Shown one piece after another: positions 1 to 37,585 of a stretch of 37,585 nt of DNA. The stretch spans positions 1 to 37,585 of the forward strand of contig JAFQID010000001.1 in the NCBI GenBank assembly GCA_017397685.1, given 5' to 3'. Position 1 is the first letter of the stretch. Each line of letters begins with the position of its first letter. A model generated the notes under the pieces. That model was not told where the DNA came from. It saw only the letters and a list, made by a program, of their open reading frames with translations, and searched no databases. The position numbers were made by a program, and so were the translations under genes. This stretch comes from Bacilli bacterium. Lineage in GTDB: Bacteria > Bacillota_I > Bacilli_A > RF39 > UBA660.

Positions 1-462
1 ATATCCAGATGGAACTATAATATCTTCTACTGTATTTGTTATATAACCACCCGCTACATCAAATGATACTTGTGTATTTGAAGAACTATTATTTATTACT
101 CTTATATTGAATGTTTTAGTGTTAGATATACTTCCATTTGGGCTAGTAGTATCTTTTAAATATAATACTTCTATATTACTATTATTTGCATATATTAGTT
201 TATAGTGTGAATCAACTGTGCTAAGGTTAGTTATTTCTATTATATAGTCATTATCACCAGGCTCCGCTTGCACTATTGATGTTGCATTTTCATCTATTTT
301 TATAGAATACATTAAGGAACCTATATACATTTCACTTGCTCTATAGTTATTTGATGAAAATATAAATGATGAATATGTCAGTCCTAAAAAAGGACAAAGT
401 GATAATAATAGAATAGTTGCTAAAAGATATTTTTTAGATTTTGATTTGAAATAATATTTCAT
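1..462 (-). CDS. Anchored surface protein, family member A (N-terminal 154 residues; runs off the window)
   Basis: The open frame starts at the ATG at 460-462 and stays open to base 1, so only the N-terminus is present. It begins MKYYFKSKSKKYLLA, followed by a hydrophobic segment (about residues 14-33), then YRASEMYIGSLMYSIKID and Ser/Thr/Asn-rich stalk sequence. This is nearly identical to the start of the protein at 15757-17454, so it is another copy of that family. The start is supported by a GAGG SD about 6 nt upstream, the same arrangement as in that copy. A N-terminal anchor or uncleaved signal with the rest outside the membrane is inferred. The C-terminal domain that defines the family lies outside the window. 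Its function is unknown. Confidence 0.8.
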   Translation of the reverse strand, partial: MKYYFKSKSKKYLLATILLLSLCPFLGLTYSSFIFSSNNYRASEMYIGSLMYSIKIDENATSIVQAEPGDNDYIIEITNLSTVDSHYKLIYANNSNIEVLYLKDTTSPNGSISNTKTFNIRVINNSSSNTQVSFDVAGGYITNTVEDIIVPSGY

Positions 463-472
463 AGTATACCTC
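308..472. repeat. Direct repeat copy 1: 5' end of surface-protein genes
   Basis: These 165 bases align without gaps to 17300-17464, with about 15 differences counted by eye. The repeat covers the SD, the start codon and the first ~50 codons of family member A. It points to a fairly recent duplication or gene conversion between the two loci. Confidence 0.85.
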
Positions 473-556
473 TTTTTATTAGTATGTAAAAAGGTTTGCT
501 TTATAAACTTTTCAATTTTATTTAAGCAATGTTATTATCTTTTTATTTTCATATTT

Positions 557-587
557 ATTATATCTCATCCCACCCCCATCTTGTCAA
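557..587 (-). promoter_or_regulatory. Promoter of surface protein A
   Basis: On the minus strand a perfect -35 TTGACA (582-587) and a perfect -10 TATAAT (557-562) are separated by 19 bases. The spacer is unusually G-rich for this genome, with GGGGG and GGG runs. About 95 bases of leader precede the ATG at 462. The long spacer could make the promoter dependent on an activator; this is inference. Confidence 0.6.
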
Positions 588-663
588 GAGGCAATAAAAA
601 ACACGCATTGAGGTGGTAAACTTAAAGTAGACAATTGTATTTATTATGTATACATATTTATTA

Positions 664-700
664 TTAAAAAAACAACAAACTTTTATTAATTTGTTGTTTT
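664..700 (-). terminator. Intrinsic terminator after dtd
   Basis: An 11-bp perfect stem (669-679 with 690-700, AAAACAACAAA/TTTGTTGTTTT) with a 10-base loop is followed on the minus strand by a T run. It lies just past the dtd stop at 718 and ends the comN-secDF-relA-dtd unit. Confidence 0.75.
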
Positions 701-717
701 AGAAATTTATTATTTTT

Positions 718-1167
718 TTATTTAAATAGTTCACTACTGTCAAGTAAAATTGTTACAGGTCCATCATTATAAATTTCTACTTTCATATCTGCGCCAAATA
801 TACCAGTTTCTACACTAACATGTTCTCTTAATTTATTATTAAAGTAATCATATAGTCTAGATGCTTCGTTAGGCTCAAGTGCATTCATAAATGATGGTCT
901 ATTTCCTTTTGATGAGTCAGCATATAATGTAAACTGACTTATACTTAAAATGTTACCTTTAACATCTAAAATACTTTTATTTATCTTTCCATTTTCATCT
1001 TCAAATATTCTAAGATTAATTATCTTATGAACCATTTTATCTATAATCTCTTCATTATCTCCATTAGTAAATCCCACTAATAATACATATCCAGCATCTA
1101 TTTTACCATTAATTTTACCATCAATAGTAACTTTACTATTTTTACTTCTTTGAACTACTACTTTCAT
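718..1167 (-). CDS. dtd: D-aminoacyl-tRNA deacylase
   Basis: A cytoplasmic editing enzyme that hydrolyses D-aminoacyl-tRNA (and Gly-tRNA-Ala), protecting translation from D-amino acids. The 149-residue protein has the normal family length and the two diagnostic motifs: SQFTLYADSSKGNRPSF in the middle and NDGPVTILLDS at the C-terminus, which carries the Gly-cisPro element that discriminates chirality. The start chosen is the ATG at 1165-1167 (MKVVVQRS), which aligns with known Dtd N-termini. It overlaps the relA stop as ATGA; an upstream in-frame ATG would add seven atypical residues. It is the last gene of the comN-secDF-relA-dtd unit, and relA-dtd adjacency is common in Bacilli. Confidence 0.95.
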   Translation of the reverse strand: MKVVVQRSKNSKVTIDGKINGKIDAGYVLLVGFTNGDNEEIIDKMVHKIINLRIFEDENGKINKSILDVKGNILSISQFTLYADSSKGNRPSFMNALEPNEASRLYDYFNNKLREHVSVETGIFGADMKVEIYNDGPVTILLDSSELFK

Positions 1168-3272
1168 GAATAAACCCTTTCTACACATTTAACACAATTT
1201 ATATTTTTTAGTTCATCTATAAATATATTTAAATCATTAATAGATTTTACTTTACAATTAATATCATAGTAATTTAATTTGTTTTTACTTACTAATTTTA
1301 TTCCTTCAATAGATATTCCCTTGCTAGAGGATAAAGTGATAATTTGAAGCATAATATCACTATTTTCAGAAAGATAAACTTTCAAATGAACATTATAACT
1401 TTTATTAATATTATCTTCCCAGTATGCATCAATTAATCTATCATTTACATCCTTAATATTTTTACAATCCTTACTATGTATTTTTACTCCATATCCTTTA
1501 GTGATATATCCAACTATATCCTCACCATAAACTGGATGACAACAAGTAGCTAAAGAATATAAAATATCTTTACTACCCGCAACTACTACTCCGCCCTCGC
1601 CATCTTTCTTTTTAGCAAGTGAAATTACTTTTTTATTATCTTTTACATTAAGTCTATTTAAAATAGACGATGGTAAATATCTTAAAGTTGATACTGAAAA
1701 ATATATATCTTCTTCATTATCTAAATTTAATTGTTCACATAATTTAGAAATATTTTCATCATTAAATACTTCATAAAAAGATGCATTTCTTTTCTTACAC
1801 TCATTTAAAAGCATTTCTTTTCCAAGATTAACATACTTTTCTCTCTCATTTTTATAAAAATAAGATTTTATTCTACTTTTTGCTCCATCAGTTTTAACAA
1901 AACTAAGCCAATCTTTAGATGGAACATGTCCTTTTTGAGTAATTAATTCAACCAAATCACCATGAGAAAGTTCATGATCAAGTCTTACCATTTTACCATT
2001 AACAAGCGCACCAGTAGTAGTATCACCAACTTCACTGTGAATCTTATATGCAAAGTCTACAGGAGTTGATTCAGCTGGAAGTTCAATAACATCTCCTTTA
2101 GGAGTAAAAACATAAATATCTTTTCTTTTAAGTTCTTCTTTAATATTACCAAAAAACTCCATATTAGATTCAATATCATTAAGTTCAATTTGAGTTCTAA
2201 AAGTTTCCAGGATATGCTCTAGGTTGTTTTTTACACTACCATCAGTTCTTTCTTTATAAGACCAGTGAGAAGCAACACCCTTCTCTGCTATTTCATCCAT
2301 ATCATAAGTTCTAACTTGAACTTCATATATTCTTTTATCTTCACCAAAAACCGTTGTATGTAAACTTTGATACATATTGGCTTTAGGATTTGCAATATAA
2401 TCCTTAAATCTTTTAGGAAGTGGTGGATACTTTGATTGAATAAGACCAATCGCAAGATAACACTCTTCTACTTCATTAACTAAAACCCTAAGACCAAGTA
2501 AATCATATATTTCTTCCCATTTCTTACCTGCTTTAAGTTTATTATAAACTCCTCTTACAGACTTAACTCTAGTCAAAATTTCAAACTCTATATTATGACT
2601 TTCAAGAAGTAAGATAATTTCATTTTTCATCTTTTCTAAAGACTTAGTTAATTCATCTTTAGATGCAGAAATCTTATCAAGAACCTTTTGATATTCTTCC
2701 CCATCACTATATCTTAAACATAAATCTTCCATCTCACTCTTAATTCTTTTCATACCTAGTCTGTGAGCAAGTGGAATGTATATATCATTTGTCTCTTCTA
2801 TTATATAATTCATATGTTCATTATCATGAACAGATAAAGTTCTTAAATTATGAAGTCTATCAGCAAATTTGATAAATAATGCGGCTGGATTTTCGGCAAG
2901 ACCAACAATAACTCTTCTATATTTTTCAGGATTAGAAACCTTAAAAGTTTGTTTAAGGCTACTAATTTTAGAAATAGAATCTAAAATAACCGCAGCTTCC
3001 TCACCAAACTTTGACTCAACTTCTTCATAAGTCATCTTATCAAGAGTAATAGCTTCATGTATTAAAGCACATCCAATCGTAATAGGATCCATCTTATATT
3101 CAGCTAATATATAAGCAACTCCCAGAGGATGAGTAATATAATCATCCCCGGTCATTCTTTTCATATCTTTATAAATAATTAAAGCTTCTTCATAACATTT
3201 ATCTATAAACTCTAAATATTCTATAGACATATACTCCTTCAAAACTTCTTTTAAATCTTCATAATTAATCAT
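1164..3272 (-). CDS. relA: RelA/SpoT homologue: (p)ppGpp synthetase with a degenerate hydrolase site
   Basis: A long RSH protein (702 residues) of the stringent response with the standard order. It has an HD hydrolase domain (~20-160), a synthetase domain (~225-345), a TGS domain (~384-446), a zinc-finger/RIS region (CC at 577-578, C603) and a C-terminal ACT domain. The synthetase looks intact: RFKDYIA (288-294), MYQSLHTTV and YEVQVRT with E317. In the hydrolase domain R39, H48 and D138 (FADRLHN) are present. However, the usual HDxxED reads HEAITL at 72-77: the metal-binding Asp is Glu, and the catalytic Glu-Asp pair is Thr-Leu. Hydrolysis is therefore probably weak or lost (inference). An SD (AAAGGAG) lies about 12 nt before the ATG. 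It is 17 bases behind secDF and overlaps dtd by four. Confidence 0.95.
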   Translation of the reverse strand: MINYEDLKEVLKEYMSIEYLEFIDKCYEEALIIYKDMKRMTGDDYITHPLGVAYILAEYKMDPITIGCALIHEAITLDKMTYEEVESKFGEEAAVILDSISKISSLKQTFKVSNPEKYRRVIVGLAENPAALFIKFADRLHNLRTLSVHDNEHMNYIIEETNDIYIPLAHRLGMKRIKSEMEDLCLRYSDGEEYQKVLDKISASKDELTKSLEKMKNEIILLLESHNIEFEILTRVKSVRGVYNKLKAGKKWEEIYDLLGLRVLVNEVEECYLAIGLIQSKYPPLPKRFKDYIANPKANMYQSLHTTVFGEDKRIYEVQVRTYDMDEIAEKGVASHWSYKERTDGSVKNNLEHILETFRTQIELNDIESNMEFFGNIKEELKRKDIYVFTPKGDVIELPAESTPVDFAYKIHSEVGDTTTGALVNGKMVRLDHELSHGDLVELITQKGHVPSKDWLSFVKTDGAKSRIKSYFYKNEREKYVNLGKEMLLNECKKRNASFYEVFNDENISKLCEQLNLDNEEDIYFSVSTLRYLPSSILNRLNVKDNKKVISLAKKKDGEGGVVVAGSKDILYSLATCCHPVYGEDIVGYITKGYGVKIHSKDCKNIKDVNDRLIDAYWEDNINKSYNVHLKVYLSENSDIMLQIITLSSSKGISIEGIKLVSKNKLNYYDINCKVKSINDLNIFIDELKNINCVKCVERVYS

Positions 3273-3289
3273 TTAAATTAATCTCTCCT

Positions 3290-5500
3290 TTATGAATTAA
3301 TACCTTTAATTTTAAGTTCTTCTACTTCATCATCTTCTTCATCCTTAGGTTTATTAACACTTCTAATTTCTAGAATAGACCACAAATATGAGCCAATAAT
3401 CAAAGATGATACACTACCAGCAATAAGTCCAATAAATATAGCAATATTAAAAGTTAAAATATCAGATAAATTAAACATAATCAAAATAACAACGGCAATT
3501 AAAGTAGTAATTGTAGTCCAAATATTTCTAGTAATAGTTTGACTAGAAGAAACATCAACAATTTCATCTAAATCATTCTTCTCAAACTTTTTCTTTTTAT
3601 ACTTATTTTTATTTTCACGTATTCTATCAAATACAACAATTGTATCATTAATAGAATATCCAATGATTGTAAGAAGAGCTGCAACTATTATAAAATTAAT
3701 TTCAATTCCAAATATAGCAAATACAGCAAGTATTATAAGAACATCATGAATAAGCATTAAAACCGCGCTAAGTGCATAATTAAAATTAAACCTAATCATA
3801 ACATAAATAATAATCGCTACTAAAGAGTATAAAAGTGCTCTAATAGCATTTTCAGTAAGTGTATTAGTAACTAATGTACTAATTTCATACATACTGCTTT
3901 CAATTCCTAAATCACTAAGACTACTTTTAATATTAATTTCTTCATCCGCATTTAAAATACTATTAATTTTAATATATCCTTCACTTTCAGAACCTAAATA
4001 ATAATCATATCCAGTTATTTCATACTCTTCTAATGATTTATTAACTTTATCAAAATCTATTTTCTCAGTAGACGAAATATTAATATTAGTTCCTCCAGTA
4101 AAGTCAACTCCGAAATTAAATCCTTTAATAATTACAAATAATAAACCAATACTAATAATAGTACTAGAAATAATTACCGCATATTTAGCATTTTTATTAA
4201 AACTTCTTTTTTTATATTTCTTACTATTACCTAAAAATAGTTTTTCTTTTTTATCAAAACACTTACTATTAACAAACTCATTAATAAATATTCTAAATAA
4301 TATAACGGTAATCAAAACTGTAACAATAATAGTAATAATAAGCATAGTAGCAAATCCTTTAACAGATGATTCACCAAATATATATAAAACTACTCCAGCA
4401 ATCATAGTTGTAATATTAGCGTCAATAATTGCTCCAAGGCTAAGTTTATTTCCTTCTTTTATCGCAGTTCCAAGTTTTTTACCACTTGCTACTTCTTCTT
4501 TAATTCTTTCAATAGAAATAATGATGCTATCTACGGCCATACCAATACCAAGAATCAACGCAGCAATACCAGGCAAAGTAAGAACTCCATCAAGACTATT
4601 AAATATTATAAATACTAGCATTACATATATAAATAAACATATACTTCCAAGTAATCCACTTATTCTATATTTAAATATTAAAATAAATGATATTAAAGCA
4701 AAAGTAATAATACCAGCAATAGCTGTTTTATTAATAACATCCTGACCAAAAGAAGCAGACACACTTCTAGGAGTAGACTCTTCAATTAATTTTGTTGGAA
4801 GTGCTCCACTATTAATTAAATCAACCAAAGTTTGTGCGCTCTCTTTGGTAAATCCTCCTTCAATAACTACTTCACCATTTATCCCTTCATTTACATAAGG
4901 AGCGGAAATACATTTCATACTACCTCTTCCACAATCAGTAGCACTTGCAAATGAATCAACGCCTTCTTCAAAATCTAGCCAAATAACCATAATGTTTTCA
5001 TTATTATCTCTTTTAGAGATATCTTTAGTAACATCATAAAACTTAGCACTATCCTTAATATCTAACTTAACTTGATAAGAAAAAGTTTGCGGATTTTGAG
5101 TAAGTGATGCTCCACCCTTACCTAAAATCTCACTAGTCATAAGAAGTTCATCATTAACATCTCTAAAGGTAAGTGCTGCGGTAGTACTGATTCTTTCCCT
5201 CGCTTCTTCTTCATTTGATACACCTGGTAGCTGAATTCTAATTAAATTTTCTCCCTCAACAGTAATAACAGGTTCGCTAACACCAAGAGTATCTATTCTG
5301 TTAACAATAGCTTTATAAGTATTATCAAGATCCTCACTAGTAAGTTTACTTCCATCAAGAGTTTCAACTTCATAAAGAATCTCAAATCCACCCTGAAGAT
5401 CAATACCAAAACTTAATTTTTCAATAGTTGGTTTAACAAAAAAAACAAAAACAAGTAAAAAACTCAAAACAAAAATCAAAGGCTTAACTAACTTTTTCAT
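3290..5500 (-). CDS. secDF: Fused SecDF protein-export membrane protein
   Basis: An RND-type accessory subunit of the Sec translocon that uses the proton gradient to help pull secreted proteins outward. At 736 residues it is a SecD-SecF fusion, as in Bacillus. Residues 5-22 form TM1, GIDLQGG (32-38) is the SecD signature, and a large extracytoplasmic P1 region follows. A TM block contains GIGMAVDSIIISIERI. The second half begins with a TM and GVDFTGGTN (SecF signature), then a TM bundle with IGYSINDTIVVFDRIREN. The start overlaps the comN stop as ATGA. The C-terminus is acidic. The many exported proteins in this window are plausible clients. Confidence 0.97.
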   Translation of the reverse strand: MKKLVKPLIFVLSFLLVFVFFVKPTIEKLSFGIDLQGGFEILYEVETLDGSKLTSEDLDNTYKAIVNRIDTLGVSEPVITVEGENLIRIQLPGVSNEEEARERISTTAALTFRDVNDELLMTSEILGKGGASLTQNPQTFSYQVKLDIKDSAKFYDVTKDISKRDNNENIMVIWLDFEEGVDSFASATDCGRGSMKCISAPYVNEGINGEVVIEGGFTKESAQTLVDLINSGALPTKLIEESTPRSVSASFGQDVINKTAIAGIITFALISFILIFKYRISGLLGSICLFIYVMLVFIIFNSLDGVLTLPGIAALILGIGMAVDSIIISIERIKEEVASGKKLGTAIKEGNKLSLGAIIDANITTMIAGVVLYIFGESSVKGFATMLIITIIVTVLITVILFRIFINEFVNSKCFDKKEKLFLGNSKKYKKRSFNKNAKYAVIISSTIISIGLLFVIIKGFNFGVDFTGGTNINISSTEKIDFDKVNKSLEEYEITGYDYYLGSESEGYIKINSILNADEEINIKSSLSDLGIESSMYEISTLVTNTLTENAIRALLYSLVAIIIYVMIRFNFNYALSAVLMLIHDVLIILAVFAIFGIEINFIIVAALLTIIGYSINDTIVVFDRIRENKNKYKKKKFEKNDLDEIVDVSSSQTITRNIWTTITTLIAVVILIMFNLSDILTFNIAIFIGLIAGSVSSLIIGSYLWSILEIRSVNKPKDEEDDEVEELKIKGINS

Positions 5501-5772
5501 AATAAACTCCCATCCTCTATTTTTCTATCTTTACTCATTTTTTCCAAAACATATTCATTAATCGTATAATTATCTAAATATAAAATATCACTTACAAGTT
5601 CATGAAGAAGTAAATTCTTTTTATCTTTCCATGTATTTTTTACTAGATAATTCCAAATATCCTTCTTATCAGGATATTTATAGCCATGCAATCTTAACTC
5701 TCTAACTTTAGAATCAAGCGCTGGGCCTACTCTTTTATATAGTTCATCTAAACTACTAAACTCTGGCTCCAT
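5497..5772 (-). CDS. comN: ComN-like post-transcriptional regulator
   Basis: A small 91-residue protein with the pattern of the Bacillus ComN (YrzD) family: LYKRVGPALDSKVRELRLHGY, then a KKDIWNYLVKNTWK segment, then LLHELVSDILYLDNYTINEY. In B. subtilis comN also lies beside secDF and affects localisation or stability of comE mRNA; that role need not hold here. The ATG at 5770-5772 is preferred because GGTGAT sits a few bases upstream. In-frame ATG/GTG/ATG codons at 5784-5776 would add four residues. The stop overlaps the secDF start by four bases, so the two are translationally coupled. There is no sign of competence genes in the window. Confidence 0.75.
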   Translation of the reverse strand: MEPEFSSLDELYKRVGPALDSKVRELRLHGYKYPDKKDIWNYLVKNTWKDKKNLLLHELVSDILYLDNYTINEYVLEKMSKDRKIEDGSLL

Positions 5773-5803
5773 AATCATCACCATAATAATTATACTACAT
5801 AAA

Positions 5804-5840
5804 AATCAAAAATAAAAGACAACCAAGTGATTGTCTTTTA
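5804..5840 (-). terminator. Intrinsic terminator after the surface-protein gene at 5848
   Basis: A 10-bp perfect stem (5813-5822 with 5831-5840, TAAAAGACAA/TTGTCTTTTA) and an 8-base loop, followed on the minus strand by T-rich sequence. It separates this gene from comN. Confidence 0.75.
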
Positions 5841-5847
5841 TCAATTT

Positions 5848-7359
5848 TTATTCATTAATTATTATGTAAGGATTGTTATACTCTCCACTACTGCCTTCTT
5901 CAACTAATAAAGATGATTTTATAGATATTACTGGAATCAAATTAATATTAACGGTTGTATCAAAATCTTTAATGGCTCCTGAAGATTTAACAATAAACAT
6001 AAAAGTGTAAGAGTTTGTCCACATAAATGGACTCATAGTCCAGTAATCACTACCTGTATATAAATAATATTCTTTATTGGAAGCATCTATTTTACCACCT
6101 GCATAAGAAATTTCATCTACAGTAAGCAACCCAACTGGTTTATTCATATTACCTTTTTTAACGCTATATGTATCACTTTTATTAGGACATTTATATTGTG
6201 GTTCGTAATTATCATACATTCTGTCATATGCTCCATAATATGTAGTTCCATCTACATTGCTTCCTAATGATGTATCATTACAATATTCTTCATCAACTAC
6301 TTGACTCGACACCTCATTTCCTAGTGATTCTATATTTTGTTTATACCAAGTTTCTAACATAGTTTTAGCGTTACTACTTTTGTTACCATCCCAAACCCAT
6401 TTTACATATTTTGAATTATTGTTTAACGCAGGTCCACTATAAATATGTGCATTAGTATCATTCATAGTAATACCTATTTTTGTCCCAGTCTTTGGGCATG
6501 AATATTTACCACTTGATATTATAGGATCTCCGCCATAACGAAGTTTGATACTTCCACTTTCGTTTGTTCTAACTATTCTCCAGCACTTATTAGCAAATAC
6601 TATATAGTTGTTTTCTACTATTCCTCTAAAATACAGAATTTCTTCTCCTAATTTATCTTCATTTATATCTTCATTTCTATAGAGCAAAGATGTTTTAAAT
6701 AAGCCAGATTCATTTTTATCATCAGCAATATTTTTAAATAAATTAATATTGTCCTTTTTAATCACAGGATTATCTGCAAGTATAACATCTTTTAAAGAGC
6801 CTCTAGATAACTTTTTCACATCAGACTGCGTTATTTCAATATTAGTTCTAAAAAGTTTATTTTGATTATTGGTAGGTTCTTTTAATGTAAATGTAAAACT
6901 ATAAATATGAGTTATTCCACCTGATATTTTTATATTTTGTGTAATCATGGTATCTGATGATTCTTTAAAATAAGGTACAACTTTATTAGTAATATTATCA
7001 CAAGTTCCAGCTAAAGCACCTTTATTGATATCATTAACATAGTTTTTATAACTAGTACAATTATAAGATATAAGTAGTTGATCGTTTTCTATTTCATTTA
7101 TCAATTCTTTATACAATATATTATAGGAAGTTTCAAAAGTACCGACATTAGATACAATTATTTCTTTTGTAAGAGTACTCGCCCCATTTGATAAAGAGAA
7201 CTCCGTACCATCTCTATATTCAATTTTTAATGTTCCAATAATCAAAGTATTATTTTTACCTTTTCTTGTTACAGACGTTGAAAAAATAGAATATACTAAT
7301 CCAGTTAATCCAATCAATAATAGTGCTATTAATACAAATATTATTATTTTTTTGCTCAT
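5848..7359 (-). CDS. Anchored surface protein, family member D (divergent copy)
   Basis: 503 residues. An N-terminal hydrophobic segment (~5-26) ends in VYSIFSTSVTRKGKN, resembling the anchors of TasA/CalY-like exported proteins. A β-rich region with Asn/Thr/Ser follows. The C-terminal domain shared with the other copies begins near residue 190: ILADNP, LYFRGIVENNYIVFANKCW, RIVRTNESGSIKLRYGG, YSCPKTGT, YCNDTS, YKCPNKSD, VGLLTVDEISYAGG, YWTMSPFMW and NLIPVISI, ending GEYNNPYIIINE. Four conserved cysteines suggest disulfides outside the cell. It lacks the Asp/Gly-rich calcium-loop-like stretch of members B and C. It is a single gene with its own terminator. No function is recognised; a C-type-lectin-like or DUF6273-like fold is speculation. 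Confidence 0.85.
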   Translation of the reverse strand: MSKKIIIFVLIALLLIGLTGLVYSIFSTSVTRKGKNNTLIIGTLKIEYRDGTEFSLSNGASTLTKEIIVSNVGTFETSYNILYKELINEIENDQLLISYNCTSYKNYVNDINKGALAGTCDNITNKVVPYFKESSDTMITQNIKISGGITHIYSFTFTLKEPTNNQNKLFRTNIEITQSDVKKLSRGSLKDVILADNPVIKKDNINLFKNIADDKNESGLFKTSLLYRNEDINEDKLGEEILYFRGIVENNYIVFANKCWRIVRTNESGSIKLRYGGDPIISSGKYSCPKTGTKIGITMNDTNAHIYSGPALNNNSKYVKWVWDGNKSSNAKTMLETWYKQNIESLGNEVSSQVVDEEYCNDTSLGSNVDGTTYYGAYDRMYDNYEPQYKCPNKSDTYSVKKGNMNKPVGLLTVDEISYAGGKIDASNKEYYLYTGSDYWTMSPFMWTNSYTFMFIVKSSGAIKDFDTTVNINLIPVISIKSSLLVEEGSSGEYNNPYIIINE

Positions 7360-7482
7360 TTAAATTACCTACTTCCTTTTATTCTTTTCTTATTATAATA
7401 CTATCATATATTAACTCCTTATTCAATAACATTATGAATGTTATAAATAAATTTCTATTTTTATAATATTATTTTTTACAAA

Positions 7483-7507
7483 ATTAAAACGTCCATTAAA
7501 GACGTTT
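7483..7507 (-). terminator. Intrinsic terminator of the heat-shock operon
   Basis: A 7-bp stem AAACGTC/GACGTTT (7487-7493 with 7501-7507) with a 7-base loop, a few bases past the dnaJ stop and followed by T-rich sequence on the minus strand. Confidence 0.6.
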
Positions 7508-7511
7508 ATAA

Positions 7512-8639
7512 TTATTTATTAAATCTAGCAAACTTCTTAATTTCAGTTTCATCATCAAGATTGGTTTTTTCTAAATCTTCTAAAAGATTTTTTTGTTTTC
7601 TAGATAAGTTCTTAGGTATAATAAGTTTAAGTCTAACGTAAAAATCTCCTTTTTTCCATGAATCAGGATTATCTATACCTTTTCCTTTTATTCTAAGAAT
7701 ATCATCAGGCTGAGTTCCTTCTTTAATCTTAAGTTCAACCATTCCATCAATAGTTTTAACTTCTTTTTTACATCCAAGAGCAAGGTCAGTAATAGTAACA
7801 GGCATATCAATATAAACATCATTGCCTTCTCTAGTATAAAACTCATGAGGAGCAACTCTTATTTCAATATATAAATCCCCATTAGGTCCACCATTAGTTC
7901 CTGCCATACCTTTACCGCTCATTCTAAGTTGTTCACCGTTATCAATACCTCTTGGTATATCTATAGTATAAGTTTTTTTAGTTTTAACTTTACCGCTTCC
8001 TTTGCATTTACTACATCTACTTTCAAAAACTACTCCATGACCATTACAACTTGAACAAGTAGCCCTAGTTTGAACAGCACCTAATATTGTATTCATTTGT
8101 CTAATTACAGTTCCACTTCCACCACATTCATGGCAAGTAGCCTCTCCATGTCCACCTTTACCAGAGCATTCATCACATTTATCTTCAACTTCAAGTTCTA
8201 TATCTTTTTCACAACCATACACCGCTTCTTCAAAATCAAGTTTTATAGCGTATACTATGTCATTACCTTTTCTAGCTCGATTAGATGATTTATTAGAACC
8301 ACCAAAACCAAATGAACCAAAACCTCCGCCAAAGATTTCATCGAAAATATCACCAAAATCAAATCCGCCAAATGGATTACCACCATAAGCTCCTCCACCA
8401 GCATTTCCATAAGGATTTTCAAAAGCACTATGACCATATTTGTCATACTTTTCTCTATTACCTTTATCTGATAAACAAGCATAAGCTTCTTGCGCTTCTT
8501 TAAACTTTTCTGGAGCATCAGCATCTTTATTTATATCAGGATGGTATTTCTTAGCAAGTTTTCTAAATGCACTTTTAATTTCAGCTTCACTAGCGTCTTT
8601 AGAAACACCTAATACCTCATAATAATCTCTTTTTGCCAT
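7512..8639 (-). CDS. dnaJ: Chaperone DnaJ (Hsp40)
   Basis: A co-chaperone that delivers unfolded substrates to DnaK and stimulates its ATPase. The 375 residues have full type I architecture. The J domain has HPD at 33-35. A Gly/Phe-rich linker covers ~77-115. A zinc-binding region has four CxxCxGxG repeats starting at C155, C169, C195 and C209. The C-terminal β-sandwich substrate-binding domains follow. It is the last gene of the hrcA-grpE-dnaK-pepF-dnaJ unit, 3 bases after the pepF stop, so it is almost certainly co-transcribed and under HrcA control. Confidence 0.98.
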
Positions 8640-8642
8640 ATA

Positions 8643-10424
8643 TTACTTCCTTTCTATTAATTTTTTAAACTCATTAGTCTTTTCATTAAAATAATCAAAA
8701 GCACTTTGAAGAGTATTTATATTTTCAAGATCAATACCTAATTTTTTAATAATTTCAAGAGGATAATCACTACATCCACTACTTAAAAACTCTATATATT
8801 TTTCTTTAAATCCTTTTTCCCTTTTTAGTAACTTACTTGCAATTATAAGAGCACAAGTAAATCCAGTTGCATATTTATATACATAAAACGGAGTATAAAA
8901 ATGAGGTATTCTTGCCCACTCGTACTTTATTTCTTCATCACTTATTGCGCTTTTTCCAAAGTATTTTTTATTAAGTTCATAATAAGTATTACATAGTTCA
9001 TCTTTAGTTAGAGGAATATTATTATCATACTTGTCATAACAAATACTTTCAAACTCACTAAACATAACTTGTCTATATATAGTAGCCCTTGCTTTTTCTA
9101 AAAATTCACAAATATAAATTATTTTTTCATCATCACTAGCATTATTTATTAAATATTCACTTAGTAATATTTCATTAACCGTAGATGCTATTTCAGCAAG
9201 AAATATTGGATAACTAGCATAAATATAATCTTGTTTTTTATTACTATAATATGAATGAATCGCATGTCCCATTTCATGAGCAAAAGTGCTTACAGATGAT
9301 ACATCGTTAACATAATTAAGTGATACATATGCAAGAGTATCATAACTACACCACTGATATGCCCCACTTCTTTTACCTTTCTTAGGATAAACATCAACAC
9401 ATCCTTTATTAATAATATCTTTAAATGCTTTTTGGTAATCTTCTCCAAGGGGTTTTAAAGCTTCACATATTATATCAATAGATTCATCAAAACTAATCTT
9501 CTCACTTAAAGCATTTTCTGGCATTAAATACACATCATACATATGAGCATTTTTCAAGCCCATATGTTTATTTTTTAATTTCATATACTCTTCAAGGCTA
9601 CCTAGATTATTATTAGTAACTTCGATTAATGTCTTAAATAAATCTTCACTTATATTATCAGAATATAAACTAGCATTTAATGGATTTTTATATCCACGCA
9701 CTTTAGAAATAAAGAAATGTTCTTTAATAGAACCAACATATAAATTACTTATAGTATTAATATGCTTTTCATAAAAATTATATAAACCATTAAAAGCATT
9801 TTTTCTAACTTTTCTATCAGGGTTTTTGATAAATATACTATAATTTGAATTAGTAAGTTCTTGCTTTTTTCCATTTATTTTTATATATCCTAAGTTTATA
9901 TCTAAATTATTAAGAGCACTATAAGCTTCATCAGAAGTTCCAAAAGAACTTTCTGCTAGTGCAATAACATTTTCTTCTTTTTCACTTAAAGTATAATCTT
10001 TATATCTAAACATTTTTTCAAAACTAAATCTATATTTTTCAAGTTTCTCATTAACATCAAAATATTTCATTAAAGCATCATAATCACATGATAAGATTTC
10101 ACTTCTAACAAAAGCTAAGTTCTCATTATAATAATCATATAAGTTACTTGCTTTTAAACTTTTTTCTTTATTTAATTTATTATTTCCATCATCATAATAA
10201 CATAAATAAGAATAAACATATATCTTCTCAATTAATCTTGAACACTCATCACTCTTAACTAAAAACTCATACAATGAATTACTATCTTTAGTAATCTTTC
10301 CTTTATAACTTTTAAGTTCATTAATTAAATTATAAGTCTTTTCTAAAGAATTTTGATATTCTTCATTACTTTTAAATACCTTACTTAAATCCCAAGTATA
10401 GTTTTTAACCATTTTCTTACCCAT
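8643..10424 (-). CDS. pepF: Oligoendopeptidase F (M3 family zinc metallopeptidase)
   Basis: A cytoplasmic metallopeptidase that cleaves short oligopeptides. The 593 residues match the usual ~600 of the M3B family. The zinc site is HEMGH (383-387), with a second-shell Glu at 411 in FLAEIASTVNE. Further conserved stretches are YQWCSYDTLAYVSLNY before the site and the C-terminal ARIPHFYTPFYVYKYATG. It sits between dnaK and dnaJ, which is unusual. Being downstream of the CIRCE-controlled promoter, it may be heat-inducible, consistent with clearing peptides during proteotoxic stress (inference). A strong hairpin lies between dnaK and pepF and could lower its expression. Confidence 0.95.
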   Translation of the reverse strand: MGKKMVKNYTWDLSKVFKSNEEYQNSLEKTYNLINELKSYKGKITKDSNSLYEFLVKSDECSRLIEKIYVYSYLCYYDDGNNKLNKEKSLKASNLYDYYNENLAFVRSEILSCDYDALMKYFDVNEKLEKYRFSFEKMFRYKDYTLSEKEENVIALAESSFGTSDEAYSALNNLDINLGYIKINGKKQELTNSNYSIFIKNPDRKVRKNAFNGLYNFYEKHINTISNLYVGSIKEHFFISKVRGYKNPLNASLYSDNISEDLFKTLIEVTNNNLGSLEEYMKLKNKHMGLKNAHMYDVYLMPENALSEKISFDESIDIICEALKPLGEDYQKAFKDIINKGCVDVYPKKGKRSGAYQWCSYDTLAYVSLNYVNDVSSVSTFAHEMGHAIHSYYSNKKQDYIYASYPIFLAEIASTVNEILLSEYLINNASDDEKIIYICEFLEKARATIYRQVMFSEFESICYDKYDNNIPLTKDELCNTYYELNKKYFGKSAISDEEIKYEWARIPHFYTPFYVYKYATGFTCALIIASKLLKREKGFKEKYIEFLSSGCSDYPLEIIKKLGIDLENINTLQSAFDYFNEKTNEFKKLIERK

Positions 10425-10445
10425 TTTTTCTCCTATATCACTAAA

Positions 10446-10478
10446 TATAAAGTTCTAGAAAAATCCTAGAACTTTATA
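10446..10478 (-). terminator. Hairpin between dnaK and pepF (possible partial terminator)
   Basis: A 13-bp perfect stem (10446-10458 with 10466-10478, TATAAAGTTCTAG/CTAGAACTTTATA) and a 7-base loop just after the dnaK stop. Only a short T stretch follows on the minus strand. It may be a leaky terminator or an RNA-stability element that keeps dnaK mRNA more abundant than the pepF-dnaJ part. Confidence 0.6.
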
Positions 10479-10485
10479 TCATTAA

Positions 10486-12315
<1,830 letters not shown>

Positions 12316-12328
12316 TCATTCCTTTCAA

Positions 12329-12961
12329 TTATTTATTTACCTTAACCATCGCTGGTCTAATTAATTTATCTTTATAAGTATAACCTTTAGTATATACTTC
12401 TAAAACAACATTTTCTAACTTATTTTCATCATGCTCAGTAATAACAGCTTCAGCCTTCATTGGATCAAACTCTTTACCTAAAGCATCTACTTCCTTTATT
12501 TCATATTTATCAAACAAAGTAGTAAGATTTCCTAATATAAGTTTAATTCCAGATAAAAACTTACTTACTTCATCAGATAAATCACTATCATCAAGAGCAA
12601 CAGCTCTTTCAAGATTATCTTTTATTACAAGAAGTTCTTTAATAAACTCTTCACCCTCATACCTAAACATTCTAGCTATTTCACTTTGAGTACGAGTTTT
12701 ATAATTTAGAAACTCAGCTTGTAATCTCATATTTTTATCTTCTAAATCTCTATTTTTTACTGTTAGAAGATCAATAATCATTTGTGGATCTACATCTCCA
12801 GAGCAGCCTGGACATGATGAGCAATCATGTGTACATCCTTCTGTTTCTTCTTCACAAGCACATTCTTCACAAGTGCACTCTTCACCGCAAGTGCATTCTT
12901 CACCATGAGTGCATCCACAAGAATTATCTATCTTTTCTTCATTATTTTCTTTCTTTTTCAT
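12329..12961 (-). CDS. grpE: Nucleotide exchange factor GrpE with a cysteine-rich N-terminal extension
   Basis: GrpE drives ADP release from DnaK. The 210-residue protein has an ordinary GrpE core from about residue 60: a long α-helix (VKNRDLEDKNMRLQAEFLNY), then the KTRTQSEIARM and FIKELLVIKDNLERA region, and a C-terminal β-domain with EVYTKGYTYKDKLIRPAMV. The unusual part is the N-terminus. Residues 15-53 contain 12 cysteines in CxC, CxxC and CTCGEEC-type repeats, with acidic residues and two histidines, resembling a small metallothionein or redox module. Metal binding or thiol sensing is inference. It lies 8 bases after hrcA. The reading frame through the tail is continuous and starts with a good SD (AAGGAGAG), so the tail is probably translated. 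Confidence 0.95.
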   Translation of the reverse strand: MKKKENNEEKIDNSCGCTHGEECTCGEECTCEECACEEETEGCTHDCSSCPGCSGDVDPQMIIDLLTVKNRDLEDKNMRLQAEFLNYKTRTQSEIARMFRYEGEEFIKELLVIKDNLERAVALDDSDLSDEVSKFLSGIKLILGNLTTLFDKYEIKEVDALGKEFDPMKAEAVITEHDENKLENVVLEVYTKGYTYKDKLIRPAMVKVNK

Positions 12962-12969
12962 GTCTCTCC

Positions 12970-13965
12970 TTACTCTCTACTTTCTATATTTTCTTTAATA
13001 TATTCAAGCATATTTACAACTCTATCATATTCCATTCTTTTAGGTCCTATAATTGCTATAGTTCCATCTTTTCCTTTAGTATGATATTTAGTTTTAACAA
13101 CTGTTAAATTGTCATCAAACTCACTCTCACTCCCAATATATACCTTAACCTCATCCGCACTTTCTTCAATTTTACTCACAACATCTTTGCTTTCAAACTT
13201 ACTTATAATGTTTTTAACATCATCTACCGCAGAAAATTCAGGTTGTTTTAATATATTAGTCTTACCGGTAAATCTAACATCCTTACCGCTAGCAAAATTT
13301 GATAGTGCATCATAAAAGGCATTATATACCATTTCATAATTCTTAACATAGTTTCTTATAATTGGCTTAATATCAAACTCAAGCTTACTTGGAATATCAT
13401 CAAGTGGTATACCTATTAGCATCTTGTTTAATAATTCAGTAGTTTTAGTAAGTTCAGTGCTATCAATCTCCTTTTCAAAAGATATATTCTTACTTTCTAC
13501 ATGCCCTTTATCAGTAACGACAATCGCTACTATGCTAGTATTAGAAATTGGAATTACTTCAACCTTTTGTAGATTATTATCTTTAGACTTAGATCCAAGA
13601 ACAACTGAAGTATAGTTTGTCATATCACTAACTATTTCCAAACTTTTAGTTATCGCATCATCAAGTGCTAAAGATTTATTAGAGAAAATAGTTTGAATCT
13701 TAAGCATATCTTCTCCACTTATTTTTTTAGGTTCCATCAAATTATCTACATAATATCTATATCCAGCCTCAGATGGCACCCTACCAGAGGATATATGTGT
13801 TTTTTCAAGGTAACCCATTTCTTCTAAAGACATCATATCATTTCTAATTGTTGCTGAAGAACATTTAAACTTCTTACATAAAGACTTACTACCTACAGGT
13901 CTTGCAGTTTTAACATACTCTTCTACAATACATTTAAGTAAATCCTTTTGTCTACTACCAATCAT
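12970..13965 (-). CDS. hrcA: Heat-inducible transcription repressor HrcA
   Basis: The repressor of class I heat-shock genes; it binds CIRCE DNA and depends on GroE for activity. The 331-residue product starts MIGSRQKDLL, with an N-terminal winged helix-turn-helix (ARPVGSKSLCKKF, SSATIRNDMMSLEEMGYL) and the HISSGRVPSEAGYRYYVD motif, followed by the GAF-like and C-terminal domains ending in IAIIGPKRMEYDRV. The ATG at 13963-13965 is preceded by AGGAGG about 6 bases upstream. The longer frame to 14034 would run through the promoter and operator, so it is rejected. It is the first gene of the operon and autoregulated through the CIRCE at 14022-14048. Confidence 0.95.
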   Translation of the reverse strand: MIGSRQKDLLKCIVEEYVKTARPVGSKSLCKKFKCSSATIRNDMMSLEEMGYLEKTHISSGRVPSEAGYRYYVDNLMEPKKISGEDMLKIQTIFSNKSLALDDAITKSLEIVSDMTNYTSVVLGSKSKDNNLQKVEVIPISNTSIVAIVVTDKGHVESKNISFEKEIDSTELTKTTELLNKMLIGIPLDDIPSKLEFDIKPIIRNYVKNYEMVYNAFYDALSNFASGKDVRFTGKTNILKQPEFSAVDDVKNIISKFESKDVVSKIEESADEVKVYIGSESEFDDNLTVVKTKYHTKGKDGTIAIIGPKRMEYDRVVNMLEYIKENIESRE

Positions 13966-13978
13966 CACATACCTCCTT

Positions 13979-14001
13979 CTAGTACTATTATGAAGCACTA
14001 G
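13979..14001 (-). promoter_or_regulatory. Leader hairpin in front of hrcA
   Basis: An imperfect inverted repeat, CTAGTACT at one end and AGCACTAG at the other (one wobble pair), lies in the hrcA 5' leader just upstream of the SD. It could tune translation or mRNA stability; no function is known. Confidence 0.35.
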
Positions 14002-14005
14002 ATAC

Positions 14006-14048
14006 ATTATAATACTATGTTTTAGCAATGTCAATATGCAAGTGCTAA
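14006..14048 (-). promoter_or_regulatory. hrcA operon promoter with overlapping CIRCE operator
   Basis: On the minus strand a perfect -35 TTGACA (14029-14034), a 17-base spacer and a perfect -10 TATAAT (14006-14011). The CIRCE element occupies 14022-14048 and reads TTAGCACTT-N9-CATTGCTAA. This matches TTAGCACTC-N9-GAGTGCTAA with the exact 9-9-9 layout and a few mismatches, mostly in one arm. It covers the -35 box, so HrcA binding would block RNA polymerase. Confidence 0.92.
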
Positions 14049-14060
14049 TTTCGAAAAATT

Positions 14061-14086
14061 AAAAAAGAGTATATTTTTATATACCC
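14061..14086 (-). terminator. Intrinsic terminator of the B/C surface-protein operon
   Basis: An 8-bp stem with one G·U pair (GGGTATAT/ATATACTC on the minus strand) and a short A-rich loop, followed by six T. It abuts the stop codon of the gene at 14086 and lies just upstream of the CIRCE promoter. Confidence 0.75.
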
Positions 14087-15732
14087 TATTCATTTGGATT
14101 TATAACATATGGATCATTATACACACCACTACCACTATTAATTTCAGCATATTTATCTATAGATATTACAGGTAATAGACCATAAGATATACCAGCAGAA
14201 TTATCACTTAAAAGAGCACCTGTAGATCTTACTATAAAAGGCTGGGATATTGCACTCATACCAATACCGTTAAAATGTGCAGGAGACATAGTATAAAAAT
14301 CTTTATTAATATACATGAAATACGATTTATTTTCAACTCCAGAAACACCACCAGCAAAAGCTACCTCATCTGCGGTTAGTAATCCAATCGGATAATCATT
14401 TTTGCCATTACCTACGCTTGCAGACTGAGTAAATTTATCATCAGCCCTACTACATTTATAAGTAGGAACTTTTTTTGTCGCAACAAATAATCTTCCCCAT
14501 GCTCCATATAATGTTACATTGGTTGAGTATCCATTTCCACTGTAAAGGGATCTATCATTACAATATACACTATCTTTAATTAACGCTTTCACTTCTGCAG
14601 TTTGATTTTCTATATTTGATGAATACCAATTTCTAAGAGCACTCTTAATAGAACTATTAGTATAATTAGTATGACAATTAGCATATGAAGAACAGCTACT
14701 ACCATACATAAATCCTACATATCTATTATCAGTATACGCAGAATCCCACTTCTGACTGCTAACAGTAGTAACATTAGTTCCAGTTTGAGGACATGTAATA
14801 CTTCCATCATCTCCTATAGTAGCAGCACCGCCATACTTAAGCCTTACACTACCATCTTCAACTATTCTAACCATCCTCCAGCATTTACTAGCAAAATATA
14901 AATAATTGTTTTCAACATTACCTCTATAATAATATACTCTATCTCCAACTCCGTCACCATCATAATCTTCGGTTAAACTTGTATCGGATGTATAGTATAA
15001 ACCTTTTCCATTTGTATTAGAACTTATCGCACTAAAATCTATATTTGCATCACTTTCTCCACCATTATAATCAGCAAGAATAATTTCATGTAATATTTTA
15101 GATTCTTCAAAGTGAACATTACACCCAGTCTTAGATGTTATAGGATAAATATATAACCCTTTAATATTATTTCTCCATTCAACAGTTTCTCCATTATTGC
15201 ATTCATAACCAGTTAAAGTATAATTTTTTTTATTATCAAGAGAACTAACTTCCTTGCCATCAACAAATAAAGCAACTTGATTAAAATAATTTTTCTTATA
15301 AACATCTTTAATTTCTAAGTATCCTTTTGGAATAATAACTTTTTCAATATCACTTCCTATAACAACATCAAAGTTCACTAACGTTTCTATAGAAGAACTA
15401 TTAGTTATTTTTAAAACAATCTTTTTACTATCATCAATAACACCACTTGTTCTATCAAGATCTTTTTTATATGAAATACTAATGTTATCATTCATTTCAT
15501 AAACTAATTTATAAAAAATATTAACATTGTTTAAAGATACTATTTCTATCATATATTCTGTTTCACCACTTGGAACTTTAACACTAGAAGTAGTATCACC
15601 ATTAATTTTAATAGAATACATTAGCGAACCTAAATTGTTATTGTAAAACACAGGCCTGCTAACCACAAAACAAATACTTAAAATTAAACTTAAAATAAAT
15701 AAACTTATAAAAATATTTTTTTTCGTTTTCAT
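14086..15732 (-). CDS. Anchored surface protein, family member B
   Basis: 548 residues. The start is the ATG at 15730-15732 (MKTKKNIF), because GGTGAT lies about 6 bases upstream. An N-terminal hydrophobic segment (~6-26) is followed by NNNLGSLMYSIKING and a stalk. A short central region has 'ILHEIILADYNGGES'. A calcium-loop-like stretch DYDGDGVGDRVYY precedes the conserved domain: RGNVENNYLYFASKCW, RMVRIVEDGSVRLKYGG, CPQTGT, YCNDRSLYSG, TLYGAWGRLFVA, YKCSRADDKF, IGLLTADEVAFAGG and MSPAHFNGIGMSAISQPF, ending SGVYNDPYVINPNE. Paired cysteines fit an extracellular, disulfide-bearing domain. It lies 24 bases after the start-proximal copy C and shares its terminator. Its role is unknown; adhesion or ligand binding would be a guess. 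Confidence 0.88.
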   Translation of the reverse strand: MKTKKNIFISLFILSLILSICFVVSRPVFYNNNLGSLMYSIKINGDTTSSVKVPSGETEYMIEIVSLNNVNIFYKLVYEMNDNISISYKKDLDRTSGVIDDSKKIVLKITNSSSIETLVNFDVVIGSDIEKVIIPKGYLEIKDVYKKNYFNQVALFVDGKEVSSLDNKKNYTLTGYECNNGETVEWRNNIKGLYIYPITSKTGCNVHFEESKILHEIILADYNGGESDANIDFSAISSNTNGKGLYYTSDTSLTEDYDGDGVGDRVYYYRGNVENNYLYFASKCWRMVRIVEDGSVRLKYGGAATIGDDGSITCPQTGTNVTTVSSQKWDSAYTDNRYVGFMYGSSCSSYANCHTNYTNSSIKSALRNWYSSNIENQTAEVKALIKDSVYCNDRSLYSGNGYSTNVTLYGAWGRLFVATKKVPTYKCSRADDKFTQSASVGNGKNDYPIGLLTADEVAFAGGVSGVENKSYFMYINKDFYTMSPAHFNGIGMSAISQPFIVRSTGALLSDNSAGISYGLLPVISIDKYAEINSGSGVYNDPYVINPNE

Positions 15733-15756
15733 AAATATCACCATATTCCTTAAAAA

Positions 15757-17454
15757 TTAAATATCCGGATCTATAATATATGGATTATTATAAACTCCAC
15801 TACCACTTTTTACTACGGCATATTTATCAATTGATATTGCTGGCATTAATGCGGAACCTATAGCCGCAACATTATCACCAAGTATACTACCATCATTATA
15901 TACCAAAAACGGTTGTGATATAGCTGACATTCCAATACCATTAAAATGAGCTGCTGTCATTAGCCAATAACTTTTGGCATTGTGCATAAAATAAGTAGTA
16001 TTAGCAACATCAGAAACTCCACCTGCGAAAGCCACTTCATCAGCGGTAAGTAATCCTACTGGATGTGTATTAAGTCCATTACCATTAGCAGTTAATTGAG
16101 AAAACCTATCGTCTGCTCTAGAACATTTGTAAGTAGGTGCTTTATCAGTTGCAGTAAATAGTCTGCCCCAACCAGAATAAAGCGTAACCTGAGTTGAATA
16201 ACCATTACCGCTATACAATCCTCTATCATTACAATAAATGCTATCTTTAATCAAAGCTAAAGTTTCTTCTGATTGCGTAGTATGAATATTGCTATTATAC
16301 CATTTTGTAAGAGTATCTTTTATACAACTATCATTATCATTTTTATGACAAGTAGCATATGAAGTACATGTATTTCCATACATATATCCTACGTATCTAT
16401 TATCATTGTAATCGCAGTTAAAATCAACTGAAGTATCTACCGAAACATCCACACCCGTTTGAGGACATGTAATACTTCCATCATCCTCTATAGTAGGACT
16501 ACCACCATATTTAAGCCTAACTGTTCCATCTTCAACTATTCTAACCATTCTCCAGCATTTATCCGCAAAATATAAATAGTTATTATCAACATTACCTCTA
16601 TAATAATATACTCTGTCTCCTTCTCCGTCACCATCATAATCTTCAGTTATGCTAGTATCCGAAGTATAATATAGTCCCTCTCCATTAGTAGGAGAACTAA
16701 TATAATTAAAATCTATATTTTCATCACTCTCACCACCATTATAATCAGCAAGAATAATCTCATGTAAAATCTTTGATTCTTCAAAATAAACAGAACAAGA
16801 GGTGTTAGAAAGCATTGGATAAACCAATAAACCTTTATCACTACTATTCCACTCAACAGTTTCATTATTTTTACAATCATAGTCAATTAATTTATAACTT
16901 TTACTATTATCTAATGAGTCGACTAATTTATTATCTACATATATGGCAATAATACTAATATCATTAGACACAAAAACGCCCAATATTTCCTTAAAACCTT
17001 CAGGAATAATAACTTGTTCAAGTCCATTATTAATATATCCAGAAGCAACATCAAAATTAACTAAAATATTTGAAGATGAATTATTAGTAATTTGCAGTAC
17101 TATTGTTTTTGTATTACTAATTGAACCATTAGGTACATCATTTTCTTCTTTATATAACACACTAATATTATCATTTTTTTCATAAACTAATTTATAAAAA
17201 GAATCAACAGTATTAAGTGAAGTAACTTCAATTGTATATTCACTACTTCCACTAGGAACAGATACAGTTGAAGTTGCAACACCATCTATCTTAATACTAT
17301 ACATTAAAGAGCCTATATACATTTCACTTGCTCTATAGTTATCTGATGAAAATATAAATGATGAGTATGTTAGTCCTAAAATAGGAGAAAGTATTAATAA
17401 TAGTATAGTTGCTAATAAATATTTTTTTGATTTTGATTTAAAATAATATTTCAT
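15757..17454 (-). CDS. Anchored surface protein, family member C
   Basis: 565 residues from the ATG at 17452-17454 (MKYYFKSKSKK), with GAGG 6 bases upstream. An in-frame TTG would add four residues. A hydrophobic anchor spans ~14-33 and ends in a YSSFIFSS junction, followed by YRASEMYIGSLMYSIKIDG. The stalk holds many Ser/Asn/Thr residues. The DYDGDGEGDRVYYYRG stretch looks like an EF-hand or dockerin-type calcium loop. The C-terminal domain has KCWRMVRI, CPQTG, a cysteine cluster (GNTCTSYATCHKND), YCNDRGLYSGNGY, YKCSRADDRF, VGLLTADEVAFAGG and LMPAISIDKYA. It is collinear with member B, which follows 24 bases downstream, so the two form an operon. The first ~50 codons are near-identical to member A. 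Confidence 0.88.
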   Translation of the reverse strand: MKYYFKSKSKKYLLATILLLILSPILGLTYSSFIFSSDNYRASEMYIGSLMYSIKIDGVATSTVSVPSGSSEYTIEVTSLNTVDSFYKLVYEKNDNISVLYKEENDVPNGSISNTKTIVLQITNNSSSNILVNFDVASGYINNGLEQVIIPEGFKEILGVFVSNDISIIAIYVDNKLVDSLDNSKSYKLIDYDCKNNETVEWNSSDKGLLVYPMLSNTSCSVYFEESKILHEIILADYNGGESDENIDFNYISSPTNGEGLYYTSDTSITEDYDGDGEGDRVYYYRGNVDNNYLYFADKCWRMVRIVEDGTVRLKYGGSPTIEDDGSITCPQTGVDVSVDTSVDFNCDYNDNRYVGYMYGNTCTSYATCHKNDNDSCIKDTLTKWYNSNIHTTQSEETLALIKDSIYCNDRGLYSGNGYSTQVTLYSGWGRLFTATDKAPTYKCSRADDRFSQLTANGNGLNTHPVGLLTADEVAFAGGVSDVANTTYFMHNAKSYWLMTAAHFNGIGMSAISQPFLVYNDGSILGDNVAAIGSALMPAISIDKYAVVKSGSGVYNNPYIIDPDI

Positions 17455-17464
17455 AATATACCTC
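17300..17464. repeat. Direct repeat copy 2: 5' end of surface-protein genes
   Basis: The counterpart of 308-472 in the same orientation, about 17 kb away. Recombination between the copies would remove the block between them, including hrcA to relA, so such events should be selected against. Gene conversion remains possible. Confidence 0.85.
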
Positions 17465-17543
17465 AATTCTAAAAGTAGATTAAACAGTTATGCTTATTAA
17501 TAATATTTGTTTTACATTTTTATAATTCTTTACCTTCTTTTAT

Positions 17544-17572
17544 ATTTTATCAAAATTCATATCTTCTTGCAA
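17544..17572 (-). promoter_or_regulatory. Promoter of the C-B surface-protein operon
   Basis: On the minus strand TTGCAA (17567-17572), a 17-base spacer and TAAAAT (17544-17549), followed by about 90 bases of leader before the ATG at 17454. Unlike the promoter of member A it has normal spacing and no G run, although the coding starts are near-identical. Confidence 0.5.
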
Positions 17573-17638
17573 TAGAGTTAATAATTTATATATAGATTTT
17601 TTATTTATTTAATAATCTTTTTTATTTAGATAAAATTG

Positions 17639-18382
17639 CTATGAGGTAATATTCTTAAGAAAGTTTCTTGCCTTTATATTAATACCAGAATATTCACTTA
17701 TATAACTTTCTAAAATCTTATCAATTTCAAAAATAACATCAGTACTTATATCAATTTTACTTATTTTATTAATATCAATATACTTATACATTCTAAGCAT
17801 CTTAAGTACCTTCAAATTAACACTACATTCCCCTTCTACGCAATCACAGCAAACAAATCCACCCTTAGACTCTGAAAAGGTAGTTATCTTTTCATTACCA
17901 CACACAGCACATCTATCAACATTCAATCCTATTCCTAAATATTCAAGACATTTTAATTCTATAATATTACATATTACTTTAGGATTAAGCCCATCTTCTA
18001 TTTTTGATAAACCATTAACGAGCAAATCAAACAAATTACTTTCATTACTTTCTTTATATACTTCACTTACAAACTTGATTAAATAACTCATATAGCTATA
18101 ACGAACAATATTACTTTTAATATTAATAAAATAATTTTTAACATCACCATTAATTAATGTAGAAAGACCGTTTTCTTTATAAGACAAATTAAAAGTGCCA
18201 TAAGCAAAGTTTTCACTTATTAATCTATTAGGACTTTTAATACTTTTACAACCCTTTGAAACTACACCAATTATTCCATATTCCGGGGTAAATACGTTAA
18301 GTATTTTACTACTTTCTTTAAAAGGTGTACATTTAATAACTATTCCTTCTACACTTACTACTTTCATAATTAAAAAAAACAT
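17639..18382 (-). CDS. recO: DNA repair protein RecO
   Basis: RecO works with RecF and RecR to load RecA on SSB-coated gaps. The 247-residue product has an N-terminal OB-fold (VEGIVIKCTPFKESSKILNVF and GVVSKGCKS), a helical middle, and a zinc-binding cluster typical of Firmicute RecO (DRCAVCGN, then FVCCDCVEG). Two starts are possible. The ATG at 18382 has an AGG six bases upstream, but that AGG lies in the loop of the upstream hairpin. The ATG at 18367 (MKVVSVEG) aligns better with relatives but has no SD. It follows yqzL and era as in Bacillus. Confidence 0.92.
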   Translation of the reverse strand: MFFLIMKVVSVEGIVIKCTPFKESSKILNVFTPEYGIIGVVSKGCKSIKSPNRLISENFAYGTFNLSYKENGLSTLINGDVKNYFINIKSNIVRYSYMSYLIKFVSEVYKESNESNLFDLLVNGLSKIEDGLNPKVICNIIELKCLEYLGIGLNVDRCAVCGNEKITTFSESKGGFVCCDCVEGECSVNLKVLKMLRMYKYIDINKISKIDISTDVIFEIDKILESYISEYSGINIKARNFLKNITS

Positions 18383-18404
18383 AAGAAACCTATATTCTTA
18401 TGTT
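18372..18404 (-). terminator. Terminator-like hairpin between yqzL and recO
   Basis: A 10-bp perfect stem (18378-18387 with 18395-18404, AACATAAGAA/TTCTTATGTT) and a 7-base loop, followed by a run of T on the minus strand. It overlaps the yqzL stop codon at one end and the recO start at the other, so it may act as an attenuator or translational block for recO. Confidence 0.7.
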
Positions 18405-18483
18405 AGTTTCCTTTCTTATATTTTAAATAATATTCAATATTACCAGTTTCTTTAAACTTATTCCAAGCCTCTTCTTTATTCAT
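18403..18483 (-). CDS. yqzL: YqzL-like small protein
   Basis: A 26-codon frame starting at the ATG at 18481-18483 with a strong SD (AAAGGAG) 5-6 bases upstream. The product begins MNKEEAWNKFKETGNIEYYL and ends KYKKGN. It matches the YqzL family pattern (W-x-x-F-x-x-TG-x-I-x-x-YL) and lies between era and recO, the same place as in B. subtilis. The function of YqzL is unknown. It is too short for most gene finders and is easily missed. Confidence 0.8.
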   Translation of the reverse strand: MNKEEAWNKFKETGNIEYYLKYKKGN

Positions 18484-18493
18484 ATTTTCTCCT

Positions 18494-18512
18494 TTACAAT
18501 ATTATATTGCAA
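18494..18512. promoter_or_regulatory. Palindrome over a -10-like box upstream of yqzL
   Basis: TTACAATAT-T-ATATTGCAA is a 9-1-9 inverted repeat with one mismatch, immediately upstream of the yqzL SD. Its centre contains TATAAT on the minus strand (18501-18506), but no good -35 is visible at normal spacing. It may be an operator or just an RNA hairpin. Confidence 0.3.
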
Positions 18513-18530
18513 AGACTTTGAAAAAATTAT

Positions 18531-19415
18531 TCAGTTTTTTAAAAAATATCCAAGATCTTTAATAACTTTTTCTTTTTCTCTCCATTTTTTTATAGTTTTT
18601 ACATATAACTCAAGATAAACTTTCTTACCTAATAATTTTTCCATATCTGCTCTTGATTCAATTCCAATTTGTTTAATCAAATCACCATTTTTACCAAGAA
18701 TTATTTTACGCAAAGAATCTCTGTCCACTATAATATCTATGTATATATTGCATATATCTTCTTCATCATAAAAATCACTTAGAACACAAGAAATTTTATG
18801 TGGTACTTCTTCATTAGTATATAGAAATACTTTTTCACGAACGATCTCTGCAAGTCTAAAATCAAGCGAAGAAGTAGTAACTTCATCATCAGGAAAGTAT
18901 CTTACATTATCTGGAAGATACTCTTTTAAAACTTTAATAAGTCTATCAACGTTATCATTTTTCTTAGCCGATACAGGAATAATCTCTGCAAACTCATATA
19001 AGTTTTTATATTCATTAATTTTTAATAGTATTTCATCATCACTTAGTTTATCTATTTTATTTAAAATTAAAAATACTGGTTTTTTAACGTTTGCTAGTTT
19101 TTCAAGAATATATTTATCACCTTTTCCAAGTGCAACTGATGAATCAACAACAAATAATAAAATATCTACATCATTAATAGAATAATACGCTTGATAATTT
19201 AAAATTTCTCCCATCCTATCAACAGGTTTATGAATACCAGGAGTATCTACAAAAACTATTTGAGTATCTCCTTCGTTATAGATGCCTTCTACTAAAGTTC
19301 TAGTAGTTCCAGCTTTAGGAGATATGATTACAATTTTTTCACCCATAATAGTATTTAGTAAAGTACTTTTACCTGTATTAGGTCTACCTATTATACTAAC
19401 AAATCCACTCTTCAT
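18531..19415 (-). CDS. era: GTPase Era
   Basis: An essential GTPase that binds 16S rRNA near its 3' end and assists 30S assembly. The 294 residues have the usual form: G1 GRPNTGKS (10-17), the switch region KAGTTRT (34-40), G3 DTPG (57-60), NKID (~121) and the SAK motif, followed by a C-terminal KH domain with ILGKNGDLIKQIG. It overlaps the cdd stop by four bases. The cdd-era pair and ybeY/dgkA upstream are the classical Firmicute arrangement. Confidence 0.98.
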   Translation of the reverse strand: MKSGFVSIIGRPNTGKSTLLNTIMGEKIVIISPKAGTTRTLVEGIYNEGDTQIVFVDTPGIHKPVDRMGEILNYQAYYSINDVDILLFVVDSSVALGKGDKYILEKLANVKKPVFLILNKIDKLSDDEILLKINEYKNLYEFAEIIPVSAKKNDNVDRLIKVLKEYLPDNVRYFPDDEVTTSSLDFRLAEIVREKVFLYTNEEVPHKISCVLSDFYDEEDICNIYIDIIVDRDSLRKIILGKNGDLIKQIGIESRADMEKLLGKKVYLELYVKTIKKWREKEKVIKDLGYFLKN

Positions 19416-19792
19416 ACTAAATCCTCTTTACTAAATGTTGTTTTCATTATTTCATCAAAAGTTAAAACTTTCATCTTTCCACTCTTAGTCATAATATTAA
19501 ATATTACATCCTTATCAAAAAACTCTAAAAATGTTTGTTTACAAATATTACATGGATAACATATTTCATCACTACTTGTCATTAAATATAGTGCTTTAAA
19601 CTTTCTTATTCCATGACTAATCGCATTATTAATCGCATTTCTTTCCGCACAAATAGTACCTCCGAAAGATGCATTTTCAATATTAACTCCTTCAAAAAAA
19701 TCTCCAGATTCACTTTCAACAATAGCTGCAAATTTCATATTAGAATATGGACTATAACTATTATCCAATAATTCTTCTAACTTTTCTCTCAT
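19412..19792 (-). CDS. cdd: Cytidine deaminase
   Basis: A zinc enzyme that deaminates cytidine and deoxycytidine to uridine in pyrimidine salvage. The 126-residue protein is of the homotetrameric class. The zinc and catalytic residues are visible: C48-A-E50 (TICAERNAI) and P80-C81-x-x-C84 (YPCNICKQ). N-terminal SPYSNMKFAA matches the substrate-binding S-PYS-F/KxAA motif. The stop overlaps the era start as ATGA. It lies 11 bases after dgkA. Confidence 0.97.
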   Translation of the reverse strand: MREKLEELLDNSYSPYSNMKFAAIVESESGDFFEGVNIENASFGGTICAERNAINNAISHGIRKFKALYLMTSSDEICYPCNICKQTFLEFFDKDVIFNIMTKSGKMKVLTFDEIMKTTFSKEDLV

Positions 19793-19803
19793 ACTAAACT
19801 CCT

Positions 19804-20202
19804 TTAAAATAAACTTATAACTTTAGGTAAAAAAATTATAATTCCTACAATAACCGCAACAATCGCAAGAATAAATACCGCAGCTGCTGAAGTGTCTTTT
19901 GCTACCTTTGCTAGTGGATGGTACTCCTCAGTTACTAAATCAACAACAGCCTCAATAGCTGTATTAAATAACTCAGCTGATATTACAAGACCTACCGTAA
20001 ATATAAGAAATGCCCATTCAACAACACTTATTTTAAATATAATACCCATAACTATTACAAAAATAGCCATAAAGCAATCAAATGCAAGATTTTGTTCATT
20101 TCTATAAGCATATTTTAGTCCTTTAATTGGATAAGTAAAACTATTTAAAAATTTCTTTATTCCTTTGATATTCTTTCTTTCATCTCTTGACATCATATTC
20201 AT
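19804..20202 (-). CDS. dgkA: Undecaprenol/diacylglycerol kinase (DgkA family)
   Basis: A small membrane kinase; in Gram-positives it mainly phosphorylates undecaprenol, feeding the lipid carrier for cell-wall synthesis. The 132 residues include a soluble N-terminus, FTYPIKGLKYAYRNEQN, and three TM helices. The catalytic ELFNTAIEAVVDLV and YHPLAKVAKDTSAAAV motifs are intact. The ATG at 20202 has GGAGG about 9 bases upstream, inside ybeY, giving a 23-base overlap with that gene. Confidence 0.95.
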   Translation of the reverse strand: MNMMSRDERKNIKGIKKFLNSFTYPIKGLKYAYRNEQNLAFDCFMAIFVIVMGIIFKISVVEWAFLIFTVGLVISAELFNTAIEAVVDLVTEEYHPLAKVAKDTSAAAVFILAIVAVIVGIIIFLPKVISLF

Positions 20203-20629
20203 TTAGAATTTCCTCCTCTAAAGATCTCATAACTTTCTTATCTTCTTCATTCATATGGTCATAGCCTAGAAGGTGTAAAAGACCATGAACAGTTAAATAA
20301 CATATTTCTCTTCTTTCACTATGTCCATATTCTTCTGCCTGCTTTCTTGCTTTTTGAAGCGATATATATATTTCTCCCAAAAATCTAAAATTATCATATT
20401 CAATATCTTTATAATCTTCAAAAGCAAAAGATATAACATCAGTTACATTATCTTTTCCTCTATATTCTCTATTAATTTCTTGTATTTTATTATTATCTAC
20501 TATTAATATATTTAATATTGGATTACAAACATCTAACTTATTAAACGTTATCTTACAAACGTTATCTATATCATCAATAGTTAAATCATCAACAGTCTCA
20601 TCAGTTAAATTAATAATATAATCTTCCAT
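20180..20629 (-). CDS. ybeY: Endoribonuclease YbeY (16S rRNA maturation)
   Basis: A metal-dependent RNase for 16S rRNA 3'-end maturation and ribosome quality control. The 149 residues carry the signature HGLLHLLGYDH with the three zinc-binding histidines H115, H119 and H125. Conserved REYRGKDNVTDVISFAF and LGEIYIS are also present. The usual phoH neighbour upstream is absent; instead a VanZ-like gene and yqfD precede it. Confidence 0.97.
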   Translation of the reverse strand: MEDYIINLTDETVDDLTIDDIDNVCKITFNKLDVCNPILNILIVDNNKIQEINREYRGKDNVTDVISFAFEDYKDIEYDNFRFLGEIYISLQKARKQAEEYGHSERREICYLTVHGLLHLLGYDHMNEEDKKVMRSLEEEILNEYDVKR

Positions 20630-20638
20630 TATTACTCC

Positions 20639-21250
20639 TTATAATACTCCAAAAATGCTTAAGCAATACCCTATAATAACAATTATAAATAAAACACTAA
20701 CTATATTATAAAATACATCTTTTTGCATAAATTTAGGAAGTCTTCTTTTAATCGCATCAAAAGCTATAAAAACTAAAAAACCTATTATTCCACCAACAAC
20801 ATTTAATATTATATCATCAATATCAAAACATCTACCTATAAAATATTGAACAGTTTCAATAATTGAACTACATAGTAATGTAATTATTGTTATTCCTCCA
20901 ACACCTTTTATTCTAGCATAACTAGTTGCAAAATAACCAAAAGGTACAAATAACAAGATATTTCCTATTACTTGTCTATAAAAATTATAACTTCCTATTT
21001 CGTATCTAAATATTTCTTCAAACGGTCTTAAATTAAATCCATTTCCAAAATAAACATCCTGCTCAACAACTAATTGGAATAGTGCAAGTATATATGCAAA
21101 AAATAATAAAGAAAATAATTCCTCATGAAGAACCATTTTTTTATCACTTTTCATAAAATAACTAACTCTAAGTATAATAACTATAGAAAGTACTATCACA
21201 AGCGTAGGCCAAGATAAATTAAGTACCTCTATTAGAGTTTCCTTCATCAT
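20639..21250 (-). CDS. VanZ-like membrane protein
   Basis: 203 residues with about five predicted TM helices. The VanZ-family pattern is clear in the middle: VIGNILLFVPFGYFAT, the SSIIETVQYFIGR segment and FDIDDIILNVVGGIIGF. The family is named after the teicoplanin-resistance accessory protein, but most members have no known role and there are no van genes here. The start has GGAGG 6 bases upstream and overlaps the end of yqfD by 32 bases, so it is translated as part of the yqfC-yqfD unit. Confidence 0.85.
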   Translation of the reverse strand: MMKETLIEVLNLSWPTLVIVLSIVIILRVSYFMKSDKKMVLHEELFSLLFFAYILALFQLVVEQDVYFGNGFNLRPFEEIFRYEIGSYNFYRQVIGNILLFVPFGYFATSYARIKGVGGITIITLLCSSIIETVQYFIGRCFDIDDIILNVVGGIIGFLVFIAFDAIKRRLPKFMQKDVFYNIVSVLFIIVIIGYCLSIFGVL

Positions 21251-22388
21251 ATAATTCCTCCTCTACAACCAAAACCTCTCCAATATTTTCATAAACTTTA
21301 AAAAATATTTCTAATACTATTTTACTACTAAACTCTTCTTTTTTCAAAACTTTTTTGGATATTATATATTCATCAGATAAAAGTTTATTTTTAATCTTTG
21401 CATCAGCCCTTTTAATAGCTTCATTATAAGTTTCTTCTTTACTTAATTTATAGTTTTTATATTCATAAATACTTTTTTCTTCTTTATATAATTTGAAAAA
21501 TAAATATGGTTTATCAATAATTAGTTTTTTATTACTCATAACATTATTAGAATCGTATTTTCCCATTATAGTAAACTCTTTACCAAAAATATCTAAATAA
21601 TAATGATTAATTATCTTTCCAGTATTAATGTATTCAGTAAAGTTATAAGGAACACTTATATTTACCGTATACCATACTTCAGCATATACATTACCTGAAG
21701 CACAAACTTTATTTTTAATAGTATCTTCACCTTTAATTATATTACCACTAATAATAATATCCCCTTTTTTAACATAATCATTTATTGCTTTTAATTTTTC
21801 TCCTTTAGATGATGTAATATGTTTAATAAGCCCATCTTTTTTAGCAACAATATGACAAATATTATCATTTAAATTATTTTCTTTTCCCTTAATTCTTTTA
21901 GTAATCATAATTTCATATTTACATCCAATTTCTTTAATTTCAATCCATTCTAAATCATCTTTGTTTTCTTCAAGTATCTTTTCTTTAATAAAAGAAATTT
22001 CTTCAAAACTTTTCTTTTTTTTATATTTTAAAATATCATACTTCCTTAAAGAATTAGAAATAGTTTCATATAAATTATCATCATCAGTATTAATAACAAC
22101 ATCAAAAATAGTATTTTGTAAAATACTAATTAAAATTATTCCCCAAATCAAACTAACAAACATATATTTATACTTATTAAAAAAATAATATAGTCCTTTT
22201 TTTCCATAATATTTTAAAATAGTACAATCATATCTTCTTCTTATTCTCTTATAATTATCATAACTAGTGTATAAATAATAACAATTATCATGAACTTCCA
22301 AATTATCAAAATCAATTTTATATAAGGTTAAATACTTAATAAAACTCTTCATATTGGTATTAACTTTAATATATACTTTATTCATCAT
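21219..22388 (-). CDS. yqfD: YqfD-like protein
   Basis: 389 residues from the ATG at 22386-22388 (MMNKVYIKV), with AAAGGA about 10 bases upstream. It has a soluble N-terminal ~90 residues, a single TM segment (~MFVSLIWGIILISIL) and a large second domain with ENKDDLEWIEIKEIGCKYEI and DNICHIVAKKDGLIKHI, then VKKGDIIISG, as in the YqfD family. In B. subtilis yqfD is in a sporulation-associated operon beside yqfC and phoH. Whether this organism sporulates cannot be seen here. It overlaps yqfC by 11 bases and the VanZ-like gene by 32. Confidence 0.85.
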   Translation of the reverse strand: MMNKVYIKVNTNMKSFIKYLTLYKIDFDNLEVHDNCYYLYTSYDNYKRIRRRYDCTILKYYGKKGLYYFFNKYKYMFVSLIWGIILISILQNTIFDVVINTDDDNLYETISNSLRKYDILKYKKKKSFEEISFIKEKILEENKDDLEWIEIKEIGCKYEIMITKRIKGKENNLNDNICHIVAKKDGLIKHITSSKGEKLKAINDYVKKGDIIISGNIIKGEDTIKNKVCASGNVYAEVWYTVNISVPYNFTEYINTGKIINHYYLDIFGKEFTIMGKYDSNNVMSNKKLIIDKPYLFFKLYKEEKSIYEYKNYKLSKEETYNEAIKRADAKIKNKLLSDEYIISKKVLKKEEFSSKIVLEIFFKVYENIGEVLVVEEELYDEGNSNRGT

Positions 22389-22617
22389 TAAAATCAATTC
22401 CTTTAATTTTACCGGTAATAAGTAGTTCTCTATTATCAAGTTTTTTTATATTTAAATTATCACCTTTTATAAGTAGATAACTATCAAATAGTTCAATTTT
22501 AATAAAACTATTACTTAAATCAATTACATTTTTATAATTCATAATATATATTTTTCCATTGCAAATATTTATTTCATATTCATTATTATTAATAAACTTA
22601 AAAATATTCTTTATCAT
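22378..22617 (-). CDS. yqfC: YqfC-like protein (YabP/YqfC family)
   Basis: A 79-residue β-rich protein starting MIKNIFKF. It carries the family pattern: a 'NICNGKIYIMNYKNVIDL' stretch, then SFIKIELFDSYLLIKGDNLN and LLITGKIKGIDF. It belongs with yqfD, its usual partner. The start at 22615-22617 has no SD and lies only 6 bases after a -10 box, so the transcript may be leaderless. The open frame extends upstream to 22677, but those codons would read through a terminator stem and are rejected. Confidence 0.75.
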   Translation of the reverse strand: MIKNIFKFINNNEYEINICNGKIYIMNYKNVIDLSNSFIKIELFDSYLLIKGDNLNIKKLDNRELLITGKIKGIDFNDE

Positions 22618-22623
22618 AATATA

Positions 22624-22653
22624 ATTATATTTTTTTAATATTAATAAATGCAA
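22624..22653 (-). promoter_or_regulatory. yqfC-yqfD promoter
   Basis: On the minus strand TTGCAT (22648-22653), an 18-base spacer and TATAAT (22624-22629). The predicted transcription start falls at or next to the yqfC ATG (22617). The -35 box begins in the T run of the upstream bacteriocin terminator. Confidence 0.6.
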
Positions 22654-22672
22654 AAAGAGGGATTTCCCTCTT
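22651..22672 (-). terminator. Intrinsic terminator of the bacteriocin operon
   Basis: A stem AAGAGGG/CCCTCTT (22655-22661 with 22666-22672) with a tight 4-base loop, followed by T-rich sequence on the minus strand. It overlaps the stop codon of the last bacteriocin peptide. Confidence 0.8.
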
Positions 22673-22823
22673 AACATGCTTTTTTAGTAATATGTCTTCT
22701 AAGTGAAGAACCAAGCGCTCTTCCTAGTTCTAGTGCTAGATCAAATGCTCTTACAAGTGCACTTATAACCGCTCCTGATAATGAAGCACCTCCATATACT
22801 AATTTTAATTCTTCATAGTTCAT
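22671..22823 (-). CDS. Double-glycine bacteriocin precursor, peptide 1 (50 aa)
   Basis: A 50-codon gene too short for usual ORF lists. The start has a strong SD (AGGAGG, 6 bases upstream). The leader MNYEELKLVYGG ends in Gly-Gly with the hydrophobic spacing (L6, L8/V9) typical of C39-processed leaders. Cleavage would release a 38-residue peptide, ASLSGAVISALV...ITKKAC. It is amphipathic, with a GxxxG motif (G34-R-A-L-G38), a basic C-terminus (RRHITKK) and a terminal cysteine. Class IIb two-peptide bacteriocins use GxxxG motifs for helix pairing in the target membrane. Its partner is likely the peptide at 22834-22971. Activity is inferred. Confidence 0.85.
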   Translation of the reverse strand: MNYEELKLVYGGASLSGAVISALVRAFDLALELGRALGSSLRRHITKKAC

Positions 22824-22833
22824 TAAATACCTC

Positions 22834-22971
22834 CTAATTACATTTTAATTTTCTAAAATATCCATCGGCAACTCCGATTAAAAAAGCAACTATAAGTCCT
22901 ACTGTACCAAGTATTACTCCTTTACTCGCACCTCCAGTGCAGTTAATTAACTCTTCATTTTTTAAAATCAT
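22834..22971 (-). CDS. Double-glycine bacteriocin precursor, peptide 2 (45 aa)
   Basis: A 45-codon gene with a good SD (AAAGGAG, ~6 bases before the ATG). The leader MILKNEELINCTGG ends in Gly-Gly; the predicted mature peptide has 31 residues, starts ASKGVILGTVGLIVAF and ends RKLKCN. The middle is a hydrophobic helix with two GxxxG motifs (G18-V-I-L-G22 and G33-V-A-D-G37); the end is basic with a cysteine next to last. This fits one half of a class IIb bacteriocin. The gene lies 13 bases after the exporter and 10 before peptide 1. A separate possibility is a signalling peptide, but no kinase/regulator pair is nearby. Confidence 0.85.
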   Translation of the reverse strand: MILKNEELINCTGGASKGVILGTVGLIVAFLIGVADGYFRKLKCN

Positions 22972-22984
22972 ACCGCTCTCCTTT

Positions 22985-25000
22985 CTAAAAATTAATTACT
23001 TCATCAAAACATTCACAAATTTCTTTCTTATGTGAAATATAAATAATGCACTTGTCTTTATATGACTTTCTAATATTTTTAATTAATATCTTTTCTTCAT
23101 CAGGACTAACTTCACTAAATGCTTCATCTAATAAAATATAATTAGATTTTTTAAGTAAACTTCTTGCCACTATTACTTTTTGTCTTTCACCACCACTTAG
23201 GTTGAATCCATTTTCCTCTATCATAAAATTATCGCGTAGTTTATTATTATCTCTAATTTTATCAATATGACATAATTTTATTACTTTCTCATATTCTGTT
23301 TGAGACGTATCTCTAAAATAAATGATGTTATTTTTAAGGGTGTCATTATTTAGATAATTATTTTGAGAAACATAAGTAAATGAGGAGGCTATTATACTAG
23401 CATCTATATCTTTTATATTGATATCATTTATATAAATGTTACCATTATAATCTGTTAGATATTTAAGAATAATTTTAAGTATTGTACTTTTGCCTCTTCC
23501 AGAAGGAGCGTATATCATAATATGTGAATTATAATTTATATATAGATTAATATCTTTAAATAAAATGTCTTTATTATTATAACTAAAAGATAAATTACTT
23601 ATATTAATATCTCCACGAATCATCTGACTATCTTCTTTAATTTCTTCTCCTGAAAACATAATTAAACTATTAATTCTATTAATAATTTCTTTAATATAAT
23701 TAATGTTAGGAAGTAAACTCATTATGTTTTTAATTGGATCAATGAAATATAAAATTAATGAATTAAAAATAATAAAATCACCAATAGTAATATATCCAAG
23801 ATTGATATAATAAATTCCAAATAATATTACAAATATCTGACACAAAGAGATAATAATATCTTTAATTAAATACTCTTTTATAAATAATTTATCATAAGAA
23901 CTATTAGCTCTTATATACTTATTAAAAACCATTTCATTTTTCTTACAAATATCTCCAAGTAAATTAATATTCTTATTAGTTTCATATCCATATATTGACT
24001 CAGAAATGTTTTTATTATATTCATCACTACTCATCTGTACATCATATATTTTACTTTTAGATAATTTATAAAAAATAATGGATATAATAATAAAAATAAT
24101 CATAAAGCATAAAGTAATAATAAACATATTTATATTAATATAACAAAGGAAAAATATACTAAAAATCATAAATAAAACATCAGTTATTACGTTTATAAAC
24201 ATAGAAATAATATCTCTTAACTTATCAATATCGTTAGCCCTGTTTACAACTTCTCCAGTAGCTTTATTTTTAAAGAAAAGATAAGGAAGACTAAATAAAT
24301 GTCTAAAAAATTTGTTATTAAGATTTTTACTTAAAGAATTATTAATAAAAATCAACTTATTCATACGAAAATAATCACAAATACTTTTAATAAAAATAAT
24401 TATAATAAAAATAATAAATACTAAAATATTAAACTTATAATTGTCTATAAAATATTTTAAAATAATATAATTTAGTAAGGACAAAATGATTACAATTAAA
24501 GTAATGAGTGATAGCACTATTATATTTCTTTTAATGCTAAATAAACTGTTAATAAAATATGATTTAAAATTATTTTTAGCGCATCCTATTATTTTTTTAC
24601 ATGGATAAATAACTAATATAGTACCTAAAAACATTTCTTTAAAATTATCTTTAGAAATCTTGACAAATCCAACTTCTGGATCCATAATTAATATCTTCTT
24701 TTCTATTTTGTAAATAACTATAAAATGATACATATTATTTTTAATAACATGAGCAATAATTGGAAACGTTCCAAGACTTATCATTTCATCCATAGAACAT
24801 TTCATACCATATCCATCAAAACCTAAATATCTAGATGCACAAATTATGTTATAGGCGCTTGTTCCATTATTATCAGTTTTCATAATATAAGCTAGTTCAT
24901 CAAGCGATACATCACCTCCATAATGTCTAATAATTGATAATAAACAACTTGCTCCACAACTTTTAAAACTATTTTGTATTACTTCGCACTTCTTAAACAC
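22985..25000 (-). CDS. Peptidase-containing ABC exporter for double-glycine peptides (PCAT)
   Basis: 671 residues from a GTG start at 24998-25000 with GGAGG about 7 bases upstream. The N-terminal C39 peptidase (~1-125) has Q9, C15 (KSCGASC), H92 (YHFIVIY) and D107 (MDP), the full catalytic set. A six-TM ABC transmembrane domain (~150-440) follows. The nucleotide-binding domain has Walker A APSGRGKST (first Gly is Ala), signature LSGGERQK, Walker B YILLDEAFSEV and the H-loop ISHKKE. It cleaves after Gly-Gly and exports the core peptide in one protein. The two small substrates are encoded directly downstream in the same operon. The NBD ends soon after the H-loop, so the C-terminus is short. Confidence 0.95.
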   Translation of the reverse strand: MFKKCEVIQNSFKSCGASCLLSIIRHYGGDVSLDELAYIMKTDNNGTSAYNIICASRYLGFDGYGMKCSMDEMISLGTFPIIAHVIKNNMYHFIVIYKIEKKILIMDPEVGFVKISKDNFKEMFLGTILVIYPCKKIIGCAKNNFKSYFINSLFSIKRNIIVLSLITLIVIILSLLNYIILKYFIDNYKFNILVFIIFIIIIFIKSICDYFRMNKLIFINNSLSKNLNNKFFRHLFSLPYLFFKNKATGEVVNRANDIDKLRDIISMFINVITDVLFMIFSIFFLCYININMFIITLCFMIIFIIISIIFYKLSKSKIYDVQMSSDEYNKNISESIYGYETNKNINLLGDICKKNEMVFNKYIRANSSYDKLFIKEYLIKDIIISLCQIFVILFGIYYINLGYITIGDFIIFNSLILYFIDPIKNIMSLLPNINYIKEIINRINSLIMFSGEEIKEDSQMIRGDINISNLSFSYNNKDILFKDINLYINYNSHIMIYAPSGRGKSTILKIILKYLTDYNGNIYINDINIKDIDASIIASSFTYVSQNNYLNNDTLKNNIIYFRDTSQTEYEKVIKLCHIDKIRDNNKLRDNFMIEENGFNLSGGERQKVIVARSLLKKSNYILLDEAFSEVSPDEEKILIKNIRKSYKDKCIIYISHKKEICECFDEVINF

Positions 25001-25088
25001 TTCTTTACCTCCCTAATTAATATATTCGCTAAAAATAATACAAAACACTTTTAAATTTTGAAAAAAAAATAAAAAAAATACATTTTTT

Positions 25089-25724
25089 TCAAAACATATT
25101 TTTTAAAACATTTACATTATTTTTAATATCTTTATGTAAATAAGAAGCGCTAACAAGCATATCTGCTCCTGCATCTATACAATCTTTAGCATTATTTTCG
25201 TTAATCCCACCGTCTACACTTATTATTATACTGCGTCCTATTTCATTAATTTTATCTCTAAGCAACTTAATTTTATCTAAGCTTTCTTCCATAAACTCTT
25301 GGCCACTCTTACCTGGAGTGACTCCCATTATAAGTACTAAATCAATATATGTTAAATAAGGAAATATCTTATTTATATCTGTATCAGGTTTAATAGAAAT
25401 TCCTACCTTTATTCCATAATTTTTAATTACATTAATAACATTTAATATATCCTCATCACACTCTAAATGAAAAGTAATATATTCATTATTTAATAAAGCA
25501 TAATCTTTTATATATTTAATAGGTTTTTTAACCATCAAATGAGTATCTAACTTCTTACTAGTTAAATCACATAACTTTTTAATCTCATTAAAAGTCCATG
25601 TTTTATTTTCAGTAAACTTTCCATCCATAATGTCTAAATGAACATAATCAACATTGCTTTTATCAAACTCTATAATTAATTTTTTTGAATCAATTTCGCC
25701 AGATAATATTGATCCACTTATCAT
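25089..25724 (-). CDS. rpe: Ribulose-phosphate 3-epimerase family protein
   Basis: A TIM-barrel enzyme interconverting ribulose-5-phosphate and xylulose-5-phosphate. The 211 residues start MISGSILSG, with GGTGATT a few bases upstream; an earlier in-frame ATG adds four residues. Visible motifs are YVHLDIMDGKF, DTHLMVKKP, and ISVDGGINENNAKDCIDAGAD for phosphate binding. The usual MxVNPGFGGQ loop reads MGVTPGKSGQ, a divergent version, so a related sugar-phosphate epimerase cannot be excluded. It does not sit with other pentose-phosphate genes; it lies between ymfH and the bacteriocin operon. Confidence 0.85.
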   Translation of the reverse strand: MISGSILSGEIDSKKLIIEFDKSNVDYVHLDIMDGKFTENKTWTFNEIKKLCDLTSKKLDTHLMVKKPIKYIKDYALLNNEYITFHLECDEDILNVINVIKNYGIKVGISIKPDTDINKIFPYLTYIDLVLIMGVTPGKSGQEFMEESLDKIKLLRDKINEIGRSIIISVDGGINENNAKDCIDAGADMLVSASYLHKDIKNNVNVLKNMF

Positions 25725-25754
25725 AATAATCACCATAATTATAATAACATAAAT

Positions 25755-25788
25755 TTTAAAAAATAAACATATTTAAAAATGTTTATTT
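25755..25788 (-). terminator. Intrinsic terminator after ymfH
   Basis: A 10-bp perfect stem AAATAAACAT/ATGTTTATTT (25761-25770 with 25779-25788), an 8-base loop and a T run on the minus strand. It overlaps the ymfH stop codon. Confidence 0.75.
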
Positions 25789-27054
25789 CTCATCATTAAC
25801 AACTATTACACTATAATTATCAAACTTTAACTTTTTCATAACATCAAGTGCTTCTTCGTACTTTAGTGACATAATATCATTATATACATTAGGATTAATC
25901 TTATTTTTATCTATTATATGATCAGTAATTAAAGACTCAACATTAATAATATCATCAAACTCTAGTATATAACTTTTTAGATATAATTTTTTCTTTCTTT
26001 CAAAATCTTCTTTAGATAAAGTTAAATGATTTATATCTTCATTAATTCTATCAACAAACTTTTTAGCATCATAAGTAGTAGCATTAACGCTAATTACTAA
26101 ATGATTATCAAATATTCCTTTAGATATTCCAAGACCAAGAACTAATTTTTCATTAATATATTTATCATATAAAACTGAACCACATGAAATATTAGATGAT
26201 AAAATAATATGAATATAAGCATATAACTTATTATTATCTTTTATATTAAATATTTTTTTATTAATCTTATATCCAATTCTTACCTTAGGACATGATACTC
26301 TTTTATATACTTTTTCTAAGTTAACTTTAATATTATCTTTTTCTCTTTTCTTTATTACTTTAGGTGCTTTTTTATTTTTAAGTTTTAAGCCTTTAATATA
26401 ATCATTTATTACATTATAAACTTTATCTTTATCAAAAGAACCACACACTGTGATAAAAGTATTTTCAGGAACATAAAAATCATCATAAACTTTCATAAGT
26501 TTCTTATATGTAAGACTATTTATATCATCTTTTGTTCCAAGTATAGTATTATTCAAATAACTACTATTAAACAAATTATCAAAAAGTCTAAATGAAACCA
26601 TAGTTTCAAGTCTATCATTTGTCATATCAATTTCTTCACAAATTATACCTTTTTCTTCCTCAACATTTTTTAGTGTAATATTTGGTTTATAAAACATATC
26701 TAAAAGTAGTTTAATACTTTCTTCTATATTCTCACTACCATATAAATTATAATTTGTTACGTCCCATGATGTATAAGCATTAGCTTGAAGTCCAAGGGAA
26801 TTAATCATATTAACTATTCTTGGATCTTCAGAAAAAGACATAACTTTATGTTCTAAAAAATGAGCACTACCTGGAATAACATCATAAATATTATCCCCTA
26901 ACTTATATTTCATAACTTTTGCGCCAAATTTAACAGTAATAGTTATATAAAAGTTTTTTGTTTTATTAACAGGATATAAATATAAATCCACTTGATTATT
27001 AATTTTTTCATAATAGATATTTTCATCTACTTTATCAAAAACTATTTTTTTCAT
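25783..27054 (-). CDS. ymfH: M16-family zinc peptidase (YmfH type)
   Basis: 423 residues of the insulinase/mitochondrial-processing-peptidase type. The inverted zinc motif is complete: H65-F-L-E68-H69 in GSAHFLEHKVM, with a downstream glutamate in NVEEEKGIICEEIDM. This is the catalytic member of a pair with the gene upstream, overlapping it by four bases (ATGA). In B. subtilis ymfF-ymfH lie close to spoIIIE/ftsK, as here. The substrate is not known. Confidence 0.92.
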   Translation of the reverse strand: MKKIVFDKVDENIYYEKINNQVDLYLYPVNKTKNFYITITVKFGAKVMKYKLGDNIYDVIPGSAHFLEHKVMSFSEDPRIVNMINSLGLQANAYTSWDVTNYNLYGSENIEESIKLLLDMFYKPNITLKNVEEEKGIICEEIDMTNDRLETMVSFRLFDNLFNSSYLNNTILGTKDDINSLTYKKLMKVYDDFYVPENTFITVCGSFDKDKVYNVINDYIKGLKLKNKKAPKVIKKREKDNIKVNLEKVYKRVSCPKVRIGYKINKKIFNIKDNNKLYAYIHIILSSNISCGSVLYDKYINEKLVLGLGISKGIFDNHLVISVNATTYDAKKFVDRINEDINHLTLSKEDFERKKKLYLKSYILEFDDIINVESLITDHIIDKNKINPNVYNDIMSLKYEEALDVMKKLKFDNYSVIVVNDEK

Positions 27055-28310
27055 TCAAGTTCTCCTTTCATGAAATATATAACACTTAATTTTAATCTTT
27101 TAGCAAGATTTACAATATCATCACTACCAACTTCTAATAACTTATTTCTATAAGATTCAATATCAAGTACACTAGCAAATTCATTCATATAAACATTATT
27201 AATTTGTCCTATTAAATCATCATAATAACTATTTAAACTAGTTTCAATATTATGTCTAGCCGCATCAAGTAATGTATCAATTAGTGCTTTATTTTTTAAA
27301 GATAAAACACATTCTTTAATAATATTAATTGCTTTTTCTTTATTATCTTTATTTATACCGGAATAAATGGTTAAAGATGGATTATATCTATTAATATAAG
27401 ATGAAATATTATAACATAGACTATTCTTTTCTCTAACAGTATCAAATAAGATTGAATTATTCATAGAACCAAGAATCATATTAAGCACTCTAAAAGTATA
27501 ATAGTCTTTTTCATCAGAATAATTATCTACTGTGTATCCTAAATAAATCTTAGATTGATTAAAAGGCATAGTATTTTCTTTTTCAATAACTTTATTATTA
27601 TGTTTATTGTTAACGAATATGTTATACTCATTTTTGTTAGCCTTTATATTATCAAAATACTTTTCAATATATTTAACTAATTGTTCACCTTCTAATCCAT
27701 GTATAATAACATCAATTTTATAACTTCCATCAAAAAGTTTTTTATAATGTTTATATAGTTTCTTCGAACTGACCTTTTCAATATCTTCTACGGTAGAATA
27801 AACAGAATACTCATTAGGAGTTCCTTTATACATAATTTTATTATATTCTAAAGAAGAATAAAGTCTAGGATTAGTAACAATATTTTTACATTCAGTAATA
27901 GACTGCTCTTTAATAAGTTTTAGTACATCTTCATCAAAAGCATCATCTTTTATATTAGGATTAAATAACACTTCCATAAACATATCTATTGACTCTCTCA
28001 TAGTTTTTTCATCTGTGTACCTTGGATTAAGAAACTCTAAAGTAAACTCATTAAATCCAACATTACCAGTATAGGAACAACTACTCATAATATTTATACC
28101 ATATAAATCCTCTATTCTTTTTATCATTTTAGATTTTGTATTATATTTTTTTGTACTGTAAACCAAAATAGATTTAAGTATTTTATCATAAGCAAGATCT
28201 TCACTATTAAAGTTTTTTGCGAATATAACTTGCACTACGGTACTTTTAAACCTATCTGAATCAATAACATGAATATTATAATTTTCTTTTTCAATTTTTT
28301 TATAGTTCAT
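27051..28310 (-). CDS. ymfF: M16-family peptidase-like protein, inactive partner (YmfF type)
   Basis: 419 residues with the M16 fold pattern but no HxxEH; the corresponding region reads SEDLAYDKILKSILVYSTKKY. Later conserved segments include YKGTPNEYSVYSTVEDIEKV and the MPFNQSKIYLGYTVD region. M16 enzymes of bacteria often work as an active/inactive heterodimer, which fits the overlap with ymfH. The SD GAGG lies just before the ATG. Confidence 0.9.
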   Translation of the reverse strand: MNYKKIEKENYNIHVIDSDRFKSTVVQVIFAKNFNSEDLAYDKILKSILVYSTKKYNTKSKMIKRIEDLYGINIMSSCSYTGNVGFNEFTLEFLNPRYTDEKTMRESIDMFMEVLFNPNIKDDAFDEDVLKLIKEQSITECKNIVTNPRLYSSLEYNKIMYKGTPNEYSVYSTVEDIEKVSSKKLYKHYKKLFDGSYKIDVIIHGLEGEQLVKYIEKYFDNIKANKNEYNIFVNNKHNNKVIEKENTMPFNQSKIYLGYTVDNYSDEKDYYTFRVLNMILGSMNNSILFDTVREKNSLCYNISSYINRYNPSLTIYSGINKDNKEKAINIIKECVLSLKNKALIDTLLDAARHNIETSLNSYYDDLIGQINNVYMNEFASVLDIESYRNKLLEVGSDDIVNLAKRLKLSVIYFMKGELE

Positions 28311-28344
28311 ATTTCCTCACTTCGTAAATAAAATTATATCATAA

Positions 28345-28380
28345 AATTTATTAAAAGAAGGAATTAAAAGTCCTTCTTTT
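28345..28380 (-). terminator. Intrinsic terminator after deoD
   Basis: A 10-bp perfect stem AAAAGAAGGA/TCCTTCTTTT (28353-28362 with 28371-28380) with an 8-base loop and T-rich sequence after it on the minus strand. Confidence 0.75.
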
Positions 28381-28395
28381 ATATTATTTACATTT

Positions 28396-29091
28396 TTATA
28401 AAATTAATGCGGTTTCAAGAGCTAAAAAAATCATATCATTAAGTTTCTTTTCTCTTTCTAAAGCACTTATTTCTTCTTTGGTTACTAAATTATCGCTAAT
28501 TGTAAGTATACTTGTTGCTTTTTTATGAAATTTTTTAGCATTAAATAAAAGTGCATATGTTTCCATTTCAACAGCTAATGAGCCATTTAAATCAGCTAGA
28601 TTACTATCATTATAAAAAGCTTCAGTAGTGTGAACTCTTCCAAGTTTAACATCCATTCTTTTCTTATGAGCTATCATCATTATTTTACTATTTAAATCAA
28701 AAGAAGAATTAATAACTTTCATATCTTCTCCAGTACTTTCCTCATCAAAACTAGTATTTGAAAATGCTGAATCTGCAACTAAAACATCATATACTTTTAA
28801 ATCTTCTTTATAAGAACCTGCTGTACCTATTCTAATTATATAATCAACATCATATACATCAAAAAGTTCATGTGAGTATATTCCCATACTAGCTATTCCC
28901 ATTCCACTAGAAAAAACAGTAACTCTTTTTCCTTTATAATATCCTGTATAAGCAAGTTCTCCTCTTAATGAATTAACAAGTTTGTAATCTTCTAGATATG
29001 TTTCAGTTATATACTTTGCCCTATTAGGATCTCCTGGCATAAGTACTATATTAGCAATATCTTCTTTTTTTGCTTCAATATGTGGTGTCAT
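28396..29091 (-). CDS. deoD: Purine-nucleoside phosphorylase, DeoD type
   Basis: Reversible phosphorolysis of purine (deoxy)nucleosides in salvage. The 231 residues match the hexameric bacterial class: an N-terminal TPHIEAKK, phosphate-site MPGDPNRAKYI, SSGMGIASMGIYSHEL, the RIGTAGSY loop, and the ribose/base-site EMETYALLF. AAGGAGG lies about 7 bases upstream. It lies between ftsK and ymfF, all co-oriented. Confidence 0.97.
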   Translation of the reverse strand: MTPHIEAKKEDIANIVLMPGDPNRAKYITETYLEDYKLVNSLRGELAYTGYYKGKRVTVFSSGMGIASMGIYSHELFDVYDVDYIIRIGTAGSYKEDLKVYDVLVADSAFSNTSFDEESTGEDMKVINSSFDLNSKIMMIAHKKRMDVKLGRVHTTEAFYNDSNLADLNGSLAVEMETYALLFNAKKFHKKATSILTISDNLVTKEEISALEREKKLNDMIFLALETALIL

Positions 29092-29110
29092 ATATATTTT
29101 CCTCCTTAAA

Positions 29111-31339
29111 TTACTCCTCTATTTTTTCTTCTAACTTGACAAGAACATCTCTTGGTTTGCTACCCTTAGCTGGTCCAACAATACCTTGTTCTTCAAATAT
29201 ATCAATTATTCTAGCCGCTCTATTATATCCTATAGAGAATCTTCTTTGAATTAATGATGCACTTATTTGTCCAGTTTCAATCGCATAAGAAAGTATTTTA
29301 TCATAAAGAACATCTTTTTCCTTAGGTTCACTAAATCCATCACTAGTTCCTTCAGAAGATGAAATATTATCATTATTCATAAACTTATCATCATATTTAG
29401 GGGCATCACTTCTATTTTTAATAAAATCAACAACTCTTTTAATCTCATCATCTGATACAAAACTTCCTTGTATACGTGTAGGAGTATTTTCATCCATTGG
29501 TTTATAAAGCATATCACCTTTTCCAAGAAGTTTTTCCGCTCCAACCATATCAAGAATAGTTCTACTATCGATGCTAGAAGATACTGTAAAGGCAACTCTG
29601 GTTGGTATATTTGATTTAATGGTTCCTGTGATAACATCAGTAGAAGGTCTTTGAGTTGCAACTATTAGGTGTATTCCAGCCGCTCTAGCAAGTTGTGTAA
29701 TTCTCATAATAGATTCTTCAACTTCTTTGGCTGCAACAAGCATTAAATCTGCAAGTTCATCTATGATTACAAGAATAAAAGGCATCTTTTTAAGACCACA
29801 ATCTGGATTCTTTTTAAGTTGTTTTTCTACATACTCATTATAAGTAGAGATATTTTTAGTTTGTGAGTTTTTAAAAGTCTCATACCTATCATCCATCTCA
29901 ACAACAATTTTTTGAAGTGCCATACTAGCCTTTTTAGGATCAGTAACAACAGGAATTAATAAATGTGGTATATTTTCATACACATTAAGTTCAACTTTTT
30001 TAGGATCGACCAAAACCATTTTTACTTCATCTGGGTTAGATCTCATAAGTATTGATAAAATAATATTATTGATACATACACTCTTACCACTACCAGTAGC
30101 ACCCGCAACAAGCATATGTGGTGTTTTATTTATCTCAACATATTTTACAGTTCCAGCAATATCTCTTCCAAGCGGAGCTAGTAACTTTGAATCATTAAAC
30201 TTAGAAGGAATTGCCTCAAGTATTTCTCTCATAGATACTGGTATAATAGTTTGATTAGGTATTTCAACTCCAATAGTATTTTTACCAGGTATTGGAGCTT
30301 CTATTCTAACTTCTTTCGCCGCAAGATTCAAAGCAAGTTCTCTAGAAATACTAAGAACTTTATTTACTTTAGTACCCCTTTGCAAATCCATTTCATACTG
30401 AGTTACTGATGGACCAACTCTTACTTCAATTACTCTTGCATGCATACCAAAATCATTAAATGTTCTTTCAAGTATTTTAGTATTCGCAGTAATAAACTCA
30501 GTAGAATTAACTTTACCCTTTATTGGCTTTGGAGCATCAAGTAAAGTAATTGGTGGTTTTACATAAACCTTAGGTTTATCATCACTTACTTTAATCGGTT
30601 CAATTACCTCAGGTAAAGAACCAACACTAGCTTCATTAACGCTCTTTCTATTAGTAAGTTCTTCAACGCTTGTAATAACAATTCTATCATCAATCTTATC
30701 TTCTTTTTCTTCACTTAAAGCTGGTAATGGTTTAACAGAAGTTTCTTCATCATCTTCTTCTTTAATAAAGAACTTTTTAAAAGGCGTGATAATATACTTT
30801 CCAAAATCTGCAAGAGTTATATCAAAAAGCATAATTATTCCAAAAGCACAAAGAATAACTATAACAATACTAGTACCCTCTACATCAAAAAGAGATACGA
30901 AAATCCATGAAAATAATGCTCCTATCATACCACCACCAGTATTTCTTACTTCAGCAGGCGTATCATAAGCTATAGAAATATTATCAAAAGTAGCTGAAAA
31001 TATCTCTCCATTATTAATTCCAGTTTCTTTAACATAGTTTATATGAGAAAATAACAAAATTGCGATTATTAAAGTATATATACCTATAAGTCTAGCACTT
31101 AAAAAATTAGTTTTCTTTCTTTTAGCAACAAAAATGAAACCAACTAGTAAAGTAAAAGTTAATATTATAAAATTCCATGAGCCAAAAAGAAAAACTGCAA
31201 ACTTTTTTACAAGTTCACCAACTAAACCAAAAGAACCAAGACCAGTAATTGATAACAATATCAATACTAATCCTTGTAATTCTTTTGTATAAGCAAATCC
31301 TTTTTTACTTTCTTCTTTTTGTACTTTCTTCTTTGCCAT
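29111..31339 (-). CDS. ftsK: DNA translocase FtsK/SpoIIIE
   Basis: A septum-anchored motor that pumps chromosomal DNA and resolves termini at division. 742 residues: four to five TM helices in the first ~175 residues, an acidic/proline linker (~190-280), a RecA-like motor with Walker A GATGSGKS (413-420) and VIIDELADLM, followed by IVATQRPSTDVITG. The C-terminal winged-helix γ domain (QISASLIQRRFSIGYNRAARIIDIFEEQG) reads KOPS/SRS orientation sequences. It is directly downstream of ezrA, another division gene. Confidence 0.97.
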   Translation of the reverse strand: MAKKKVQKEESKKGFAYTKELQGLVLILLSITGLGSFGLVGELVKKFAVFLFGSWNFIILTFTLLVGFIFVAKRKKTNFLSARLIGIYTLIIAILLFSHINYVKETGINNGEIFSATFDNISIAYDTPAEVRNTGGGMIGALFSWIFVSLFDVEGTSIVIVILCAFGIIMLFDITLADFGKYIITPFKKFFIKEEDDEETSVKPLPALSEEKEDKIDDRIVITSVEELTNRKSVNEASVGSLPEVIEPIKVSDDKPKVYVKPPITLLDAPKPIKGKVNSTEFITANTKILERTFNDFGMHARVIEVRVGPSVTQYEMDLQRGTKVNKVLSISRELALNLAAKEVRIEAPIPGKNTIGVEIPNQTIIPVSMREILEAIPSKFNDSKLLAPLGRDIAGTVKYVEINKTPHMLVAGATGSGKSVCINNIILSILMRSNPDEVKMVLVDPKKVELNVYENIPHLLIPVVTDPKKASMALQKIVVEMDDRYETFKNSQTKNISTYNEYVEKQLKKNPDCGLKKMPFILVIIDELADLMLVAAKEVEESIMRITQLARAAGIHLIVATQRPSTDVITGTIKSNIPTRVAFTVSSSIDSRTILDMVGAEKLLGKGDMLYKPMDENTPTRIQGSFVSDDEIKRVVDFIKNRSDAPKYDDKFMNNDNISSSEGTSDGFSEPKEKDVLYDKILSYAIETGQISASLIQRRFSIGYNRAARIIDIFEEQGIVGPAKGSKPRDVLVKLEEKIEE

Positions 31340-31347
31340 TTTACCAC

Positions 31348-33057
31348 CTATTCATATTTACTGGCTATTTTCTTATAAACACCTGGTTCAACTACATCAA
31401 GAGAATTAAGAACAATCTCTAAAGATGTTTTATAATCTCCTTTGTTAAAAGCTTTTGTTCCAGATATTAATCCAGTTTCTATTTCTCTATACTCACTTCT
31501 ATATCTATTACCATACACAATAGCCGCCTCAGCCATTTTAGCTTCTTTAATTGTACTACTAGCTGTAGCATATAATTTTAAAGATAGGTCTCTAGCGGTA
31601 TCAACTCTCAAATTAAGAGTTTTAATAGATATAGGTTTTTTCTCAAGTTCCTTATTTATTTCCTTAATTCCATCATAAGCTTCTTTTAATTCAATATAAA
31701 ACTTTTTAGGAATAGTAGGTAAATTATATTCCTTAATTTTATATCTAGCATCTTTTAAAATCGTTTTAATTTCAAATAATTGATCTCTTGCTCTTTTCTC
31801 ATCTTCTTTTAAACTACCAAGATTTATTAGAGTACTTTCTAGGTTTTCTTCTAATTTAGTAAGTCTAACTGATATTAAACCACATTCTTCACTTAACTTA
31901 GAATAAGGTGAAATTTTAATAAGAGTTCTATCATTAATTAGCTTAAAACTATCCTTAGTTTCAATAAGCTCTTTATTAATATCATCTATGGTTTTCATAT
32001 CATCATCTTTTAAATCATACGTTTCTTTTAATATATCAATTTCATTATATAAGTTTCTAATTATACCACTTACTTTAACTAATCTATCATTAATATTTAT
32101 TAAACTTCTCTCATAATCTCTTTTACTTCTCTTTTCATTTTCGAAATCATTATATATACTTTCATAATAATCAAGAAGTGTTTTTAAATCGAATACTGAA
32201 TCCTGTACATTAAGAACTTTCAATCTATCAACTATTTCATTAACCTTTTTTTCTGTTTCGTTAATATTATATTCAATATTTAAGTATTCAAGATTATATC
32301 CATCTCTAATCATTTTTTCAGAAACATTCTTAATATCCTTCATTTTCTTAGGTATTATAACATTAGCCATAAGTAAAATAGTTGGAGCTTCTTCAATTAC
32401 TATTTCCATATTTTTAATCATATCATCAAGTACTTTGACTATTTTACTTATTTCATCATATTCGCTATTATTTATAGCCACCTCAAAACCAGAAAATAAC
32501 TTATCTATATTTTCAAATTGAAGTTCAATTGGTACACTTACTTCATTGTAATCATTTTTATTTTTATTATACTTAAAAACTACTTCTCTATACACACTTT
32601 TAAGTTTAGTTATAGCTTCTCTGTTTCTTTCTTCACTCTCTGTAAGAGTTTTTATATCATTTAAAAGTTTATGAGCCTTAGCTTTAACATGAAAAATATC
32701 TTTTTCAGTAGTAGATATCAAATCAGAAGCACTTTCATAATCTTTTGAATAAATCAGATTTTCTATATCAACAATCTTATCAGTAAGAAGTTGCATATCC
32801 TCTTTTTCAAGAGATTTATATCTATTCTTCCACTCATCTATTTCACTTTGTAATTTCTTATTATTTGCAAGTTTTTCAGCTTTAGATAGTTCAGTAACCA
32901 AAGAAGTAGAAATAATAAGATTCTTATCCAAAGTAAGTTTATCAACCGCATCTAATATATTTTTTTTCTTTCTATGTTTAATTTGGATTAATATTATACT
33001 AACAAATATAAACAATATTACAAATACACAAATTATTATAATCGTTGTCTTTCCCAT
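31348..33057 (-). CDS. ezrA: Septation ring formation regulator EzrA
   Basis: A membrane-anchored division protein that interacts with FtsZ and prevents extra Z-rings. 569 residues from the ATG at 33055-33057, with AGGAGG 5 bases upstream; an earlier ATG adds six residues. One N-terminal TM (~3-24) is followed by basic residues and about 530 residues of coiled-coil spectrin-like repeats. The early segment IDEWKNRYKSLEKEDMQLL and the ending IVLNSLDVVEPGVYKKI are typical of the family. It is the first gene of the ezrA-ftsK stretch. Confidence 0.93.
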   Translation of the reverse strand: MGKTTIIIICVFVILFIFVSIILIQIKHRKKKNILDAVDKLTLDKNLIISTSLVTELSKAEKLANNKKLQSEIDEWKNRYKSLEKEDMQLLTDKIVDIENLIYSKDYESASDLISTTEKDIFHVKAKAHKLLNDIKTLTESEERNREAITKLKSVYREVVFKYNKNKNDYNEVSVPIELQFENIDKLFSGFEVAINNSEYDEISKIVKVLDDMIKNMEIVIEEAPTILLMANVIIPKKMKDIKNVSEKMIRDGYNLEYLNIEYNINETEKKVNEIVDRLKVLNVQDSVFDLKTLLDYYESIYNDFENEKRSKRDYERSLININDRLVKVSGIIRNLYNEIDILKETYDLKDDDMKTIDDINKELIETKDSFKLINDRTLIKISPYSKLSEECGLISVRLTKLEENLESTLINLGSLKEDEKRARDQLFEIKTILKDARYKIKEYNLPTIPKKFYIELKEAYDGIKEINKELEKKPISIKTLNLRVDTARDLSLKLYATASSTIKEAKMAEAAIVYGNRYRSEYREIETGLISGTKAFNKGDYKTSLEIVLNSLDVVEPGVYKKIASKYE

Positions 33058-33135
33058 ATAATCCTCCTTATACATTTTAACACAATAAAATATTTTTTTA
33101 AATAGATAATTTAAAAAATTAAATTATTCAAATTA

Positions 33136-33168
33136 TCAAAAAACTCTAACCTAAAATACTGTTAGAGT
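33136..33168 (-). terminator. Intrinsic terminator after the gene at 33238
   Basis: An 8-bp stem ACTCTAAC/GTTAGAGT (33143-33150 with 33161-33168), a 10-base loop, and six T on the minus strand. It marks the border between the accessory region and ezrA. Confidence 0.75.
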
Positions 33169-33237
33169 ATAGCTTAAAGATAATAAATAACATGAATATA
33201 AGTTAATTCTATTAATTAGCTTTAATTTTTGTATATA

Positions 33238-33741
33238 CTATTTTGTTTTATTATAACTGTTATTTTTAGATAATTGAGATTTTAATTCTTCAATTCTTCT
33301 TTTCCATTTATTTCTTTCTGCGGCTAAGTTATCATCTTTATCATATGATTGGTTCAATTGTGTTGTTAATATTGATATCATAGTTTCTTGATATTCTGAA
33401 ATTCCATAATTTGCTAGAACTTCTATTGCTTTATAATCCATACAAAAAATGATATTTTTAAACTCATCGCTGTTTAAAATAAAATAATTTATATCTCCAT
33501 ATTGATAATTTTGTTCTGAAATTCTTTTATTTATAGCGTCCGCCTCAATAACTGTCATCATTTTTTCAGAAAAATGAAAAGGGACAGCTTCAATTGTTAT
33601 TCCATAATTTAAAAACATATTTTTTAAATTTGTAAAATCTAATTCACGATTTTTAAATTGGTTAATTATTTGAGAATATAATAAGATTTCATTATCAGTT
33701 AAAGCTTTTTCATATCTAACATAATTAATATTTTTTTCCAT
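33238..33741 (-). CDS. Uncharacterised protein, 167 aa
   Basis: I do not recognise this gene. The product is soluble, with no signal peptide or TM. A mixed α/β N-terminal part contains YGITIEAVPFHFSE and YGDINYFILNSDEFKNIIF. The C-terminus has a charged helix (AAERNKWKRRIEELKSQL) likely to form a coiled coil, followed by an Asn/Lys tail. The SD is GCGGTGAT a few bases before the ATG. It has its own promoter (33763-33792) and terminator (33136-33168), so it is a single-gene unit. It sits with two other unrecognised genes between ezrA and a broken nuclease gene, suggesting accessory DNA. Confidence 0.75.
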   Translation of the reverse strand: MEKNINYVRYEKALTDNEILLYSQIINQFKNRELDFTNLKNMFLNYGITIEAVPFHFSEKMMTVIEADAINKRISEQNYQYGDINYFILNSDEFKNIIFCMDYKAIEVLANYGISEYQETMISILTTQLNQSYDKDDNLAAERNKWKRRIEELKSQLSKNNSYNKTK

Positions 33742-33762
33742 AATATCACCGCTTTCATTAAA

Positions 33763-33792
33763 ATTATAACAAAAATATATTATAGTTGTAAA
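33763..33792 (-). promoter_or_regulatory. Promoter of the 167-aa gene
   Basis: On the minus strand TTTACA (33787-33792), an 18-base spacer and a perfect TATAAT (33763-33768), about 20 bases before the start codon. Confidence 0.6.
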
Positions 33793-33886
33793 ATTTCTTT
33801 TTATTTGTTTTTAAAATATCATGTAATTACTATAAAATATTAATCAATATTTTAAAAAGCGTTTATACAAAGTTTTTCTTATTCAA

Positions 33887-34708
33887 CTATAAGTTTGTAT
33901 TAATTTTTCTTTTTAATCTATTTAATTTATTTTTTTCCTCAGATTTATCATACCATTCATTACATAATTTAGATACTTCACTATAAGCATAACTGTGTTG
34001 TGAATGCGATAATACTATTTCCATTTCATTTTGTAACTCTTCAATATAATCTTTCATATCTTTAAGTATTCTTTTTTTAGTAAATTTCCTTCTTAACATT
34101 GAAACAACAATTGGAAAATTATCATCTTTATATATTGAACCCATCATTCTACCGTAAGAATAAGAACAATTTAATTTTATTGATGGGATATTTTCAATTT
34201 TTTCATTTATATTTAACTTATTATCTATTGGTATCGCTTGATGTTCTACTATTACTATTGATTTATCCTTAACCATTTGCTTAACGTCTTTTTTTCTTAA
34301 AATACTACCGTATTCAATTTCTGTATCTTCAGAGACTGCAATGATATATCCAACTTGATATAATTGTTTCCACCAACTAAAATCTCTACCATGACCTTCA
34401 GTAGCAGTATCAGTAAAAGTCATATAAGTATCAATTTCAGTAAATCTATTATATTTCTTATTATTTCTTTTTGAAAGTATTTTTAAATAATCATCTTCTG
34501 TTAATGATATGCTATATACTTTACAAAGCAAATCATAAAATTCTTCATCAGACAACTTTTTGAAATCTTGATTTACTAAATCATTTATTACATTAATATA
34601 TTCCTTTAAAGTATCTCTAAATGTTTCAAATATTTCTTGCTCACTTGTTCTATATATGTAAGCATAGGTATCTTCTGTTAGCGTAATACTATTTTTTTCA
34701 ATATTCAT
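33887..34708 (-). CDS. Uncharacterised protein, 273 aa
   Basis: I do not recognise this gene. It is cytoplasmic by composition. Notable stretches are an N-terminal helical part, the aromatic/glycine motif TATEGHGRDFSWWKQLYQVGY near the middle, a β-rich 'YGSILRKKDVKQMVKD' and SIVIVEHQAIPI, then LNCSYSYGRMMGSIYKD, and a basic, helical C-terminus (NKLNRLKRKINTNL). The start has GAGAGG 6 bases upstream. It is 60 bases after the gene at 34769 and may share its transcript. No partial homology to a known toxin or enzyme is evident. Confidence 0.75.
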   Translation of the reverse strand: MNIEKNSITLTEDTYAYIYRTSEQEIFETFRDTLKEYINVINDLVNQDFKKLSDEEFYDLLCKVYSISLTEDDYLKILSKRNNKKYNRFTEIDTYMTFTDTATEGHGRDFSWWKQLYQVGYIIAVSEDTEIEYGSILRKKDVKQMVKDKSIVIVEHQAIPIDNKLNINEKIENIPSIKLNCSYSYGRMMGSIYKDDNFPIVVSMLRRKFTKKRILKDMKDYIEELQNEMEIVLSHSQHSYAYSEVSKLCNEWYDKSEEKNKLNRLKRKINTNL

Positions 34709-34768
34709 AGAAAACCTCTCTACTATAATATTATATTTTTTTGTAAAATTACTTTATTAAATAAAATC

Positions 34769-35863
34769 TTATTTATGAATTCCTTTTTTATAAGCACCTA
34801 GCACTCTTTTCAATATACTCTTTGGTTTCATAGCTTTTTTCATTAAATCAAAATTTTGATTATAAAGATACCAGAAATGGTCACATACTTCTATTAAAGT
34901 GAAATTATCAGTTTTCATAAAATCTTCTTCTTTTATATCTACTATACGATTGGCTAAGTCTGGTCTTTTTTGAATAAAATCTATAATCTTATTTAAGCCT
35001 TCTTCATTCCTAGCAAATTTACTTATCGCTACGCTTGTATTATAATCTAATTTTTCTAATTCTTCATCTGTATAAAGTTTCATCATTAAATCAAAGTTAC
35101 ATAAATAATTTGAGAATCCTTTAGTTTGCATCAAATTATTTAATCTATCACATGTTTCTTTTGCATATATTTTTCTACAACAAAGGCAAATCATTTCTAA
35201 TTGTCCCTCTGTTGCTTGTTTATATGTTTCATCTGAAAATGTATCTAAATTTTCTTTTACAAATAAATACTCAAATATATTATAATACGATGTACATTTT
35301 TCTAATCTATTACAAATCAAATCATATTTCGAACTAATTAACTTTTCAAATCTTTGTATATATTTTTCTCTTTCTTCTTGCGGTAAAGTTTCAATACTTT
35401 TTGCAAAATTTATAAACATATAACCACAAGTTTTAATCATTTCAACATATTTTTTTCTGTCAAATTTTGAAGATATAGAAATATCTAAATATTGGAGCGA
35501 AATAGACCAAACATCTAAATTAAATGAAATATTTTCTTTTAATAAATCATATAATAAATCTACATTGTCATAATATAATGCTGTGTAATATAATATTAGA
35601 GATAATCTTACTTTCTCATTTTCTTTTTCATCAACAATTGGAAGCATAGTATAAATCATATTACCTTTTGGATCTTGTTGCAAGTTTTTAAAATTAGAGT
35701 TAATTAAATCTTTAAGAAGTAATGACATTTTCTTATCAATTTCTTCTTCTTTTCTCTTATCAAGTTTAATATTCTTTTTTACCTCCCATTTAATTTCATT
35801 TAAAGTTTTTAGGACATAAACATCAATAAAAGCTCCTCTATCTATTTTGTTAATATTTTCCAT
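34769..35863 (-). CDS. Uncharacterised α-helical protein, 364 aa
   Basis: I do not recognise this gene. The sequence reads as mainly α-helical, without TM segments. Features are a charged early helix (KKNIKLDKRKEEEIDKKM), a LILYYTALYYDNVDLLYDLL repeat-like stretch reminiscent of ankyrin/TPR helices, a cysteine cluster MICLCCRKIYAKETC, and a basic tail (KPKSILKRVLGAYKKGIHK). GGGAG lies about 9 bases before the ATG. A strong promoter with an overlapping palindrome is upstream. It is the first gene of the 34769-33887 pair. A structural or scaffold role would be a guess. Confidence 0.75.
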   Translation of the reverse strand: MENINKIDRGAFIDVYVLKTLNEIKWEVKKNIKLDKRKEEEIDKKMSLLLKDLINSNFKNLQQDPKGNMIYTMLPIVDEKENEKVRLSLILYYTALYYDNVDLLYDLLKENISFNLDVWSISLQYLDISISSKFDRKKYVEMIKTCGYMFINFAKSIETLPQEEREKYIQRFEKLISSKYDLICNRLEKCTSYYNIFEYLFVKENLDTFSDETYKQATEGQLEMICLCCRKIYAKETCDRLNNLMQTKGFSNYLCNFDLMMKLYTDEELEKLDYNTSVAISKFARNEEGLNKIIDFIQKRPDLANRIVDIKEEDFMKTDNFTLIEVCDHFWYLYNQNFDLMKKAMKPKSILKRVLGAYKKGIHK

Positions 35864-35912
35864 ATTTCATTTCTCCCTTCAATTAAACACATATAGTCAT
35901 AACTAAAAAATT

Positions 35913-35949
35913 TGATAATTATCATATAATAAAAGAGTTTATTTGTCAA
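35913..35949 (-). promoter_or_regulatory. Promoter with operator-like palindrome for the 364-aa gene
   Basis: On the minus strand a perfect TTGACA (35944-35949), a 17-base spacer and TATGAT (35921-35926). A perfect 12-bp palindrome TGATAATTATCA (35913-35924) overlaps the -10 box, a position typical of repressor operators. Confidence 0.6.
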
Positions 35950-36062
35950 CTTTCTAATTATGAAAAAGTATTTAGCGTTTAATAAGTTATTAAAAACTTG
36001 CACAAGGAACAAACGTTGATGTAATTATATCTAGGAACATTTAATAGTTGGGCGGAGCCAAA

Positions 36063-36084
36063 CTTCTAGGAAGAAGGGGGCGAT
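36063..36084 (+). promoter_or_regulatory. Extended SD with local hairpin before the membrane peptide
   Basis: AGAAGGGGGCGAT (36072-36084) closely follows the full anti-SD complement AGAAAGGAGGTGAT and ends 3 bases before the ATG. CTTCT (36063-36067) can pair with AGAAG (36072-36076), partly hiding it. Strong, structured ribosome-binding sites are characteristic of type I toxin mRNAs. Confidence 0.5.
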
Positions 36085-36087
36085 AAA

Positions 36088-36201
36088 ATGAACAAGAAAG
36101 ATTTATTAATTCTATCTCTAGTAATAATTATCTTCCTTTTACTATTCTTACTATTTATAGTATTATATAAAAGAAATCCACCTAACTCAGTTTTGATTTA
36201 G
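36088..36201 (+). CDS. Small hydrophobic peptide, candidate type I toxin (37 aa)
   Basis: A plus-strand gene in a region of minus-strand genes, starting at the ATG at 36088-36090. The product is MNKKDLLILSLVIIIFLLL followed by more Leu/Phe/Ile and the tail YKRNPPNSVLI. It has one ~22-residue TM helix flanked by lysines and ends in a short polar tail, the layout of small membrane toxins of type I systems (Fst/TxpA-like in form, not proven related). The SD is exceptionally strong. The 3' end forms a stem (CACCTAA/TTAGGTG) that overlaps the stop codon. Downstream, on the other strand, is a structured RNA. It could also be a small regulatory membrane peptide. Confidence 0.6.
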   Translation: MNKKDLLILSLVIIIFLLLFLLFIVLYKRNPPNSVLI

Positions 36202-36297
36202 GTGAAACCAATCTAATTTGCAACACTCAACACTGCAATGTTAAGTATTCCTTTTATATTTTATGAAGCTTTCTTCATCTATATACATAATAACATA

Positions 36298-36324
36298 AAA
36301 ACGACTTTTTTTACAAGCCGTTTT
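36298..36324 (-). terminator. Terminator of the candidate small RNA
   Basis: Minus strand: AAAACGGCTT, a 7-base loop, then AAGTCGTTTT and T. Ten pairs including one G·U. Confidence 0.6.
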
Positions 36325-36440
36325 AAATTTTTACTCGAATAGTTCGAGTTTACTTTCAATCTGGTACGTGGATATAGTATATCCGAAACCTAAGTAATCA
36401 GTTAATAAATAACTAATCTCTATTAATATAATATCATATT
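36298..36440 (-). ncRNA. Candidate structured small RNA opposite and downstream of the membrane peptide
   Basis: This gene-free stretch has several strong stems. A 7-1-7 palindrome GGATATA/TATATCC lies at 36370-36384. A 7-bp stem ACTCGAA/TTCGAGT lies at 36333-36349. A 10-bp terminator stem joins 36298-36307 with 36315-36324. The last pairs fully only on the minus strand (a G·U there, an A·C mismatch on plus), and a T run follows on that strand, so the RNA is probably minus-encoded and converges on the toxin-like gene. A promoter-like TTCCAA-16-TATTAT lies upstream (about 36430-36460). The 5' end is uncertain. Confidence 0.45.
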
Positions 36441-36516
36441 TTTTAATATTTGGAACAAAAATATTTCTTTTTTAATATTATTTTAGTTGTACAGCAGATT
36501 GTTATAACGCATTAGT

Positions 36517-37138
36517 TTACAACATAAAATACTTTTCATAATCAGTATAACTTGTCAAATAATCTAAAAACTTTGGTAAGTCTCCTTTATCTCCATTATA
36601 ACCAATTTCTTTTTCTAAAAATTCACTAAACATATAACCTTTATTTTTTGTAATTCTTGATTAATTTTATTATTAGTCTCATTACTTGTTTTATCCTCAT
36701 CATATAATAAAACTACATCAATGTCTAATTCATTAAATATTTCAATGAAAGGAAAATAATGAGGCTTGCCATAACAAGGAAATATACTATATTGTTCAAA
36801 TTGTTTTCCTGATTTCCTTAATAGTTTTTTTAAAAACAATTGGTCATTTATACCTTCAACTATATATACTTTAGATGAGAAAAGTGCATTCATAAATTCT
36901 TTTTTATGAATCTCTAATATATTCGATTTTAATTTTTCTTCATCGTAATATGATTTAGAATTTGAATATAAATTTTCAATATTTATATTTTGAGGTAGAG
37001 AATCTACCGCTTTTTTAAAATCTTTTTTGGACCTTTATACTCAGCATCATTAAAAATAAATAAATTATCAAAATTAATATTTAACAGTACAATTCCAAAA
37101 AAAGAGGCATCAAAGATATTAAACTTACGTTTATACCT
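36517..37138 (-). pseudogene. Remnant of an OLD-family (TOPRIM) nuclease, truncated and frameshifted
   Basis: Three reading frames join into one C-terminal part of an OLD-family endonuclease. 37138-~37035 encodes RYKRKFNIFDASFFGIVLL and FIFNDAEYKGPKK. After a one-base shift at CCAAAAAAG, the next frame gives DFKKAVDSLPQNINIENLY and the TOPRIM motifs VYIVEGINDQLFLKKLL (catalytic Glu) and DVVLLYDEDK (DxD-like). After a second one-base shift at CAAAAAAT near 36645, the last frame gives NKGYMFSEFLEKEIGYNGDK and ends at 36517. The N-terminal ATPase is absent. Both shifts are in the same direction and in A6 runs. OLD proteins act in phage defence, sometimes with a UvrD partner (Gabija); none is present here. 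Confidence 0.75.
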
Positions 37139-37155
37139 TTAGACACCTCATAAAA

Positions 37156-37374
37156 TTATCTTCTTCTTTTTGCTCTTTGTTGAAATTGGTTATTCATGTA
37201 GCTTTCATAACTCACTGTTTTTTGGTCTTCATATGTTATATGTCCTTCTTTGTACTCTTTTGGAACACCAGTTGTTACAACAGCTCTACCATAAGCATCA
37301 GCTTTAAAACCACAAACAACTCTTTTTGGCTGTATTTGTTTTTTTAATAATAATAAATAGTCTTTTTCGGTCAT
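37156..37374 (-). CDS. Small basic uncharacterised protein, 72 aa
   Basis: Begins MTEKDYLLLLKKQIQPKRVV at the ATG at 37372-37374, with AAAGGGGGAT just upstream; a longer frame adds eight residues through the SD. The middle has GFKADAYGRAVVTTGVPKEY and the end is strongly basic (QQRAKRRR), suggesting nucleic-acid contact. I do not recognise a family. It has a strong promoter (37402-37430) and is divergent from the gene starting at 37573, the arrangement of control regions in integrative elements or phages (inference). Confidence 0.65.
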   Translation of the reverse strand: MTEKDYLLLLKKQIQPKRVVCGFKADAYGRAVVTTGVPKEYKEGHITYEDQKTVSYESYMNNQFQQRAKRRR

Positions 37375-37401
37375 ATAAAATCCCCCTTTGAATTGCATAC
37401 T

Positions 37402-37430
37402 ATTCTAGCATAAAATGATTTAGGTGTCAA
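37402..37430 (-). promoter_or_regulatory. Promoter of the 72-aa gene
   Basis: On the minus strand a perfect TTGACA (37425-37430), a 17-base spacer and TAGAAT (37402-37407), about 28 bases before the start codon. A TTGCATTT word lies 4 bases upstream of the -35. Confidence 0.7.
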
Positions 37431-37433
37431 ATT

Positions 37434-37502
37434 TTGCATTTCACAATATTACTTAAAGAGTTAAATGCAATTAATTTTTATTAAAATTTTATTCTTGCAT
37501 TT
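37434..37502. repeat. Three TTGCATTT words in the divergent intergenic region
   Basis: TTGCATTT occurs at 37434-37441 and 37495-37502 and, inverted, at 37463-37470. The starts are 29 and 32 bases apart, close to three helical turns. A fourth partial copy (AATTGCAT) is at 37391-37398. Spacing and position fit an operator array for a regulator of the divergent genes. Confidence 0.5.
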
Positions 37503-37572
37503 AGTCTTTTAATGTTTTTTAATATACATAATCAATTGTTTTCTTAAAGGTGTTTTGAAAGGAAGTAAAACA

Positions 37573-37585
37573 ATGAAAAAAGAAA
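37573..37585 (+). CDS. Start of a divergent plus-strand gene (cut by the window end)
   Basis: An ATG followed by AAAAAAGAAA at the window edge, preceded by GAAAGGAAG about 8 bases upstream. Only four codons (MKKE) are visible, so no product can be named. It would face away from the 72-aa gene. Confidence 0.4.

What the first reader, a model, noticed from the sequence alone, without database searches (positions are those of the whole stretch)
22671..25000. Unannotated-type two-peptide bacteriocin locus: PCAT exporter plus two tiny double-glycine peptides
A C39-peptidase ABC exporter is followed by two genes of 45 and 50 codons with strong SDs, leaders ending LINCTGG and LKLVYGG, and mature parts starting Ala-Ser in both. 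Both mature peptides carry GxxxG motifs (two in peptide 2, one in peptide 1), the hallmark of class IIb two-peptide bacteriocins, and a terminator follows directly. The peptide genes are short enough to be missed by automated annotation.
Basis: partly seen in the sequence, partly recalled or inferred. Interest (0 to 1): 0.82.

Follow-up and report, generated by a model that had tools for sequence, protein, structure and literature searches.

The report
Core-genome exporter with two secreted peptides
A small-genome gut bacterium carries a peptide exporter plus two tiny secreted peptides that look like a two-part antibiotic, but nearly every member of its family has the same single-copy, vertically inherited set without an immunity gene, and a related exporter with unknown cargo sits at the same genomic place in mycoplasma-like bacteria, so it is more likely a conserved housekeeping peptide system than an ordinary bacteriocin.

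Summary
On the minus strand lie a C39-peptidase ABC exporter (22985-25000), a 45-codon and a 50-codon peptide with double-glycine leaders, good ribosome sites and a terminator.

The bacteriocin reading is only partly supported. Peptide 2 is found in 222 and peptide 1 in 221 of 243 genomes of the family (141 of 148 genera each), nearly always single copy. Peptide-negative genomes lack the full-length exporter too. The genes are under purifying selection, the peptides are more conserved than the exporter, and they sit beside rpsU-yqeY or yqfC-yqfD-ybeY-era. No immunity gene travels with them.

Each mature peptide has one aligned GxxxG (GxxDG; GRxxG) and an invariant C-terminal Cys. Mature parts match no bacteriocin family.

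A related exporter, often with a small accessory gene, sits directly before ybeY-cdd-era in Mycoplasma-like, Spiroplasma-like and Erysipelotrichales-like genomes. There one leader peptide is encoded at valS-radC or rsmI-rplU. Published work on minimal cell JCVI-syn3A reports a C39 exporter without known peptide.

Best reading: a conserved two-peptide secretion module, probably not a classical bacteriocin. Function is inferred.

The parts
22985..25000 (-). C39-peptidase-containing ABC transporter (PCAT), 671 aa, GTG start; expected to cleave double-glycine leaders and export the peptides
   Evidence: Pfam C39, ABC_membrane, ABC_tran; TIGR01193 323 bits and NF045998 288 bits, both under their cut-offs; catalytic residues conserved in relatives
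24602..24982 (-). C39 peptidase domain (residues 7-133), Cys15, His92, Asp107
22834..22971 (-). peptide 1 precursor, 45 aa; leader 22930-22971, mature 22837-22929; GxxDG at 22861-22875; invariant Cys44 at 22840-22842
   Evidence: profile of homologues hits 221/243 family genomes; alignment of 55 sequences
22671..22823 (-). peptide 2 precursor, 50 aa; leader 22788-22823, mature 22674-22787; GRxxG at 22710-22724; invariant Cys50 at 22674-22676
   Evidence: profile of homologues hits 222/243 family genomes; alignment of 54 sequences
22978..22984 (-). Shine-Dalgarno-like AAAGGAG before peptide 1
   Evidence: sequence
22829..22835 (-). Shine-Dalgarno-like AGGAGGT before peptide 2
   Evidence: sequence
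22655..22672 (-). intrinsic-terminator-like hairpin directly after peptide 2
22378..22677 (-). yqfC-like gene, start of the conserved downstream block (yqfC, yqfD, vanZ-like, ybeY, dgkA, cdd, era, recO; 17639-22677); context, not part of the module
   Evidence: Pfam YabP, YqfD, VanZ and Era-type domains; same order in some relatives

Best explanation
This is a conserved two-peptide secretion module of the core genome. Shown by sequence: exporter and two double-glycine precursors in one unit, inherited and lost together. Inferred with high confidence: the C39 domain cuts both precursors after Gly-Gly and the transporter exports 31- and 38-residue peptides. Inferred with moderate confidence: outside the cell the hydrophobic helix of peptide 1 and the cationic amphipathic helix of peptide 2 pair in a membrane through GxxDG against GRxxG, perhaps with an Asp-Arg contact and a disulfide between the invariant C-terminal cysteines. 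Inferred with least confidence: the pair serves a conserved function at the surface of the producer or its kin (envelope, adhesion or signalling) rather than acting as a classical bacteriocin. The exporter probably shares its origin with the C39 exporter that sits before ybeY in Mollicute-like and Erysipelotrichales-like bacteria, whose cargo would be the leader peptide encoded at valS-radC or rsmI-rplU.
For: Prevalence and single copy. Restricted to this family. Joint loss: peptide-negative genomes have no full-length exporter of this type, and five of six near-complete ones tested have no C39 domain. Same order exporter-(accessory)-peptide 1-peptide 2 in relatives. Vertical inheritance: exporter versus YqeY distances r=0.65, 0 of 2000 permutations as high; exporter versus peptides r=0.60; mean pairwise identity about 45% for peptides, 35% for exporter. 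Purifying selection: dN/dS for the closest pair 0.03/0.65 and 0.12/0.43 (peptides 1, 2), for another pair 0.15/0.94 and 0.16/0.91. Invariant Cys 55/55 and 54/54; Asp 50/55 (+2 Glu), Arg 52/54; in one genome both Asp and Arg changed. No conserved immunity gene. Accessory gene in about two thirds of the fetched loci; 10 of 23 match the Mycoplasma MAG1140 model, best 1.1e-5. Exporters before ybeY-cdd-era in three other lineages lie with this family's exporters on one side of a 100/100 branch against bacteriocin-type exporters. In-trans leader peptides. Published orphan exporter: PMC6609329.
Against: No expression, cleavage or activity data. The peptides do have class IIb hallmarks (charge, GxxxG, leaders). 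A core bacteriocin with an unlinked immunity gene is possible. The root of the exporter tree is unknown; within the tree this family's branch lies next to the bacteriocin-type exporters, so a root elsewhere would group it with them. Mature peptides 1 and 2 show no demonstrable homology to the Mollicute-like peptides beyond leader and general helix pattern. The accessory link is below the model's cut-off, and the accessory gene is absent from the window's genus. The Asp/Arg double change is a single case.
Confidence: 0.6

Rival explanations
1. A family-wide class IIb-type two-peptide bacteriocin. The peptides pair in target membranes and kill competitors; self-protection comes from an unlinked gene or from insensitivity of the producer's own receptor.
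For: Both peptides cationic, each with an aligned GxxxG, leader and exporter as in class IIb loci; all characterised class IIb bacteriocins contain GxxxG or GxxxG-like motifs (PMC6382864). One relative's peptide 1 passes the TIGR03949 cut-off, 23.6 against 21.5 bits.
Against: No linked or conserved immunity gene; near-universal single copy and purifying evolution; mature parts alone match nothing bacteriocin-like; most ordinary bacteriocin-type exporters fetched from plasmids carry a large HlyD-type or accessory partner, absent here.
Confidence: 0.27
2. The peptides are pheromones for cell-to-cell signalling, like ComC or BlpC.
For: Double-glycine peptides exported by PCATs serve signalling as well as competition (PMC7018657 abstract).
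Against: Two peptides of conserved structure rather than short variable ones; no two-component system or receptor gene conserved beside the unit.
Confidence: 0.1
3. The two small frames are not genes and the exporter has other cargo.
For: Short frames in an AT-rich genome, called from sequence alone.
Against: Conservation over 141 genera, purifying selection, ribosome sites, joint loss with the exporter.
Confidence: 0.02

Closest known systems
Class IIb two-peptide bacteriocins (lactococcin G, plantaricin S, lactobin A/cerein 7B family)
   Same: Two small cationic helical peptides, double-glycine leaders, GxxxG motifs, C39 ABC exporter
   Different: No immunity gene, no large HlyD-type accessory, one invariant Cys near the C-terminus of each peptide, core single-copy distribution, mature parts unrelated by profile search
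Mbov_0121-family (NF045998) C39 exporter with MAG1140-family (NF045999) partner of mycoplasmas
   Same: Exporter in the same genomic neighbourhood (ybeY-cdd-era); exporters on one side of a 100/100 branch against bacteriocin-type exporters; accessory homologous in relatives of the window
   Different: Window exporter scores 288 bits, below the 500-bit cut-off; peptides are next to the exporter here, elsewhere in the genome there; the window's genus lacks the accessory
EbfG1-4 with PteB (C39 exporter) of Synechococcus elongatus
   Same: Double-glycine peptides exported by a C39 transporter for a physiological role, biofilm formation (PMC4997328)
   Different: Four peptides with no homologues in other cyanobacteria; no two-peptide GxxxG pair; no sequence relation shown
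JCVI-syn3A gene 0401 (C39 transporter without known peptide)
   Same: C39 exporter kept in a minimal Mollicute genome; this work finds leader peptides at a conserved site in similar genomes
   Different: Not sequence-tested here because named genomes were not available; authors proposed lipoyl-lysine import instead (PMC6609329)

Membership tests
class IIb two-peptide bacteriocin | two different adjacent peptides with double-glycine leaders | tested here: met
class IIb two-peptide bacteriocin | GxxxG or GxxxG-like motif in both peptides | tested here: met
   54/55 and 54/54 sequences have GxxxG, at aligned positions
class IIb two-peptide bacteriocin | dedicated immunity gene with the peptides | tested here: not met
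   none in the window unit and none conserved in 40 neighbourhoods; an unlinked one is not excluded
class IIb two-peptide bacteriocin | profile match to a curated class IIb family | tested here: not met
   window peptide 1 18.6 bits against cut-off 21.5, peptide 2 none; mature parts no bacteriocin match; one relative's full peptide 1 passes with 23.6 bits
class IIb two-peptide bacteriocin | synergistic killing at equal amounts | not testable with these tools
   needs peptides and indicator strains
peptidase-containing ABC transporter (PCAT) | N-terminal C39 domain with Cys-His-Asp, transmembrane domain, ABC ATPase | tested here: met
Mbov_0121 family exporter (NF045998) | score over the curated 500-bit cut-off | tested here: not met
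   287.7 bits
Mbov_0121 family exporter (NF045998) | common branch with ybeY-linked exporters of Mollicute-like genomes against bacteriocin-type exporters | tested here: inconclusive
   one side of a branch, support 100/100, but the root is unknown
MAG1140 family accessory (NF045999) | accessory gene next to the exporter | tested here: not met
   absent in the window and its genus; present in most other genera sampled
membrane-fusion protein (accessory of relatives) | fold of a known membrane-fusion protein | tested here: inconclusive
   AlphaFold2 pLDDT 73: TM helix plus small beta domain; PDB hits include membrane-fusion proteins but E above 0.05 and TM-score at most 0.43

The most novel reading that the evidence does not exclude
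A vertically inherited C39 exporter with double-glycine peptide cargo is an ancestral, non-bacteriocin secretion system shared by this gut family, Erysipelotrichales-like bacteria and Mollicutes down to near-minimal mycoplasmas. In Mollicutes the long-missing cargo is the peptide encoded beside rplU; in this family it was replaced or relocated as a two-peptide pair beside the exporter.
Probability: 0.5. Interest if true: 0.9.

Novelty: new variant of a known kind. Interest (0 to 1): 0.75.

Why it matters
Secreted peptides kept in nearly all genomes of a whole family with reduced genomes are likely to do something important for life in the gut, and they are short enough to be missed by gene callers. 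The same work offers a concrete candidate cargo for the C39 exporters of mycoplasmas, which a published reconstruction of the minimal cell JCVI-syn3A left without a peptide (PMC6609329). That turns an open annotation question into a simple test: one exporter, one peptide, one deletion each.

Tried and rejected
Chance frames: rejected by conservation. Sporadic or mobile bacteriocin cluster: rejected by near-universal single copy, synteny and distance correlation; peptide 2 absent from plasmids. Accessory gene of relatives as immunity protein: considered; its place between exporter and peptides, its similarity to the MAG1140 family and its presence in Mollicute-like genomes that lack adjacent peptides speak for an exporter partner instead; its fold search was weak. 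Sporulation link (yqfC-yqfD next door): not favoured, because exporters at the same place occur in Mollicute-like genomes, a group that does not sporulate (own knowledge). GxxxG as evidence by itself: weak. Literature on RF39 plus bacteriocin: nothing relevant. Locus-name searches for Mbov_0121, MG390 and MPN571 gave no functional work. A first exporter tree without enough outgroups did not separate the family from bacteriocin-type exporters clearly, so plasmid-borne exporters were added.

Full report
What is there. On the minus strand, reading in this order, lie a 671-residue C39-peptidase ABC exporter (22985-25000), a 45-codon gene (22834-22971) and a 50-codon gene (22671-22823), each small gene with a Shine-Dalgarno-like site, followed at once by a terminator-like hairpin (22672-22655). 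Pfam confirms the three exporter domains. The precursors end their leaders in CTGG and VYGG and both mature parts start Ala-Ser.

Conservation. A search of 60 relatives found the exporter in nearly every genome of the family; the fetched loci showed the same order exporter, peptide 1, peptide 2. Profiles of the two peptides (alignments A1, A2) found peptide 2 in 222 and peptide 1 in 221 of 243 family genomes, 141 of 148 genera each, almost always once; the order-level sample gave 138 of 146. Outside the family no complete relative of either peptide was found among 296, 198 and 177 genomes of the class or phylum samples, only matches to the leader and first residues. Genomes without the peptides also lack the full-length exporter of this type, apart from fragments, mostly at contig edges; of six such near-complete genomes tested for any C39 domain, five had none and one had only a weak hit in a 1073-residue frame. 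The unit is kept or lost as a whole.

Features of the peptides. In 55 and 54 distinct sequences the glycines of GxxDG/GRxxG, the last leader Gly and a Cys near the C-terminus are invariant or nearly so; Asp 50/55 with 2 Glu, Arg 52/54; most mature peptides have exactly one Cys (51/55, 52/54). In one genome (L098) Asp became Ser and Arg became Glu together. Peptide 1 is very hydrophobic, peptide 2 amphipathic and cationic. This invites, but does not prove, a helix pair with an Asp-Arg contact and a disulfide. Median leader length is only 15 residues.

Evolution. Exporter distances correlate with those of the neighbouring housekeeping protein YqeY (r=0.65, 0 of 2000 permutations as high) and with the peptides (r=0.60); the peptides (about 45% mean identity) are more conserved than the exporter (about 35%). 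Close pairs show purifying selection on all three genes. The unit lies beside conserved genes: rsmD-side genes upstream in 13 loci, yqeY downstream in 19, or yqfC-yqfD-vanZ-ybeY-dgkA-cdd as in the window (gene names from sequence recognition). No conserved gene looks like an immunity gene. In contrast, bacteriocin-type exporters fetched from plasmids sit with a large HlyD-type or accessory protein, or with CAAX-type peptidase genes, and producers of two-peptide bacteriocins are described as protected by a dedicated immunity protein (PMC6957408). Similarity of peptide 1 to class IIb models (one relative passes TIGR03949) disappears when the leader is removed.

Link to Mollicutes. In about two thirds of the fetched loci a 136-172 residue gene lies between exporter and peptide 1. 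Ten of 23 match NCBIfam MAG1140 (best 1.1e-5), the reverse search finds the same genes in place, and the exporter's second-best NCBIfam match is the Mbov_0121 family. In Mycoplasma-like genomes (TGA read as Trp) exporter and MAG1140 gene sit directly before ybeY-cdd-era; the same place holds the exporter in Spiroplasma-like and Erysipelotrichales-like genomes. With bacteriocin-type exporters from plasmids and other Bacilli added, the exporters of this family and of those three lineages lie on one side of a 100/100 branch. The root is unknown, so this is compatible with, not proof of, common descent.

Cargo elsewhere. In those lineages no peptide lies next to the exporter, but the leader matches led to one leader peptide per genome at conserved places: valS-[peptide]-radC-(rplU) in families f7, f13, f18, and greA-rsmI-[peptide]-rplU-ysxB-rpmA in f4, or before rplU or between rpmE and lspA in f15. 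The mature parts share a helix and a KG...W[ED]-type end. The f4, f13, f15 and f18 genomes with such a peptide that were tested for C39 had a domain match, one of them (G604) below the cut-off; f7 was not tested. A published reconstruction of JCVI-syn3A states that its C39 transporter 0401 has no candidate double-glycine peptide, as in other mycoplasmas, and therefore proposes another function (PMC6609329). The peptides found here are candidates for that missing cargo. This step rests on synteny and co-occurrence only; homology of their mature parts to peptides 1 and 2 is not shown.

Verdict. Architecture confirmed; bacteriocin identity not established and, on distribution, less likely than a conserved physiological role such as that of the biofilm peptides of Synechococcus (PMC4997328). 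Shown: genes, conservation, selection, synteny, joint loss. Inferred: export and cleavage, pairing, function.

Noticed in passing
L179-L194, L207-L235 (families f4, f7, f13, f15, f18): A single leader peptide per genome at valS-radC or rsmI-rplU, a conserved place across Erysipelotrichales-like and Mollicute-like genomes; no curated family covers most of them (one weak match to the MPN313 family, E 0.0018).
   Followed up: partly
L221, L226, L228-L230, L232-L234 (family f7): In family f7 the valS-radC peptide keeps its helix and C-terminal motif but its Gly-Gly is degenerate (PGE, VGE, VGA); whether these genomes have lost the C39 exporter was not tested.
   Followed up: no
L098 (G179): Only sampled genome in which both charged residues of the GxxxG motifs changed (peptide 1 Asp to Ser, peptide 2 Arg to Glu), a possible compensatory pair.
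   Followed up: no
G085:C2:22889-23450: Apparent tandem duplication of the peptide pair: two peptide 1-like and two peptide 2-like frames in a row.
   Followed up: no
window 25783-28310: Two adjacent genes of 423 and 419 residues upstream of the unit; the first shows HFLEH, the inverted zinc motif of M16 peptidases. A ribulose-phosphate epimerase-like gene lies between them and the exporter.
   Followed up: no
L163, L164, L166: Other Bacilli carry ordinary bacteriocin-type C39 loci with longer double-glycine peptides and a 345-360 residue partner, useful as contrast.
   Followed up: partly
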